From Sphingopyxis sp. BSN-002 (GTDB lineage Bacteria; Pseudomonadota; Alphaproteobacteria; Sphingomonadales; Sphingomonadaceae): a stretch of 64,000 nt of DNA. The stretch's first letter is position 1. Each line of letters opens with the position of its first letter. Of the stretch, positions 1 through 64,000 are shown one piece after another. The stretch is taken from NCBI RefSeq assembly GCF_022024275.1, contig NZ_CP091804.1, forward strand, positions 1,550,001 through 1,614,000, read 5' to 3'. A program made the position numbers and the translations under genes. A model generated the notes under the pieces. It did no database searches. It worked only from the letters and a program-made list of their open reading frames with translations, and was not told where the DNA came from.

Positions 1-329
1 AGTTCGCGCGTCCGCGCCAGCGCCGCGAGCTCTGCATCGATCCGCGCGCGCAGGCCGGTGCTGATCCGCGTCCAGTCGGCGGCGTTCGGCGTCCGACCGG
101 CAGGCAGGCTCGCCAGTTCGCCCGCAATCTCCTCAAGGCTCAGCCCCATTTGCTGCGCGATCAGAATGAACGACACGCGGCGGATGTCGGCGCGCAGAAA
201 GCGGCGCTGGCCGCCGCCGGTGCGCAGAGCTTCGAGCAGGCCCTTGGCCTCGTAGAAACGGATCGCCGACACCGCGACGCCGGTGCGCGCCGCAAGCTCG
301 CCGATCGCGATCAGGTCGGTCCGGTGCAT
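1..329 (-). CDS. soxR: SoxR-like MerR-family redox regulator, 3' end outside the window
   Basis: The first 109 residues can be read from the ATG at 329. They begin MHRTDLIAIGELAARTGVAV and hold the MerR winged-helix DNA-binding region (about residues 8-75), including AIRFYEAKGLL and GGQRRFLRADIRRVSFI. The stretch LPAGRTPNAADWTRIS is characteristic of the SoxR branch rather than other MerR proteins. In that family a C-terminal [2Fe-2S] cysteine cluster senses redox-cycling compounds; that part lies beyond the window, so the cluster cannot be confirmed. The gene is divergent from the VOC gene at 419 across a promoter with the long spacer that MerR proteins act on, so it probably regulates that neighbour and itself. 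Confidence 0.85.
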   Translation of the reverse strand, partial: MHRTDLIAIGELAARTGVAVSAIRFYEAKGLLEALRTGGGQRRFLRADIRRVSFILIAQQMGLSLEEIAGELASLPAGRTPNAADWTRISTGLRARIDAELAALARTRE

Positions 330-353
330 GACACAAGCTCCTTCGCTTTCCGC

Positions 354-384
354 TTGATCTAAACCTCACTTGAGCTTTCATACA
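354..384 (+). promoter_or_regulatory. MerR/SoxR-type promoter with 19-bp spacer and dyad
   Basis: A -35-like TTGATC (354-359) and a -10-like CATACA (379-384) are separated by 19 bp. The spacer holds an imperfect dyad AACCTCACTTGAGCTT (362-377) centred within it. A 19-bp spacer with a central dyad is the classic target of MerR-family activators, which untwist the DNA. The CTCA..TGAG core resembles known SoxR boxes. The site faces the VOC gene at 419 and sits 25 bp upstream of the regulator's start. Confidence 0.6.
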
Positions 385-418
385 CCGCTGCGTCAACCCG
401 AATCACGAAAGCAAGACC

Positions 419-814
419 ATGACGCACCCCTTCATCGAACATGTGAACCTTACCGTCAGCGACCCCGACCGCACCGCGGGCATATTGTCGGCGATCTTCG
501 GCTGGCACGAACGCTGGCGCGGCCCGGCGCGCGATGGTGGCCGGACGATCCACCTCGGCAGCGACGCGGCCTATGTCGCGCTCTATACCGGCCCCGACGG
601 ACAGCATGTCGACACGCGCTATCCGAAGGGCGAGCCGCTCAACCATGTCGGGGTGCAGGTCGACGACCTCGACACGATCGAGATGCGCGTCAAGGCGGTC
701 GGCCTTACACCCTTCAACCATGGCGACTACGAGCCCGGCCGCCGCTTCTATTTCTTCGACCCGGACGGGATCGAATATGAAGTCGTCAGCTATTCGGAGC
801 CGCGCCCGCGCTGA
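419..814 (+). CDS. VOC family protein (glyoxalase/bleomycin-resistance fold)
   Basis: A 131-residue single-chain VOC protein. It opens with FIEHVNLTVSDPDRTAGI, the usual first beta strand of the fold, and has a second module with LNHVGVQVDDLD and FYFFDPDGIEYEVV. The histidines in HVNL and NHVG and the glutamate in IEYEVV are placed where metal ligands lie in glyoxalase I and dioxygenase relatives. The substrate cannot be read from sequence; detoxification of an electrophile or antibiotic would fit control by SoxR. It stands alone behind the SoxR-type promoter. Confidence 0.8.
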   Translation: MTHPFIEHVNLTVSDPDRTAGILSAIFGWHERWRGPARDGGRTIHLGSDAAYVALYTGPDGQHVDTRYPKGEPLNHVGVQVDDLDTIEMRVKAVGLTPFNHGDYEPGRRFYFFDPDGIEYEVVSYSEPRPR

Positions 815-880
815 ACGGCGCAACATCGGGCATTCACAAGCGTTTATCGTTCATCGGGGGGACCGCAGGAGTCTCGACCG

Positions 881-1345
881 ATGAACGACGACATCACCAA
901 GCAATTCTGGAAGGCGCTCGACGCCAGCCCTTATGTCATGGTCGGCCTGACCGGCGAGCGGCAGCATCATATTCCGATGAATGCGCAGCTCGACAAGGAT
1001 GCCAACAGCGCCTTCTGGTTCTTCACCGCCACCGACAACCGTCTCGCGGGCGGCGGCCCGGCGATGGCGCAATTCGCGTCGAAGGGCCATGATCTCTATG
1101 CCTGCATCGCGGGAACGCTCCGCCGCGAGGACAATCGCGCGGTGCTCGACAAGCTCTGGAACAACAGCATCGCGGCTTGGTACGAGCGCGGCAAGGACGA
1201 CCCGAAGCTCGTCCTGCTCCGCTTCGATCTCGAAGACGCCGAAATCTGGACCGCGGAGCCGAGCCTGAAGGGTATGTTCAAGCTGGCGACCGGCATGACG
1301 ATGAAGGGCAGCGAGCTCGGAAAGCACGCCGAAGTGGCGCTTTAG
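881..1345 (+). CDS. Pyridoxamine 5'-phosphate oxidase-like (general stress protein 26 type)
   Basis: A 154-residue flavin split-barrel protein. The N-terminus (ITKQFWKALDASPYVMVGLT) and the central FWFFTATDNRLA are typical of the general-stress FMN-binding group, which is related to PNPOx but not the vitamin B6 enzyme. Later motifs include LDKLWNNSIAAWYERGKDDPKLVLLRF split over residues 88-115, where the W-x-YE-G--DP pattern is conserved. The physiological reaction is unknown for most members; binding of FMN or another flavin is likely. It converges on the MarR gene, overlapping by 4 bp at the stop codons. Confidence 0.75.
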   Translation: MNDDITKQFWKALDASPYVMVGLTGERQHHIPMNAQLDKDANSAFWFFTATDNRLAGGGPAMAQFASKGHDLYACIAGTLRREDNRAVLDKLWNNSIAAWYERGKDDPKLVLLRFDLEDAEIWTAEPSLKGMFKLATGMTMKGSELGKHAEVAL

Positions 1346-1818
1346 GGTGCGGCGCGCTCGCGCGCTTCGACCGCGATATCGATCAGCGCCGACAGCACGC
1401 GCCGCGCCGCGGCGATGTCTTCGGCGCTGACGCGTGTCGCGAGCTTCGCGTCGACGGCGTCGCGCGCCTTGCCCTGCACCGCAGCCGCGTGCGCCCCTCG
1501 CTCGGTCAGCCGGACGATAAGCCGCCGCCGGTCTTCCGGATCGACCTGTCGCTCGAGATAACCGCGCATGACCAGCGTATCGACAAGTTGCCCCGCGGCC
1601 TGTTTGGAAATCCGCAGATCCTCGATCAACGCGCTCAGTGGCACATCCTCGGCGCCGAGCGCGAGCCCGCCGATCACATAGAGGCCGTTGGCGGGGATAT
1701 CGTCGAACCCGCCCCGGTCGAGCGCCCGGCGCATCGCGCCGCCATAGGTTGTGCGCGCGTGCCGCAACAGCGCGGGCATGACGATGTCGTGGTGGCGAGG
1801 TTCGGAGGTATCGGTCAT
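1342..1818 (-). CDS. MarR-family transcriptional regulator
   Basis: A 158-residue MarR protein. The winged helix-turn-helix runs from about residue 55 to 115: LSALIEDLRISKQAAGQLVD is the recognition region and GYLERQVDPEDRRRLIVRLT the wing with the conserved D-x-R basic turn. Flanking helices would form the dimer interface. A 17-bp palindrome about 30 bp upstream is the likely autoregulatory operator. The ligand is unknown. No efflux pump or degradation operon is adjacent, so targets beyond itself cannot be named. Confidence 0.85.
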   Translation of the reverse strand: MTDTSEPRHHDIVMPALLRHARTTYGGAMRRALDRGGFDDIPANGLYVIGGLALGAEDVPLSALIEDLRISKQAAGQLVDTLVMRGYLERQVDPEDRRRLIVRLTERGAHAAAVQGKARDAVDAKLATRVSAEDIAAARRVLSALIDIAVEARERAAP

Positions 1819-1826
1819 GATGCAGA

Positions 1827-1864
1827 CTTATAGTCCGGAATCATGATAGTAAAGTTACTTTACT
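1827..1864 (-). promoter_or_regulatory. MarR operator palindrome and -10 element
   Basis: AGTAAAGTTACTTTACT at 1848-1864 is a 17-bp palindrome perfect except for its centre. On the minus strand a TATAAG -10 element lies at 1832-1827 and the palindrome covers the likely -35 region. Binding there would block RNA polymerase at the marR promoter. Confidence 0.55.
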
Positions 1865-1883
1865 GTAATGTTCGCTGGACAGT

Positions 1884-2873
1884 TCAGTGCGACGGAGCAA
1901 TCCGCCCTTCGCGAAACTCGAACCCGCCTTCGCGGTCGCGCGCGAGCAATGCCGGCCCGTCAAGGTCGACCCATTTCGCGCGCTGCGCCAGCACGAACGC
2001 CGGCCCGATCGCCAGACTGGTGCAGAGCATGCACCCGACCATGATCGACAGCCCCGCCGCATCGGCCGCATCGGCGAGGCGCAGCGCCTCGGTCAGTCCG
2101 CCCGCCTTGTCGAGCTTGATGTTCACCCCGTCGTAGAAGGGACCGATCCGCGCGACATCGGCGGCGGTGTGACAGCTTTCGTCGGCGACGAACGGGATCG
2201 GTGCATAAAGCTGGTCGAGCAACGCATCGGTGCCCACCGGCACAGGCTGTTCGATCATCTCGACCCCCATGTCGGCGAGCGCCTCGGCCTCGCCCAATAT
2301 GTCGACCTGGCCCCAGCTTTCGTTGGCATCGACGATCAGCCGCGCGTTGGGCGCGCCCTTGCGCACCCCGGCGACGCGCAGCCGGTCGCCCTCGCCGGTG
2401 AGCTTGATCTTGAGCAGATGATAGCCATCGGCCTCGGCGGTCGCCGCCGCCTCGGCCATTCCGCCCGGCGTCCCGAGCGAGATCGTGTAGGCGGTCGTCC
2501 GCGCGGTCGGCGGTCCGTCGCACCCCGCAAGCTGCCAGAGTCTCAACCCGCGCTGGCGGGCCTCGAGGTCCCATAAGGCGCAATCGAGCGCATTGCGGGC
2601 CGCACCCGGTCCCATGATTTCCTGAATCGCCGCGCGCGCCTCTGCCGCGCCGAGCTCGGCGATGTGCGATGCCGCGTGCAATATCTGGTCGCGGCATCCT
2701 GCCGCATCCTCGCCCAGATAATAGACCGGCGTCCCCTCACCACGCCCTGTCGCGCCGTCCGCTTCCACCTCGGCGACGATCACATCGACATGATCCTTGG
2801 CGCCGCGGCTGATGACGAACTGCCCCGCCACCGGCCAGCGTTCGACGCGCGCGCTTTTCAGTTGGATAGCCAT
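1884..2873 (-). CDS. dgcA: Dipeptide epimerase / N-acetylglutamate-type racemase, enolase superfamily
   Basis: A 329-residue member of the muconate-lactonising subgroup of the enolase superfamily. Visible catalytic pieces are KIK (155-157), the metal ligands D182 (VDANESW), E208 (MIEQP) and D231 (ADES), and the second lysine motif NIKLDKAGG (251-259). This K-x-K / D-E-D / K pattern is that of L-Ala-D/L-Glu epimerases used in peptidoglycan peptide recycling; close relatives racemise N-acetyl amino acids. Substrate choice between these is uncertain, so the symbol is tentative. The gene is divergent from the DUF1232 gene and follows no clear operon. Confidence 0.8.
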   Translation of the reverse strand: MAIQLKSARVERWPVAGQFVISRGAKDHVDVIVAEVEADGATGRGEGTPVYYLGEDAAGCRDQILHAASHIAELGAAEARAAIQEIMGPGAARNALDCALWDLEARQRGLRLWQLAGCDGPPTARTTAYTISLGTPGGMAEAAATAEADGYHLLKIKLTGEGDRLRVAGVRKGAPNARLIVDANESWGQVDILGEAEALADMGVEMIEQPVPVGTDALLDQLYAPIPFVADESCHTAADVARIGPFYDGVNIKLDKAGGLTEALRLADAADAAGLSIMVGCMLCTSLAIGPAFVLAQRAKWVDLDGPALLARDREGGFEFREGRIAPSH

Positions 2874-2897
2874 GCCGGAAGGCTAGTGTAGATCGCG

Positions 2898-3308
2898 ATG
2901 ACCGGCAAACCTCTTTCGGGCAAATCCCTTTCCGAACGTATCGGCGACCTCGGCCACCGTCTCGCGGTCGAGGCGCATGCCGCATGGCTCGCCGCCCGCG
3001 ACCCGCGCGTTCCATGGTATGCGCGCTTTCTGGCGATCGCGGTCGCGGCCTACGCGCTGTCGCCGATCGACCTCATCCCCGACTTCATCCCGGTCCTCGG
3101 CTGGCTCGACGACCTCATCATCGTGCCGCTGGGCCTCATCCTCGTCCGCCGCCTGATTGCCACACCGCTCTGGGCCGAACTCCACGCAGCCGCCGAGGCC
3201 GCGAGCGAACGCCCGTCGAGCCGCACCGGCATGGCCTTCATCCTGTTCCTGTGGGCAGGGCTGCTCTATCTCGTTTACTGGGCCGTCCGGACCTCGCCCT
3301 GGCACTAG
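2898..3308 (+). CDS. YkvA family protein (DUF1232)
   Basis: A 136-residue membrane protein. The signature of the family is seen at residues 38-75: PWYARFLAIAVAAYALSPID, followed by LIPDFIPVLGWLDDLIIVPLGL. A second hydrophobic segment lies near the C-terminus (FILFLWAGLLYLVYWAV). The function of DUF1232 is unknown. It starts 25 bp from the divergent epimerase gene and its stop overlaps the end of the PHA depolymerase gene by 4 bp. Confidence 0.85.
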   Translation: MTGKPLSGKSLSERIGDLGHRLAVEAHAAWLAARDPRVPWYARFLAIAVAAYALSPIDLIPDFIPVLGWLDDLIIVPLGLILVRRLIATPLWAELHAAAEAASERPSSRTGMAFILFLWAGLLYLVYWAVRTSPWH

Positions 3309-4522
3309 GCGTTCGCGCGGATCCATTTCTCGACGATCGGCGCGATATCCTCGCGCCACTTGCGGCCGTTGAAGATGCCGTAATGGCCGACGGCCTTCGC
3401 CATATAATATTTCTTCTTCTCGGTCGGCAGCGACGCGGCCAGCGTCAGCGCCGCCTTGGTCTGGCCGATGCCCGAGATATCGTCGCGCTCGCCCTCGATC
3501 GCCAGGATCGCGATATCCTCGATCTTCGTCAGATCGACCGGCTTGCCGCGATGGAGCATCTCACCCTTCGGCAGCAGGTGGCGCTGGAACACGACGTCGA
3601 CCGTCTGCAGATAGAATTCGGCGGTCATGTCGCAGACTGCGCGATACTCGTCGTAAAATTCCTTGGTCTTGTCGGCGCTCTCGCCGTCGCCATCGACCAG
3701 ATGCTTGAACATCGCCCAATGGCTCATCATGTGATTGCCGAGGTTCATCGACATGAAGCCTGCGAGCTGCAGGAACCCCGGATAGACGCGGCGTCCAGCG
3801 CCCGGATACCAGGCCGGGACGGTGACGATCACATTTTCCTGGAACCAGGCATAGGGCCGCGTCATCGCATGCTCGTTGACCGCGGTCGGTGCCTTGCGCG
3901 TGTCGATCGGGCCGCCCATCATCGTCAGCGTCTTCGGCCGGCACTTGTGCTTGTCGGCCGCCATCACCGCCGCCGCCGCGAGGCTCGGAACCGACGGCTG
4001 GCACACCGCCAGCACATGCGCACCGGGCCCGATATGCTCGAGCCACGAAACCAGATAGTCGATATAATCGTCGAGATCGAAGCGCCCGGCCTCCAGCGGC
4101 ACGTTGCGCGCGTCGCGCCAGTCGGTGATCCAGACATCATGATCGGGAATCATCCGCTCGACCGTTCCGCGCAGCAGCGTGGCGTAGTGGCCCGACATCG
4201 GCGCGACGATCAGCAGCTTGGGTTTGCCCTCGCTCGCCTTGTGCCTGAAATGCTTGAGCTGGCCGAAGGGCTTGCGCGCCTCGACCTTCTCGGTCACGCG
4301 AACCGTCTCGCCCTCGACCACGGTCTCATAGAGTTCGAACCCCGGCTTGCCGCGCGGCGCCGCAGCGTGGGCAAAGACTTCGAGCGCCGAGGCGAACATC
4401 GGGCTGCCGCCGAAATAGCCGAGCGGGTTCGCGGGATGCTGGATCACCTGCGCGCCCGCGGTCGCCAGCGCGCTCGCCCCCGCGAGCCAGCTCTTCTGCA
4501 TTTCAAAGGCGTGATACAGCAT
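3305..4522 (-). CDS. phaZ: Intracellular polyhydroxyalkanoate depolymerase
   Basis: A 405-residue alpha/beta hydrolase that breaks down stored polyhydroxybutyrate granules. It lacks a signal peptide, in keeping with an intracellular enzyme. The nucleophile is a cysteine, C174 in HVLAVCQPSVPSLAAA, as in Ralstonia PhaZ1, instead of the serine of secreted depolymerases. An oxyanion region (LLIVAPMSGHYATLLRGTV), an acidic residue in AIEGERDDISG and the catalytic H380 in AVGHYGIF complete the triad. The start at 4522 (MLYHAFEMQ) matches the usual N-terminus of the family; a longer upstream frame lacks family similarity. A TGCAATGCA-like element lies about 80 bp upstream. Confidence 0.9.
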   Translation of the reverse strand: MLYHAFEMQKSWLAGASALATAGAQVIQHPANPLGYFGGSPMFASALEVFAHAAAPRGKPGFELYETVVEGETVRVTEKVEARKPFGQLKHFRHKASEGKPKLLIVAPMSGHYATLLRGTVERMIPDHDVWITDWRDARNVPLEAGRFDLDDYIDYLVSWLEHIGPGAHVLAVCQPSVPSLAAAAVMAADKHKCRPKTLTMMGGPIDTRKAPTAVNEHAMTRPYAWFQENVIVTVPAWYPGAGRRVYPGFLQLAGFMSMNLGNHMMSHWAMFKHLVDGDGESADKTKEFYDEYRAVCDMTAEFYLQTVDVVFQRHLLPKGEMLHRGKPVDLTKIEDIAILAIEGERDDISGIGQTKAALTLAASLPTEKKKYYMAKAVGHYGIFNGRKWREDIAPIVEKWIRANA

Positions 4523-4597
4523 GTGACAATCGTTCCTTGCGTCCGGGGCGGCGCTCTGCCGGCGCCTGCTTTGGAGGCAGTCTAGGGAAACGCTGTC

Positions 4598-4610
4598 ATT
4601 GTGCAATGCA
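4598..4610. promoter_or_regulatory. Possible PhaR-type site upstream of phaZ
   Basis: ATTGTGCAATGCA contains overlapping TGC/GCA half-sites resembling the TTGC/TGCA-rich motifs bound by PhaR repressors upstream of PHA genes in alphaproteobacteria. It lies in the phaZ upstream region. This is a motif resemblance only. Confidence 0.3.
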
Positions 4611-4800
4611 TCAAAATCGTTGCGCGCGCATTTCATCGACAATATTATGGGACAACGGGCGCAGGTGCGCCCTTCGGAGTGAATATGTCTGAGATTGCGG
4701 GCAACCGCTAACATCCCGGCGAAAGGGATGACGCAAACGCCGCCGGCCCCCTGACGGGTCGGCGCGCCTGTTGCTGCATATAATCCCGGACAATATTCCA

Positions 4801-5058
4801 ATGAACATTTCCAGATCGGAACAGCGCGTGCTGCACGTGCTGGCGCAGGGCGGCATGATCCGCCACCGGCGCGACGAAGACGGCCGCCTGATCGAGGCAC
4901 TCTGTTTCACCCGCGACGGGCACGTCCTCGAAAGCGGCGGGCTTGGCCTCTTCCGGCGCCTCCGCCGTCGCGGCTTCATCGCCTCGCAAAACGGCATGCC
5001 CTATCGCATCACACAGGCGGGCCTGCGCGCCGTGCGCGCGCAGCTCGACAACCGCTGA
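4801..5058 (+). CDS. YjhX family protein (putative toxin, UPF0386)
   Basis: An 85-residue protein starting MNISRSEQRVLHVLAQGG and ending QAGLRAVRAQLDNR, which aligns along its whole length with YjhX of E. coli (same start MNxSRxEQRxLHVLAxGG and same last six residues). YjhX has been proposed as the toxin of a YjhX-YjhQ pair in which YjhQ is a GNAT-type antitoxin. No GNAT gene is adjacent: phaZ lies on one side and an ABC exporter on the other. A TATAAT -10 element sits at 4779-4784, giving a very short leader. With a basic winged-helix-like sequence, a DNA-binding role is also possible. Confidence 0.8.
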   Translation: MNISRSEQRVLHVLAQGGMIRHRRDEDGRLIEALCFTRDGHVLESGGLGLFRRLRRRGFIASQNGMPYRITQAGLRAVRAQLDNR

Positions 5059-5191
5059 CGTAAAGGGAGCGCGGGCGATCCCGCGCTCCCTTTACCCGGC
5101 CACTTTACACAGTACCGCTTCATGGTCCTTGAAGCGCGCCACCATTCTGCGCCGTTGAGCAGCACCTCGACGGCTGCTAGGGCGATGACAA

Positions 5192-6973
5192 ATGGCGACC
5201 AGATCCGATAAACCGACCCCGCCCCGCAAGCTGTCGAGCCTGCGCATGGTCTGGCATCATGCCAGCCAATATCCGCTCCAGTTGCTGATCGCGGCGATAG
5301 CGCTCGGCATCGCGGCGCTCGCGACCCTCGCGATTCCTTACCAGTTCAAGGAAATGATCGATTCCGGCTTTGTCGCCGGCGGCGGGGACGTAAGCCCGCA
5401 TTTCCGCTTCTTCTATCTGATCGTCATCATTCTCGCACTCGCGACGGCGCTGCGCTTCTATTTTGTGAGCTGGCTCGGCGAACGCACCGTTGCCGATATC
5501 CGCGAGGCCGTACAGCGCAACCTGCTCCGCCTTGCCCCCGGCTTCTTCGAGGAAAACCGCCCGTCCGAAATCGCCTCGCGCATGACAGCGGACACGGCGA
5601 TCATCGAGCAGACCGTCGGCACCACGGTTTCGGTCGCACTCCGCAACGCCGTCATGGGCATCGGCGGCATCGTCTATCTCTTCTCGCTGTCGCCGAAACT
5701 CACCGGCGGCATCCTGCTCGGTATCCCCGTCATCATCATGCCGATCGTGCTGCTCGGACGACGCCTCCAGAATGTCTCGCGCTCCAGCCAGGATCGCGTC
5801 GCCGACATCGGTGCGACAACGGCCGAGCAACTGGGCGCGATGAAGATCGTGCAGGCCTTCGGGCAGGAGGAGCGCGAGGCCGACCGTTTCACCAGCGCCG
5901 TCGAAGCCAATTTCGCGACCGCGAAACGCCGCATCCGGCTCCGCGCGACGATGACCGCGATCGTCATCGGCCTTCTGTTCGGGTCGATCACCACCCTGCT
6001 CTGGTATGGTGCGGCCGGCGTCGCAGCGGGAACGATCACCGGCGGTACCATTGCCGCCTTCGTCCTCACCGGCGGCCTCGTCGCGGGCGCGTTCGGCGCG
6101 CTCACCGAAGTCTATGGCGATCTGCTCCGCGCCGCTGGCGCCGCCGAACGCCTCAACGAACTGCTGATCGCCGAACCGAGCATCGCCCCGCCCGCGAGTC
6201 CGCGCGCGCTGCCCGAACCCGCGACGGGCACGCTCGAATTCGACCATGTCGAGTTCAACTACCCGACCCGCCCCGACGCCCCCGCGCTCCATGATTTCAG
6301 CCTCGCGATCCGGCCGCGCGAGACCGTCGCCATCGTGGGGCCTTCGGGCGCCGGCAAGTCGACGCTTTTCCAGCTCGCCGAGCGTTTCTACGACCCACAG
6401 GGCGGTCAGATCCGCCTCGACGGTGTGCCGCTCCCCGAACTCGACCCCGCGCATCTGCGCGCGCGCATCGCGATGGTGCCGCAGGAAACGGTGATCTTCG
6501 CCGCCTCGGCGCGCGACAATCTGCGCTATGGCAACTGGCTCGCCACCGACGACGAGCTCTGGGACGCCGCCCGCGCGGCCAACGCCGAGGAGTTCCTGCG
6601 CAAGCTCCCCGACGGGCTCGACACCTTCATGGGCGAAGGCGGCGCGCGCCTTTCGGGTGGCCAGCGCCAGCGCGTCGCGATCGCCCGTGCGCTCCTCCGC
6701 CGCGCGCCGCTGCTGTTGCTCGACGAGGCGACCTCGGCACTCGACGCCGAGTCCGAAAAGCTCGTGCAGGACGCGCTCGAAACGCTGATGCACGACCGCA
6801 CGACGATCGTCATCGCACACCGCCTCGCCACCGTTCGCGCTGCCGACCGCATCATCGTGATGGACGAGGGGCGCATCGTCGAGGAGGGGCGTCACGACGC
6901 GCTCGTCGCCGCCGACGGTCTCTATGCCCGCCTCGCGCGCCTGCAATTCCAGGACAATCTCGCCGCCGCCTGA
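5192..6973 (+). CDS. ABC exporter half-transporter (fused membrane and ATPase domains)
   Basis: A 593-residue half-transporter expected to work as a dimer in the inner membrane. Residues about 30-320 hold the six-helix exporter domain. The ATPase domain follows with Walker A GPSGAGKST (383-391), the ABC signature LSGGQRQR, Walker B LLLLDEATSALD and the H-loop IVIAHRLATV. The family is related to MsbA and the multidrug/lipid exporters. Substrate is not evident; no periplasmic partner or accessory gene is nearby. The start is the first ATG after a 130-bp non-coding gap. It is followed 38 bp later by the DUF1993 gene, probably in the same transcript. Confidence 0.88.
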   Translation: MATRSDKPTPPRKLSSLRMVWHHASQYPLQLLIAAIALGIAALATLAIPYQFKEMIDSGFVAGGGDVSPHFRFFYLIVIILALATALRFYFVSWLGERTVADIREAVQRNLLRLAPGFFEENRPSEIASRMTADTAIIEQTVGTTVSVALRNAVMGIGGIVYLFSLSPKLTGGILLGIPVIIMPIVLLGRRLQNVSRSSQDRVADIGATTAEQLGAMKIVQAFGQEEREADRFTSAVEANFATAKRRIRLRATMTAIVIGLLFGSITTLLWYGAAGVAAGTITGGTIAAFVLTGGLVAGAFGALTEVYGDLLRAAGAAERLNELLIAEPSIAPPASPRALPEPATGTLEFDHVEFNYPTRPDAPALHDFSLAIRPRETVAIVGPSGAGKSTLFQLAERFYDPQGGQIRLDGVPLPELDPAHLRARIAMVPQETVIFAASARDNLRYGNWLATDDELWDAARAANAEEFLRKLPDGLDTFMGEGGARLSGGQRQRVAIARALLRRAPLLLLDEATSALDAESEKLVQDALETLMHDRTTIVIAHRLATVRAADRIIVMDEGRIVEEGRHDALVAADGLYARLARLQFQDNLAAA

Positions 6974-7011
6974 GCGCACTCCCGATCGCCATCCTTCGAA
7001 GGAAGCCCCCT

Positions 7012-7557
7012 ATGACCATGACGCTCCACGACCTCAGCATCCCCGCCTATATCAACGGCCTCCGCGCGCTCTCGGGCCAGCTCGACAGGGCGCTTGCCTG
7101 GGGCGCGGACAACGGCGTCGGCGAGCTCCAGTTCATCGCCTCGCGGCTAGCCCCCGACATGTTCCCGCTCGCGACACAGGTGCGTTTCACCTGCATGCAA
7201 GCGGTGCAGGCGCCGACCCGCCTCGGCGCAACCGGCGCGCCGGCGCTCACCGACGATGCCACCGACTTTGCGGGACTACAGGCGCAGATCGCCGAGACGA
7301 TCGAATGGCTCGGCAGCATCACCCCCGAAACGCTCGGCAACGACGGCGGCCGCGCGGTCGGTTTCGACCTGCCCAACGGCATGGCGTTCGACATGACCGC
7401 CGACAGCTACCTCCGCGACTGGGCGCAGCCCCAATTCTATTTCCACGCGGTCGCGGCCTATTCGATCCTCCGCCACATGGGCGTCCCGCTCGGGAAGGCC
7501 GATTATGTCGGCTATATGATGCAGTATCTCCGCCCCGGAACCGCGCCCGCCGGCTGA
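7012..7557 (+). CDS. DUF1993 family protein
   Basis: A 181-residue protein with the family's typical opening LSIPAYINGLRALSGQLDRA and the central segment SRLAPDMFPLATQVRFTCMQA. The C-terminal part has YFHAVAAYSILRHMGVPLGKADYVG split over residues 141-166; histidines here are conserved in the family, which is thought to adopt a DinB-like four-helix bundle that could bind a metal. No function is known. It follows the ABC exporter closely and is likely co-transcribed. Either ATG at 7012 or 7018 could be used. Confidence 0.8.
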   Translation: MTMTLHDLSIPAYINGLRALSGQLDRALAWGADNGVGELQFIASRLAPDMFPLATQVRFTCMQAVQAPTRLGATGAPALTDDATDFAGLQAQIAETIEWLGSITPETLGNDGGRAVGFDLPNGMAFDMTADSYLRDWAQPQFYFHAVAAYSILRHMGVPLGKADYVGYMMQYLRPGTAPAG

Positions 7558-7579
7558 GCCCGCGGGCGCGCCGGGCGGG

Positions 7580-8014
7580 TCAGATCAATCCGCCATATTG
7601 GTGGATGCCCGGAAAGGCGAGCTTGCTGCCGCCATTACGCCGGATCGCCCCTATCGCTTCGTCGACGCGCAGGTAGCGCGCCCGCGCTTCGGGCTCGAAC
7701 ATCAGCGTGGGTTGCTCGGGCCGTTCGGCGGCCACCTTCACCAGCTGGCCGAGCTGCGCCAGATCGACCGCCTCGCCGTTCCAGCGGATGATATCGTGCG
7801 TGTCGATCGTAACGCGATTCTCGTCACGGACTTCGGCGTGGCCGCCGATCGGCAGGGTGATGTCGACGCTGTGCGTCGGCGGGGGCAGCGTGATGATGAA
7901 CATGACCAGCATGACCAGCATGACGTCGATCAGCGGCGTCGTGTTGATCGCGGGGTCGCCATTGGGGTCGGTGCGGAAAATGCTCTGGTGAAACCGGCTG
8001 CGGGCTCTGCGCAT
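7580..8014 (-). CDS. exbD: ExbD/TolR family biopolymer transport protein
   Basis: A 144-residue protein with a single N-terminal transmembrane helix (about residues 27-45) in NTTPLIDVMLVMLVMFII; the aspartate in PLIDVMLV is the proton-carrying residue of ExbD/TolR proteins. The periplasmic remainder has the ExbD pattern with repeated strands. Such proteins couple the proton gradient to TonB for outer-membrane receptors. No exbB or tonB is adjacent, so this is an unlinked copy. It lies downstream of ompA, separated by two terminator-like hairpins. Confidence 0.88.
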   Translation of the reverse strand: MRRARSRFHQSIFRTDPNGDPAINTTPLIDVMLVMLVMFIITLPPPTHSVDITLPIGGHAEVRDENRVTIDTHDIIRWNGEAVDLAQLGQLVKVAAERPEQPTLMFEPEARARYLRVDEAIGAIRRNGGSKLAFPGIHQYGGLI

Positions 8015-8125
8015 CGTCTGTCTCCCTGTCTGGCGGGACAGAATCTCTCCCGATGCCGTCCCGCATCATGGGCCGGAACCCCGACCCGTTCTGATATGGT
8101 ATAACATTTTGCGGAATGGGCAAAC

Positions 8126-8144
8126 GAAAAGCGCCCGCGGGCGC
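8126..8144 (-). terminator. Second terminator-like hairpin after ompA
   Basis: GCGCCCGCGGGCGC (8131-8144) is a perfect 14-bp palindrome; reading leftwards it is followed by TTTTCG. It lies 17 bp beyond the stronger hairpin and may act as a back-up terminator. Confidence 0.45.
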
Positions 8145-8156
8145 TCCGGTATCGTA

Positions 8157-8191
8157 CCAAAAAGAAAGGGCGGCACCTTTCGGCACCGCCC
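8157..8191 (-). terminator. Rho-independent terminator of ompA
   Basis: On the minus strand a ten-pair stem (GGGCGGTGCC paired with GGTGCCGCCC, two G-U pairs) closes a GAAA tetraloop and is followed by TTTCTTTTT. It begins 36 bp after the ompA stop codon. Confidence 0.8.
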
Positions 8192-8226
8192 CTCTTTGTC
8201 TTCTGACCCGAACCGGGTCGGAAATC

Positions 8227-9348
8227 TTAGTTGCCCGAACCCGGACCGTACTTGATTTCCACGCGACGGTTCTGGTCGTTGCGGACGCCGTCGGCGGTCG
8301 CAACAGCCGGACGGCTTTCGCCGAACGCTTCCGACGAGATCGAGCCATCCGAGATGCCACGAGCCGTCAGGTAGCCACGGACCGCAGTGTTGCGGCGTTC
8401 CGACAGACCGACGTTGTACTTGGCCGAACCCGAGCGGTCAGCGTGACCGGCGAGCCAGACCTGCTGGCCGGTGCAGCCACGGTTGTAGGCGCTGATCGCG
8501 TTGTCGAGGGTCGCAGCCGCTTCCGGCGTGATGTTCGACTGATCCCAGTCGAAGTACACGATGTACGGACCCGGATCGCAAACCGGAGCCGGCGGCGGAG
8601 CCGGCGGGGTCGGCGGCGGCGGAGCCGGCGGCGGCGGGGCGGGCGGCTGAGGCGTTTCGACCGGAGCCGGGGCGCCGCCGAAGTTATAGGTCAGCGTGCC
8701 GAGGATCGAGTGCGAACGGAAGCGCGTCGAAACGTCGCGGCCAAGCTGGTCGACCAGGTCGAGGTTGCTGGCGTTGAAGAAGCGATACTTCAGGCCGACG
8801 TCCCAGTTCTTGGTCAGCGGAGCGCGAACGCCCGCGATCGCCTGCCAGGCAAAGCCCGTGTCCGAATCGTCCAGGAACGCACCGGCGAAAACCGGCTCGA
8901 CCGAAACGCGAGCGACACCGGCACCACCGCCGATGAAGCCCTGAAGGCCATCGTCGTCACCGAAGTCGAGCAGACCGTTGACCATGAAGCTGAGGGCGTT
9001 CGAGTCGCCGTTCAGCGGGGTCGCGCCGGTGAAGGCTGCGCCCGAACCGTTGGCGGTCTGCGGAATGCCCGGGGTCGCGAACGTCCCCGACGTGATGTCG
9101 GCTTCCTTGTAGCCGACTTCGACTTCCGCGCGGAAACCGCCGAAATCGTAACCGACAGTGCCTTCGACATCATAGCCCTTGCGATGATCGAGCGAACCGG
9201 CATTGTTGACCGTGCCGATGTCGAGATCCATGTCTTCGACGATCATCACGCCACCACCAACTCCGACATACCAGGAGTTGTCGCGCGCCAGAGCCGGCGA
9301 CGCCAGGGCAGTGGAGGCCAACGCCATAGCGACGGCAAGCTTCCTCAT
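8227..9348 (-). CDS. ompA: OmpA-family outer membrane protein
   Basis: A 373-residue precursor. Residues 1-21 are a signal peptide ending ASPALA. An eight-strand beta-barrel of the OmpA type fills about 22-225, with aromatic strand ends such as SWYVGVGGG. A Pro-rich linker (about 228-258, mostly P and A) leads to the periplasmic OmpA domain, which anchors the envelope to peptidoglycan; here YFDWDQSNITPEA and NVGLSERRNTAVRGYL are the family motifs. The start at 9348 is preceded by AAAGGGGA. A strong terminator follows. A high expression level is likely. Confidence 0.93.
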   Translation of the reverse strand: MRKLAVAMALASTALASPALARDNSWYVGVGGGVMIVEDMDLDIGTVNNAGSLDHRKGYDVEGTVGYDFGGFRAEVEVGYKEADITSGTFATPGIPQTANGSGAAFTGATPLNGDSNALSFMVNGLLDFGDDDGLQGFIGGGAGVARVSVEPVFAGAFLDDSDTGFAWQAIAGVRAPLTKNWDVGLKYRFFNASNLDLVDQLGRDVSTRFRSHSILGTLTYNFGGAPAPVETPQPPAPPPPAPPPPTPPAPPPAPVCDPGPYIVYFDWDQSNITPEAAATLDNAISAYNRGCTGQQVWLAGHADRSGSAKYNVGLSERRNTAVRGYLTARGISDGSISSEAFGESRPAVATADGVRNDQNRRVEIKYGPGSGN

Positions 9349-9478
9349 AGTAGATTCCCCTTTCAATTGAGATTTACGTCTCGTCAGACGTCCTACTCGT
9401 CGCTTTGGTTCCGTGCAAGCTAACAAATCGTCAATCTGTTGCCAAAAAGTCGCACTTCCCGTGCGAAGACAGGCAAAA

Positions 9479-9931
9479 TCAGCCTGAAATCAGAATGCCC
9501 TGCGCCTCAAGGAGCAGAATCAGCGCGGCGATCGCGGAGCGCGCCTCGGAATCGATTGTGACACCGCCCGCCGGACTCGCAATCGCGTCCGGCGCGACCC
9601 ACGCACCGGCATGATAACGCAACCACGCGCCGTCCGACAGACGAACGACCCGCATGCCCGGTCGCGGCGGTGCAAAACGCCAGCCGCCACCGCTCCAGAC
9701 GGCGAGCTTGCCGCCCTCGCCGTCCCATGCGCCCGTCGCTGCGGTATCCACCAGCCAGCATTGCCCCTCGGCGGGCGATGCCGGCGGGACGGCAAGCGGA
9801 CCATTCTCGATCGCGGCATGGACAAGCGCATCCAGCAAGGCCAGCGCCTCGTTGTGCACAACCTCCTTCTGCGCCTGCGCCACGGCCAGCAGCGGCAGCG
9901 CAAAACGCGCCGTCTTGAGCATATCGGTCAT
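9479..9931 (-). CDS. DUF2793 protein, last gene of the gene transfer agent remnant
   Basis: A 150-residue protein beginning MTDMLKTARFALPLLAVAQA, then QKEVVHNEALALLDALVHAA, the conserved opening of DUF2793 proteins found at the downstream end of RcGTA-like clusters and in some phages. The rest is rich in short glycine and tryptophan strands (CWLVDTAATGAWDG, WSGGGWRFAPPR), fitting a tail-fibre or sugar-binding role. The frame is intact. It lies 11 bp downstream of the C-terminal piece of the GTA tail protein, in the normal order, though the rest of that cluster is destroyed, so it may be a relic. Confidence 0.75.
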   Translation of the reverse strand: MTDMLKTARFALPLLAVAQAQKEVVHNEALALLDALVHAAIENGPLAVPPASPAEGQCWLVDTAATGAWDGEGGKLAVWSGGGWRFAPPRPGMRVVRLSDGAWLRYHAGAWVAPDAIASPAGGVTIDSEARSAIAALILLLEAQGILISG

Positions 9932-9942
9932 CGGTTTGTCCT

Positions 9943-10338
9943 TCAGGTCAACGGTACGAAAAGCGGCGCAGAGAGCGCGAAATCCCCCACCTGGCGAATG
10001 GCGAGCATATGCCCCGGCGCGAGCGCCGCGATCGTCGCCGCCGCGATCGAAAGCGAAGGTTCGCCGGTTTCCCACGGCCCGACGCCCGCCGAGGGAGGAA
10101 CAAGCTCGACACGCCATTCCTCGCGGCTTTCGCCGAGCGGCAGGTCCACGCCGTCGCGCCAGCCCGCATCGGCCCTGCTGCGCCGGATCCAGCCGACGAC
10201 AACGCCGCCCGCGCCGTCGGTCCGGATCCGGCCATGCACCGGTGCGAGCGGCTGCAAGGCACGCCCGGCCGGCGCAATCGCGACATGCCCGATTTCGGTA
10301 TCGCCGCGCGAAGTCCATTGCAGTTCGGCTTCCCCGCT
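9943..10338 (-). pseudogene. C-terminal fragment of GTA host-specificity tail protein (gp15-like)
   Basis: Minus-strand translation ends VGDFALSAPLFVPLT, preceded by RALQPLAPVHGRI and VVVGWIRRSRADAGWRDGVD, which is the C-terminal region of the large RcGTA-like baseplate/host-specificity protein. The intact protein is more than a thousand residues; only about 130 codons are kept here. Upstream, similarity stops near position 10338, where the sequence of the same gene's N-terminal third continues on the opposite strand. The boundary is approximate. Confidence 0.75.
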
Positions 10339-10341
10339 CTC

Positions 10342-10590
10342 GGCAAGGGGCGCCCGTCGACGACCGAATACAGCTATGCGGTATCGCTGGCCGTTGCACT
10401 GTCTTCGCGGCCGATCCGCGCGATCCGGCGCATCTGGGCCGACGGGAACCTGCTTCGCGGATCGGGCGGCAGTTTCAGCGAGCGCTGCACCTTTCGCTGG
10501 CACGACGGCAGCGAGGATCAGGCGCCCGACTCGCTGGTCGCGGCAGCCGTGGGAATCGGATCGGCCAGCGCCTTCCGGGGACTGGCCTAA
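10342..10590 (+). pseudogene. Inverted internal fragment of the same gp15-like tail gene
   Basis: On the plus strand, opposite to all other GTA pieces, the frame from 10342 reads GKGRPSTTEYSYAVSLAVAL, then RIWADGNLLRGS and DQAPDSLVAAAVGIGSASAF, ending RGLA and a TAA at 10588. This is the region of gp15 that should directly precede the YAVFEELELASFGNRIP segment found on the minus strand at 10873. The piece is therefore inverted and displaced. No promoter or start codon suggests it is expressed. Confidence 0.75.
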
Positions 10591-10873
10591 CCGCCTCTTC
10601 CGTTCGGGGAGGCGAGAGCCTCCAGCCATCGGGACCGCCCTGCAGACGAATCCGGTCGACCTCGCACAGCGGTGCCAGCGCGTCGCGAACGCGGTCGCCT
10701 GACGCGGCAAAGCCGGCAAAGGCCCAGTGCCCCCGGCATCGGCCCGTCTCGCCGAGCAGGTCGTCGCCGACCAGCCCCGCATCGATGCCACCCTCGTCGG
10801 CCTCCACCTCGAAGGTCAGCGACGGGATACGGTTGCCGAAACTCGCAAGCTCCAGTTCCTCGAACACCGCATA
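10591..10873 (-). pseudogene. Internal fragment of gp15-like tail gene, fused to capsid fragment
   Basis: Minus-strand reading from 10873 gives YAVFEELELASFGNRIPSLT, continuing with FEVEADEGG and QGGPDGWRLSPP near 10600. In intact gp15 proteins this follows immediately after the FRGLA motif that is now on the other strand. Upstream it is joined without a gap to the capsid fragment in a different frame. Confidence 0.75.
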
Positions 10874-11541
10874 TCCTCGGCCTCGACCACCGGATAGCCG
10901 AGCAAGGTTGCCGCCTGCCCCTCGACCATCCCCGGCTGCCAGATGAAGGCGCCGTCGGTCGTCTTGAACTTGCGGATGCGGCTCAGCGTGTCCGAATTCA
11001 TCACCCAGCACGCCCCCTGCCGGTACGGCGCCTTCAGCGAATGGACGAGCTCGACCAGCTTGTCCTGCGGGTTCGACGCCGGAAAGGCGCCCGCGGTCCC
11101 CGTCGCGAGATACTGCAGCGACCCGAAGGCGCGCACGCTGTCGATCTCGTTCGTCGCCGTATAGGTCAGGAACCCCTTCGGCCGGTTCGTGCCGTTGCCG
11201 TTCACGAACGCGCTGCCCTCGGCGATCGCGAACTCGCGGCCGAGCTGCTCGGCCAGCCAGTCCTCGACGTTGAACATCGCATCGTCGAGCATCGCCTGGC
11301 TCGCCGCCGGATTGGCATAGAGCTCACCCGTCGGCGGCACGATTTCGGCAAAGCTGCGCGTCGCGGTCTCGGGCCGCGCCGCGGTCTCGCCGACCCAGCC
11401 CGTACCCATCGATCCCGTCGCGACCAGCTTGCGATAGCCGCTCGTCCCCGTCTGCACGACCGTCGCGATGCTCCGGACCGGCGACAGCGTCTTCAGCGTC
11501 GCCGCGATGCTGCCGTCGATCTCGCGCGGCACCGCATACCC
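10870..11541 (-). pseudogene. HK97-fold major capsid protein fragment (GTA gp5-like)
   Basis: About 224 codons of an HK97-type major capsid protein: YAVPREIDGSIAATLKTLSP at the start, then LVATGSMGTGWVGETAARPE, VEDWLAEQLGREFAIAEGSA, FVNGNGTNRPKGFL and PGMVEGQAATLLGYPVVEAE. It stops at the EAEDM motif near 10870, before the last 40 or so residues that carry the end of the P-domain. The N-terminal scaffold/protease region (about 150 residues) is also missing. The piece begins at a junction with a terminase fragment in another frame, so no functional capsid protein can be made. Confidence 0.85.
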
Positions 11542-11638
11542 CCGGCGCGTCCAGCACGCGCCGCATCGCGGCGTTGACCCGCGGCGTCGTGGTCACGATC
11601 ATCCGTTCACGCGCGGCTTCCGCCGCTGCACCGGCCCA
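11540..11638 (-). pseudogene. Terminase large subunit fragment
   Basis: Thirty-three codons reading WAGAAAEAARERMIVTTTPR followed by VNAAMRRVLDAPG. The IVTTTPR motif follows the Walker B region in the ATPase of GTA and phage terminases. The frame is bounded upstream by a stop and downstream by the fusion to the capsid fragment. The remaining several hundred codons of the gene are absent. Confidence 0.6.
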
Positions 11639-11667
11639 TTATGTTGCGGCCCGATCTCGTCATCCAT
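11599..11667 (-). other. 22-codon ORF with good ribosome binding site at the head of the GTA remnant
   Basis: On the minus strand GGAGG lies 9 bases before an ATG at 11667 that opens MDDEIGPQHNGPVQRRKPRV and stops at 11599. It overlaps the terminase fragment in another frame. It may be the surviving translation start of a lost GTA gene. No protein family was recognised. Confidence 0.3.
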
Positions 11668-11879
11668 CGCCCACGACCTCCAAAAGCATAAAGGCCGGAT
11701 CACCCTCCCGCATCGGAAGAGCGCCGGCCCGAATCGCAATTCTTCATGATGCGACACTTGTGCCATAACAGCGTGACGATGTCAATAGAAAATAACCTAT
11801 ATGGTGAAATCCTGATATTGCCGATAGCTAGGTTGATTGGGATTACGCCTTGTTTACCTGTGTTTGCCATGATCGCGCC

Positions 11880-12191
11880 ATGGCAGGCACGCAGGCACCA
11901 AGGGGCTTCGCTCTCATCTTCGCAATCGTGGGTATTCCGCTCATCATTTGGAATGCTGCGGACGCCAGTGGCGAATTAGGTGCACTCGACGCATCGAGCA
12001 GCACGGAGGCGGCCCGCATTGATTACTGCGTTGCAAAGGCTGCAGAATTCGAGCCCGAGATGCCCGCGCCTCGCCGGACGTGCGAGTGCATCGTTGCCAA
12101 GGCGGCCGCGCAAGGTGCCCTCAAGGACTATGGCGCTTATGACGAGACCAAGCTCGAATCCATAATCGGTGAATGCACGCGCGGCGGCTGA
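11880..12191 (+). CDS. Small membrane-anchored cysteine-containing protein, unknown
   Basis: A 103-residue protein (MAGTQAPRGFALIFAIVGIP at the start) with one N-terminal hydrophobic segment at residues 9-25 and a soluble C-terminal part. Four cysteines are placed in YCVAKAA, RRTCECIVAKAA and GECTRGG; the repeated C-x-AKAA pattern suggests two helical hairpins linked by disulfides in the periplasm. A ten-residue upstream extension is possible but has poor coding quality. I recognise no family. The stretch from 11668 to 11879 is less GC-rich and holds nothing I can identify; the gene may have its promoter there. Confidence 0.55.
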   Translation: MAGTQAPRGFALIFAIVGIPLIIWNAADASGELGALDASSSTEAARIDYCVAKAAEFEPEMPAPRRTCECIVAKAAAQGALKDYGAYDETKLESIIGECTRGG

Positions 12192-12289
12192 TACGCGTCA
12201 ACAGTTGCCCTTTCCCGTCCCCACCGATTGACCCCCCGCCCCGGATGGTTACACATTCAACCATCCACCGGAAAAAGGGGCACCCACTG

Positions 12290-14410
12290 ATGCGTAAACT
12301 CGCCTTCCTCGGCGCGAGCCTTCTCACCCTCGCCGCCCAGCCCGTTCTCGCACAGGAAGCCCCGGCTTCAGAACCGGCGGCTGCCACCTCCGCCTCCGCC
12401 GCCGGCAGCGCGCGCACCGCTCCCGAGCGCCGCTTCACCGGGGACGACCTCTTCGACCTGTCGATCGCCTCCGATCCGCAAATCAGCCCCGACGGCCGGA
12501 GCATCGCCTATGTCCACCGGTCGAACGACATCATGACCGACCGCGCCGTCAGTTCGATCTGGCTGATCGACACCGCGACCGGCGAAGAAACCCCGCTCGG
12601 TGCCAACGACGGCGCCACCTTCTCGCCGCGCTGGTCGCCCGACGGCAAGCGGCTTGCCTATGTTTCGACCGCCGGCGGCGCGCCGCAGCTATGGGTGCGC
12701 TGGATGAACGGCGGCGAGGCGGTACGCCTCACCGGCCTGCCGACCTCGCCTTCCTCGCTCGCCTGGTCGCCCGACGGCCGCACGATCGCCTACACGATGC
12801 TCGTCAAGGACGACGGTCCCGGCTTCGGTTCGGCACCGAAGAACAAGCCCGAAGGCGCCAAATGGGCCGACCCGCTCGAGGTCCACGACATGCTCGCCTA
12901 CAAGGCCGACGGCGAAGGCATCGTCGAACCCGGGTTCGAGAAGATCTTCGCCGTTCCCGCGACCGGCGGCTCGCCGCGCCAGCTGACCTTCGGCCCCTAT
13001 CATGACGGCGGCCCGCTGAGCTGGTCGCGCGACGGCCGCACGCTCTATTTTTCCGCGAACCGCAAGCCCGACTGGGAAAAGGATCCGGTCGAGAGCGAGG
13101 TCTACAGCCTCGACGTCGCGAGCGGCGCGGTCACCGCGCTGACCGACCGCAACGGCCCCGACGCGAACCCGCTCGTCTCGCCCGACGGCGGCAGGATCGC
13201 GTATCTCGGCTTCGACGACAAGATGCGCGCCTATGAGAATAGCCAGCTCTACGTTATGAACCGCGACGGGTCGGGCAAGCGCAGCCTGACCGGCAACTGG
13301 GATTACAGCGTCGATGCGATCCAGTGGGCGGCCGACGGCAAGGCGCTCTACGCGCAGTATGACGACCATGGCGAGACGAAGGTCGCGCGCATCGGGCTCG
13401 ACGGCGCGGTGCGTACCGCCGCGACCGGCCTCTCGGGCGGCGGGCTCGATCGTCCTTATACGGGCGGCAGCTTCACCGTCTCCGACGCCGGCGCGATCGC
13501 CTTCACCGGCGGCACTGCGACGCGCCCCGCCGAGGTGCAGCTTAACCGGGGCGGATCGTCGCGCATCCTGACCGACCTCAACCGGTCCCTCCGCGAAGTC
13601 AAATCGCTGGGCGAGGTGCGCAAGATCACCGTCGCCTCGAGCCACGACGGCAAGACGATCGAGGGCTGGCTGACGCTGCCCCCCGGCTATCGCGACGGCC
13701 AGCGCGTGCCGCTGATCCTCGAAATCCACGGCGGCCCCTTCGCGGCCTATGGCGGCCATTTCTCGACCGACAACCAGCTTTACGCCGCCGCGGGCTATGC
13801 CGTCCTCTCGTCGAACCCGCGCGGGTCGACCAGCTATGGCGCGGCCTTCGCGAACGAGATCGACAAGCAATATCCGGGCAACGACTATTTCGACCTGATC
13901 AGCATCGTCGACCGCGCGGTCGAACTCGGCGTCGCCGACCCGAATGCGCTCTTCGTCACCGGCGGCTCGGGCGGCGGCGTGCTGACCAGCTGGATCGTCG
14001 GCAAGACCGACAGGTTCAAGGCCGCGGTCGCGCAGAAACCCGTGATCAACTGGACGACGCAGGCGCTCACCGCCGACGGCCCCGGCTTCTTCGGCCCCTA
14101 TTGGCTCGGCGCAGAGCCGTGGGAAAAGCCCGACCTCTTCTGGTCCCGCTCCCCGCTTTCGCTCGTCGGCAATGTAAAGACCCCGACGCTCGTCATTGTC
14201 GGTGCCGAGGATTACCGCACCCCCGTCAGCGAGTCCGAGCAATATTACACCGCGCTGCGTCTCCGCGGCGTGCCGACCGCGCTGATCAAGGTACCCGGCG
14301 CCAGCCACGGCGGCATCGCCGCGCGTCCCTCGCAATCGGCCGCCAAGGCCTCGGCAATCCTTGCCTGGTTCGGGAAATACCGGAAGGGCTGGACCCCGCC
14401 CGCACCCTGA
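12290..14410 (+). CDS. Secreted S9-family (prolyl oligopeptidase-type) peptidase
   Basis: A 706-residue precursor with a signal peptide (residues 1-21, ending PVLA). An N-terminal beta-propeller contains several WD40-like PD40 repeats (PQISPDGRSIAYVHRS, PRWSPDGKRLAYVST, LAWSPDGRTIAYTM). The C-terminal alpha/beta hydrolase has nucleophile S560 in VTGGSGGGVL, D641 in VGAEDYRTPVSE and H673 in GASHGGIAARP, so the catalytic triad is complete. Such enzymes cleave short peptides, often after proline or alanine, in the periplasm. The start at 12290 is preceded by AAAAAGGGG and gives the signal peptide at the extreme N-terminus. Confidence 0.92.
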   Translation: MRKLAFLGASLLTLAAQPVLAQEAPASEPAAATSASAAGSARTAPERRFTGDDLFDLSIASDPQISPDGRSIAYVHRSNDIMTDRAVSSIWLIDTATGEETPLGANDGATFSPRWSPDGKRLAYVSTAGGAPQLWVRWMNGGEAVRLTGLPTSPSSLAWSPDGRTIAYTMLVKDDGPGFGSAPKNKPEGAKWADPLEVHDMLAYKADGEGIVEPGFEKIFAVPATGGSPRQLTFGPYHDGGPLSWSRDGRTLYFSANRKPDWEKDPVESEVYSLDVASGAVTALTDRNGPDANPLVSPDGGRIAYLGFDDKMRAYENSQLYVMNRDGSGKRSLTGNWDYSVDAIQWAADGKALYAQYDDHGETKVARIGLDGAVRTAATGLSGGGLDRPYTGGSFTVSDAGAIAFTGGTATRPAEVQLNRGGSSRILTDLNRSLREVKSLGEVRKITVASSHDGKTIEGWLTLPPGYRDGQRVPLILEIHGGPFAAYGGHFSTDNQLYAAAGYAVLSSNPRGSTSYGAAFANEIDKQYPGNDYFDLISIVDRAVELGVADPNALFVTGGSGGGVLTSWIVGKTDRFKAAVAQKPVINWTTQALTADGPGFFGPYWLGAEPWEKPDLFWSRSPLSLVGNVKTPTLVIVGAEDYRTPVSESEQYYTALRLRGVPTALIKVPGASHGGIAARPSQSAAKASAILAWFGKYRKGWTPPAP

Positions 14411-14417
14411 CGATCAC

Positions 14418-14447
14418 GACCCTTCCGTGCGCTGGCGCGGAAGGGTC
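14418..14447 (+). terminator. Hairpin after the S9 peptidase gene
   Basis: GACCCTTCCG (14418-14427) pairs perfectly with CGGAAGGGTC (14438-14447) around a ten-base loop, 8 bp after the stop codon. There is no clear T-run, so it may work with Rho or as an mRNA-stabilising hairpin. Confidence 0.5.
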
Positions 14448-14577
14448 GCGCACCGCCGGACCGCCCCTCGCCCCCGCCCTGTCGGCACTTCGTAGAACAG
14501 TGGTTGACATCGCGGCTCCGCGCGCAAAATTCCCCCATCGACCGGTCTGCCGGCTCAATTTTCGAAGGGGCATCTTC

Positions 14578-17418
14578 ATGAAAGTCTTTCCTTTTCTGGG
14601 CGCCGCGACGCTCGCGCTGGCGACGGCCGTTTCGGCCAATGCCCAGACCGCCGCAAAGCCCGCCGGCGCTGCCACCACGGTGCCGCCGATCGCCTACAAG
14701 GAACGCATCCTGAAGAACGGCCTGCGCGTGCTGTCGTTGCAGGACACGTCCACGCCCAATGTGATGGTGTCGGTCTGGTACGACGTCGGATCGAAGCACG
14801 ACCCCGAAAAGCGCTCGGGCTTCGCGCACCTCTTCGAACATATCCTCAGCCGCAAGACCGTGAACATGCCCTACAACATGATCAACCGCCTGACCGAGGA
14901 TGTCGGCGGGGTGCGCAACGCCTCGACCAGCTTCGACCGCACCAATTATTACGAGACGGTCCCCGCGCAATATCTCGAAACGATGCTGTGGACGCACGCC
15001 GAGCGCATGGCGCGTCCCGTCGTCGACAAGGAAGTGTTCGAGACCGAACGCAACGTCGTGAAGGAGGAACTGCGCCAGCGCGTGCTCGCACCGCCCTATG
15101 GCCGGCTGTTCAACTTCGCGCTCAGCGAAAACACCTTCGACGTCCTGCCGCACCGCCGCCCGGTGATCGGCACGATCGCCGACCTCGAGGCGGCGACGCT
15201 CGACGATGCACGCGCCTTTCACGAGGCCTTTTACGGCCCCGACACCGCGACGCTGATCGTCGCGGGCAATTTCGACGAGGCACGCCTTCAGTCGCTCGTC
15301 GACAATTATTTCGGCGCGATTCCGAAGCGCGCGAAGGCCATCCCGCTGGCGATCAAGGGCAAGGAGCCGCCGATGGCGCCGCGCCGCGTCAACGCGACCG
15401 GACCCAATGTTCCGCTGCCCGTCGTCGGCGCGATCTACAAGGCGCCGGGGGCGGGCAATCCCGACACTCCCGCGCTCGAGGTGATGAACGCGATCCTGTC
15501 GCGCGGCGAAAATTCGCGGCTGCACAAGGCGCTGGTCCGCACCGGGATGGCGAGCGAGATCGACGCGAGCGTCGACTTTACCGAGGAAGCCGGCGGCATC
15601 ACCCCCTTTGCGATCCTCAGCGACGGGCAGGATCCCGAAAAGGTCGCCGCCGCGCTCGACGCGGTGCTGGCGGATATCGCCGCAGCCCCGGTCTCCGACG
15701 CCGAACTCGCCGAGGCCAAGACCGAACTGCTCGCCGCGACCCTTGCCGAACGCGAGACCTTCTCGGGCCGCGCCTTCGAACTCGGCGAAGCGCTCGTCCT
15801 CACCGGCGATCCCGCCGCCGCGAACAAGCGCCTCGATGCGATCGCGCGCGTGACAAAGGCCGACGTCGCGCGCGTCGCGAAGAAATATCTCGACCCCAAG
15901 GCACGCGTCGAGCTGCGCTACACGGCGGGCGACGGCGACCCGAAGAGTTGGGCCAACCCCCGGCCGATGCCCGTTTTCCCGACCGTTCCCCCCGCGACCG
16001 GTACCCCCAACGAGCTGGCGGCCGAGGCGGCCCGGCAAGCGCCGCCGGCGCCGACCGCCGCGCCCGCGGTCACCCCGCCGAAGATCGCCGAAAGCCGCCT
16101 CGACAACGGCATCCGCGTCGTCGCTGTGCGGACCGGCGCAGTACCGCTCGCGACGCTCAGCGTCGTGATCGGCGGCGGCTCGTCGACCGATCCGAAGGGA
16201 CGCGCCGGGGTCGCCACCATGGCCGCCGACCTTGCCGCAAAGGGCACGCCGACGCGCTCGGCCGAACAGATCGCCGCCGCGCTCGAAAGCCTCGGTGCCA
16301 CGATCACCGCCGGCGCCACACCCGACGGCAGCATCCTGTCGGTCACCGCGCCCGCTGCTAACCTCGATGCGGTCGGGACGATCCTCGCCGACGTGGTCCG
16401 CGGCGCGAACTATCCCGAAGAGGAGTTCGGGATCGAACGCAAGCGCATGACCGACGGCCTGCGCGTCGCGCTCAACAATCCCGGCGCGATCGCCGCGATG
16501 GTCGCACAGCCCCTCCTCTACGGCGCGGCGCCCTATGGCGGGCAGAGCGGCGGCACGCCGAAAAGCCTCGCCGCGATCGGCCGCGACGACCTCGTCGCGT
16601 ATCGCCGCACCTGGTGGCATCCCGCAAACATCTCGGTCGTCGTCACCGGCGGCATCGACCCGGCGGCCGGCAGTGCGCTTGCCGCCCGCCTGTTCGCCGA
16701 CTGGAAGGCCGATGGCCCGGCGCCCGCACTGCCCGGATCGCGCGCGGGCGCGGCCCAGCCGCCGCGCACGATCGTCGTCGACCTGCCCGGCGCAGGACAG
16801 GCCGCAGTGCTCGCCGCGGTACGCGGGGTCAGCCGCAGCGACGCCGGCTACCCGTCGCTCCTTCTCGCCAATTCGGTGCTCGGCGCCGGCTCGAACGGCC
16901 GCCTCTTCACCGAAGTGCGCAGCAAGCGCGCGCTGAGCTATGGCGCCTACAGCTCGATGCCGGCGCGCGCCGACACCGCGCTGCTCGTCGCGAGCGCGCA
17001 GACGAAGAACGAGAGCGCGACCGAAGTCGCCGAAATCTTCCTGAACGAGTTCAAGCGCCTCGGAGCCGAGCCTATCACCGCCGACGCGCTCGCCAAGCGC
17101 CGCGCCTTTCTCGACGGCGCCTACGGCCGCCAGCTCGAAACCGGCGGCGGCTATGGTACGATCGTCTCGGGACTGATCCTGCAGGGGCTGCAGCCTGCCG
17201 ACGCGCTCACCTATAGCGCGCGCCTCGCCGCGGTGACCCCCGAGGCCGCGAACGCAATCGCGGCGAAAGCCGTCGCGCCGGAAAACGCCTCGCTGATCAT
17301 CGTCGGCGATTCGGCGAAGTTCATCGACAAGCTTCGCGCGCTGCGCCCCGATCTGGTCGTCATCCCGGCGAGCAAACTGGATCTGGAGTCGCCGACGCTG
17401 GGTGCAGAGGCGCCCTAG
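14578..17418 (+). CDS. Secreted M16 zinc metallopeptidase, two fused M16 units
   Basis: A 946-residue precursor with a signal peptide ending VSANAQ. The first M16 unit (about 45-480) has the inverted zinc motif H84-L-F-E87-H88 and the downstream ligand E164 in NVVKEEL, 76 residues on, as expected. The second unit (about 500-930) lacks an HxxEH motif: GVATMAADLAAKGT stands in its place, so it is probably the non-catalytic half that closes the chamber. The two halves that are separate genes in many bacteria are thus one chain here. Conserved R/Y residues occur in RSKRALSYGAYSS. Likely a periplasmic peptidase clearing unfolded peptides. Confidence 0.92.
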   Translation: MKVFPFLGAATLALATAVSANAQTAAKPAGAATTVPPIAYKERILKNGLRVLSLQDTSTPNVMVSVWYDVGSKHDPEKRSGFAHLFEHILSRKTVNMPYNMINRLTEDVGGVRNASTSFDRTNYYETVPAQYLETMLWTHAERMARPVVDKEVFETERNVVKEELRQRVLAPPYGRLFNFALSENTFDVLPHRRPVIGTIADLEAATLDDARAFHEAFYGPDTATLIVAGNFDEARLQSLVDNYFGAIPKRAKAIPLAIKGKEPPMAPRRVNATGPNVPLPVVGAIYKAPGAGNPDTPALEVMNAILSRGENSRLHKALVRTGMASEIDASVDFTEEAGGITPFAILSDGQDPEKVAAALDAVLADIAAAPVSDAELAEAKTELLAATLAERETFSGRAFELGEALVLTGDPAAANKRLDAIARVTKADVARVAKKYLDPKARVELRYTAGDGDPKSWANPRPMPVFPTVPPATGTPNELAAEAARQAPPAPTAAPAVTPPKIAESRLDNGIRVVAVRTGAVPLATLSVVIGGGSSTDPKGRAGVATMAADLAAKGTPTRSAEQIAAALESLGATITAGATPDGSILSVTAPAANLDAVGTILADVVRGANYPEEEFGIERKRMTDGLRVALNNPGAIAAMVAQPLLYGAAPYGGQSGGTPKSLAAIGRDDLVAYRRTWWHPANISVVVTGGIDPAAGSALAARLFADWKADGPAPALPGSRAGAAQPPRTIVVDLPGAGQAAVLAAVRGVSRSDAGYPSLLLANSVLGAGSNGRLFTEVRSKRALSYGAYSSMPARADTALLVASAQTKNESATEVAEIFLNEFKRLGAEPITADALAKRRAFLDGAYGRQLETGGGYGTIVSGLILQGLQPADALTYSARLAAVTPEAANAIAAKAVAPENASLIIVGDSAKFIDKLRALRPDLVVIPASKLDLESPTLGAEAP

Positions 17419-18518
17419 CCGGCCTGCCGCCGGGCGATTTCCTTCGACCCCACCGGCAGGTCGAGGATCATCCCGTCATACCCCAGCGTCCACCCGGACG
17501 CCGGGCGGGCGTCGGCGAGCCCGCGCGCGAAGATCTGCCGCAGCAGCCAGTTGTCGGGTGCGATCGGCCCCATATGGTTGAACACCAGCAGTTTCACCTT
17601 CGCAGCATTTGCTGCCTCGGCCGCCTGCACCGGCGTGACGTGATAGTTCCCGACCTGCCCGATCACCCTGGCAAGCTTCGTCCGCCCCGCCTCGGCCAGC
17701 GCCTGGGCAAAGGTCTGCCGCATCGCCTCGCTCTGCCCTTCGTGGACCAGCAGGTCGGCATCTTTCGCGGCGCGCACCAGATTGGACGACACCGCGGTAT
17801 CGCCGGAGATCACGACCGAGCGCCCCTTGTAATCGAACCGGTATCCCACCGCCGGATAGACCGGCTCATGCATCACCTGGAACGCGGTGATGCGCAGGCC
17901 GTCCTTGTCATAGATGATCGCCGATGCATCATGCTTCACGCGCTGCGCCTCGTCGGCCAGCCCGAACGGAACCGCCACCAGCTCGGCCGCCGCGGCGTCC
18001 AGCTCATGTTCGCCCGCGCGATAGGCGGCATCGGCGGCATAGGTCCGGTTCACCCCCGCCGCGAGTTCCTCGACCCCGGTCGGACCATAGAGCGGCAGCG
18101 GCGCGGTCCGCCCCGCGACCCAGCCCTGCATCCGGAACTCGCCAAGATCGCCGATATGGTCCGAATGGAAATGCGTCAGCATCACCCCTTCGATGCGCTC
18201 GAAAGGAAAGCGCCACAGGCCGAGGCGGTTCGCCGATCCCGGTCCGGTATCGACGACGAAGACATGCGTGCCCGCCATCACGACGGTGCACGCCTTTGCG
18301 CGCACCATGCTCGGCGGCGGCGCCGAGGTGCCGCACAGCAACACCTTCAGATGCCCCTCCGCGGGCATCATGTCGGCGTGCACCGCCATGCCGCGCTTGA
18401 CGCCCTGAACGAACAGCCAGTCCTGCACCGCGGGCACGCGCAGCGCCGCAAAGGCGCCGATTGCGAGCACAACCAGGAGGATCAGGACCGTCCGGACCCG
18501 CTTGAACCGCACCTTCAT
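17415..18518 (-). CDS. Membrane-anchored metallo-beta-lactamase-fold hydrolase
   Basis: A 367-residue protein with one N-terminal transmembrane helix (residues 10-27) and an MBL domain. The metal-binding motif is THFHSDH (115-121), with later ligands in VMHEPVYPAVGYRF, SGDTAVSSN and FNHMGP. VFVVDTGPGSANRLG precedes the motif as in RNase Z/arylsulfatase-like MBL enzymes. No substrate can be assigned. It converges with the M16 gene (4-bp overlap) and lies downstream of two TetR-type dyads, so its expression may be controlled by a TetR repressor encoded elsewhere. Confidence 0.82.
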   Translation of the reverse strand: MKVRFKRVRTVLILLVVLAIGAFAALRVPAVQDWLFVQGVKRGMAVHADMMPAEGHLKVLLCGTSAPPPSMVRAKACTVVMAGTHVFVVDTGPGSANRLGLWRFPFERIEGVMLTHFHSDHIGDLGEFRMQGWVAGRTAPLPLYGPTGVEELAAGVNRTYAADAAYRAGEHELDAAAAELVAVPFGLADEAQRVKHDASAIIYDKDGLRITAFQVMHEPVYPAVGYRFDYKGRSVVISGDTAVSSNLVRAAKDADLLVHEGQSEAMRQTFAQALAEAGRTKLARVIGQVGNYHVTPVQAAEAANAAKVKLLVFNHMGPIAPDNWLLRQIFARGLADARPASGWTLGYDGMILDLPVGSKEIARRQAG

Positions 18519-18557
18519 CCCGCTCTCCCGGCCGGCCCGGCCGGAGGGTCCGGCCGA

Positions 18558-18599
18558 ATTGACTAAATGGTCAATTGGCCGAAACTGACTATTCAGTCA
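18558..18599 (-). promoter_or_regulatory. Two dyads upstream of the MBL gene
   Basis: ATTGACTAAATGGTCAAT (18558-18575; 6-bp perfect arms) and TGACTATTCAGTCA (18586-18599; 5-bp arms) lie 40-81 bp upstream of the MBL gene start. Paired TGAC-type dyads of this size are typical TetR-family operators. The second one includes the stop codon of the upstream iminopeptidase gene. Confidence 0.5.
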
Positions 18600-19681
18600 A
18601 GAGGCGGAAGGCCATCCATGATCGCGGTCAGCGCCAGCGCATTGTCGCGCTCCATCGCGCTGTGCCCGGCGTTGGTCACCACATAGGTCGCGGGCTCGGC
18701 ACCCACGCCGCGCAGCGCCGCGGCCAGCCGCGACGCCTGCGTCAGCGGGCACACCTCGTCGAAGCGACCGTGGACGATATGCACAGGGATCGACGCGAGC
18801 ACGCCGATGTTGTCGAAGAAATGCCCCGGCTCGATAAACAGGTCGTTGTCGAAATAATGCGCCTCGATCTGCGCAAAGCAGAGGGCAAAATCGGCGTCGC
18901 CGAACTTCCCCGTATCGGCGGTCTCGGGAACCATGTTCGAGATCACGCCCTCCCACAGTGACCAGGTCAGTGCGGCGCGGAGCTGCTTCTCCTTCTCCGC
19001 ATCGGTCGCGGGCACCATATCGAAGATCGCCTTGTACGACTTCATCACGTCGCCGCGCTCGTCGGGGGTCAGCACCTCCAGCAGCTCGGCCCATTCGTCG
19101 GGGTAGTTGATATAGGCGCCCGGCGCGGTCAGTCCGTAGGGGTCCGCGTCCCATGTCGCGGCATTGCCCTGATAGAGATAGAGCAAATCCTCGGCCGCGC
19201 CGAGGAAAATACCGCGCAGGATCAGGCTCGCGCAATGGCCGGGATGCGCGATCGCATAGGCCATCGCCAGCGTGCTTCCCCAGCTCCCGCCGAAGACATG
19301 CATACGCCCCTCGATCTCCAGCTCTTCGCGCAGCTTCACGATATCGCCGATCAGGTCGGCGGTCGTGTTGTTGCGCAGCGCCGCCGCCGGACCCGCCGCC
19401 GCGACATTGGGCTCGCTCTTGCCGCACCCGCGCTGGTCGAACAGGATCACGCGATACCGCTTCGGATCGAAGAAGCGCGCCATCACCGGCGCACATGCCC
19501 CGCCCGGCCCGCCGTGCAGGAACATCACCGGCTCGCCGTCGGGATTGCCATATTCTTCCCAATAGATGCGGTGCCCCGCCTCGATGTCGACCTCCAGCCA
19601 GCCGAAATTCAGGCACGGCGGCTGCGGATAAACCCACTCGTCGCCGATCTTGCTCGATGCCTGCAGCCGCGAAAAATCCAT
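18593..19681 (-). CDS. pip: Proline iminopeptidase-like alpha/beta hydrolase
   Basis: A 362-residue enzyme that removes N-terminal proline from peptides. FLHGGPGGACAP forms the oxyanion region, S133 in GGSWGSTLAM is the nucleophile, and HGRFDEVCP and VTNAGHSA supply the aspartate and histidine. DQRGCGKS is the conserved motif of the S33 family. The start at 19681 (MDFSRLQ) is chosen because similarity begins shortly after it; a 24-residue upstream extension is possible. It sits with other peptidases in this region. The cap domain is a little longer than in the classic enzyme, so specificity may differ. Confidence 0.85.
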   Translation of the reverse strand: MDFSRLQASSKIGDEWVYPQPPCLNFGWLEVDIEAGHRIYWEEYGNPDGEPVMFLHGGPGGACAPVMARFFDPKRYRVILFDQRGCGKSEPNVAAAGPAAALRNNTTADLIGDIVKLREELEIEGRMHVFGGSWGSTLAMAYAIAHPGHCASLILRGIFLGAAEDLLYLYQGNAATWDADPYGLTAPGAYINYPDEWAELLEVLTPDERGDVMKSYKAIFDMVPATDAEKEKQLRAALTWSLWEGVISNMVPETADTGKFGDADFALCFAQIEAHYFDNDLFIEPGHFFDNIGVLASIPVHIVHGRFDEVCPLTQASRLAAALRGVGAEPATYVVTNAGHSAMERDNALALTAIMDGLPPLD

Positions 19682-19754
19682 GCGTGCGTCCTTTCCCGGG
19701 GAGTCGTGATGCGCCTCTATCGGCGGCGAGGGGGCGATACGCAACTCCCTCATC

Positions 19755-19771
19755 CGTCACAGGAATGTCAT
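19755..19771 (+). promoter_or_regulatory. Pho-box-like direct repeat upstream of pit
   Basis: CGTCACAGGAATGTCAT has two PhoB half-site-like hexamers (CGTCAC and TGTCAT) with the 11-bp period of a Pho box, 45 bp upstream of the phosphate transporter start. This suggests control by phosphate limitation; a single unit is weak evidence. Confidence 0.4.
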
Positions 19772-19815
19772 CCGCAGGGCATAGCGCAACGGTACCGAAT
19801 CCGGGAAGGACCGAC

Positions 19816-21447
19816 ATGAACGCCACGACTGCAGACGCCGCCAGCATCCCGGATGCCGAATTCGAACGTCCCGATCTCGACAAGGGACTGGGCGCAGCGG
19901 GCAATATGGGCTTCCTCGCAGCGATCATCGCCGCGCTCGGCTATGTCGCCTACAGCGTCTATGCCGACGCGGCCGCCGCCGGCGTCCATGCGACTGCGCT
20001 CCTTCCCTTCGCGCTGCTCTTCCTCGCGCTGGTGATCGCGCTGGGCTTCGAGTTCGTGAACGGCTTCCACGACACCGCGAACGCCGTCGCGACCGTCATC
20101 TATACCAACTCGATGCCCGCCAATTACGCGGTCGTCTGGTCGGGCTTCTTCAACTTCCTCGGCGTGCTGCTTTCGACCGGCGCGGTCGCCTTCGGCATCG
20201 TCTCGCTCCTTCCCGTCGAACTGATCCTGCAGGTCGGCTCGAATGCCGGCTTCGCGATGGTGTTCGCGCTGCTCATCGCGGCGATCGTCTGGAATCTCGC
20301 GACCTGGTATTTCGGCATTCCCTCCTCGTCGTCGCACACGCTGATCGGTTCGATCATCGGCGTGGGCGTCGCCAACGCCATGCTCCACGGCAAGAGCGGC
20401 ACCGCCGGAGTCGACTGGGGCAAGGCGACCGAGATCGGCTACGCACTCCTCCTGTCGCCGCTGCTCGGTTTCACCGTCGCGGCGCTGCTGTTCCTCGCGA
20501 TGAAGGTGCTGGTCAGGAACAAGACGCTCTATGAGGCGCCGAAGGGCGACACGCCTCCCCCGCTCTGGATCCGGGCGCTCCTGATCTTCACCTGCACCGG
20601 GGTCAGCTTCGCGCACGGCTCGAACGACGGGCAAAAGGGTATGGGCCTGATCATGCTGATCCTGATCGGCACCGTCCCGACCGCCTATGCGCTCAACCGC
20701 GCGGTTCCCGAGAAATATGTGCAGGAGTTCGTCGTGAACTCGAACGCCGCCGAACAGGCGCTTGCGGCGCACGGCGGCGGGCCGAACCCGGCAGTCGCCT
20801 CGCCGCAGGATGCGCGCCGCGCGGTCACCGCCTATATCGCCGACAAGAAGCTGTCGCCGACGACGCTTCCCGCGCTCGGCGCGCTCGTCGACCAGGTCGA
20901 GACGCAGGTCAGCGGCTATGGTTCGCTCGCCAAGGTTCCGGCCGCCGCGACCGAAAATATGCGCAACGACATGTATCTCGCGTCGGAGGCGATCAAGCGG
21001 CTCGGCAAGGAAAAAACGCTGACCTTTACCGAAAGCGAGACCGCGGCGCTCACCACCTACAAGGCCTCGCTCGACAGCGCGACGCGCTTTATCCCGACCT
21101 GGGTCAAGATCGCGGTCGCCTTCGCGCTCGGCCTCGGCACGATGATCGGCTGGAAACGCATCGTCGTCACCGTCGGCGAAAAGATCGGCAAGTCGCACCT
21201 CACCTATGCGCAGGGCGCCTCGGCGGAACTTGTCGCGATGGGGACGATCGGCGCCGCCGACATGCTCGGCCTGCCGGTCTCGACCACGCACGTCCTGTCG
21301 TCAGGCGTCGCCGGCACAATGGCCGCGAACCGCTCGGGGCTACAGATGTCGACGATCCGCAACCTGCTGATGGCCTGGGTACTCACGCTTCCGGTGTCGA
21401 TCGTGCTCGCAGGCGTGCTATACGCGATCCTCAACGCCATCTTCTAA
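19816..21447 (+). CDS. pit: Low-affinity inorganic phosphate transporter, PiT family
   Basis: A 543-residue inner-membrane transporter with two PHO4 halves. The first signature is GFEFVNGFHDTANAVATVIY, followed by WYFGIPSSSSHTLIGSIIG; the second is SFAHGSNDGQKGMG and ADMLGLPVSTTHVLSSGVAG, each with the conserved S/T-H and N-D residues that bind phosphate. A long hydrophilic loop (about 300-420) separates the halves. These proteins import metal-phosphate complexes with protons or sodium. Start at 19816 follows GGGAAGGA. A Pho-box-like site lies upstream and a polyphosphate kinase gene is near, suggesting a phosphate-handling group. Confidence 0.92.
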   Translation: MNATTADAASIPDAEFERPDLDKGLGAAGNMGFLAAIIAALGYVAYSVYADAAAAGVHATALLPFALLFLALVIALGFEFVNGFHDTANAVATVIYTNSMPANYAVVWSGFFNFLGVLLSTGAVAFGIVSLLPVELILQVGSNAGFAMVFALLIAAIVWNLATWYFGIPSSSSHTLIGSIIGVGVANAMLHGKSGTAGVDWGKATEIGYALLLSPLLGFTVAALLFLAMKVLVRNKTLYEAPKGDTPPPLWIRALLIFTCTGVSFAHGSNDGQKGMGLIMLILIGTVPTAYALNRAVPEKYVQEFVVNSNAAEQALAAHGGGPNPAVASPQDARRAVTAYIADKKLSPTTLPALGALVDQVETQVSGYGSLAKVPAAATENMRNDMYLASEAIKRLGKEKTLTFTESETAALTTYKASLDSATRFIPTWVKIAVAFALGLGTMIGWKRIVVTVGEKIGKSHLTYAQGASAELVAMGTIGAADMLGLPVSTTHVLSSGVAGTMAANRSGLQMSTIRNLLMAWVLTLPVSIVLAGVLYAILNAIF

Positions 21448-21504
21448 AGGATCACGCCCACGGTTCCGAAGGACGAAACGCCCACCCCGGATTTCGGGGC
21501 GATC

Positions 21505-22455
21505 GTGATGCAGCCCGGGCTCGTCTGGGGCTGCGCGCGAACCGGCGACGGCACCACGCTGATCGATGAATGCGACGACAGGGAGGACGCGAGTTTCCGC
21601 TGGCTCCACCTCAACCTCGCCGACGACCGCACGCAACGCTGGCTCGAACGGTCGACCAGCCTGCCTAGGCCAATCCACGACCTGATGCTCGCGCGCGAAA
21701 CGCACCAGCAGGTGATGGTCGAGGACGGCATCGTCGGGCTCGTCCTGCAGGATTTCGAACGCGACTTCGACGCCGCCGAAACCTCGCAGATCGGCGCGCT
21801 CCATATCGTCATCACCCCGGGGCTGATGCTCACCGGACGCTATCATCCGATCCGCTCGGCCGACATCATCCGCCAGCGCATCGCCGCGGGCTATGACGTC
21901 TGCGACGGCGCGACCGCGCTCAATCTCGTCGTCGGCACCATGGTCGACGGGCTCGGCCAGCATGTCCACGGCCTCGCACACGATATCCAGACCGCCGAGG
22001 ACGAATTCCTCAACGAGAGGATGAGCCCCGCCACCCGCGATCTTATCGCGGTGCGCCGCCGCGGCGCGCGCCTTCACCGCCTCGTTTCGGGAATGCGCGC
22101 GACGCTCGTCCGGCTCGAGAAGGATCCCGACCTGCCCGGGGTGTTCGCCCCCGTCGCCGAACGTCACGTCCAGCGCCTCCACGCGCTCGATACCGACGTC
22201 GCAAGCACACAGGCGCAGCTTCGCCAGCTCCGCGACGAGCTCGATCTGCAGGCGGCGCAAAGGACCAACCAGAATCTCTATTTCCTGTCGGTGATCAGCG
22301 CGCTGCTGCTGCCCGCGACGCTCGTCACGGGCTTTTTCGGCATGAACACCGGCGGCCTGCCCTTCGCGCACACGCAGGCGGGGACCTTCGTCGCCGCGCT
22401 GGCCGCGGTCACCTCGTCGGTCGCGACCTGGCTGCTGCTCCGCCGCCGACCCTAA
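21505..22455 (+). CDS. zntB: ZntB-type member of the CorA metal transporter family
   Basis: About 316 residues with a large N-terminal cytoplasmic domain and two C-terminal transmembrane helices. The pore signature GMN appears in LVTGFFGMNTGGLPF, with the acidic/long coiled helix before it. The N-terminal WLHLNLADDRTQRWL matches the ZntB subgroup, which moves zinc. The start is either GTG 21505 or ATG 21508; the reading frame gives no other clue. The gene ends overlapping ppk2 by 4 bp on the opposite strand. Confidence 0.85.
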   Translation: MMQPGLVWGCARTGDGTTLIDECDDREDASFRWLHLNLADDRTQRWLERSTSLPRPIHDLMLARETHQQVMVEDGIVGLVLQDFERDFDAAETSQIGALHIVITPGLMLTGRYHPIRSADIIRQRIAAGYDVCDGATALNLVVGTMVDGLGQHVHGLAHDIQTAEDEFLNERMSPATRDLIAVRRRGARLHRLVSGMRATLVRLEKDPDLPGVFAPVAERHVQRLHALDTDVASTQAQLRQLRDELDLQAAQRTNQNLYFLSVISALLLPATLVTGFFGMNTGGLPFAHTQAGTFVAALAAVTSSVATWLLLRRRP

Positions 22456-23363
22456 TACAGCTCGGGCACATACATTTCGGGCGGGATCGGGTGTCGCTCA
22501 TAATCGGAGTGACGCACCCGCGCCGGCAGCACCACCGCCGGCCGCTCGACCTCCTGATACGGAATCTGCGCCAGCAAATGCGCAATGCAGTTCAGCCGCG
22601 CCTTCTTCTTGTCGACCGCCTCGACCAGCCACCACGGCGCCTCGGCGATATGCGTGCGCTCGAGCATGTCCTCCTTCGCGCGCGTATAATCCTCCCACCG
22701 CCGCCGCGATTCGACGTCCATCGGCGACAGCTTCCATTGCTTCAGCGGGTCGTGGATCCGCATCTGGAACCGGAATTGCTGCTCCTCGTCGGTGATCGAA
22801 AACCAGTATTTCAGCAGAACGATCCCCGACCGCACGAGCATCCGCTCGAACTCGGGAACCGAGCGGAAGAATTCCTCGCATTCGTCCTCGGTGCAGAAAC
22901 CCATCACGCGTTCGACCCCGGCGCGATTGTACCAGCTGCGGTCGAACAGCACGATCTCGCCCGCCGCAGGCAGGTGCGGGACATAGCGCTGGAAATACCA
23001 TTGGCTGCGCTCGCGCTCGCTCGGCGCGGGCAGTGCGACGACGCGGCAGACGCGCGGATTGAGCCGCTGGGTGATGCGCTTGATCGCGCCGCCCTTGCCC
23101 GCGGAATCGCGCCCTTCGAACAGCACCGCGACCTTCAGCCCCTGTTTCTGGACCCAATCCTGCAGGATCACGAGTTCGTGCTGCAGCCGGAACAGCTCGC
23201 GAAAATAGATGCGCCGGTCGATCGCCTCGCGGTCGGGATGGTCCGACAGATCGCCGAGCAGCGCCTCGAGCCGGCTTTCGTCCATTTCCATCTCCAGCTC
23301 CTCGTCGAAGCTGTCGGCGATTTCTTCCTTGATGCGGTCGAGGTCGGAAAGGCTGTCGTCCAT
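22452..23363 (-). CDS. ppk2: Polyphosphate kinase 2
   Basis: A 303-residue PPK2 enzyme that transfers phosphate between polyphosphate and nucleotides. Walker A FEGRDSAGKGG (82-92), the Walker B/lid region LFDRSWYNRAGVERVMGF and the lid motif R-x-RRWEDYTRAKEDM are visible. It is a single-domain protein of the class that mainly makes GTP or ATP from polyphosphate. An acidic N-terminal tail (residues 1-45) is typical. Converges with zntB. With pit nearby it points to phosphate storage, although each gene has its own direction. Confidence 0.92.
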   Translation of the reverse strand: MDDSLSDLDRIKEEIADSFDEELEMEMDESRLEALLGDLSDHPDREAIDRRIYFRELFRLQHELVILQDWVQKQGLKVAVLFEGRDSAGKGGAIKRITQRLNPRVCRVVALPAPSERERSQWYFQRYVPHLPAAGEIVLFDRSWYNRAGVERVMGFCTEDECEEFFRSVPEFERMLVRSGIVLLKYWFSITDEEQQFRFQMRIHDPLKQWKLSPMDVESRRRWEDYTRAKEDMLERTHIAEAPWWLVEAVDKKKARLNCIAHLLAQIPYQEVERPAVVLPARVRHSDYERHPIPPEMYVPELY

Positions 23364-23486
23364 GGCAAAGGCTCCTGCTCAGGCGACCGCTATGGCGGCA
23401 AGATTGCCGTCCTGTGACAGCACGGCGGTTCACAAAGCCGGCGGCGCTGGCTAGGCTCACCCGCAAATCACAATGGAAAGCCTTTC

Positions 23487-25142
<1,656 letters not shown>

Positions 25143-25145
25143 GCA

Positions 25146-25529
25146 ATGAGCCTGATCCTCGGCCTCGCCTTTGCGGCAACGGCACCCGCAGCACCGACCG
25201 CGATCCTCGACGAGCTCGGCCGCAACGGCACATTGACGGTCGCATCGGGCGACCGCCCCCGCGATCGCCAGAAGGTCCTCGAGATCGAAGTCAGGACCTG
25301 CAACATCGCTTTCAAGACGAAGCTGCTCCCGAACGGCTTCGCCGCACATATGATCGACATCGGCGAGGGCGGAAAGATCAAGCGCGTCGGGCGCAACACC
25401 GTTCGCCTCGACGGCTCGACCCGCTTCCCGAAAATGTCGGTCCTCGTTTCGGGCGGCGAGACCAAGGCGCTCTACGAGGCGCTGGAAGCTGTTCGCAAAT
25501 CCTGCGAGAGGTCGGAGCAAATATTCTGA
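25146..25529 (+). CDS. Small secreted protein of unknown function, operon partner of the M28 peptidase
   Basis: A 127-residue protein with a short signal peptide (1-15, LGLAFAATAPAA) and a mature part rich in charged strands (KVLEIEVRTCNIAFKTK, KMSVLVSGGETKALYEALEA). Two cysteines, in RTCNIAF and RKSCERSE, could form a disulfide. I recognise no family. It begins 3 bp after the M28 peptidase stop, so translation is probably coupled; a role as an inhibitor or accessory factor of that peptidase is only a guess. Confidence 0.6.
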   Translation: MSLILGLAFAATAPAAPTAILDELGRNGTLTVASGDRPRDRQKVLEIEVRTCNIAFKTKLLPNGFAAHMIDIGEGGKIKRVGRNTVRLDGSTRFPKMSVLVSGGETKALYEALEAVRKSCERSEQIF

Positions 25530-25568
25530 CGATCGGCCGCTAACGACCGATTGCGGACGATAGAGACA

Positions 25569-25636
25569 TGCACCCCGGCGAAAGCCGGGGCCCTGATTTC
25601 ACCAGCGGACTGGGCCCCGGCTTTCGCCGGGGTGCA
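25569..25636. repeat. Paired inverted REP/BIME-like element
   Basis: Two 25-bp arms (25569-25593 and 25612-25636) are perfect inverted copies separated by 18 bp. Each arm also contains its own hairpin, CCCCGGC-GAAA-GCCGGGG or its complement. The core is a repeat often scattered between genes in sphingomonads. It lies between convergent transcripts (25529 and 25680), where it can serve as a two-way terminator. Confidence 0.8.
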
Positions 25637-25679
25637 CATTGAGAGCGTCCGCTCTCCACCCCAAAACCGCCCCTCCAGC

Positions 25680-27017
25680 TTACTCCGCCAGCATGGCCTT
25701 CAATGCGCGCAGCCCGGCCGTAAGTACAGCCCGGCCGATCGCACCACCGAGCGAAACGCGTAGTGCTGGTGCACTGGTCTCTTCCACGGCAAAATGGCCG
25801 CCGGGTATCGCCGTCAACCCGGCCGCGCGCAGAGCAGCAGCGGCTTGCCCCGCGTCCACGTTCGCCTTCAGCGGCACCCAGAGGTGATAGCCGCAGGGAT
25901 CGGCGGCATAACTCTCCGCTGGCAGGACATCCTCTGCCATCTTTAGCCGTACCACCGCCTCGGCACGCGTTTCCGCGATCAGCCGATCGTAGCTGCCATC
26001 TTCCAGCCACCGCGTCACCAGCGCCACATTCAGCGGCGGCGGCATGGAATCCGAATGATGCGCCTCGGTCGCGAGTGCCATGGCCTCCGGAAACGACGGC
26101 GCGCGGACATGCGCAACGCGCAGCGCGGGGGAGATCGTCTTGGACATGCTCGCGATATACCAGCCGAGCTCGGGCACAAAACTCGACAGCGGCGCAAGCG
26201 GCTTTTCGGGCAGTTGGCCGTACGCATCATCCTCGATGATCCGCACGCCATATCGCCGCGCGACCCCGGCCAGAGCCGCGCGCTCCTCCTCGTCCAGCGT
26301 CCCGGCCGTCGGATTGTCGTTCGTCGGCACCACATAAAGCGCCGCCACCCGCTGCCTGCCGCACAGCTCTTCCAGCGCCCCGGCCTCGACGCGCGGCATC
26401 GGCGCCAGTTGCAGCCGCGCCTTCTTTGCGATCGCCCGGAAACCCGGATAGATATGCGCCCCGCACGCAACGACGTCGCCGTGTTCCATAGTCGCCCCGA
26501 CGATCGCGTGCAGCGCATTCTGCGCCCCCGCCGTCACCACTACCTGAGCGGCGTCGCTCGCCAGCCCCATCCGGCCAAAAATCGCCGCGCCCGCCGCACG
26601 ATCGGCCTCGCGCCCACCCGCTGGCGTATAGTGCAACCGCCCGCCGGCGCCGGGCGCGCGCAGCAGCGCGCTCGCGGTCCGCTCCCAGGTGGCAAGCAGC
26701 GTTCCGCCCTCGACCTCGGGGGGCATGTTCATGCCGGTATCGCGCGGCGGCGGGCCCGCAGCGATCGCATCCTGCGGCAGCACAAAGCTTCCCGCCCGCC
26801 CGCGCGCGCCGATCAGCCCGCGCGCGCGCGCCTGCTCATACGCCTTGGTGACCGTCGTCAGGTCGATTCCGAGGCGCGCCGCAAGGTCGCGCTGCGGCGG
26901 CAGCCGGTCGCCGCTGCGCAGTTCGCCGGTCTCGACCGCGCTCGCGATCGCCTCCGCGATCGCGACATATTTGGCGCCGCGGCTGCGCGTCAGATCGGGA
27001 ACCCAGCTGTCAGGCAT
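25680..27017 (-). CDS. MocR-family regulator (GntR helix-turn-helix fused to aminotransferase-like domain)
   Basis: A 445-residue protein. Residues 12-80 are a GntR winged helix (KYVAIAEAIASAVETGELRS, LAARLGIDLTTVTKAYEQAR). The remainder is a class I aminotransferase fold with the PLP-binding lysine in IASMSKTISPALRVAH. MocR proteins use PLP or a PLP-adduct as effector and control genes for amino acids, GABA, taurine or vitamin B6. Its target is not evident; it follows the DUF983 gene with an 8-bp overlap and is transcribed with it. A GTATG..CATAC palindrome lies before that operon. Confidence 0.87.
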   Translation of the reverse strand: MPDSWVPDLTRSRGAKYVAIAEAIASAVETGELRSGDRLPPQRDLAARLGIDLTTVTKAYEQARARGLIGARGRAGSFVLPQDAIAAGPPPRDTGMNMPPEVEGGTLLATWERTASALLRAPGAGGRLHYTPAGGREADRAAGAAIFGRMGLASDAAQVVVTAGAQNALHAIVGATMEHGDVVACGAHIYPGFRAIAKKARLQLAPMPRVEAGALEELCGRQRVAALYVVPTNDNPTAGTLDEEERAALAGVARRYGVRIIEDDAYGQLPEKPLAPLSSFVPELGWYIASMSKTISPALRVAHVRAPSFPEAMALATEAHHSDSMPPPLNVALVTRWLEDGSYDRLIAETRAEAVVRLKMAEDVLPAESYAADPCGYHLWVPLKANVDAGQAAAALRAAGLTAIPGGHFAVEETSAPALRVSLGGAIGRAVLTAGLRALKAMLAE

Positions 27018-27447
27018 CGGCGTCGGCTATCTCTCCCTTGGCGCGCGCGTTCAGCTTGGCCCACAGCGCGTCGGTCCCGGCTTCCTGCGCCTTGTTCACA
27101 TATTGCGACGCGACGAGCCAGCCCTTGATCGGGTGAAGCACCAGCAGGCACGGCACGACCATCAGCGGCGCCGACACGATCAGGTGCATCCACCACGGCG
27201 GGTTGAACGCGACCTCGAACCACACGACGAGGAACAGCAGCGGAAAGGCGATGAAGCAGAGCGAGAAGAAGGCCGGACCGTCGTCGGGCGCCGCGAAATC
27301 ATAATCGAGCCCGCAATGCGGGCAGCGGTCCTGCACCTTCAGCCAGCGCCGGAACATCTTGCCCTCGCCGCAGCGCGGGCACAGCCCATGGAGCCCCGTG
27401 CGATAAATCCAGAGCCATTTTTCGCGGCCTTCCAATTCGCCAGTCAT
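27010..27447 (-). CDS. DUF983 membrane protein with zinc-ribbon-like cysteines
   Basis: A 145-residue protein. The N-terminal HGLCPRCGEGKMF and DRCPHCGLDYDF pairs (CxxC twice) form the zinc-ribbon-like signature of DUF983, and two transmembrane helices follow (FFSLCFIAFPLLFLVVWF and LIVSAPLMVVPCLLVL). Function unknown; relatives lie near cytochrome oxidase or Nudix genes. Start at 27447 is the first ATG giving the family N-terminus. It overlaps the downstream MocR gene. Confidence 0.85.
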   Translation of the reverse strand: MTGELEGREKWLWIYRTGLHGLCPRCGEGKMFRRWLKVQDRCPHCGLDYDFAAPDDGPAFFSLCFIAFPLLFLVVWFEVAFNPPWWMHLIVSAPLMVVPCLLVLHPIKGWLVASQYVNKAQEAGTDALWAKLNARAKGEIADADA

Positions 27448-27460
27448 CGACTCACATCCC

Positions 27461-27486
27461 GTATGTCCATACACAATACCATACAT
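27461..27486 (-). promoter_or_regulatory. Candidate operator before the DUF983-MocR operon
   Basis: GTATGTCCATAC (27461-27472) is a palindrome with 5-bp arms; an ATACCATAC stretch follows at 27477-27485. ATACCA-type elements are known targets of some MocR proteins. The site lies between the divergent DUF983 and phosphoribosyltransferase genes, so it could serve either. Confidence 0.35.
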
Positions 27487-27531
27487 AATGTCGGGCATGA
27501 CAAATGTCCAGAGGCCCACTAATCCGGGAGC

Positions 27532-28107
27532 ATGAGCGACGATAAAATCTACATCAGCGCCAATGATCTCCTCGCGGACTCGCTGCGGCTGGGGATGCAG
27601 GTCGTCGATAGCGGCTTCAAACCGACCCACCTCGTCGGCATCTGGCGCGGAGGCGCGCCGGTCGGGATCGCGGTCCAGGAACTGCTCGACTATCACGGCC
27701 ACCACTGCGACCACATCGCGATCCGGACCTCCTCCTACAAAGGCATCGACGATCAGGATCCGCATGTCCGGGTATTCGCGCTCGGCTACCTCATCGACAC
27801 GCTGAACCCCGAGGACCGGCTGCTCATCATCGACGATGTCTTCGACAGCGGCCGCAGCATCCGTGCCTTCATCGCCGAGCTCAGGGCGCGCTGCCGCAAC
27901 AACATGCCGCGCGACATCCGCATCGCGACCGTCTGGTTCAAGCCGCGCCGCAACGTCACCGACCTGCACCCCGATTATTTCGTCCACGAAACCGACCGGT
28001 GGCTGATCTTCCCGCACGAGATCGACGGGCTGACGATCGAGGAAATCCGCCGCCACAAGCCCGAGGCGGCCATCATCCTGCGCGAGGAGCAAGCGCCCAA
28101 TGACTGA
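27532..28107 (+). CDS. Hypoxanthine/xanthine-type phosphoribosyltransferase
   Basis: A 191-residue type I phosphoribosyltransferase. The PRPP-binding loop is RLLIIDDVFDSGRSIRAFIA (residues about 96-115), with two acidic residues followed by the S-G-R loop. The N-terminal HLVGIWRGGAPVG is the PPi-binding loop. These features fit hypoxanthine/guanine/xanthine phosphoribosyltransferases. Its stop overlaps the start of the adenine deaminase gene by 8 bp. Adenine converted to hypoxanthine by that neighbour would be turned into IMP here, so the pair looks like a purine salvage unit. Confidence 0.85.
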   Translation: MSDDKIYISANDLLADSLRLGMQVVDSGFKPTHLVGIWRGGAPVGIAVQELLDYHGHHCDHIAIRTSSYKGIDDQDPHVRVFALGYLIDTLNPEDRLLIIDDVFDSGRSIRAFIAELRARCRNNMPRDIRIATVWFKPRRNVTDLHPDYFVHETDRWLIFPHEIDGLTIEEIRRHKPEAAIILREEQAPND

Positions 28108-29125
28108 CGGGTTCGCTTCGCGCGACGAACGCGCCGCCTTCATCGCCGGCCTGCCAAAGGCCGAGCTTCATCTCCACATCGAAGGCTCGCTGGAGCCCGA
28201 ACTGATGTTCGAGCTCGCCCAACGCAACAACGTCGCGATCCCCTTCGCCAGCGTCGAGGAAGTGCGCGCCGCCTACGCCTTCTCGAACCTGCAGGATTTC
28301 CTCGACATCTATTATCAGGGGATGGGCGTCCTCCATAGCGAGCAGGATTTCTACGACCTCACCGCCGCCTATTGCGCACGCGCGCATGCCGACGCGGTGC
28401 GGCACATCGAAATCTTCTTCGATCCGCAGGGCCATACCGAGCGCGGCGTTGTCTTCGCCACAGTGATCGACGGAATCACCCGCGCGCTCGACGATGCCGA
28501 AGCCGGCTACGGCATGACCTCGAAGCTCATCATGTGCTTCCTCCGGCACCTCAGCGAAGCCGACGCCGAAGCGACCCTCGACGCGGCGCTGCCGTACCTC
28601 GATCGCATCGACGGCGTCGGCCTCGATTCCTCCGAAGTCGGCCATCCGCCGTCGAAATTCGAATGCGTCTTCGCGCGCGCCAAGGGGCTCGGCCTCAAGA
28701 TCGTCGCGCATGCCGGCGAGGAAGGCCCGCCCGCCTATGTCCATGAAGCGCTCGATCTGCTGAAGGTCGACCGCATCGACCATGGCAATCGCAGCCTTGA
28801 GGATGGCGCGCTGGTGCGACGCCTTGCCGACGAAGGCATGACGCTCACCGTCTGTCCGCTCTCGAACCTGAAGCTGTGCGTCGTCGACGACATCGCCGAC
28901 CATCCGCTCAAGACGATGCTGGGCGCGGGTCTCCGCGCCACGGTGAACAGCGACGACCCCAGCTATTTCGGCGGCTATGTGAATGCCAATTATCAGGCGG
29001 TCGCCGATGCGCTCGACCTGTCGAAGGCCGATCTGGTCACCCTCGCACGCAACAGCTTTACGGGGTCCTTCCTGAGCGACGCCGACAAGGCGAAGCATCT
29101 CGCGGCGATCGACGCCTACAGCTGA
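28100..29125 (+). CDS. Adenine deaminase (adenosine-deaminase-fold, type 2)
   Basis: A 341-residue metal-dependent deaminase. The metal motif is ELHLHIEGSLEPE (H24, H26), followed by the third ligand in VAHAGEEGP, the acid in that same HAGEE motif and the terminal NSDDPSYFGGYV. The segments DFLDIYYQGMGVL and GLDSSEVGHPPSKFE mark the adenine-specific (Aah1-like) branch rather than true adenosine deaminase. It should convert adenine to hypoxanthine and ammonia. It is translationally coupled to the phosphoribosyltransferase gene. Confidence 0.87.
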   Translation: MTDGFASRDERAAFIAGLPKAELHLHIEGSLEPELMFELAQRNNVAIPFASVEEVRAAYAFSNLQDFLDIYYQGMGVLHSEQDFYDLTAAYCARAHADAVRHIEIFFDPQGHTERGVVFATVIDGITRALDDAEAGYGMTSKLIMCFLRHLSEADAEATLDAALPYLDRIDGVGLDSSEVGHPPSKFECVFARAKGLGLKIVAHAGEEGPPAYVHEALDLLKVDRIDHGNRSLEDGALVRRLADEGMTLTVCPLSNLKLCVVDDIADHPLKTMLGAGLRATVNSDDPSYFGGYVNANYQAVADALDLSKADLVTLARNSFTGSFLSDADKAKHLAAIDAYS

Positions 29126-29574
29126 GTCTCGGCGGGGACGAGAAACTTCAACCCCCGCAATCTGACGACCGCGCCGCCCGCGCAGACCGGTTCCGCGATC
29201 AGCCGCATCCAGCGCCGTTCGCCCTGCATCGGCCGGATTTCGGCATCGAGCGTAAAGCCGCGTCGGTGCCGGATCGCATAGGCGCGCAATTTCTCCATCG
29301 CGGCCCGCGACCCCTCGCAATACATTCCCGCCGCCTCGTCACGCGATATCGGTGCGCCGTCGGGAAGGCCGAAGATATGATAGACTTCACTCGACCAGCT
29401 CAGCCGGTTGTCGGCAAGCTCGCACGACCATTCGCCGATCCTGTGCGCGCCGCGCGATCCGGTCGCGATCTCGGCGTCGAGCGAGTAATCGAGCAACTGC
29501 CCCAGCGCGAAATGGCGCTCGCGTTCGTACAGCGGCCAGCTGTGATGGATCGGCAGGGGATAAAGCTGTCTCAT
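29116..29574 (-). CDS. PAS-domain protein
   Basis: A 152-residue protein starting MRQLYPLPIHHSWPLYERER. From about residue 45, RIGEWSCELADNRLSWSSEV then YHIFGLP, and later GFTLDAEIRPMQGERRWMRL, match a PAS fold of the PAS_3 type, with no output domain. Such short proteins may sense a ligand or act as partners of other kinases. The upstream 40 bp contains no obvious promoter. Converges with the adenine deaminase gene, overlapping by 10 bp. Confidence 0.75.
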   Translation of the reverse strand: MRQLYPLPIHHSWPLYERERHFALGQLLDYSLDAEIATGSRGAHRIGEWSCELADNRLSWSSEVYHIFGLPDGAPISRDEAAGMYCEGSRAAMEKLRAYAIRHRRGFTLDAEIRPMQGERRWMRLIAEPVCAGGAVVRLRGLKFLVPAETQL

Positions 29575-29668
29575 ATTCCCGATCTTGCGCTCCGCCCGTG
29601 CTTGTCGTCGGCCGACTAACAAGATGTAAGCGCGATCGCCAAGGCAATTGCGCAGTCGCATGCCGAAT

Positions 29669-30052
29669 CTAGCGCGGATGCCGTTTCGCGAGCGCGATCC
29701 CGGCCAGATTCTGTGCCCTCCCGATATACCGGATGCGTGGTAGAGGGCCGTCTCCGACCAGTTCGCGCAACGCTGCCACATGCTTCGCCGCCGCGCCCCG
29801 CGCCGGCGCCTTGCCGCTCGCCTGCGCCACCACCGCTACAGCATCGCCGAGCAGCACGAAATCGGTCAGCCCGCGGTCGCGCGCCAACCGCAGCGCCGCG
29901 ATCAGCGCCAGCCATTCGGCATCGAGGCTGCTGCCTTCGCCGAGGTCACGGTCGATCGTCTCGACGCCGCCGACGACCACCGCGATTTCCATCGACCCGG
30001 GGTTCGGCCGGCAGCCACCGTCGAAATAGATTTTGGTCCGGCGGGCGGTCAT
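29669..30052 (-). CDS. Ribonuclease HI-like protein
   Basis: A 127-residue RNase H-fold protein. KIYFDGGCRPNPG is the first strand with its catalytic aspartate, SLDAEWLALIAALRLA supplies the glutamate, and FVLLGDAVAVVAQASG the next aspartate. The catalytic D-E-D set is present; the fourth acidic residue near the C-terminus is not clear. It would cut the RNA of RNA-DNA hybrids, though some relatives have other roles. It lies alone, 19 bp from the end of the TonB-dependent receptor gene. Confidence 0.8.
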   Translation of the reverse strand: MTARRTKIYFDGGCRPNPGSMEIAVVVGGVETIDRDLGEGSSLDAEWLALIAALRLARDRGLTDFVLLGDAVAVVAQASGKAPARGAAAKHVAALRELVGDGPLPRIRYIGRAQNLAGIALAKRHPR

Positions 30053-30071
30053 CCGCCCGCCATAGACCCGA

Positions 30072-32171
30072 TCAGAATTTTCCGCGTACCGATAATGCGA
30101 AGATCGGTCCGATCAGCCGGTTGCGCTTCTCGACGAAGGCAATCGGGCTCTGTCCGCGAATGCCCTCATAGACCGTGCGGTCCCGCTTCGAGCGTGCATT
30201 CAGGAAATTGCCCAGCGTTGCGCGAACGGTCAGCCCGAACACATCCTTGTTCTCGATGAAGGCGTCGGCGAAGATGGGGCCTTCCCACACCTTGTCGCTC
30301 TGGTTGCGGCGGTAATTCGGCTGATAGTGGCCGTAGTTCGAATTGATCCCCCACGCCCAGTCGCTCCCCTGGATATCGTGGCGCAGGTTGAGCTCGATCA
30401 CCGTGTCGGTAAATCCGCTCCACTGGCGCTTTTCGCCGGTGAAGGGATCGCGCAGCGAGCTCTTCTGGAACAGCACGCGCGTGTCGATCTTCACACCCTT
30501 CAGCCCCGCAGGGTCGAGGTTGATCGTCGAGGTCCAGTCGATCGCCCCCGCCTTCGCCTTGGCGATATTGCCGACCGCCTCGCCATCCTCGCCAATCGGG
30601 ATCACGTCGACGCGGTCCTCGACGTCGCGATAGATGAGGTTGATCTTGGTCGATCCCCATGCGCCGAACTTCTTGTTGATCTCGGCCTCATAGGTCCAGT
30701 CCTGCTGCGGACGCAGATCATTGTTGCTCTGGTTCTCGTTGCCGTCGTTGAGGAAGGCGCGCGCAAGGAAGTCATAGAAGGAAAGCTGCAGCACGCGGCG
30801 GCGCAGCTTGACCGAGACGTCGAAATCGTCCGACGGCGTCCAGGCGAGCGAGATCGACCCTTTCGGCCGGAAGAAGGTGCGCGTCAGCCCGTTGACCCCG
30901 GTCTGCGTGATCGTCGAATGCTCGGCGCCCGCGATGATCTGGAAATTGAGCTTGTCGGTCAGCTTGCGCCCGAAACTCAAGAGGCCTTCGTAACGGTCCT
31001 CGCTCACCCCGCCGGTGCCGCCCTCGAACGGCTGGTCGACCCACGCGCCCGAGGGATCCAGGACCGCGATCGACGCGACATTGTCGAGCGTGTTGAACGC
31101 CGCCTCGCCCGACAGCTGCCAGTCGCCGCCGAACATCTTCCACTGATATTCGCCGCGCGCGATCGTCTCGCCGAGGTCGCCGACCTGCTGGAAGCGGTCG
31201 CCGGTCGCGACACCGCCGTCCGGGGTCGTCACGATCTCCTGCTTGTACGGCTCGTGGCTGAAACGGCGCAGCCCGATCAGCTTCAGCTTTCCGGGGCCGG
31301 CCTTGAACTGATAGTCGCCCGAAACCTCGTAATTCCAGCTGTCGGCATTTTCGTACACGGTGCGGATGCGGTCGGGCGTGCCGGGGCTCATCCGCACGCC
31401 ATCCTCATAATAGCGGTCGTATTTGCGCTGATATTGCCCGCCCAGGTTTGCGACCGTGTCGCCCGGCGGATCCCAGGTGATGCGCCCCGACAGCTTCGGC
31501 GTGTCGTAATGCGTGTTCCAGATATCGCGGCGGCGCTCGATGATGTCGCCCGTACCGTCATAGATCAGGGTCGGCCCGCCTGCGCCGCTACGCGCCGAAT
31601 CGTCGTTGCTCAGTGCCGCCTCATATTCGATCTGCCCCGCGCGCCCGCGCATCGACACGTCGCCGCGTGTGAACAGCGGATCGGTGTAATGCGCCCGGAA
31701 CTGCGGCTTCCACGAAAATTGTCCCGAAAAGCTGTCGGCGCGATAGACGATGTTCGCCACCTGCCCCGACAGGCCAGGGATATCGAGCGTCGCGCCATCG
31801 ACGATTTCGATCCGCTCGACATTCTCTGCCGGGATACGCGACAGCTGGGTGTACATGTCGTCGGCCTTGTTCGACGGCCGTTCGCCGTTGAACAGGACGT
31901 TGCCCGTCGCCTGCCCCAGCCCGCGCAGATTCTCGTTGTCGCGGATCGCGAAGCCCGGAACCTGCGTCAGCATGTCATAGGCGTTCTTCGGCGCGTAGCG
32001 TGTGAAGTCGGCGGGGGTATAGACCTGCCGGGCCGTACTGGTTGCGGTCGCCGGCACCTCGCTTGCGGCGGGCGGCGGCGTGTCGCCGGTCGGCGCCGGC
32101 GTATCCTGCGCCGCGACCGGCATGGTGGAGAGCGCGGCGGCGACCGCCGCGAGGCTTGCGACAAATTTCAC
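30072..32171 (-). CDS. TonB-dependent outer membrane receptor
   Basis: A 699-residue precursor. Signal peptide 1-21 (ending PVAAQ), plug domain about 50-145 (NAYDMLTQVPGFAIRDNENL, NVERIEIVDGATL), then a 22-strand barrel whose last strand ends in RGKF with an aromatic end residue. The plug lacks the usual full TonB box near the start, although PADFTRYAP could serve. Substrate unknown. The start overlaps the stop of the upstream repeat protein gene by 4 bp, so it belongs to the BlaI-M56 operon. Confidence 0.87.
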   Translation of the reverse strand: MKFVASLAAVAAALSTMPVAAQDTPAPTGDTPPPAASEVPATATSTARQVYTPADFTRYAPKNAYDMLTQVPGFAIRDNENLRGLGQATGNVLFNGERPSNKADDMYTQLSRIPAENVERIEIVDGATLDIPGLSGQVANIVYRADSFSGQFSWKPQFRAHYTDPLFTRGDVSMRGRAGQIEYEAALSNDDSARSGAGGPTLIYDGTGDIIERRRDIWNTHYDTPKLSGRITWDPPGDTVANLGGQYQRKYDRYYEDGVRMSPGTPDRIRTVYENADSWNYEVSGDYQFKAGPGKLKLIGLRRFSHEPYKQEIVTTPDGGVATGDRFQQVGDLGETIARGEYQWKMFGGDWQLSGEAAFNTLDNVASIAVLDPSGAWVDQPFEGGTGGVSEDRYEGLLSFGRKLTDKLNFQIIAGAEHSTITQTGVNGLTRTFFRPKGSISLAWTPSDDFDVSVKLRRRVLQLSFYDFLARAFLNDGNENQSNNDLRPQQDWTYEAEINKKFGAWGSTKINLIYRDVEDRVDVIPIGEDGEAVGNIAKAKAGAIDWTSTINLDPAGLKGVKIDTRVLFQKSSLRDPFTGEKRQWSGFTDTVIELNLRHDIQGSDWAWGINSNYGHYQPNYRRNQSDKVWEGPIFADAFIENKDVFGLTVRATLGNFLNARSKRDRTVYEGIRGQSPIAFVEKRNRLIGPIFALSVRGKF

Positions 32172-32905
32172 TGACCACTCCCCCGCGCGCGATTGATCGC
32201 CTGCGCATATTCGGGCGAAACGCCCATTGCCTTCATCCCGACGACGTCATCGGCGCTGAGTTTCCGGTATCCCGCTGCCGCAAGCCCGCGCACATAGGCG
32301 CCGTCGACGTCGAGCGCCTTGCACGCGATCGCATCGTCGACATCGGTCAGTATCAGCGCCTCGGACTTCAGGTCGCGGACATAGGCGGGCGTGACCTTCA
32401 GCGCCGCGGCGGCAATCAGATCGTCATCGTCCTTCGGCTTGACGCCCTCGGCGGTCAGCCCGTCGGCAAGCTCGATCGTCGCATCGACCAGCAGCATCGC
32501 GAGCAGATCGTCACGATCCTCCGGTGCCAGTCCGCGCGAGGCCAGCGCGCGTTCGAATTCGGGATCCGCGGTAAAGCGGCAGCTCCCCGCCCCGTCATAA
32601 GCGCCCTTCAGCGACCCGTTACAGGCAAGCGTCCCCGATGCATGGACGATCGTGAAGGACACCGGGCCCGTCGCACCGCGCAGCACCGCCTCGGTGCCCG
32701 CAAGTTCGCGGCGCGATCCGTCGATCGACACGTCGCTGTTCGAGCGCTTGCGGCTGACGCGCAGGTGGGGCTTGCCCTTGCCGGTCGCCGGCGTCGCTTT
32801 CCATTCGATATCGCTCAGGACCAGCTGGTCGGCGGCGGTGCTCGGGACCGAGCAGGCGATAACCGACAGCAGCACGGCGCCGGCGGCAAAATAAATGGCT
32901 TTCAT
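32168..32905 (-). CDS. Secreted (probably lipidated) protein with short helical repeats, partner of the M56 protein
   Basis: A 245-residue protein. A signal sequence with lipobox-like VIAC at 15-18 suggests a lipoprotein. Residues 25-115 form a strand-rich domain with a disulfide-capable pair (LACNGSL, GSCRF). From about 132 to 238 run four repeats of 25-30 residues, such as DDLIAAAALKVTPAYVRDLK and DDVVGMKAMGVSPEYAQAI. The same repeats form the C-terminal tail of the M56 protein upstream. I know no function. The gene overlaps the receptor gene by 4 bp and follows the M56 gene by 127 bp. Confidence 0.7.
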   Translation of the reverse strand: MKAIYFAAGAVLLSVIACSVPSTAADQLVLSDIEWKATPATGKGKPHLRVSRKRSNSDVSIDGSRRELAGTEAVLRGATGPVSFTIVHASGTLACNGSLKGAYDGAGSCRFTADPEFERALASRGLAPEDRDDLLAMLLVDATIELADGLTAEGVKPKDDDDLIAAAALKVTPAYVRDLKSEALILTDVDDAIACKALDVDGAYVRGLAAAGYRKLSADDVVGMKAMGVSPEYAQAINRARGSGQ

Positions 32906-33032
32906 GGTGCACTCCTCCCATGCGTGCGCCAGACGAGCGTCATCGCTCGCCGCCGCAGCGACATTTCAAAATCAGGGTTCGATCAACGGGTGACGGGTTT
33001 GGACGAATGTCCGGGCGTCGGACGCTCGCCCG

Positions 33033-34769
33033 TCAGGTGCCGGGGGGTGCCGGCGGTGCCGGCGGCCTTGCGGCGGCGGGGGCCTGGGGAATCTCGATCC
33101 GCGCGACGCGGCCGTCGGCACTGCGGGCCTCGACCACGCCGGGGCCGACGCGTACCGTTGCGCCGTCCCGCGACACGGCGGTTTTCTTCACGCCCTTGCC
33201 CGGCGGGTGCATGCCCGTCGCGCGCAGCTCGATCGCATCGTCGGGATCGCGTACGCGGACCCCGGCCTTGCGCATGTCGGTCACAAAGTCGCAGTCGACG
33301 CCCATCGCCTTCAGCGCGATCAGGTCGTCGATATCGACGCCGGGAAAATGCTCCTTCATGTCGCGGGCAAAGGCGGCGTCGACCCCCATCTGCTTCGCCC
33401 CGACCAGGTCGCCCAGATCGGCGCCCGGAACGATCGCGCGCATCGACCCGATATAGGCCGGATCGACGCCGGTCGCTTTCGCGGCGATCAGGTCGTCGGG
33501 GTCCATCGACCCGCCATGCTCGCGCATCTTTTCGACATATTCGGGCGTGACCCCGACCGCGCGCATCCCGACCAGCTCGTCGGCGCTCAGCGGTCGCGAC
33601 GCGGCGGCCGCGACGGCGGCGGCCGCCTTCGCATCCTTTTCGGCATCGCCCTTTGCCGCCATCGCCGACTGCGCATGAACGACCGCGGTTTCGCGGGCAG
33701 CCATCGCGACGTCGCGCGCCTCTTCCGCCACTTCGCGGTCGGCGGTCGCGGAGAAGGCGGCGAGCGGGGCGGTAATCCCCGCCAGAAGCACCAGGCTCAT
33801 CAGCATCCAGCTCACGCTCGCCGGGCCGCGCTTCAGGCTGCCGTCGAGGACGCGGGTGATCCGGCGCTTCAGGCTGCCCTTGCCCGGCGCGACGCCATGC
33901 GCGGCGAGCAACGCGCCCTGATTGTCGTGGCGCGCCGCGCCGACGAGCAGGGTCGCATAATCGGGTCCGTCGATATCGGCCATCAGCACGGCATCGTCGG
34001 CGGCTTCCTCGCGCAGCTGATGGCTTTCGCGCGCGAGCATCCATACCAGCGGATTGAACCAGAAGACCGCGCAGGCGATGCGGGCACCCAGCAGTTTCGC
34101 CCAGTCGAGACGCGCGACGTGCGCCAGTTCGTGCGCGATGATCGCTTCGGCCTCACCCGCAGCGGCAACCGCCTTGGGGCTCAGCACGATCGTCGGGCGC
34201 AGCACGCCCCAGCTGATCGGCGAGCGCAGTTCGTTGCTCACCAGCAGCGCGGTGCCGTGCTTGAAGCCCATCCGCCGCTGCGCCTCGGCCAGCGCGGAGA
34301 GCCACGAGCCCTCGACCAGCACCTCGGCGCGGCCGCGCATCGCGAACAGCCGCACGACCGCCAGCAGCATCACTCCGCACAGCAGCGCCAGCGGGATGAA
34401 ATAGAGAAAGGGCGCGAACTCGGCGATTGCGGGAAATGTCGCCGGCGCCGACCCCGCGGTCTCCGTCGCGGCAGGGACTGACGCCGCGGCGGGACCCGGA
34501 TCGACGACCGGCACCCCTGAAGCCATTGCAGTTGAGGACGCATGCGCGGCGAGCCCGGTTTCGCCGAACCAATGTTCGGGAAGCGGCGCCCACTGCGGCA
34601 GGAACAGGATCGCGGCGGGCAGCGCGAGCAGCGCGATCAGCCCGGCATGCGCGATCATCGAGCGCTCGCCCGAAGACCGCGAGCGCGCGAGACGGAGCAG
34701 CACGAGCGTCAGCCCGGCCACGATCAGCGATTTCCAGGCAAGGCCCAGCAGCATGGCGGTCGTCATCAT
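33033..34769 (-). CDS. BlaR1-like M56 membrane metallopeptidase with C-terminal repeats
   Basis: A 578-residue inner-membrane protein. Hydrophobic segments fall at about 6-26, 38-58, 118-142, 231-246 and 320-340. The zinc motif HELAH is at 213-217 in AIIAHELAHVARLDW, placing the catalytic site in the cytoplasm, with EEAADDAV supplying further ligands. M56 sensors cleave their BlaI repressor on stimulation. There is no penicillin-binding sensor domain at the C-terminus. Instead, after an Ala-rich linker (345-392), five repeats of about 26 residues occur at 396-520 (DELVGMRAVGVTPEYVEKM and so on), shared with the downstream lipoprotein. It overlaps blaI by 4 bp (ATGA). Confidence 0.87.
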   Translation of the reverse strand: MMTTAMLLGLAWKSLIVAGLTLVLLRLARSRSSGERSMIAHAGLIALLALPAAILFLPQWAPLPEHWFGETGLAAHASSTAMASGVPVVDPGPAAASVPAATETAGSAPATFPAIAEFAPFLYFIPLALLCGVMLLAVVRLFAMRGRAEVLVEGSWLSALAEAQRRMGFKHGTALLVSNELRSPISWGVLRPTIVLSPKAVAAAGEAEAIIAHELAHVARLDWAKLLGARIACAVFWFNPLVWMLARESHQLREEAADDAVLMADIDGPDYATLLVGAARHDNQGALLAAHGVAPGKGSLKRRITRVLDGSLKRGPASVSWMLMSLVLLAGITAPLAAFSATADREVAEEARDVAMAARETAVVHAQSAMAAKGDAEKDAKAAAAVAAAASRPLSADELVGMRAVGVTPEYVEKMREHGGSMDPDDLIAAKATGVDPAYIGSMRAIVPGADLGDLVGAKQMGVDAAFARDMKEHFPGVDIDDLIALKAMGVDCDFVTDMRKAGVRVRDPDDAIELRATGMHPPGKGVKKTAVSRDGATVRVGPGVVEARSADGRVARIEIPQAPAAARPPAPPAPPGT

Positions 34770-35143
34770 TGCATCCTCCCGTCGCGGGCTTTCGCGATCA
34801 TTTTTTCAAGTTCGTCCAGCTCGTCGTTGCTCATGTCGTCCTGCATGCCCAGCAGCGCGGCAGCGGCGCTCGTCGGCGATCCGTTGAAGAAGACGCGCAC
34901 GACCTGGCTCAGCGCGGACTTGCGCGCCGCCTTGTCCGACAGGCTCGGCGCATAGACGAAGCCGCGCTCGGACTGTTCGCGGGCCACAAAGCCCTTCGCC
35001 TCGAGCCGCTTCAGCATCGCGCGGATCGCCGAACCCGACAGCTCGTCGGAAAGCGCCTCGCCGATCTCGATCACCGTGGAGGCGCCGCGTTCGTACAGGA
35101 CATCGACAATTTCGCGTTCTCGCGGGGGCAGGCTCGACAACAT
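34766..35143 (-). CDS. blaI: BlaI/MecI/CopY-family repressor
   Basis: A 125-residue winged-helix repressor. LPPREREIVDVLYERG then ASTVIEIGEALSDELSGSAI is the helix-turn-helix, followed by RAMLKRLEAKGFVAREQSER as recognition helix and wing. The C-terminal helical dimer part contains the cleavage region typical of the family (SALSQVVRVFFNGSPTSAAA). It should bind the tandem GCTACA..TGTAGC operators 18 bp upstream of its start and be inactivated by the M56 protease encoded next to it. The whole unit reads blaI, M56, repeat protein, TonB receptor. Confidence 0.9.
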   Translation of the reverse strand: MLSSLPPREREIVDVLYERGASTVIEIGEALSDELSGSAIRAMLKRLEAKGFVAREQSERGFVYAPSLSDKAARKSALSQVVRVFFNGSPTSAAAALLGMQDDMSNDELDELEKMIAKARDGRMQ

Positions 35144-35160
35144 TCCGAATCACCTCATGC

Positions 35161-35190
35161 GCTACATTTGTAGCGTGCTACATTTGTAGC
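35161..35190. promoter_or_regulatory. Tandem BlaI operators
   Basis: GCTACATTTGTAGC occurs twice, at 35161-35174 and 35177-35190, 16 bp apart, and matches the TACA-x-TGTA operator of BlaI/MecI proteins. The flanks are also symmetric, making the 40-bp region a dyad. It lies between the blaI start (35143) and the plus-strand GH92 gene, so one repressor may control both directions. Confidence 0.8.
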
Positions 35191-35288
35191 GCATGCTTGG
35201 CAAGGGGTTTTATCCGGATAACACACATAAAGCGAAACACCCGGATTCGGCATTGGCAGTCCGCGCACTTCGCGGCACAAGATCGCGC

Positions 35289-37634
35289 ATGAAACGCACT
35301 CCCGTGGCCGTCGCCGCTCTGCTCTTCGCCACCCTCCCGATCCCCGGCGCGACCGGTCAGCCTGCGGCCGACATATTGAGCTACGTCGACCCGATGATCG
35401 GCACCGGCCCCGAAGGCCACACCTTCCCCGGCGCGACCGCGCCCTTCGGCATGGTCCAGCTCTCGCCCGACACCGACGCGACGTGCCAGATCCGCGACTG
35501 CTACGATCATGCTGCGGGCTATTCGTATCACGACCCCTCGATCCAGGGGTTCAGCCACACGCATTTCTCGGGCGCGGGCCATTCGGACCTCGGCGACATC
35601 CTCGTCATGCCGCAGGCCGGGGACGTAAAGCTCGATCCCGGCGATCCGAAGCAGCCGGGCTCGGGCTATCGCCAGCGTTTCGACCATGCGACCGAAAAGG
35701 CCAGCCCCGGCTATTATGCCGTCACCCTCGCCGACAGCGGCATCCGCGCCGAACTCACCGCGGGCACGCGCACCGGCGTCCACCGCTATACCTTCCCCGC
35801 AGGCAAGGAAGCGCATCTGCTTCTCGACCTCCGCTCGTCGCTCTACGACTATCCGGGCAAGATCCTCTGGTCGGGGCTGCATCTCCGCCCCGACGGCACG
35901 CTCACCGGCTTTCGCGAAACGCGCGGCTGGGCGCCGGGGCGCAAGCTCTATTTCGCAATGCGCTTTTCGGCGCCGCTGAAGGGCCACGCCTTCCTCGATC
36001 GCGACGAGAAGATCCCGTACAAGGGCTTTCAGGGACCCGGCCGCGGCAGTGACGCGCTCGCCGAAAAGCTCGGCAAGGCACTCGAGGCGCGACTCGATTT
36101 CGGCACCCTCGGCGGTCCGCTCGAGGTCCGCGTCGCGCTCTCGGGCGTCGACGAGGCGGGCGCCGTCGCCAATCTCGACGACGCCGAAAAAGAAACGGGG
36201 GGCGCCGACTTCGACACGGTCCGCTCGCGCACGCAGGGCGAGTGGCGCAAGGCACTCGGCGCGCTGCAGATCGACGCCCCCGCACCGATGCGCACGAACC
36301 TCTACACCGCGCTCTATCACAGCCTCCTCGCGCCGAGCGTCTGGAGCGACGTCGACGGCCGCTACCGCGGCCCCGACGATCAGGTCCATGTCGCGAAGGA
36401 TTTCACCTTCCGCTCGACCTTTTCGCTCTGGGACACCTTCCGCGCCGAGCATCCGCTGCTGACCCTCGTCCAGCCCGACCAGACGAACACCGACATCGTC
36501 AAATCGCTTGTCGCCAGCCGGAAGCACAGCCCGCACGGCATATTGCCCGTCTGGCAATTTCACGGCCGTGAGACCTGGACGATGATCGGCTATCACGCCG
36601 TCCCGGTCATCGCCGACGCCTATATGAAGGGCGTCGGCGACTTCGACGCCAACGAGGCGCTCGACGCGATGGTCGCGAGCGCCGAATACGCCCCCTATGG
36701 CGGGCTCGGCGACTATATGAAACTCGGCTACGTTCCGATCGACCGCGAACCCGAGGCCGCATCGAAGACCGTCGAATATGCCTATGACGACTGGACGATC
36801 GCGCGCATGGCCGAAAAGCTCGGCCGCAAGGACGTCGCCGAGCGCTTCGCCAAGCGTGCAGGTTACTGGCGCAACAGCTTCGATGCCAAGACCGGCTGGC
36901 TCCGCGCGCGCAAGGCCGACGGCAGCTTCCGTACCCCGTTCGACCCGACCGCAATCAACTATGGCTCGGACTATACCGAGGGCAATGCCTGGCAATATTC
37001 GTGGTTCGTCCCGCAGGATCAGGCCGCGCTCTTCAAAATGCTCGGCGGCGACGCGAAGGCGATCGCCAAACTCGACGCGATGTTCGACTATGACAACAGC
37101 AAGCTCGACTACAGCCATGCCGAGGATATCGCGGGGCTGATCGGCCAGTATATCCACGGCAACGAGCCGAGCCATCATGTCGCCTATCTCTACGCCTACG
37201 CCGGCGCGCCGTGGCGGACGCAGGAGCGGCTGAAACAGATCGTCGATAGTCAGTACAAGCCCGCCCCCGACGGGCTCTCCGGCAACGACGACCTCGGACA
37301 GATGTCGGCGTGGCTCGTCTTCACCGGCCTCGGCTTCTATCCGGTCGCGCCGGGATCGAACCAATATGTCCTCGGCCGGCCGTTCGTGGACCGTGCGGTG
37401 CTCACCCTGCCCGACGGCAAGCGCTTCACCGTCGAAGCCCCCGGGCTCTCGGACACGAACCGCTATGTCGGCAAGGTCGAGCTTAACGGCAAACCGCTCA
37501 CGCGAAGCTGGATTTCCGACGCCGAAATCCGCAAGGGCGGCACGCTCCGCTTCACGATGCAGCCCACGCCAAATGCGGCGTGGGGCAAGGCGGTGGGCGC
37601 GCGGCCCTATTCGATGTCGACCGCAGCGAAGTGA
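35289..37634 (+). CDS. Secreted GH92 alpha-mannosidase
   Basis: A 781-residue precursor with signal peptide (1-22, MKRTPVAVAALLFATLPIPG). GH92 family motifs are clear: DPMIGTGPEGHTFPGATAPF at the start, YDHAAGYSYHDPSIQGFSHT, then GRETWTMIGYHAVPVIADAY and SGNDDLGQMSAWLVFTGLGF. The calcium-binding and catalytic acidic residues of the family lie in these stretches. It should release mannose from alpha-1,2- or related linked glycans in the periplasm. Start 35289 rather than the in-frame ATG at 35193, because only the former begins with a signal peptide. It is divergent from blaI. Confidence 0.92.
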   Translation: MKRTPVAVAALLFATLPIPGATGQPAADILSYVDPMIGTGPEGHTFPGATAPFGMVQLSPDTDATCQIRDCYDHAAGYSYHDPSIQGFSHTHFSGAGHSDLGDILVMPQAGDVKLDPGDPKQPGSGYRQRFDHATEKASPGYYAVTLADSGIRAELTAGTRTGVHRYTFPAGKEAHLLLDLRSSLYDYPGKILWSGLHLRPDGTLTGFRETRGWAPGRKLYFAMRFSAPLKGHAFLDRDEKIPYKGFQGPGRGSDALAEKLGKALEARLDFGTLGGPLEVRVALSGVDEAGAVANLDDAEKETGGADFDTVRSRTQGEWRKALGALQIDAPAPMRTNLYTALYHSLLAPSVWSDVDGRYRGPDDQVHVAKDFTFRSTFSLWDTFRAEHPLLTLVQPDQTNTDIVKSLVASRKHSPHGILPVWQFHGRETWTMIGYHAVPVIADAYMKGVGDFDANEALDAMVASAEYAPYGGLGDYMKLGYVPIDREPEAASKTVEYAYDDWTIARMAEKLGRKDVAERFAKRAGYWRNSFDAKTGWLRARKADGSFRTPFDPTAINYGSDYTEGNAWQYSWFVPQDQAALFKMLGGDAKAIAKLDAMFDYDNSKLDYSHAEDIAGLIGQYIHGNEPSHHVAYLYAYAGAPWRTQERLKQIVDSQYKPAPDGLSGNDDLGQMSAWLVFTGLGFYPVAPGSNQYVLGRPFVDRAVLTLPDGKRFTVEAPGLSDTNRYVGKVELNGKPLTRSWISDAEIRKGGTLRFTMQPTPNAAWGKAVGARPYSMSTAAK

Positions 37635-37647
37635 AGGCTGGGCAATC

Positions 37648-38466
37648 ATGATCCCACCGAACCGGCGCCACTCGATATCGCGCGTGCTGACGATCTCGAT
37701 CCCGCTGACCCTCGCGGCGGCTTGCACGCCGTCGCCCGAAGGCGAGGCTCCGGTGGACAAGGCGGCAACGATGCCGGCAACAAAGCCCACCGCCCAATCG
37801 CGCGAGCAAATTTTTGCGCGGCTTGCCGACAGCTTTGTCGCTTCGAAAACCTATCCGTCGGGCACCATGGTCTTCTACGCCCCGCCCAAAGCCTATGGCA
37901 GCTGGATTTGCCGGGTAGACAAGGTGACGATCCCCGAATGGATCGTGCAAGGCCGTCCAAAGACCGATTCCGAACAGTGGGACGACGACATCGCGATCGG
38001 CACCTATTATGCGGCGTGGCGTTCGCCTGCCGAAGGAAGCGACGAGGATCGTGTTGCCGCCTGCTCGAAGTTCCGCGATTTCGACAGGCTATTCTATGCC
38101 GAAGACGGCGGAGCAGGCCGGTACATATATTTGCTGGATCGTCTGCTGCGCGATCTCGAGAACGGCCGGGCGAATTATAAGGTCTTATGTCTGGATCGGC
38201 GCGAAAGCCGGGCCGGGAAACCGTGCGACCCCAAATCCGTGGCCAAGACGCTTTCCATCCACAAGCTTCAGGCAGGCCAGATGAGGGCGCAGAAGGAAAC
38301 CGCAAATTCGTACCTCCGGACCGACCTCCTCGGCTTCCGTCTGGGTACGGCGCACGATCATCCGCTGCATCTGAGCCTGACGATCGACAGCGAACAGCAT
38401 TTTGCCCGCCAGTCGATGGACGAAGGCGATATATTGGCCGCCAGCTTCGAGATCGAAGTCCTTTAG
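37648..38466 (+). CDS. Putative lipoprotein of unknown function
   Basis: A 272-residue protein with a lipobox (IPLTLAAACTPSPEG, cysteine about residue 26). The mature part contains GSWICRVDKVTIPEWIVQGR and a C-terminal strand region (LGTAHDHPLHLSLTIDSEQ). I recognise no family. It starts 13 bp after the GH92 stop and is likely in the same transcript. A role in envelope glycan sensing or handling would be a guess. Confidence 0.7.
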   Translation: MIPPNRRHSISRVLTISIPLTLAAACTPSPEGEAPVDKAATMPATKPTAQSREQIFARLADSFVASKTYPSGTMVFYAPPKAYGSWICRVDKVTIPEWIVQGRPKTDSEQWDDDIAIGTYYAAWRSPAEGSDEDRVAACSKFRDFDRLFYAEDGGAGRYIYLLDRLLRDLENGRANYKVLCLDRRESRAGKPCDPKSVAKTLSIHKLQAGQMRAQKETANSYLRTDLLGFRLGTAHDHPLHLSLTIDSEQHFARQSMDEGDILAASFEIEVL

Positions 38467-38473
38467 CGCCCGC

Positions 38474-39862
38474 TCAAAGCCGCCCCTCGGACCGCGCGCG
38501 CACCGCGTCGAAGTCGTGCCGCACCAGCAGCTCGCCATTGCGCCATACCGGTACCAGCAGGTCGGCGCCCGGCGCGGCGCTGTCCAGCCTTGCCGCCACC
38601 ATCCGGCCGTCCTTCATCACGACCGCCTGCCGCCCGGCCTTGCTCGCCTTGCCGGGATCGGTGCTCGGCATTTTGAACACGTCGTGCCACACGCCGTCGC
38701 TGCCCAGCATCGCGTTCGCCTTCATCGCGAAGCGCAGTGTGTCGCGGTTGACGTGCTGGAGCATCCCGCCGCCCATGCCGAATGCGATATTGTCGATCGC
38801 AAAGCCTTCCTCGACCATGCGAGCCACCAGCTTGCCGATGCTGTCGACCGTCATCCCGTCACCCTGGATCACCCGCACATGCGGGTCGAGCACGCGATAG
38901 CCCTTGCTGTTCACGCTGCCGCCGAACTTCTCCCACAAAGTCTTCACCGTGCGGAGCGGCGTCTCGATCGGATCGCCGCTGTCGGGACGCACGACCAGCG
39001 TGCCCTGTCGGCCAAGCACCTTCTCGCGCAGGCTGCCCCCCCAGATATCGGCGACCGCCGCATCGAGGTCATAGCTGTCGGAGACCACCGCGACGATCCG
39101 CCCTTCGCCCTCGAACCGGTCGAGCATGTTGCGATAGGCGTCCTCCTCGCGCTCGCGCCCCCAGCTCGTCATCGTGCTGTGCTCGGCGGCAGGAATGGAA
39201 AATCCCGCCATGTCGGCACCATAGTAACGCCGCGCCGCGACCAGCGCCTCCATCGTGTCGGTGCCCTGGAAATTGACGAGATGCGCGAGCCCGCCCAGCC
39301 CCGCACTCTCGGCGGAAGACACCCCGCGCGCACCAAAGTCGTGCAGCTTGAAGGGCAACTGCCCGAGGGCATCGTCGGACGTCTTTTCCAGCCCGGCGCG
39401 GATCACCTGCTTGCACTTCCAGCTCAGCGTCGCGACCGTCGTCGGGTACCAGATCGCGCGCAGCATCGCCGTCTCGATGAAGGTCGTCAGCCAGGGCATG
39501 CGCGGATCGGTATTCTCGAGCTGTACCAGCGGCACCCCGGCCGGGACGATCGCCCCCTCGGGCAGCGCCTTGATCTCGAGTGGCAGATAGCCGCCATGAT
39601 CGGCGACGATCGCCTCCCATCCCGCGCGGTTGAACGGCACCCCGTGCGCAACGCAGATCGCCTCGGCCTCGTCGATGTCCGCCGCCGCGATCGGCTGGCT
39701 GAAATAGTCGACCAGCAGCGGCTGCAGCCCCAGGAAGACGATCTCGTCGGAAAAGGGGTTCGGCCGCGCCTCGACATAGGCGCTGATGATGCGCGCCTCG
39801 GGCGGGTACTGCAGAAAATGGCTCTGCTTGTAGCTGTCGGTCGCCAGGATCAGGTTTTTCAT
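38474..39862 (-). CDS. nadV: Nicotinamide phosphoribosyltransferase
   Basis: A 462-residue NAMPT/NadV enzyme. Opening ILATDSYKQSHFLQYPPEA, central HDFGARGVSSAESAGLGGLA and LVVRPDSGDPIETP are the family's substrate and PRPP sites. It condenses nicotinamide with PRPP to NMN, bypassing nicotinic acid. It follows the NadM-Nudix gene by 52 bp on the same strand. Both are read from the divergent promoter controlled by the NrtR-like regulator at 41105. Confidence 0.93.
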   Translation of the reverse strand: MKNLILATDSYKQSHFLQYPPEARIISAYVEARPNPFSDEIVFLGLQPLLVDYFSQPIAAADIDEAEAICVAHGVPFNRAGWEAIVADHGGYLPLEIKALPEGAIVPAGVPLVQLENTDPRMPWLTTFIETAMLRAIWYPTTVATLSWKCKQVIRAGLEKTSDDALGQLPFKLHDFGARGVSSAESAGLGGLAHLVNFQGTDTMEALVAARRYYGADMAGFSIPAAEHSTMTSWGREREEDAYRNMLDRFEGEGRIVAVVSDSYDLDAAVADIWGGSLREKVLGRQGTLVVRPDSGDPIETPLRTVKTLWEKFGGSVNSKGYRVLDPHVRVIQGDGMTVDSIGKLVARMVEEGFAIDNIAFGMGGGMLQHVNRDTLRFAMKANAMLGSDGVWHDVFKMPSTDPGKASKAGRQAVVMKDGRMVAARLDSAAPGADLLVPVWRNGELLVRHDFDAVRARSEGRL

Positions 39863-39914
39863 GATGTGAACTCCTCACATTCGCTCAGGTTCGGCGGGAC
39901 TCCCCCGCCGCGGG

Positions 39915-40979
39915 TTACAGGTCGGCCATCTCTTCGATGATCGACCAATGATCTTCGAAGAACATCTCGGGGCTCAGGTCGCCGAGCCGATACCAGCGCG
40001 CGTGCGCGGCATCGTCGCCGCCTTTGACCGCGAACAGCTTGCGCCGCTCGGGTAGCCGGAACAGAAATGCATGCGTAATGACGCGGCCGCGCAAGCTGCG
40101 GTTCGGCGCATCGAACACCCGCGTGCGATGATCTTCGATAAAGCTGCCGAGCATCGCGGGCGGAATCTGGCCCTTGCCGTCGCTGATCCCCGTTTCCTCG
40201 CGCAGCTCGCGGATCGCCGCGTCGCGAATGCGTTCGCCCGCATCGACGAAGCCGCCGGGCAGCGCGAGCAACCCCTTGCCGGGCAGTCGCCCGCGCTCGA
40301 CGAGCAATATATGCCCCGACTGGACGACAACCGCGTCGGCGGTGACGAACGGCCCCTTCCCCCATTGATCGGGATAGGCGGCGAGATATTCGCTCTCTTC
40401 GAGCAAGATGCGGAACGTCTCGCCCAGCTTGAACGCGTCGAGCCACGCCGCGACGTCCGCCGTCAGGATCGACGCCGGCACTTCGGGGATGCGCTGGAAA
40501 TAGCGCCGCCGCGCGTCGGTCGAGCTGAAGGTCCCGTACTGGCTGTCGATCTGGATATTGTCCCACTCGGGAAACAGGCGGAGATAATAGGATGACGCAT
40601 CCTTGCCATAACCCGTCAGCGCGACGCGAAAATCGGCGAGCCCGTGGCTGCCGAAGCCATGCCCGTTGCCGACATCCAGGATGATGCGGTTCACCCGCCG
40701 CTGCACTTCGGTCACCCATGCCGTGTCCGAATAGAGATGATCGTCGAGCGGTTCGACGATCAGCCGCTCCTCGGCCATTTCGTGGCGGAAGGCGGCGCGC
40801 AGCATCGCGGCGCGCTCGTCGAAGGTGAAGGGGTTGCGCGGATCGCGTGCCACGTTCGCCGATCCGACGAGGACGATCAGCCGTCCGACCCGATCGAGCG
40901 CCTGCCGGATGACATGCTCATGCCCGATATGCAGTGGCTGGAAGCGTCCGATAAAGACACCGAAATCTGCTTTGTTCAT
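39915..40979 (-). CDS. nadM: Bifunctional NMN adenylyltransferase / Nudix hydrolase
   Basis: A 354-residue fusion. Residues 1-180 are a NadM-type nucleotidyltransferase: GVFIGRFQPLHIGH has the HIGH-type motif (17-20) and the C-terminal FSSTDARR matches the ISSTxxR motif. Residues about 205-345 are a Nudix domain with a full box, GGFVDAGERIRDAAIRELRE then ETGI, so hydrolysis (probably of ADP-ribose or NADH-like compounds) is likely. This fusion is known from Synechocystis and Francisella relatives. It makes NAD from the NMN supplied by NadV. Confidence 0.93.
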   Translation of the reverse strand: MNKADFGVFIGRFQPLHIGHEHVIRQALDRVGRLIVLVGSANVARDPRNPFTFDERAAMLRAAFRHEMAEERLIVEPLDDHLYSDTAWVTEVQRRVNRIILDVGNGHGFGSHGLADFRVALTGYGKDASSYYLRLFPEWDNIQIDSQYGTFSSTDARRRYFQRIPEVPASILTADVAAWLDAFKLGETFRILLEESEYLAAYPDQWGKGPFVTADAVVVQSGHILLVERGRLPGKGLLALPGGFVDAGERIRDAAIRELREETGISDGKGQIPPAMLGSFIEDHRTRVFDAPNRSLRGRVITHAFLFRLPERRKLFAVKGGDDAAHARWYRLGDLSPEMFFEDHWSIIEEMADL

Positions 40980-41059
40980 CGCTCGAGACTCCCTCGATCC
41001 ACCCTTCGCCCCGGACCCCCCGCGGCGACTCGCCCTCCGATTCGATGGCGTTGCCGGAC

Positions 41060-41096
41060 TTATATGTATTTGACATATATCTAGTCAAGATATAAG
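41060..41096. promoter_or_regulatory. NrtR-type operator and overlapping divergent promoters
   Basis: An AT-rich 36-bp inverted repeat (arms TTATATGTATTTGACA and TAGTCAAGATATAA) fills the space between nadM and nrtR. On the minus strand TTGACT and TATAAG with an 18-bp spacer form a good sigma-70 promoter for nadM-nadV; on the plus strand TTGACA (41070-41075) and TATAAG (41091-41096) lie 15 bp apart. A repressor bound here would block both. Confidence 0.65.
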
Positions 41097-41104
41097 TTAC
41101 CGCC

Positions 41105-41761
41105 ATGTCCGAACCCTATGATCCCGCTGCCTTCCCGCCGCTCGCTGTGACCGTCGACCTTGTCCTGATGACGGTGCGCGACGGGCGGCTGGCGGTTTTG
41201 CTCCAGCGCCGCAGCGAGGCGCCACACAAGGGTGGCTGGGCACTTCCCGGAGGCTTCGTCGGAGCCGCCGAAAGCCTTGATGCCGCCGCGCAGCGTATCC
41301 TCGCCGACAAGGCGGGGGTCGCCGACGCCTGGCTCGAACAGCTCTACAGCTTCGGCGAGCCGGATCGCGACCCGCGCATGCGCATCGTCACGATCGCCTA
41401 TTTCGCGCTGCTGCCCGCCGAGGCGCTCGCCGCCGCGCTCGCGGGCCGCGACGACCTGAGGCTCGCGCCGTTCGACGCGCTGCCGCCGCTCGCCTTCGAT
41501 CACCGCGGCATCGTCGATCACGCCGCGGCACGTCTGCGCGGCAAACTCGACTATGCTCCCGTCGCCTTCGCCCTGCTCCCGCCACTCTTCACCCTGCGTG
41601 CGCTCCAGGACGTCCACGAAGCGATCCTCGGCACCGCGCTCAACAAGCCGGCCTTCCGCCGCCGCATGCTCGACAAGGGCTGGATCGAGGGGACCGGAAC
41701 GCGCGAGGAGGGCGGCGCCTTCCGCCCCGCCGAACTTTTCCGCTTGCGCGTCCCGTCCTGA
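41105..41761 (+). CDS. nrtR: NrtR-like regulator of NAD metabolism (Nudix domain with winged helix)
   Basis: A 218-residue protein with an N-terminal Nudix-like domain (residues 12-135) and a C-terminal winged helix (about 150-218, FTLRALQDVHEAILGTALNK, RRMLDKGWIEGTG). Its Nudix box (GFVGAAESLDAAAQRILADK, 50-69) keeps the first glutamate but replaces the catalytic REUxEE residues by RILADK, so it should bind but not cleave ADP-ribose. NrtR repressors of this kind are released by ADP-ribose. It begins 9 bp beyond the operator and faces nadM-nadV. Confidence 0.85.
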   Translation: MSEPYDPAAFPPLAVTVDLVLMTVRDGRLAVLLQRRSEAPHKGGWALPGGFVGAAESLDAAAQRILADKAGVADAWLEQLYSFGEPDRDPRMRIVTIAYFALLPAEALAAALAGRDDLRLAPFDALPPLAFDHRGIVDHAAARLRGKLDYAPVAFALLPPLFTLRALQDVHEAILGTALNKPAFRRRMLDKGWIEGTGTREEGGAFRPAELFRLRVPS

Positions 41762-41824
41762 AGGCCACTTCCCTTCATCGCGGCGCGGCCTATTTAGGGC
41801 GCAGCCAGAAAGGAACGTCCGTCC

Positions 41825-42796
41825 ATGCCCATCGTCGCCGCCCGCCACTATCATCAGGGCAAGCTCGTCCGCGAGCTCGGGCCGAGCGACGTCATTCCCG
41901 AAGATTGCGCCGACGACGATTTCTTCTGGCTCGGCCTTTACGAACCGACGAAGGAGGAGCTTTCCGGCATCGCGAAACGCTTCGGCCTGCATCCGCTCGC
42001 GGTCGAGGACGCGCTGAAGGCAAAGCAGCTTCCGAAGGTCGAGGTTTATGGCGACCAGCTCTTCGTCATCGCCGCGACGGGCAATCTCGATGGCGACACG
42101 ATCCAGGGCGGCGAGACCGCGATCTTCCTCGGCCGTCACTTCGCCGTGACTGTCCGCCACGGATCGGCGCGCGCGCATACCGAGGTGCGCGCACGGCTGG
42201 AGACGCTACCGCACAAGCTCGCGCACGGACCCGATTATGTCCTCTATGCAATCCTCGATTTCATCGTCGACGGCTATTTCCCGGTGATCGACGCGATCGA
42301 GGACCGGCTGTTGCTGGTCGAGGAAAGCGTGATGGACACCCCGCTCGATGCCAGCGAGATTCGCCACCTCTATTCGCAGCGGCACGAGATCATCCGCTTC
42401 CAGCGCATCGTCGGCCTGATGAAGGACGTTGCCAACCGCCTCGTCGGCACCGACGACCTGCCGTGGATCGACGACGCCGTGCGCCCGTATTTCCGCGATA
42501 TCTGGGATCATGTCCAACGCGCCGAATTTCGCCTTCAGGGTCTGCGCGAGGTCGCGGCGTCGGTGGTCGACACCAATTCGCTCCTCGAACAGCAGCGTCA
42601 GGGCGTCATCACCCGCCAGCTTGCCGCTTGGGCTGCGATCCTCGCGGTTCCGACCGCAATCGCCGGCATCTACGGCATGAATTTCCAGCATATGCCGGAA
42701 CTTGGCTGGACCTTCGGCTATCCGCTCGTCATCGCGGGCATGGCGGCGATTTGCGGCGCACTCTATTGGCGCTTCCGCAGCATCGGCTGGCTCTGA
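41825..42796 (+). CDS. corA: Magnesium/cobalt transporter CorA
   Basis: A 323-residue CorA protein: N-terminal cytoplasmic funnel domain, a long pore helix and two C-terminal transmembrane helices joined by the signature YGMNFQHMPEL (about 281-291). The E-loop MPEL is the form found in true CorA Mg2+ channels. Start at 41825 follows AAAGGAACG. A hairpin follows at 42820. It is the second CorA-superfamily gene in the window after zntB. Confidence 0.92.
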   Translation: MPIVAARHYHQGKLVRELGPSDVIPEDCADDDFFWLGLYEPTKEELSGIAKRFGLHPLAVEDALKAKQLPKVEVYGDQLFVIAATGNLDGDTIQGGETAIFLGRHFAVTVRHGSARAHTEVRARLETLPHKLAHGPDYVLYAILDFIVDGYFPVIDAIEDRLLLVEESVMDTPLDASEIRHLYSQRHEIIRFQRIVGLMKDVANRLVGTDDLPWIDDAVRPYFRDIWDHVQRAEFRLQGLREVAASVVDTNSLLEQQRQGVITRQLAAWAAILAVPTAIAGIYGMNFQHMPELGWTFGYPLVIAGMAAICGALYWRFRSIGWL

Positions 42797-42819
42797 CCGT
42801 CCCGGTCCGTCGCTTGCCG

Positions 42820-42856
42820 GGGGCGTCGGGGCGCAAGCCTCTGGCGGCGACGCCCC
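42820..42856 (+). terminator. Hairpin after corA
   Basis: GGGGCGTCG (42820-42828) pairs with CGACGCCCC (42848-42856) across a 19-base loop, 23 bp after the stop codon. No T-run follows. Confidence 0.4.
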
Positions 42857-42922
42857 GCCGTCCCGATAGGCTGGTCCTTCGTCCTCGCCGCTAACAAAGT
42901 CTTAACCGAGTATCCCCGACAT

Positions 42923-43588
42923 ATGGCTACCATGGCCAACCCCGTATTTTCCGATCCGCAGGCGCAAAGCAAACGCCGCAACGCGCGCCGCAATCTCCCG
43001 CTTCTCGTGCAGGGCCGGACGGATGCGGGGACGCCGCTCGCCATCCAGATCTACAATATCTCGGAGACCGGCCTGCTCGTCGAATGCGACGCCGATCTGG
43101 CGGCGAACGATCGCATCCGGATCGACCTGCCGCACGCGGGCACGGTGGGCGCACAGATCGTCTGGACCAGCGGCCTTCTCGTCGGATGCCAGTTCGATAC
43201 CCCGATCTCTTCCGCGACGCTCAGCGCCGCACAGCTTCAGAGCGCCGCGTCGCCGCATCTCGCACTCGGCGACGATGCACCGCGGCCGGTCGATCATTTC
43301 GGCGCGCGGCTGCAGCGTCTGCGCGTTCGCAAGGGCCTCAGCCAGCTCGACATTGCCGCCCATCTCGGCGTCAGCGCCCCCTCGATCTCCGGGTGGGAAA
43401 AGGGCCGCACCCGGCCGAAGCATGCGCGCCTCGACGCGCTCGCCGACCTGCTCGGCGTCTCGCTTGCCGAGCTGCTCGACGAACCCGAGTCCGAGGGCAT
43501 TCACGAACTGATCGACCGCAGCCGCGAACAGATCGCGCGCGCGATGGGTACGACCTCCGACAAGGTCCGCATCACCGTCGAACTGTAA
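42923..43588 (+). CDS. PilZ domain fused to XRE-type helix-turn-helix
   Basis: A 221-residue protein. Residues about 16-95 form a PilZ domain with both c-di-GMP motifs: RxxxR in KRRNARRNLPLLV and N-x-S-x-x-G in YNISETGLLVE (45-50). Residues 127-181 are a Cro/C1-type helix-turn-helix (RLQRLRVRKGLSQLDIAAHL, SISGWEKGRTRPKHARLDAL). A C-terminal helix follows. This makes it a candidate transcription factor directly switched by cyclic di-GMP. It stands alone between corA and an ABC-F gene; targets are not known. A GGDEF protein is encoded 13 kb away. Confidence 0.85.
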   Translation: MATMANPVFSDPQAQSKRRNARRNLPLLVQGRTDAGTPLAIQIYNISETGLLVECDADLAANDRIRIDLPHAGTVGAQIVWTSGLLVGCQFDTPISSATLSAAQLQSAASPHLALGDDAPRPVDHFGARLQRLRVRKGLSQLDIAAHLGVSAPSISGWEKGRTRPKHARLDALADLLGVSLAELLDEPESEGIHELIDRSREQIARAMGTTSDKVRITVEL

Positions 43589-43713
43589 CGCGCCTTTCCA
43601 GACGGCCGGTTATCGGCTAAAGGACGCCCCATCACCGTTTCAGGGAGCTGACAGGATCATGGATCGCAACTGACCGCATCGCCGCAAGCCTTGCCTTCAG
43701 GAAAGCCCTATCC

Positions 43714-45309
43714 ATGTCCTCGATCACAATCTCCGATATCAGCTGGTCCACGCCCGACGGCCGCGCCGTCCTCTCGCGGCTCGACCTCGGTTTCCAGCGC
43801 GAACGCACCGGCATCGTCGGCCGCAACGGCGTCGGCAAGTCGACCCTGCTGCGCCTGCTGACCGGCGATCTTGCGCCCGCCTCGGGCTCGATCGCGATCG
43901 ACGGCACCATCGCGATGCTGCGCCAGACGGTGCAGGTCGATCCGGACGAGACGATCGCCGACCTGTTCGGCGCGCGCGCCGCGCTCGCGCTGCTCCGCAG
44001 GGCCGAGGCCGGCGAAGCAAGCGTCGGAGAGATCGGCGACGCCGACTGGACGCTCGAGGCGCGGATCGGCGAGGCGCTCGCCGCCGTCGGCCTGCCATTG
44101 CCCGCCGACACCGCTCTCGCGGCGCTCTCGGGCGGCCAGCGGACGCGCGCGGCGCTCGCCGGCGCGATGTTCGCACGGCCCGACTTCCTTCTGCTCGACG
44201 AACCCACCAACAACCTCGACCGCGAAGGGCGCGCCGCGGTGCGCGACCTGATCCGCGGCTGGCGCGGCGGCGCGATCGTTGTCAGCCACGACCGCGAGCT
44301 GCTGGAGGAAATGGACGCGATCGTCGAGCTCACCTCACTCGGCGCCGCGCGCTACGGCGGGGGCTGGAGCGCGTGGCGCGCGCGCAAGGATATCGAGCAG
44401 GCGGCCGCGGAAGCCGAACTCGCCGGCGCCGAAAAACGTCTCGGCCACGCCCGGCGCCAGGCGCAGGCGGCGACCGAGAAGCAGGACCGGCGCGACGCGC
44501 GCGGGCGCGCCAAGGCGGCGCGCGGCGACATGCCGAAAATCGCTATCGGCGGCCTCAAGCGCCGCGCCGAGGAAACCCGCGCCTCCGCAACGCGCCTCGC
44601 CGATCGCCAGCATCGCGAGGCCGAAACCGTGCTCGAAGCCGCACGCAGCCAGATCGAGGTGATCGATCCGCTCGCGGTCGGGCTTCCCTCGACCGGCCTC
44701 TCCGCCGCGCGCACCGTGCTCGAACTCGACCATGTCACGGCAGGCTATGTTGCGGGAAATCCGGTGATCGACGACCTGTCGCTGACGATCACCGGGCCCG
44801 AGCGGATCGCGATCACCGGACCCAACGGCTCGGGCAAGTCGACCCTGCTCGCGCTCGTCGCCGGCACGCTCGCCCCCTGGTCGGGCACGGTCCGGACCCC
44901 CGTTCGCCTCGCCCTGCTCGACCAGCGCGTCTCGCTCCTCGATCCGGCGCGGTCGATCGCGGCCAATTTCCTCGCGCTCAACCCCGGCGCCACCAACAAC
45001 GGGTGCCGTGCCGCGCTCGCGCGCTTCCGCTTTCGTGCCGACGCCGCCGACCGCATCGTCGGCACGCTCAGCGGCGGACAGATGCTCCGCGCCGGGCTCG
45101 CCTGCGTCCTCGGCGCCCCGCAGCCGCCGCAATTGCTGATCCTCGACGAGCCGGGCAACCACCTCGACCTCGACTCGCTGACCGCGGTCGAGACCGGGCT
45201 GGCCGCCTATGACGGCGCGTTGCTCGTCGTGAGCCACGATCCGGCTTTCCTCGACGCGATCGGCATCCAGCGCGAAATAGCGGCGGGTTTGGGGTCGGCA
45301 CCGGGGTGA
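43714..45309 (+). CDS. ABC-F family ATPase
   Basis: A 531-residue cytosolic protein with two ABC ATPase domains and no membrane region. First domain: Walker A GRNGVGKST, signature LSGGQRTR, Walker B LLLDEPTNNLD. Second: GPNGSGKST, LSGGQMLR, LLILDEPGNHLD. The linker (about 215-325) is long, Arg/Ala-rich and helical, as in translation factors that enter the ribosome E site. It could be a housekeeping Uup/EttA-like factor or an antibiotic-protection type; the N-terminal short form resembles the first. A start downstream of a weak ribosome site at 43714 is assumed. Confidence 0.85.
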   Translation: MSSITISDISWSTPDGRAVLSRLDLGFQRERTGIVGRNGVGKSTLLRLLTGDLAPASGSIAIDGTIAMLRQTVQVDPDETIADLFGARAALALLRRAEAGEASVGEIGDADWTLEARIGEALAAVGLPLPADTALAALSGGQRTRAALAGAMFARPDFLLLDEPTNNLDREGRAAVRDLIRGWRGGAIVVSHDRELLEEMDAIVELTSLGAARYGGGWSAWRARKDIEQAAAEAELAGAEKRLGHARRQAQAATEKQDRRDARGRAKAARGDMPKIAIGGLKRRAEETRASATRLADRQHREAETVLEAARSQIEVIDPLAVGLPSTGLSAARTVLELDHVTAGYVAGNPVIDDLSLTITGPERIAITGPNGSGKSTLLALVAGTLAPWSGTVRTPVRLALLDQRVSLLDPARSIAANFLALNPGATNNGCRAALARFRFRADAADRIVGTLSGGQMLRAGLACVLGAPQPPQLLILDEPGNHLDLDSLTAVETGLAAYDGALLVVSHDPAFLDAIGIQREIAAGLGSAPG

Positions 45310-45329
45310 GCGCGCACCGGGCGAAAAAA

Positions 45330-45357
45330 GAAGCCCGTCGGAGAACCGGCGGGCTTC
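45330..45357. terminator. Strong hairpin after the ABC-F gene
   Basis: GAAGCCCGTCGG pairs with CCGGCGGGCTTC (one G-T pair) around AGAA, 20 bp after the stop codon. An A-run precedes it, so a T-run is found only when read leftwards; it may work both ways. Confidence 0.6.
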
Positions 45358-45547
45358 GAGAAACAGGATGACTATGGTGGGTCACCCTGTGCTTGGGTCG
45401 CGGACACCGAATGGCCCGCCGCCGATCCGATTGCGCTACCCGATTGGGTAGCATCCGCACTTTTTTCATCGCATTACGCCTTGGCACGGCGCGATTTGCT
45501 CCTCTATCATGGCGCACAGCTGCCTATCTCGCCGACCGGGGACAAGC

Positions 45548-46711
45548 GTGCCGACCGATCCTGTGCCAATCCTGCCGCCCGATACCGATGCGTCCGCCGA
45601 ATGGGACGTGCTGAACGAGCTGATCGGCGAGATCTATGAATCGGTGCTCCATCCCGAACGCTGGAACGAGACGCTGACGCGGATAACCGGCGCGCTATGC
45701 CCGCTCCGCTGGGAATCGGCGTTCATCCTGTGGGAAAGCAATAATCCGCCCCGCGCGCGCTTCGTCGCCGCCTCGGGGCTCGCGGCGGGGCTTCAGGAAA
45801 TCTACACCGGGGTCTACGCCGGGATGAACACCTGGTCGCGGCGCTTCTCGCGCTATGCGAACGGCAGCGTGGTCGACAGTTACGACATCGTGACGCGCGA
45901 CGAATTCTATGAAACCGAATTTTTCCGCAATTTCCTGAAGCCTTACGGAATCGACCGGCTCGTCGGGGTGCTACTCGACCGGCGCGGGGGCGAACGGCTC
46001 GGGCTGATGCTGCCCGGCCCCGGCGACCGCGACACCGAAAAGCTGAAGCGCGGGCTTCGCGTCCTTGCGCCGCATATCCAGCGGGCGCTGCGGATCAGCG
46101 ACCGCCTCGCCTCGCTCGAACTCGCTGCAGGCGCCGCTCGCGCCGCCGCGGATGCTGCGCCCTTCGCGATTTTCAGCCTCGACGACCAGCTCGGCATCCT
46201 TGCCGCCAACGGCCGCTCCGCACGCTATGAAGAGGCGGGATTCATCCGCTTCGCCGGGAACCGGCTCACCTTCACCCATCCCGCGAGCCAGAAAAAGCTG
46301 CTCGATCTGGTGCGCGGCCCGGCGACGACCAGCCTCGCCTTTCAGGCCGTAAACGATGCGGGCGGCGAATGTCCGGTGCTGGCGGCGCGCCTTCCACGCC
46401 AAACCGCACAGCGCATGGGCGGTATCGAGCTCGGCGCTTCGCTGATCGTCACGATGGGCAGCGCCGTCGGCGAAACCCCCGTCGTCCAGATCGACCATGT
46501 CGCGCAATGGTTCGGCCTCACGCCGGCGGAGGCGCGGCTCGCCGTGGCGCTGGCGCGCGGACAGACGCTGCAGGATTATGCCGCGCTCCGCGCCGTCAGC
46601 CTCAACGCCGCCCGGTTCCTGCTCAAAGGAATCTTCCGCAAGACCGGGACGACCAGCCAGGCCCAGCTCCTCGCAACGCTGGCACGGCTCCCGGCCGGCA
46701 GCGGATCCTAG
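45548..46711 (+). CDS. LuxR-type helix-turn-helix regulator
   Basis: About 387 residues. The C-terminal 60 residues have the LuxR/GerE-type fold (HVAQWFGLTPAEARLAVALA then RGQTLQDYAALRAVSLNAAR), lacking the usual conserved middle glutamate set in part. The N-terminal 300 residues are a sensor region with PAS/GAF-like segments (WESAFILWESNNPPRARFVA; APFAIFSLDDQLGILAANG). Start chosen at GTG 45548 because GGGGAC lies seven bases before it; an ATG 39 bp upstream (45509) lacks such a site. Ligand unknown. It converges with the GST gene (4-bp overlap). Confidence 0.8.
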   Translation: MPTDPVPILPPDTDASAEWDVLNELIGEIYESVLHPERWNETLTRITGALCPLRWESAFILWESNNPPRARFVAASGLAAGLQEIYTGVYAGMNTWSRRFSRYANGSVVDSYDIVTRDEFYETEFFRNFLKPYGIDRLVGVLLDRRGGERLGLMLPGPGDRDTEKLKRGLRVLAPHIQRALRISDRLASLELAAGAARAAADAAPFAIFSLDDQLGILAANGRSARYEEAGFIRFAGNRLTFTHPASQKKLLDLVRGPATTSLAFQAVNDAGGECPVLAARLPRQTAQRMGGIELGASLIVTMGSAVGETPVVQIDHVAQWFGLTPAEARLAVALARGQTLQDYAALRAVSLNAARFLLKGIFRKTGTTSQAQLLATLARLPAGSGS

Positions 46712-47358
46712 GCTGCCAGCACCTTCGCCATCATCCGTTCCTCCTTCTCGACCCACGGCGCAAGGCTCGGGCGCGACAGGATCGCCTCGCTCCAAGCCGC
46801 GGTCTTCGGGTGCGTCGCGGCGTCGATGCACGCGCCGCAGTGGCGGAAATTCATCAGCGGTGAAGCGACCGCCAGGTCGGCAAGCGTGAAACGGCCGCCG
46901 ACCAGATAGCCCGACGCGGGAATCGCGCTTTCCAGATAGGCGAGCAGCTTTGGCAACTCCTCGGCCTCGGCCTGCGCCGCCGCCGCCAGATCGCCTTCGC
47001 GGCCGAGGAATTTTGGCGAGACGATGCGGTTGAAGAACATCTTTCCGCTGCACGCGGCGAACACCGTATCGCCGAATTCGTCCCACCAGATCACGCGTCC
47101 GCGCTCCTGCGGATCGGCCGGAATCAGGGCCGGCTCGGGGTGTTTCGCTTCCAGATAGTGGATGATCGCGCTCGAATCGGCGAGCAGGAAGCCGTCGTCG
47201 TCCATCGCGGGCATTTTCCCGAGCGGCGAGGCGGCGCGGAAACCCGGATCGGGGTCGCCGATTCCGACGCCCTTCAGCTCGAATTCGATCCCTTTTTCGC
47301 CCAGATAGCCGAGCAATTTGCGCACGAACGGCGACACCACCGAACCGTAAATGATCAT
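46708..47358 (-). CDS. Glutathione S-transferase-like protein
   Basis: A 216-residue GST. The N-terminal thioredoxin-like part begins MIIYGSVVSPFVRKLLGYLG (catalytic serine near residue 9) and has GKMPAMDDDGFLLADSSAI with the glutathione-binding cis-proline and SSAI motif. The C-terminal helical half carries FTLADLAVASPLMNF with the conserved N-capping box. Substrates cannot be predicted. Start 47358 follows AAGGGAGATTG. No co-transcribed genes. Confidence 0.88.
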   Translation of the reverse strand: MIIYGSVVSPFVRKLLGYLGEKGIEFELKGVGIGDPDPGFRAASPLGKMPAMDDDGFLLADSSAIIHYLEAKHPEPALIPADPQERGRVIWWDEFGDTVFAACSGKMFFNRIVSPKFLGREGDLAAAAQAEAEELPKLLAYLESAIPASGYLVGGRFTLADLAVASPLMNFRHCGACIDAATHPKTAAWSEAILSRPSLAPWVEKEERMMAKVLAA

Positions 47359-47531
47359 CCCGCAATCTCCCTTTATTCCGGTCTTATAGCATAGGTTAAA
47401 GGCCGCGCGCCGCAAGCCGTCCGACACCACCGGAACGGCTGCGAAATAAACTTGCTATCAACCCTTCGGCGTGAAACATCTGCGACCGGAGGGGGGCGCT
47501 GCCGCGGCAGCCATCAGGCAGGATTCAACGC

Positions 47532-49154
47532 ATGCGCCCTTCGACCTGGGCAGACCGGCTGCTGGCCCTGCTTGTCCGCTTCGTCGGCCTTGTGATCCTC
47601 CTCGCGACGCTCGTCGCAGCGGCGGCGAGCTTTCTCTACAACCAGTCCGAAGAGGGCGATCAGGCGGCTCGCGTCGCGATGCAGGTCAATATGCGGCTGC
47701 GCGATCATGTCGCGGTCCTCGAAGGGGTGCGCGCGCTCTACCAGTCGGATCCGAGCTCGAGCGGCCCCGGCATCCGCGCCTACCTCTCGTCGCTCCAGCC
47801 GCAGGTGCGGACACCGGGCATGGAGGGTATCGGCATCGCCGCGGCTTTCCCCGCGGCGGCGCCCGAACTGCCCGAGGCACAGCTTCGCCAGAACTACGGC
47901 CAGGACATCAGGGTCTGGCCCGCGGCTACCGACCAGAAAATCGGATTCGCGGTCACGCTCGTCGAACCCTATACGCCGCGCCGCCACGTCGCGCTCGGCT
48001 TCGACATGTACAGCGATCCGACGCGGCGGGCTGCGATGCGCCGCGCCTGGCAGACCGGCCAGCCCGCCGCGAGCGGGGTCGTTTCGCTCGCGCAGGAAAA
48101 GGCGACGACGCACAAGCAAAAGGGTTTCCTGATCTATATTCCGGTCTATGCGCGCCGACCCGCCTCGCCGCTGACCAACGTCGCGACGCGCCCCGGGACA
48201 CGCCCGATCGAAGCCTTCATCTATGCTCCGTTCCGCGGCCAGGACATGATGAAGGCCGTCCTCGGGGAACAGATCAACGGCATCGACGGGCTCGAAGTCT
48301 ACGCCGGCGACGGCCCGAAGGCGCAGCTTCTCTATCGTCACGGGCAGGTCGGCTGGGATGCGCACGAACAGAAGCTGCGCGTCGCCGACCGCGAATGGAC
48401 GATGCGCATCTCCTACGGCCGTTTCTTCGAACGGCTCGGCCGCCCCTTCGCCATCTTCCTCTTCGGCCTTGCTCTCGCGATCCTCGCCACGCAGCTCCAC
48501 CGCGTCCAGCAGCGCCGCGTCGGCGTGGCGCAGGCACTCGCCGCCGAACAGGCGCGCCATGCCGAAGACCGCGAACTGATGATCGGAGAGATGGCGCACC
48601 GCATGAAAAACGCCTTTGCCCGCATCGGCGCGCTCGCCCGCATCACCCTGCGCGAATCCGAAAACCTGCAGGATTTCGAAAAGAGGTTCGACGGCCGCAT
48701 GCGCGCGCTTTCGGACGCCAAACAGATGCTGGTTACCGGTGCGGTCGACACCGTCGAACTCGGCAAGATCGTCCACCGCGAGCTGGAAATCGCCGGCTGG
48801 TCCGGCGAGCGTCTGGCGGCACTCGACGGCCCGGTCGTCCGGCTTGAGGATGAAAGCGCGCAGGCCATCTCGCTCGCGGTCCACGAACTGGTGACAAACA
48901 GCATCAAATATGGCGCGCTGTCGGGGCGCGGCGGCGATCTCGCCGTCGGCTGGCGCATCGACGCCGGCGATGTCGAATTCCGCTGGACCGAAACCGGCCT
49001 CGCCGCGACGCCCGACATCGGCACCGAAAGCTTTGGCACCCAGTTCATCCGCTCGCTGATCGAGCGGCAATTGAAGGGCAGCTGGGAACGCAGCGCGGTT
49101 GACAATGGCCTCGCCATCGTCATTCGCTGGCCGGACGATGGCTCTACCACCTGA
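47532..49154 (+). CDS. CHASE-domain sensor histidine kinase, HisKA_2/HWE type
   Basis: A 540-residue membrane kinase. Transmembrane helices at about 13-36 and 310-325 bracket a periplasmic CHASE domain (VRTPGMEGIGIAAAFPAAA, PYTPRRHVALGFDMYSDPTR), as in receptors for small organic ligands. The cytoplasmic part has the phosphoacceptor H356 in GEMAHRMKNAFARIGALAR, and the ATPase N-box HELVTNSIKYGALS (N456). The remaining G-box is short, as in HWE/HisKA_2 enzymes. The cognate regulator is not adjacent. The 3' end overlaps the oxoprolinase start by 17 bp, so the two may be coupled. Confidence 0.87.
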   Translation: MRPSTWADRLLALLVRFVGLVILLATLVAAAASFLYNQSEEGDQAARVAMQVNMRLRDHVAVLEGVRALYQSDPSSSGPGIRAYLSSLQPQVRTPGMEGIGIAAAFPAAAPELPEAQLRQNYGQDIRVWPAATDQKIGFAVTLVEPYTPRRHVALGFDMYSDPTRRAAMRRAWQTGQPAASGVVSLAQEKATTHKQKGFLIYIPVYARRPASPLTNVATRPGTRPIEAFIYAPFRGQDMMKAVLGEQINGIDGLEVYAGDGPKAQLLYRHGQVGWDAHEQKLRVADREWTMRISYGRFFERLGRPFAIFLFGLALAILATQLHRVQQRRVGVAQALAAEQARHAEDRELMIGEMAHRMKNAFARIGALARITLRESENLQDFEKRFDGRMRALSDAKQMLVTGAVDTVELGKIVHRELEIAGWSGERLAALDGPVVRLEDESAQAISLAVHELVTNSIKYGALSGRGGDLAVGWRIDAGDVEFRWTETGLAATPDIGTESFGTQFIRSLIERQLKGSWERSAVDNGLAIVIRWPDDGSTT

Positions 49155-52100
49155 CGACCGCTGGCATATCTGGATCGATCGCGGCGGCACCTTCACCGAC
49201 GTCGTCGCGCGCAGCCCCGACGGCGCCGTCGTCACCACCAAATATCTGAGTGAAGACCCCGCCCGCCCCGGCGACGCCGCGGTCAATGCGATCCGCGACC
49301 TCACCGGCGCAGGCAGCGGCGACCTGCCGCCGCTCGCGATCCGCATGGGCAGTACCGTCGCGACCAACGCGCTCCTCGAACGCAAGGGCGAGCCGACCTT
49401 GCTCGCGATCACGGCAGGCTTCGGCGACGCGCTGACGATCGGCTATCAGGACCGCCCGGAACTCTTCGCGCGCAAACTCGACCGCACGCCCCCGCCGCAT
49501 GCCGAGGTCGCCGAGATCTCCGAGCGCATCGGACCCGACGGCGCCGTCCTGACCGCGCTTGACGAGCAAGCCGCCCGCGCTTCGCTGCAAGCCGCCCGCG
49601 ACCGCGGCCTCACCAGCATCGCGATCGTGCTGATGCACGGCTATCGCTACCCCGATCACGAACAACGCCTCGCTGACATCGCCACCGACGTCGGCTTCAC
49701 CCAAATCTCGACCAGCCACGACGTCAGCGCGCTGATCAAGCTCGTGGGCCGCGGCGACACGACGCTCGCCGACGCCTATCTTTCGCCCGTGCTGCGCCAC
49801 TATGTCGACCAGTTCGTCGCGCAATTGGGCGACGGCGTCGACCCGCAGTTCATGAAAAGCTCGGGCGGTCTCGCCTCCGCCACCGCTTTCCACGGCCGCG
49901 ACGCGATCCTCTCGGGTCCCGCGGGCGGCATCGTCGGCATGGTCGGCAGCGCCGCCCCGCTCGGCAAGACCCGCCTCATCGGCTTCGACATGGGCGGCAC
50001 CTCGACCGACGTCAGTCACTATTCCGGCCGCCTCGAACGCGACAACGAAACGATCGTCGCAGGCACGCGCATCCGCGCCCCGATGCTCCGCATCCACACC
50101 GTTGCTGCCGGGGGCGGTTCGATCTGCCGCTGGGACGGCGCGCGCCTGCTCGTCGGCCCCGAGAGCGCCGGCGCGAACCCCGGTCCCGCCGCCTACGGCC
50201 GCGGCGGGCCGCTCACCGTCACCGACTGCAACGTCCTGCTCGGCAAGATCCAGCCCGATCATTTCCCGAAGCTCTTCGGCCCGAATGGCGACCAGCCGCT
50301 CGACCGCGCGGTCGTCGTGCGCAAATTCGCCGCGATGGCCGCCGAGGTCGGAAACATCACCCCCGAAGCGCTCGCCGAGGGTCTGCTCGCCATCGCGGTC
50401 CAGCAGATGGCGAACGCGATCAAGCGCATCACCATCGCGCGCGGCCACGACCTGACGCAGGGCTACAGCCTCACCGGCTTCGGCGGCGCCGCGGGCCAGC
50501 ATGTGTGTCTCGTCGCCGATGCGCTCGGCGTCGACGAAATCCTGCTTCATCCGCTTGCGGGTGTGCTCTCGGCCTATGGCATGGGCCTCGCCAAACCCTC
50601 GGCGATCCGCGAGCGAACGTTGGCGCTCAAACTCGACGGGTATTGCGAAGCTACGCTTGCCGCCACTGAAAGCGAATTGTCGGAACAAGCCCGCGCCGAC
50701 CTCACCGGCGGCGCCGAAACCGCACGTGAAACCCTGCTCTTCGTCCGCCTGGCCGACAGCGACAATGCGATCGAGCTGCCGCTCGCATCGCCCGCCGAGG
50801 TAGCGGCCGCCTTCGCCGCAGCCTTCCGCCAGCGCTTCGGCTACGCCCCGCACGCCAATCTGGTCGTCGACCGCATCCGTGTCGAGCTGACCGAGAGCGG
50901 CGAAGCTCCCGCAACCCTGCCCCCGCCTGAGGCAACGGCAGGCACGCCCCCCGAAAGCGCTACCGCTTGGCTTGCCGGGGCGGCGCACACCATCCCTCTT
51001 CACCAGCGTGAAGCACTGGCTGTGGGTGCCAGCGTCGCCGGCCCCGCGATCATCATCGACCCGCTCTCGACCACCATCGTCGAACCCGGCTGGCGTGCCG
51101 AGGTCCAGCACGAAGGCACACTGCTCCTGGCCCGCACCCACTCGGTCGAGACGCACGCCGCTGCATCCGGCGACTTCGCCACCCCCGACCCCGTCCGCCT
51201 CGAAATCTTCAACAGCCTGTTCATGGCGATCGCCGAGGAAATGGGGGGCGCGCTCCAGCACAGCGCCTCGTCGATCAACATCCGCGAGCGACTCGATTTC
51301 TCCTGCGCGCTCTTCGACGGCGAAGGCCGGCTCGTCGCCAACGCGCCGCACATGCCTGTCCACCTCGGTTCGATGGGCGAGAGCGTCCGCACCATCCTCC
51401 GCCAGCGCACCGCCGACGGCCGCGGCATCCGGCGCGGCGACGCCTACGCCCTCAACGCACCCTACGACGGCGGGACCCACCTGCCCGACATCACCGTCAT
51501 CATGCCCGTGTTCGTGGCCAAAGAATACGAGGAGAGCGATGCGCCGAGCTTCTTCGTCGCCGCGCGCGGCCACCACGCCGACCTCGGCGGCATCGCGCCC
51601 GGATCGATGCCCCCCGACAGCCGGAGCATCGCCGACGAGGGCATCCTCTTCGACAATGTCCTGATCGTCGACGACGGAAACTTCCTCGACGCCGCCGTCC
51701 ACGCGCACCTTACCGCCGGCGACTGGCCCGCGCGTAACCCCGGGCTCAACATCGCCGACCTGAAAGCACAGGTCGCCGCCTGCCAGCGCGGCGCCAGCGC
51801 GCTCGTCGACCTCTCGGCCGCGCACGGTGCCGCCACCGTCGCGGCCTATATGGCGCATGGGCAGCGCCAAGCCGAGGCCGCGGTCCGCCAGCTCATCGCG
51901 CGCCTCGAAGACGGCACCTTCACCTACGCGATGGACAATGGCGCCAAGGTCGCCGTCGCAGTAAAGGTCGACCGCAAGGCCCGCCACGTCACCATCGACT
52001 TCACCGGCTCGTCGGCAACCTTGCCCGACAATTTCAACGCGCCCGCCCCCGTGGTCCGCGCCGCAGTCCTCTACGTCCTGCGCACGATGCTCGACGACCC

Positions 52101-52743
52101 GATCCCGATGAACGAGGGCTGCCTCACCCCCGTCACGCTGATCGTCCCCGAAGACTCGATGCTCTCGCCGCGCTACCCTGCCGCGGTCGTCGCGGGCAAT
52201 GTCGAGACGAGCCAGGTCATCACCGACGCGCTTTTCATCGCCTTCGGTGCGATGGCCGGGGCGCAGGGGACGATGAACAATTTCACCTTCGGCAACGACG
52301 CGCATCAATATTACGAGACGATCGCCGGCGGCTCGGGCGCCGGCCCCGGCTTCGACGGCACCAGCGTCATCCAGACGCATATGACCAACAGCCGCATGAC
52401 CGACCCCGAAGTGATGGAAACGCGCTTCCCCGTCATCGTCGAGCAATTCTCGATCCGCAAAGGTTCGGGCGGCGCCGGCCGCTGGCATGGCGGCGACGGC
52501 GCCACCCGCCGCATCCGCTTCCGCGAAGCAATGGCCGCGAACATCCTCGCGAACCGGCGGCAGATTGCCCCCAGCGGTCTCGCGGGCGGCGAAGACGCCG
52601 CGCCCGGCCGCAACTGGGTCGAACGGGTAGACGGCCGCATCGAAATCCTCGCGGCCACCGGCAGCGCCGACCTCGCCGCGGGCGATGCCTTCGTGATCGA
52701 AACGCCCGGCGGCGGCGGTTACGGGAAATCAGGGGAGAGATAA
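49138..52743 (+). CDS. 5-oxoprolinase / hydantoinase-type enzyme, A and B subunits fused
   Basis: A 1201-residue fusion. Residues 1 to about 660 are the HyuA/ATPase half: WHIWIDRGGTFTDVVARSPD near the start, then FDMGGTSTDVSHYSG and PLAGVLSAYGMGLAKPSAIR. Residues about 680-1195 are the HyuB half: SINIRERLDFSCALFDGEGR, GTHLPDITVIMP and the end GDAFVIETPGGGGYG. This arrangement is that of eukaryotic-type 5-oxoprolinase, opening 5-oxo-L-proline to glutamate with ATP; hydantoin or acetone carboxylation cannot be excluded. Neighbouring DUF969/DUF979/DUF2891 genes support the first. Start at 49138 (MALPPDDRWHIW). Confidence 0.88.
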   Translation: MALPPDDRWHIWIDRGGTFTDVVARSPDGAVVTTKYLSEDPARPGDAAVNAIRDLTGAGSGDLPPLAIRMGSTVATNALLERKGEPTLLAITAGFGDALTIGYQDRPELFARKLDRTPPPHAEVAEISERIGPDGAVLTALDEQAARASLQAARDRGLTSIAIVLMHGYRYPDHEQRLADIATDVGFTQISTSHDVSALIKLVGRGDTTLADAYLSPVLRHYVDQFVAQLGDGVDPQFMKSSGGLASATAFHGRDAILSGPAGGIVGMVGSAAPLGKTRLIGFDMGGTSTDVSHYSGRLERDNETIVAGTRIRAPMLRIHTVAAGGGSICRWDGARLLVGPESAGANPGPAAYGRGGPLTVTDCNVLLGKIQPDHFPKLFGPNGDQPLDRAVVVRKFAAMAAEVGNITPEALAEGLLAIAVQQMANAIKRITIARGHDLTQGYSLTGFGGAAGQHVCLVADALGVDEILLHPLAGVLSAYGMGLAKPSAIRERTLALKLDGYCEATLAATESELSEQARADLTGGAETARETLLFVRLADSDNAIELPLASPAEVAAAFAAAFRQRFGYAPHANLVVDRIRVELTESGEAPATLPPPEATAGTPPESATAWLAGAAHTIPLHQREALAVGASVAGPAIIIDPLSTTIVEPGWRAEVQHEGTLLLARTHSVETHAAASGDFATPDPVRLEIFNSLFMAIAEEMGGALQHSASSINIRERLDFSCALFDGEGRLVANAPHMPVHLGSMGESVRTILRQRTADGRGIRRGDAYALNAPYDGGTHLPDITVIMPVFVAKEYEESDAPSFFVAARGHHADLGGIAPGSMPPDSRSIADEGILFDNVLIVDDGNFLDAAVHAHLTAGDWPARNPGLNIADLKAQVAACQRGASALVDLSAAHGAATVAAYMAHGQRQAEAAVRQLIARLEDGTFTYAMDNGAKVAVAVKVDRKARHVTIDFTGSSATLPDNFNAPAPVVRAAVLYVLRTMLDDPIPMNEGCLTPVTLIVPEDSMLSPRYPAAVVAGNVETSQVITDALFIAFGAMAGAQGTMNNFTFGNDAHQYYETIAGGSGAGPGFDGTSVIQTHMTNSRMTDPEVMETRFPVIVEQFSIRKGSGGAGRWHGGDGATRRIRFREAMAANILANRRQIAPSGLAGGEDAAPGRNWVERVDGRIEILAATGSADLAAGDAFVIETPGGGGYGKSGER

Positions 52744-52800
52744 TTTGGCGACGGCGCGGTCTACCCCACGCGGGGACGACGGAATGAAGGGGTACCGATC

Positions 52801-53472
52801 ATGCTCGTCCTGATCGGCATCGCGATCATCATCGCGGGCTTCCTGCTCCGCTTCAATCCGCTGCTCGTCATCATGGCCTCGGCGCTCGCGACCGGGCTCG
52901 CCGCAGGGCTCGATATCGCCGCGATCGTCGCCGCCTTCGGCAAGGCGTTCAACGACACGCGCTATGTCTCGATCATCTGGATCGTCCTCCCCGTCATTGG
53001 CCTGCTCGAGGCTTATGGCCTCCAGCAGCACGCCCGCAGCCTGATCGACCGCATGAAGGGCACGACGCTCGGACGCCTGCTCACCGGCTACCTGCTGCTC
53101 CGGCAGGCGCTGTCGGCGGTCGGCCTCACCTCGGTCGCGGGGCATGCGCAGACCGTCCGCCCGCTCGTCGCGCCGATGGCCGAAGCCGCCGCCGAAGCAA
53201 GGAACGACGCCCTCACCGAAGACCAACGCGAGGAAGTGAAAGCCTTTGCTGCCGCAACCGACAATGTCGGCCTCTTCTTCGGCGAGGATATCTTCCTCGC
53301 GATCGGCTCGATCCTGCTAATGAAAGGCCTGCTCGACGGCTATGGCTATCAGATCGAGCCGCTGCACTTCTCGCTCTGGGCGATTCCGACCGCGATCGCC
53401 GCTTTCCTGATCCACGGCTTCCGCCTCCGACGCCTCGAAAAGCGGATGAAGAAGCGGGAGGCTGGCGCATGA
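52801..53472 (+). CDS. DUF969 membrane protein
   Basis: A 223-residue inner-membrane protein with about six hydrophobic helices. VIMASALATGLAAGLDIAAI and IIWIVLPVIGLLEAYGLQQH match DUF969. In Bacillus and others, DUF969, DUF979 and DUF2891 occur next to a pyroglutamyl peptidase; here the same trio follows an oxoprolinase. A transporter role for 5-oxoproline or its peptides, together with DUF979, is plausible but inferred. Its start follows GAAGGGG; the stop overlaps DUF979 by 4 bp. Confidence 0.87.
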   Translation: MLVLIGIAIIIAGFLLRFNPLLVIMASALATGLAAGLDIAAIVAAFGKAFNDTRYVSIIWIVLPVIGLLEAYGLQQHARSLIDRMKGTTLGRLLTGYLLLRQALSAVGLTSVAGHAQTVRPLVAPMAEAAAEARNDALTEDQREEVKAFAAATDNVGLFFGEDIFLAIGSILLMKGLLDGYGYQIEPLHFSLWAIPTAIAAFLIHGFRLRRLEKRMKKREAGA

Positions 53473-54407
53473 TCACGCTCGGCTTCGTCTATGTCCTCGC
53501 GGGACTGACCTTCGCTGCTTTCGCGCTGCTCGGCCTCGCGGACCGCAGCAACCCCAAGCGCTTCGGCAATGCCGCCTTCTGGGGGCTGATGGCGGCCTCG
53601 ATGCTCGCCGGCGACCATCTCGGCGATTTCGGCAACGGGCTGCTCGTCCTCGCCCTGGTCGCGATCGCCGGTACCGGCCAGATCGGCCGCGCCCCGGGCG
53701 GCGAGGTGCCGGCCGACCTGCAGACCGAACGCGCCGGAACGCACGGCAACTTCCTGTTGCTCATCGCGCTGATCATCCCCGTCGTCGCACTCGCGGGGAC
53801 CTTCGTCTTCAAATGGGTTCCCGGTCTTGCCGATCCCAAGCAGGCAACACTGATCTCGCTGGCGATCGGGGTGCTCATCGCGCTCGCGGTCGGCATGGCG
53901 AGGCTCCGCCCCCCCGCCCCCCTCCCGCTCCAGCAAGGCCGCCGCCTGCTCGACGCGGTCGGCTGGGCGGCGATCCTGCCGCAGATGCTCGCCAGCCTCG
54001 GCGCGGTCTTCGCGCTCGCGGGCGTCGGCGAGGTCGTCGGCGGCCTCATCGGCGGCACGATTCCCGAGGGCAGCCTGTTCGGCGCCGTGCTCGCCTTCGG
54101 CCTCGGCATGGCGCTCTTCACGATGGTAATGGGCAACGCCTTCGCAGCCTTCCCGGTGATGATGGCCGCGGTGGGCCTGCCCCTGCTCATCAAGCACTAC
54201 AATGGCGACCCTGCGGTCATCGCGGCGATCGGCATGCTTGCGGGATTCTGCGGCACGCTGATGACCCCGATGGCGGCGAACTTCAACCTCGTCCCCGCCG
54301 CGCTGCTCGAACTCAAAAGCCCTTATGGCGTGATCCGGGCGCAGATCGGAACCGCGCTGCCTTTGCTCGCGGTCAACATCCTCTTCATCTGGCTCTTCGC
54401 ATTCTGA
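53469..54407 (+). CDS. DUF979 membrane protein
   Basis: A 312-residue membrane protein with about eight helices. It opens MITLGFVYVLAGLTFAAFAL and has AMALFTMVMGNAFAAFPVMM in reduced form as GMALFTMVMGNAFAAFPVMM, and FCGTLMTPMAANFNLVPAAL, characteristic of DUF979. The ATGA overlap with DUF969 indicates a two-protein membrane complex. The ion-transporter-like GNAFAAFPV segment suggests a secondary transporter half. Confidence 0.87.
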   Translation: MITLGFVYVLAGLTFAAFALLGLADRSNPKRFGNAAFWGLMAASMLAGDHLGDFGNGLLVLALVAIAGTGQIGRAPGGEVPADLQTERAGTHGNFLLLIALIIPVVALAGTFVFKWVPGLADPKQATLISLAIGVLIALAVGMARLRPPAPLPLQQGRRLLDAVGWAAILPQMLASLGAVFALAGVGEVVGGLIGGTIPEGSLFGAVLAFGLGMALFTMVMGNAFAAFPVMMAAVGLPLLIKHYNGDPAVIAAIGMLAGFCGTLMTPMAANFNLVPAALLELKSPYGVIRAQIGTALPLLAVNILFIWLFAF

Positions 54408-54408
54408 C

Positions 54409-55401
54409 ATGACCGACCTCACCCCCGACCACGCCACCCGCTTCGCGACCGCGACCCTGTCGCATCTCGGCCGCGAATATCCGTACAAGATGGACCTCGT
54501 CCTGAACGGCCCCGAGGATGCGAAGCCCCCGCGCGAGCATCACCCGATCTTCCACGGCAGCTTCGACTGGCACAGCTGCGTCCATGGCTGGTGGCAGATT
54601 CTCCGCCTCGCGCGCCTTTTTCCCGACCTGCCCGTCAGCGCCGATATCCGCGCCCGCGCCGACGCCATGCTCGTGCCCGAAAAGGTCGCCGTCGAACTCG
54701 CCTTCCTCGATCGCCCATATTCGGCCGCGTTCGAGCGACCCTATGGCTGGGCGTGGCTTCTCGCGCTCCACGCCGAAGCCGAAAAGCACGACGCCCCCTG
54801 GGCCGAGGCGCTCGAACCGCTTGCCCTCGCCTTCGCCGCGCGTTTCCATGCCTTCCTGCCGAAAATGACCTACCCCTTGCGCGTCGGCACCCATTTCAAC
54901 ATCGCCTTCGCGCTCCTCCTCGCGCGGCACTGGGCCGAAACCCGCGACCCCCACCTCGTCGCGCTGATCGACGCCAGTGCGCGCCGCTGGTTCGCCGAAG
55001 ACCGCGACTGCCAGGCATGGGAGCCCGGCGGCGACGAATTCCTTTCCTCGGCGCTCACCGAGGCGCATCTGATGGCGGTCATCCTCGGCGACGATTTCAC
55101 CGGCTGGTTCGACGCCTTCCTCCCCCGCGCCGCAGAGGAACAGCCGGCAACCCTCTTCACCCCCGCCACGGTATCCGATCGCAGCGACGGCAAGATCGCG
55201 CATCTCGACGGCCTCAATCTCAGCCGCGCATGGTGCTGGCGCAGTGTCGCCGCAGCGCTCGGGCCGGACCATCCCGTCGCCCCGGTCGCCGAAGCCGCCG
55301 CGCAGCGCCACCTCGCCGCCGCCCTCCCGCACGTCACCGGCGACTATATGGGCGAGCACTGGCTTGCGAGCTTCGCGCTGCTCGCGCTCGACGGCCTTTA
55401 G
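54409..55401 (+). CDS. DUF2891 family protein
   Basis: A 330-residue soluble protein. FDWHSCVHGWWQILRLARLF and YPLRVGTHFNIAFALLLARH, plus DGLNLSRAWCWRSVAAAL, are DUF2891 motifs. Many helix pairs with conserved W and H suggest an alpha/alpha toroid such as those of glycan or cyclic-amide enzymes. It starts 1 bp after the DUF979 stop. The association with oxoprolinase here suggests an enzyme acting on a derivative of oxoproline, though this is unproven. Confidence 0.87.
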   Translation: MTDLTPDHATRFATATLSHLGREYPYKMDLVLNGPEDAKPPREHHPIFHGSFDWHSCVHGWWQILRLARLFPDLPVSADIRARADAMLVPEKVAVELAFLDRPYSAAFERPYGWAWLLALHAEAEKHDAPWAEALEPLALAFAARFHAFLPKMTYPLRVGTHFNIAFALLLARHWAETRDPHLVALIDASARRWFAEDRDCQAWEPGGDEFLSSALTEAHLMAVILGDDFTGWFDAFLPRAAEEQPATLFTPATVSDRSDGKIAHLDGLNLSRAWCWRSVAAALGPDHPVAPVAEAAAQRHLAAALPHVTGDYMGEHWLASFALLALDGL

Positions 55402-55490
55402 GCAGTCGTTCCGGAAAAGGGACCGGCCTCGCCGATTGACAAGCCTCCCCCACGCGGCGAGAGACGGCGGAAAGGGGAGACGGACTGCAC

Positions 55491-56501
55491 ATGAAAACGC
55501 TGCGCCCGACATCGTTCGACGTCGCCGAGCGCGCGGGCGTTTCGCAATCGACCGTCTCGCGCGCCTTGCGCAACAGCCCCGGGGTCAACGCCGAAACCCG
55601 CGCCCGCGTCTCCACCGCCGCGCGCGAACTCGGCTATGTCGTCGACCGCCACGCTTCGTCGCTCCGCCTCAAAAGCAGCGAGACGCTCGCGCTCGTCACC
55701 ATCTGCCGCCCCGGCGAAGATCGCAGCGCGATCAATCCCTTCTATTTCGCGCTGCTAGGCAGCATCGCCGCCGCGACCTCGGCGCGCGGTTTCAACCTGC
55801 TCGTTTCCTTTCAGGAGAGCCCCGACAATTTCCGCGCCGATTTCGTCGCGAGCGGTCTCGCCGACGCGATGATCGTCATCGGCACGACCAGCAACCGCGC
55901 AGCATGGGATTATTTTGCCGAGGCGCAGCAATCGGGGCTCGACTTCGTCTGCTGGGGCAGCCCCGGCGATCCCTTCCACTGGATGCGCAGCGACAATGAT
56001 ACCGGCGGCCGCCTCGCCGCCGAACATCTCGTCGCATCGGGCCGCAAGCATATCGCCTTCGTCGGCCCCCAGCGCTCGCCGCAGCGCCAGTTCGACGAGC
56101 GCCGCGACGGCTTCACCGCCGCGCTCGCCGCGCATGGCGTCGCGCCCGTCATCGTCGAGCCCCCTGCCGCCGCCGACCGCCACGCGCAGGGCGTCGCCGC
56201 CGCCGCCGATCTGCTGGCCGCGCATCCCGAAACCGACGCGATCTTCGCCGCGTCGGACATGCTGGCGCTCGGCGTTCTGCAGGGCCTGAAGGACGCCGGC
56301 CGGCGCGTGCCCGAAGATATCGCCCTCATCGGCTTCGACGGCATCCGCGCCGGAACCCTTGCCGATCCCGCGCTCACGACGCTTGAGCCCGATCTCGATG
56401 CGGCGGGCGAGGCGATGGTCGCAATGGCGCTCGAGGACGATGACTTCACGCGAAGCGGCACCCGCATCCCCGTGCATCTCGTGACGCGCGGCACCGCCTG
56501 A
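55491..56501 (+). CDS. LacI-family transcriptional regulator
   Basis: A 336-residue repressor. The helix-turn-helix is TSFDVAERAGVSQSTVSRAL (about 7-26), with the hinge helix AASLR-like region RHASSLRLKS. The periplasmic-binding-like sensor follows (FVCWGSPGDPFHWMRSDNDT, HIAFVGPQRSPQ and FDGIRAGTLADPALTTLEPD). It starts 89 bp after the DUF2891 gene on the same strand and is probably the local regulator of the oxoprolinase/DUF cluster. Effector not known. Confidence 0.9.
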   Translation: MKTLRPTSFDVAERAGVSQSTVSRALRNSPGVNAETRARVSTAARELGYVVDRHASSLRLKSSETLALVTICRPGEDRSAINPFYFALLGSIAAATSARGFNLLVSFQESPDNFRADFVASGLADAMIVIGTTSNRAAWDYFAEAQQSGLDFVCWGSPGDPFHWMRSDNDTGGRLAAEHLVASGRKHIAFVGPQRSPQRQFDERRDGFTAALAAHGVAPVIVEPPAAADRHAQGVAAAADLLAAHPETDAIFAASDMLALGVLQGLKDAGRRVPEDIALIGFDGIRAGTLADPALTTLEPDLDAAGEAMVAMALEDDDFTRSGTRIPVHLVTRGTA

Positions 56502-56633
56502 TCACGCGCGCCGGCGGCGCCGATATCAAACGTCTCGTCGCATTCGTCACCGTGACTTAACTTCCCCCGAAGTAACAACTCGTTATCCACACTCGGCTAC
56601 CCTGGGGGCGGGGGAGAAGAGGTAGGGAGCGTT

Positions 56634-57818
56634 TTGCAAGGACAGCTTTTCATCTCGTTGCTCAATCCGGGCATCGGCCTGCTGTTCGCCGCCGCCTTCT
56701 TCCTGCTGTGGCTGCGCCGCCGCGAGCGCTATGTCGCCTATGCCGCCGGCGCCTATCTCGCGACCGCCTTTGCCTTCCTGATGCAGGATGTTGCGCCCGT
56801 CATGCCGATGGAGCTGCAGCGCCTGCCCGCAAACGCCGGCTTCCTCGCGACCGGGATGCTCTTCGCCGCCGCGATCATCAGACGCTATGGCTTGCCGGTC
56901 CCGTGGCGCGCAATGAGCGTCGTGACCGCCATCTCGATGGCCATCTTCACCTGGTATCTGCTCGCCGATCCCAGCATCCCCGCGCGCATCTATGCGATCA
57001 GCGTCGGCGCCGGCGCTATCGCGCTGATGGTCGTCTATGCGCTCGCGCCGATCGACAAGCCGCACCTCATCGACAAGGTACTGTTCTGGGTCGCCGCGCT
57101 GTCGGCCGCGAACCTGATCATCCGCCCCGTCGTCATCCTGACCTTCAGCGGCGGCTTCGACAATTATGTCGGGTTCCAGCAGTCGGTTTACTGGACCACC
57201 GTCCAGTTCAGCCAGGCGATGGTGTCGATCGTCGCGGCGATCAGCCTGATGGTCGCGGTCGCGATCGACATGATCGCCGAGCTCCGCCGCGAAGCCGACG
57301 ACGACCAGCTTTCGGGCCTGCTCAACCGCCGCGGCTTCGAAGCGGCGGCGGGCGCAGCGCTCCGCCGCTGCCACGACGCCGGCCAGCCCGCCGCGCTGCT
57401 GATCGCCGACCTCGACCATTTCAAGCGAATCAACGACACCCACGGCCACGCGGTCGGCGACGCGATCATCGCCGCGTTCGGCGCGCATGTCCGCGCCGTC
57501 GGGCGGGATCAGGTCATCGCGGGCCGCATCGGCGGGGAGGAATTTGCGATCCTCTGCCCCGGTGCAGGGGTCGAGGCGGGACGCCAGCTCGCCGAGGCGG
57601 TACGCACCGGGCTCCGTGCCGCGTGCGCGAACCGCATTCCCGACCGGCTCTGCCCGACCGTCAGCATCGGGCTGGCCGTCGGCACCCCCGGCGAAGGCCT
57701 CTCGCGCCTGATGCACGATGCCGACCAGGCGCTTTACGACGCGAAGCGGACGGGGCGCGACTGCGTGCGCAGCTTCACCCCGAAAGTCGTTCGCCCTGCC
57801 GCGGCCGCGCTCGGCTGA
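56634..57818 (+). CDS. Membrane diguanylate cyclase
   Basis: A 394-residue protein starting at TTG 56634 (GGTAGGGAG lies just upstream; no ATG gives the first helix). The N-terminal 210 residues hold about six transmembrane helices with the MASE-like opening LFISLLNPGIGLLFAAAFFL. Residues 220-385 form a GGDEF domain with the active motif GGEEF at 300-304 (RIGGEEFAILC), and LIADLDHFKRINDTHGHAVG. The I-site is not clear. It should make cyclic di-GMP. A PilZ-HTH protein in the window could be a receptor. Confidence 0.9.
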   Translation: MQGQLFISLLNPGIGLLFAAAFFLLWLRRRERYVAYAAGAYLATAFAFLMQDVAPVMPMELQRLPANAGFLATGMLFAAAIIRRYGLPVPWRAMSVVTAISMAIFTWYLLADPSIPARIYAISVGAGAIALMVVYALAPIDKPHLIDKVLFWVAALSAANLIIRPVVILTFSGGFDNYVGFQQSVYWTTVQFSQAMVSIVAAISLMVAVAIDMIAELRREADDDQLSGLLNRRGFEAAAGAALRRCHDAGQPAALLIADLDHFKRINDTHGHAVGDAIIAAFGAHVRAVGRDQVIAGRIGGEEFAILCPGAGVEAGRQLAEAVRTGLRAACANRIPDRLCPTVSIGLAVGTPGEGLSRLMHDADQALYDAKRTGRDCVRSFTPKVVRPAAAALG

Positions 57819-57974
57819 GCCCGCGGCCCCGGTCCGCCACCCGCACCGCTCCCTCAGTCTAATCGCGCCGATATGGCGCAATTTATCAGCCTGTTAAGCA
57901 GTTTCGCCAACCTGTGCCTCGCCCCGGTCCAGTTATCGCCGTCGCGGGACCGGGAACAGGATCATGGGGACGAC

Positions 57975-58151
57975 ATGCGGACCATTCACCACTTCGCCGC
58001 CGACACGCGCGGCGCGACCGCGATCGAGTACGGGCTTCTCGCGGCGCTGATCTCGCTCGCCTGCCTGATCGCCTTCCAGTCGCTCGGGCTGACGCTGGAG
58101 GGCGTGTTCACGACGATCAACGACGCGTTCAGCGGCGCACTCGGCCACTAG
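57975..58151 (+). CDS. Flp-type IVb pilin
   Basis: A 58-residue pilin precursor. DTRGATAIEYGLLAALISLA has the glycine prepilin cleavage site followed by the conserved glutamate-tyrosine of Flp pilins and one hydrophobic helix. No cpa/tad assembly genes are seen in the window, so it is an unlinked copy. The longer in-frame ATG at 57873 is unlikely because it has no pilin-like leader. Preceding GGGGACGAC provides a binding site. It converges with the downstream HTH gene, overlapping by 4 bp. Confidence 0.87.
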   Translation: MRTIHHFAADTRGATAIEYGLLAALISLACLIAFQSLGLTLEGVFTTINDAFSGALGH

Positions 58152-58963
58152 GACGCCCGCCGCGCCTCCTCTTCGGCCCATGCCGCGTCGAGTTCGGCGT
58201 CGGTCAACGGCATCCTTTGCTCGCACGCGTCGCAATGCGGATGATCGGGACAGCGCAAGCGGTGCGCGCGCTTCACGAACGCGATGCGCCGGAGCAGCAC
58301 CGCGTCGGTTTCTTGCTGCGTCGCGCCCTGCACCTTGGCTGCGCCCTCTACCTTGTTGTCGAAGACCATTCCGCCGAAAAACTCGTCGCGCGACAGGAAG
58401 CGATCGCGCACCGCCGCGGGCAGCACATAGGCGTCGGCCTCCTCGGGCGTCAGATGCACATTCTGCCCGCCTTTCATGTCGCCGCGCTTGATCAGCAGCC
58501 CCAGCATCGAATCCGACGGCATGATCCGCCGCTCGACCTCCTTGCCGTTCCGGATGACGACCATCTCGCGCCCCGCAACCGCGCGCTCATAAGCGACCGC
58601 CTCCAGCCCGCGCAGCGCCCGCGCGATCGCCTCGCCGCACGCCTTGTCGAACGGCGCGAACAGCGCGCGCGATCGATTGACCGACGTCGTACTGACCCCC
58701 GCGATCCGCGCCGCATCGGTGATGCACCCCGTTTGCCCCAGCGTCGCCAGAAACACCCGCGTCCGCGCCGCCGTCCACCCGTCGGCGCGCACGCGCAACC
58801 CGGGCATGAAGGGATTGGAGTGCGCTTCTTTCCCCTCCCGCTTGCGGGAGGGGGAGCGAGACTTGCGGGCTTGCCCGCTAGTAGCAGCGGGGTGGGCACC
58901 ATCCCCCACTCCGCCCTTCGCTCCCGATTTCCCCCGCGAACCGCGCGCCACCTTACGCCCCAT
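58148..58963 (-). CDS. Helix-turn-helix protein (terminase small-subunit-like) with repeat-derived N-terminus
   Basis: A 271-residue protein. From about residue 58, RADGWTAARTRVFLATLGQT and DAARIAGVSTTSVNRSRA make a helix-turn-helix as in terminase small subunits and related DNA-binding proteins; the C-terminus has a CPDHPHCDAC cysteine pair. The start at 58963 has a good GGAGATGGAGCT site upstream, whereas M53 (58807) has none. The segment between (residues about 23-47) is encoded by a palindromic repeat read in frame. Function not known; phage or GTA packaging, or chromosome regulation, are both possible. Confidence 0.65.
   Translation of the reverse strand: MGRKVARGSRGKSGAKGGVGDGAHPAATSGQARKSRSPSRKREGKEAHSNPFMPGLRVRADGWTAARTRVFLATLGQTGCITDAARIAGVSTTSVNRSRALFAPFDKACGEAIARALRGLEAVAYERAVAGREMVVIRNGKEVERRIMPSDSMLGLLIKRGDMKGGQNVHLTPEEADAYVLPAAVRDRFLSRDEFFGGMVFDNKVEGAAKVQGATQQETDAVLLRRIAFVKRAHRLRCPDHPHCDACEQRMPLTDAELDAAWAEEEARRAS
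58832..58878. repeat. Palindromic repeat element inside the HTH gene
   Basis: A perfect 22-bp palindrome (58832-58853, CCCCTCCCGC-TT-GCGGGAGGGG) is followed by a second hairpin GCGGGC-TT-GCCCGC (58865-58878). Similar paired CTCCCGCTTGCGGGAG units are scattered in sphingomonad genomes. Here it is translated in frame in the N-terminus of the HTH gene. Confidence 0.7.
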
Positions 58964-59189
58964 AGCTCCATCTCCCGAATCACCTGGAATGAATCGGAAT
59001 GACTTTGAACCTATTTGGATAATGTAGGAAAGAGAAGATTTTCACTCCGCTTTGTCGTTCCAAATTTGCCCATTCTGATCCCGTAGGCTTGCGAATGCGT
59101 CGCTAGGCAACTTTACTTTGATTGCTCCCAGCCTTAGGCCTTAAATAACAGTCGGGTCACCCGACCCTTGATCCACGGGAGAATGGCCG
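58964..59189. other. AT-rich boundary region before the island gene
   Basis: Between the HTH gene and the island gene base composition turns AT-rich. It contains a TTAAATAA stretch near 59141 that could serve as a -10 region and a perfect 15-bp palindrome GTCGGGTCACCCGAC (59151-59165) 24 bp upstream of the start, a possible operator. No other feature was recognised. Confidence 0.5.
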
Positions 59190-61484
59190 ATGGTTCGGCG
59201 AGCTTTTTTCGCATATCCGGGAAACCAGCCGAATATCAGGGACGCGATACGCCATTTTTGTGATCATTATCCCCGAGAGAAATTTGAAGTTTTCTCATGG
59301 GAGGCCATGCAGATCGTTGGCCTACGAATAGACGATGAGGTAAGGCGAAATATCTCTGAATGCGAGCTACTTATAGCGGACATTACTTATAATAATTTTA
59401 ACGTTCTGTATGAAATTGGTTATGCGGCAGCACTTGGAAAGCCCATAATTCCCACTTTGAATTCTGCCGTTTCCTCTGCATCAAGGCGAGTTAATGATCT
59501 AGGGATAATGGATACAATTGGTTGGGCCACTTACACAAACGGCGAAGATCTAGTTTCTTCGATTGAGGCATGGGATTCATCCTCTTGGCGTAACCGATAT
59601 CAAACTCCAAAAAACCACTCCCAGCCCCTGTTTATATTAGACTGCCTGATGAAAACTGATTTCAGGAATCAAATATTTTCAACAGTCGAAAATTCAAAAG
59701 TACTGTACAGGGCATTTGATCCGACTCAAGTCCCTCGCTTGACAGCCGCCCAAGCGATATCGGAGATATCATCTTCCTCCGGCGTCATAATTCCCATAAT
59801 AAGCGAGGACATAAGCGACAACTACAAACACAATTTGCGAGCAGCATTCCTTATTGGCTTATGCCACGGCTTCGATATAGATTGTCTCGCTATTCAATAT
59901 GAGAACAATCCTGCGCCGATAGACTATCGAGACTTTATCACAAACTCCACGTTTAGAAGAGAAACCGTCAACCACGTTGAGCAAATATGCGCGGACACTC
60001 TTATAAGAAATCAACAGATATCTAAAGTTCGCAACAACGACGACGCGGGAATTATAGCTGAGATATCTCTCGGATCTCCAGTTGCAGAGTATGAGACACA
60101 GCAGCTAGAATTATATTTTATAAAAACGGCGCAATATGCAAATGCCTTGAGAGCGGAAGGAGCTGTCATAACGGGCAGAAAGGGCTCCGGAAAATCTGCC
60201 ATATACTTCCAGCTTCTGAACCAATTTTCTAAAGACAAAGAGTCCTGTGTTGTCGATCTTCGCCCCGCAAGCCATAATCTAAGTGAAATGAGAGAGAGTT
60301 TACTTAGCGTATCTTCAGTGGGAATATTTGATCATACAATAGCATCTTTTTGGCACTATGTGATGCTATTGGAAATTCTTCTAAAAATCAGAGAGGCAGT
60401 TCTCCCAAAATCAAAGAACAACTTTGACTTGCAAGAGCGGATTAGATCAATTGAGGAGAATTTTGGCCTTCACGAGGCCGTAGTCGCGGGTGATTTTACT
60501 TCGCGACTGAGAACCGCTGTTGATCAAGTAATTTCAGGTCTGGGCGGTGCGCGAAATGGAGATGAGGTCAGGCAGCAAATAACCAACCTGATGTTCGAAA
60601 ATCCGATTCCCAAACTTCGCGAAGCGATCACATCCTTCGGTGACATCTTCGATAAGATCATCATTCTAGTGGATGATCTCGACAAAGGATGGCCTCCGCT
60701 TCAGGTCGAGATGCATGACGTCGCCACCATACGCCATCTAATTGAAACACTCAGCAGGATTCGTCGAGACCTTGGTAAGAAAGGGCTCGACGTTAGACAT
60801 ATGATTTTCCTTAGAAGCGATGTTTATGAGCGCCTAGTGGAGCACACGTCGGATCGAGGTAAATACAATGTTATCAGAATCGACTGGTCAGATCCCCAGC
60901 AGCTAGAGCACCTTATAAAGACGAGAGTGCTAAGTAATGTTCCGAAAGAACGTTCCGATGACGCATGGGGCATAGTAAATAGGCAGATATCTCCTACTCT
61001 TACATCGATAGATAAGATGATAGAGGTATCCCTTCGGCGCCCGCGCTTCTTGATAGACGTTATGGAAAGAACCCTATCATTTGCAATTAATCGAGGCCAT
61101 GGATTTATAACTGAAGACGACGTTGAAGAGGGCGCGCGTCAGATGTCTTTGTATCTTGTATCTGATTTCGCTTATGAGATGCGCGACATAGCAGGGACAC
61201 CGGACGATATATTTTACTCTTTCATTGGAACGCCACCCACCGTTAAGCATGCTGATGTTTTAAGTACCTTGGGCCGTATAGATCTCGCCATCCCACCGGA
61301 TCAGGTCATCGAACTGCTCCTATGGTACGGATTCCTTGGAATACTGGATGCGGCCGGGTTACCGGTCTTCATATACGATCGAGCATATGACATTCGGCGA
61401 CTGGAGGCGGAACGGGGACCGATTTCCACTGAACTGCGTTACGCGATCAATCCGGCTTTCCTAAAGGGCCTGAGTCCGAAATAG
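59190..61484 (+). CDS. Sll1717-type P-loop ATPase with two deoxyribosyltransferase/TIR-like domains; candidate defence protein
   Basis: A 764-residue protein of AT-rich codon use, clearly unlike its neighbours. Domain 1 (about 4-95) has ECELLIADITYNNFNVLYEI then GYAAALGKPIIP, the conserved D-x-T, N-x-x-x-E-x-G-x-A pattern of nucleoside deoxyribosyltransferase-like and TIR-like enzymes (E75 the likely nucleophile). Domain 2 (about 145-250; GVIIPIISEDISD, AAFLIGLCHGFD) looks like a degenerate copy lacking that glutamate. A P-loop NTPase follows: Walker A GRKGSGKS (329-336), Walker B-like ILVDDLDKGW (492-501), the pattern of the Sll1717 group. C-terminal helices extend to 764. An ATPase coupled to a nucleotide- or NAD-consuming effector suggests abortive infection; this is inferred. 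Confidence 0.85.
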   Translation: MVRRAFFAYPGNQPNIRDAIRHFCDHYPREKFEVFSWEAMQIVGLRIDDEVRRNISECELLIADITYNNFNVLYEIGYAAALGKPIIPTLNSAVSSASRRVNDLGIMDTIGWATYTNGEDLVSSIEAWDSSSWRNRYQTPKNHSQPLFILDCLMKTDFRNQIFSTVENSKVLYRAFDPTQVPRLTAAQAISEISSSSGVIIPIISEDISDNYKHNLRAAFLIGLCHGFDIDCLAIQYENNPAPIDYRDFITNSTFRRETVNHVEQICADTLIRNQQISKVRNNDDAGIIAEISLGSPVAEYETQQLELYFIKTAQYANALRAEGAVITGRKGSGKSAIYFQLLNQFSKDKESCVVDLRPASHNLSEMRESLLSVSSVGIFDHTIASFWHYVMLLEILLKIREAVLPKSKNNFDLQERIRSIEENFGLHEAVVAGDFTSRLRTAVDQVISGLGGARNGDEVRQQITNLMFENPIPKLREAITSFGDIFDKIIILVDDLDKGWPPLQVEMHDVATIRHLIETLSRIRRDLGKKGLDVRHMIFLRSDVYERLVEHTSDRGKYNVIRIDWSDPQQLEHLIKTRVLSNVPKERSDDAWGIVNRQISPTLTSIDKMIEVSLRRPRFLIDVMERTLSFAINRGHGFITEDDVEEGARQMSLYLVSDFAYEMRDIAGTPDDIFYSFIGTPPTVKHADVLSTLGRIDLAIPPDQVIELLLWYGFLGILDAAGLPVFIYDRAYDIRRLEAERGPISTELRYAINPAFLKGLSPK

Positions 61485-61766
61485 CGAGACTTAGGGAAAA
61501 AGGGCCAAACCTTAGTGATTTTTTCGGCAGCATTTTAATGAGCGCCAGTGTTTCTAGGCGCTTAGGTTTGGCATGCTAATTGCGTGGGGTGTTACAGTTT
61601 AACCCTAGACGGAGAAGGATCATGTAACCCCACCCCCTTGCATTTCCCCACCCCCGGCGTAAGGCGGCGCCAACATAAACCTGCGCGTGCGACTCCGCTT
61701 GCCCCGCTCTCCCGAACGGGCATCGGCGTCATTTCCCCGCCGCGCCAACATGGGGACTGCAATCCT
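61485..61766. other. Intergenic region between island gene and acnA
   Basis: The left part (to about 61600) is AT-rich like the island; the right part returns to genome-typical GC. It includes the inverted repeat at 61504, a GGAGAAGG ribosome-site-like sequence directly before an ATG-TAA at 61622, and C-rich tracts (61628-61670). The acnA promoter should lie here but no clear -35/-10 pair was found. Confidence 0.4.
61504..61572. repeat. 12-bp inverted repeat after the island gene
   Basis: GCCAAACCTTAG (61504-61515) and CTTAGGTTTGGC (61561-61572) form an inverted pair with one mismatch, 45 bp apart. A TTTTTTC run near 61520 is between. It could be a terminator base or the end of a mobile element; neither is certain. 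Confidence 0.45.

Positions 61767-64000
<2,234 letters not shown>

Follow-up and report, generated by a model that had tools for sequence, protein, structure and literature searches.

A decayed, partly inverted gene transfer agent cluster in a Sphingopyxis genome and the erosion of this locus across the genus

How did fragments of the terminase, capsid and gp15 genes of a gene transfer agent (GTA) come to lie fused side by side, one of them backwards, in the chromosome of a Sphingopyxis strain? The window analysed here, a stretch of 64,000 nucleotides, covers positions 1550001-1614000 of a genome assembled as a single contig of 3,732,098 bases (3.73 Mb), and coordinates refer to the window unless stated otherwise. 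Homology searches confirmed that 9943-11667 is a decayed RcGTA-like head-tail cluster lying in situ. On the minus strand it runs from the start of the ORF before terL through a terL piece, a capsid piece and gp15 pieces A and B, the latter inverted, to the gp15 C-terminus and the DUF2793 gene; homologues of terL, capsid and gp15 kept the order and strand of the cluster, with the exception of piece B, which departs in both. The original prediction had named terminase, capsid, gp15 and DUF2793 in this order with one gp15 piece inverted. Every piece was found by homology, the order and the inversion were borne out by profile and blastn matches, and the pieces matched congeners' whole clusters at the same site.

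The last gene of the cluster, DUF2793 (9479..9931, minus strand, 150 aa), was intact as had been claimed, with an open frame and a match to PF10983 at E 1.7e-30, which was the sole match to this family in the genome. Next to it, gp15 piece C (9943..10344, minus) holds the C-terminal ~131 codons and the stop in an open frame, matched phrog_4271 at 1187-1277, and was 67-73% identical by blastn to the gp15 C-terminus of congeners' clusters. The inverted piece B (10341..10589, plus strand, 249 bp of gp15) matched phrog_4271 at 95-179 (E 3.2e-27) and showed 78-84% DNA identity with congeners' gp15. Piece A (10590..10873, minus) matched phrog_4271 at 176-211 (E 4.9e-8) and, by blastn, congeners' gp15; the DNA match to whole gp15 spans 10611-10873, since the left end lies in a variable stretch where ~10590-10610 are assigned by position only. 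The major capsid (g5) piece (10869..11538, minus) matched PF05065 at E 3.9e-63 over profile positions 2-213 of 280, so that the gene has lost its N-terminal part and the domain its last 67 profile positions. It was up to 95% identical to congeners' capsid DNA among the matches listed, and named Sphingopyxis were its nearest relatives in the DNA search. About 20 codons remain of terL, the large terminase gene (11539..11600, minus); they gave blastn identities of 73-86% in eight aligned loci (86% over 56 bases to L053) and map inside terL of the whole cluster L044. The first codons of the ORF preceding terL, at the position of RcGTA g1, were placed at 11602..11667 (minus, start at 11667) by alignment to L046 and L050; this ORF is identified by its position only, and Pfam gave no match for its counterpart in L044. 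The matches of capsid, gp15 and DUF2793 lie far outside what chance would give, and the short terL piece is probably assigned correctly, judged by its sequence together with its place.

The flanks were colinear with congeners' loci, so the remnant occupies the same site as the whole clusters of its relatives. On the left side, colinearity with the congeners' left flank and the 3' end of the cluster (from 6027 in L047) extends to ~10340, and on the other side 11624-11805 corresponds to a block that lies upstream of terL in L046 and is matched over shorter lengths in other loci. The domains of the whole cluster L044 are, in order, terminase, portal, protease, capsid, tail completion, tail tube, GTA-gp10, baseplate hub, NlpC, gp15 and DUF2793. 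When the 16-kb DNA of this cluster was searched against our genome, the matches were confined to the remnant locus, to interspersed repeats of short length and to a single relative of a cargo ORF; this whole-cluster query gave no portal, no protease and none of the tail genes up to gp14, in agreement with their predicted absence. Profile searches of the genome with phrog_4271 and PF05065 returned the pieces at the locus and no second gp15 or capsid. A search of 9300-12400 against Rfam gave no match at E up to 0.1. The interspersed repeats are ~65 bp long and were seen at 13 places in the genome, one of them at 58829-58898; the same repeats stand at the gp14-gp15 border of the cluster of G057 (L044, ~14517-14590). 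The closest known systems are the RcGTA-like clusters of Sphingomonadales, for example those of Sphingopyxis sp. H050 (L056) and S. soli BL03 (L057), which have the same genes at the same site and, among the matches listed, capsid genes 94-95% DNA-identical to the remnant piece. The remnant differs from them in that the ORF before terL, terL, capsid and gp15 are fragmentary and 249 bp of gp15 are inverted.

The predicted junctions (10338-10342, 10587, 10870 and 11540) were right to within a few bases, but a fifth one near 11597-11608 had been missed. All junctions were read from one assembly, and the parental sequences had to be taken from relatives at ~70-95% identity, which makes the lengths of microhomology estimates. 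By alignments to both parents, piece C and inverted B share CGGC at 10341..10344 (junction 1); inverted B and A meet at 10589..10590 with a 2-bp overlap, TA (junction 2); A and capsid share GCATA at 10869..10873 (junction 3); capsid passes into terL at 11538..11539, the capsid end being CACCGCATA at 11530-11538 (junction 4); and terL passes into the start of the preceding ORF at ~11597-11608, placed to this range (junction 5). Microhomology of 4 and 5 bp was thus present at two of the five joins, the other three having 0-2 bp or being placed only to a range, and in three clusters random joining would give overlaps of at least 4 bp at 3.4-4.2% of joins. Pieces A and B adjoin each other in whole gp15 genes and were cut at one point, with two bases (TA) on both sides. 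An IS630-type target duplication was considered for this overlap, as we take this family to use TA targets, and two bases were too little to judge. The 9-mer CACCGCATA ends not only the capsid piece but also piece A (10865-10873). In 17 whole-length clusters it occurred 0-4 times on the same strand in ~15 kb, and only 10 of the 17 have it at the A|B point. Nine shared bases at two random points had p 3.5e-5 to 7.6e-5; the 9-mer was picked after the fact, and with ~28 end pairs this becomes some 1 in 350 to 1 in 700.

Very probably, the locus is the in-place wreck of a Sphingopyxis RcGTA-like cluster, in which gp15 broke and the ends were joined without a template, guided by microhomology, or by template switching. 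The best reading is that of one or few closely spaced error-prone repairs of this break. A double-strand break in gp15, in ...CACCGCA/TA/GG..., would have met no intact template at repair. Side B would have been joined backwards to the gp15 C-terminus at CGGC, and side A would have run into the capsid gene via GCATA, left it at its CACCGCATA copy and gone on into terL and then into the ORF before terL; alternatively to such switching of synthesis, the fragments may have been cut and re-joined by NHEJ. About 12-15 kb of head and tail genes would have been lost, judged from the cluster length of congeners. Ku and LigD genes are adjacent in our genome (L165), and across the genus Ku was commoner in genomes with an eroded locus, though not significantly (13/16 versus 40/64, p 0.24). 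Rearrangements in starving E. coli, ascribed to microhomology and template switching in the available part of PMC3161906, resemble the remnant in short junction homology and inverted stretches, and end-joining scars with 1-7 bp of microhomology, as described in the portion of PMC9870152 at hand, resemble it in short junction homology and large deletions. The remnant differs from both as a natural scar in another species, for which the mechanism is read from sequence.

The predicted history of nested deletions plus an inversion stood in part. Deletions and one inversion were found, but a nested series is unsupported because the pieces are free of internal damage, a single break point is common to A and B, and short homologies tie the junctions; one or few events close in time fit as well as or better than such a series. 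A slow history is doubtful yet deserves some weight. In it, several independent deletions would have followed one another over a long time, together with two overlapping inversions or one inverted transposition. In its favour, deletions that keep the gene order occur often in the genus (15 other eroded loci), and the change from C-A-B-capsid to C-B'-A-capsid requires at least two inversions or one three-break event. Against it, the tested pieces keep open frames, the capsid piece shows no sign of relaxed selection, A and B were cut at one point with nothing lost between them, and one 9-mer is common to two piece ends. Moreover, five other eroded loci look older, with a DUF2793 gene that has an internal stop or no N-terminal part, and the GafA activator is damaged or missing in five other eroded genomes.

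The decay looks recent from the open frames, from selection near that of intact clusters, and from the GafA gene (DUF6456, 160-aa ORF, E 7.9e-41), which is intact here. All tested pieces were open in frame, the terL piece being too short for judgement. The dN/dS comparison took in capsid, A, B and DUF2793 and gave medians against relatives of 0.21 for capsid (0.20 among relatives), 0.16 for B (0.24), 0.23 for A (0.24) and 0.23 for DUF2793 (0.26). The values for A, B and DUF2793 say little on recent time because dS to their nearest relatives is at least 0.44; the capsid alone, with dS <0.2 to its nearest relatives, has power on recency. Against S. soli the capsid piece had 2 nonsynonymous and 26 synonymous differences, while ~44 nonsynonymous changes would be expected if it had been unconstrained for its whole own half of this divergence, and the constraint-free share of that half was at most ~14% (95% bound, equal halves assumed). 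Nonsynonymous counts against other close capsids were higher (10 for H050, 14.5 for L064 and 19.5 for L124), and these changes may lie on their side. The few nonsynonymous changes together with the intact GafA gene therefore indicate that constraint on the capsid ended a short time ago, in keeping with a single event or several in quick succession. Recent acquisition of the capsid gene by transfer was also considered, as it reaches 95% identity against ~70-84% in the gp15 pieces. This idea was set aside as needless because the capsid stretch is 81-95% identical in at least 56 of the 79 other genomes and because g5 is reported to be under strong codon selection in Sphingomonadales (in the accessible part of PMC9765227).

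That the true chromosome carries an intact cluster, scrambled by the assembler, is improbable. Mis-assembly would likewise yield undamaged pieces, and the other 79 genus genomes are without these junctions among the matches listed. However, for a single 3.73-Mb contig in which no further cluster DNA was found, the assembler would have had to drop more than 10 kb, deletion scars are present in 15 other assemblies, and short microhomologies with a 249-bp inversion are unlike the usual assembly errors. The assembly has the scrambled locus at this place, and no intact cluster was found elsewhere in the genome.

Apart from DUF2793, what the searches found of the head-tail set is fragments of terL, capsid, gp15 and the first ORF, and the completeness rule given in the available part of PMC10883770 asks for 14 of 17 head-tail genes. 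Judging from gene content, the strain should hardly be able to make GTA particles from this locus. Genes of the ComEC and DprA families are present, and they say little on GTA uptake because these families also match in 10 and 11 of 14 control genomes. As the upstream block, GafA and the ComEC and DprA families are kept, the strain may still take up DNA. The same part of PMC10883770 discusses a non-producing 'cheater' state, and we propose a likeness to it for this strain, known here from genes.

Most likely the remnant is without function and the DUF2793 gene has simply yet to erode. Much less probable is that a fused or truncated gene, either the 238-aa capsid-gp15 ORF or DUF2793, was kept for a new function. 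The 238-aa ORF is open, DUF2793 is intact, the upstream block is retained, and a DUF2793 match is left in 14 of 16 eroded loci. On the other hand, the capsid lacks its N-terminal part and domain end, recency suffices to explain open frames, DUF2793 was damaged in five of eight other eroded loci (G009, G012, G014, G020 and G033), and its match is absent in G034 and G066. Selection to keep DUF2793 was accordingly rejected on these eight loci. An unrelated prophage remnant can practically be dismissed: head and tail genes of phage type would suit it, but flanks and gene order are those of the congeners' GTA cluster and the capsid is up to 95% DNA-identical to their GTA capsid among the matches listed.

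The locus had also been called a rare snapshot of decay, which did not hold in the genus. In a sample of 80 genomes from 80 species, our own genome (G000) included, a capsid-family match of some kind was found in 64 and a full-length capsid at the GTA in 58, and 16 of the 80 species had an eroded GTA locus within one contig (G000, G005, G009, G012, G013, G014, G019, G020, G029, G032, G033, G034, G038, G040, G066 and G069). The 16 leave out G026, G042, G047, G064 and G071, where contig ends or incomplete assembly could explain the lack of a full-length capsid, and G028, which has a frame-broken capsid. On a tree of ompA, well-supported branches forced at least 12 label changes; it has 46 rows rather than all 80 genomes and uses one gene beside the locus, and the changes are losses only if clusters were never regained. 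The part of PMC10883770 at hand moreover describes GTAs that were pseudogenized or lost in multiple lineages of Alphaproteobacteria, and gives the 'cheater' reading. These cases are like the remnant in that production was lost, repeatedly across lineages; the remnant differs from what is described there in an inner scar anatomy that can be read, with an inversion and a capsid piece between gp15 and terL. The sphingomonad reference in the available section of PMC9836097 is S. alaskensis, and a limited literature search found no published account of such scars in Sphingopyxis. GTA decay itself is thus known and common, and the inversion is one unusual feature, seen here only.

The erosion maps were made by tblastn with the proteins of one cluster (L044), in which 'gp8?' and 'orf1?' are positional labels, the former most likely being the opposite strand of the cargo ORF; the gp15 search covered 60 of the 80 genomes. 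Like pieces were kept in G009 and G033, and in G034 and G066, and the remaining eroded loci differed. No inversion was seen in the other 15 eroded loci, which kept order and strand in tblastn maps that are blind to very short inverted bits. The upstream block was kept in 12 of these 15, split in two of them. DUF2793 was open in G019, G029 and G032, the other three of the eight loci checked. GafA was truncated, frame-broken or missing in G009, G012, G033, G034 and G066, all with strongly eroded loci, that is in 5 of 16 eroded genomes against 2 of 58 with a full-length capsid (G015 and G055; p 0.004, kinship ignored), an indication that decay reaches the activator later than the cluster.

Seven pairs of eroded and sister clusters were compared for joins, of which G069 and G013 gave no readable join and G032, G038 and G040 were partly readable. 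Eight deletion joins in five other eroded genomes had BLAST overlaps of 3, 4, 14, 5, 0, 5, 10 and 0 bp, perhaps inflated, as BLAST ends can overrun a join, and microhomology at GTA deletion joins looks general in the genus. The locus of G029 (L137) differed from that of its close sister G028 (L121) by one 13.5-kb deletion with a 3-base overlap. In G028 itself, capsid and gp12 are frame-broken.

Why GTA production persists though non-producers should win is left open in the available part of PMC10883770. The 16 eroded loci among 80 species are natural loss events open to dating, and for some of them a close sister has all or nearly all of the cluster (G029/G028 and G069/G043), G028 and G029 being a good natural pair for dating GTA loss. 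The comparison hints at an order of decay in which inner head and tail genes go first, then gp15 and DUF2793, and then GafA. To this the remnant adds an inversion-bearing scar readable base by base, and it changes no known mechanism. As a speculation to which we give little credence, Sphingopyxis GTA loci might be self-inactivating break hot spots, where breaks from production (terminase cutting or forks that stall in the induced operon) would be repaired, with no template, by Ku-LigD or by microhomology-driven template switching. If so, non-producing, DNA-receiving strains would arise again and again, and the scrambled locus would preserve one of these events in full, including the copying of a capsid stretch into the scar.

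Upstream of the cluster, a strongly conserved non-coding block is retained at about 11693-11807, as seen by alignment to congeners' upstream block, and is perhaps the control region of the GTA operon. It has TTGACA on the minus strand (11780-11785), and an inverted repeat TAACC-N5-GGTTA of several relatives has GGTGA here (11793-11807). The core of the block was recognisable even in Sphingomonas (L099), and an insertion of ~2.4-3.8 kb splits it in L061, L074, L078, L079 and L080. Between capsid and gp6, many clusters of the genus carry a large ORF that encodes an endosialidase-chaperone domain (PF13884; L044 6210-7637, L045 2297-3769), for which no tblastn match was found in G028, G041, G046, G050, G056 and G065. 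A second GTA fragment at genome positions 1,759,726-1,760,311 was considered and rejected: it contains a small ORF which congeners carry within the cluster, antisense to the GTA genes, and which is located in another region in our genome. In L044 it spans 9100-9489 on the minus strand and has no Pfam match; our own copy is at G000:C1 1759716-1760072 (L129 4717-5073), with what we take to be a signal-peptide-like start, beside a presumably recombinase-like ORF.
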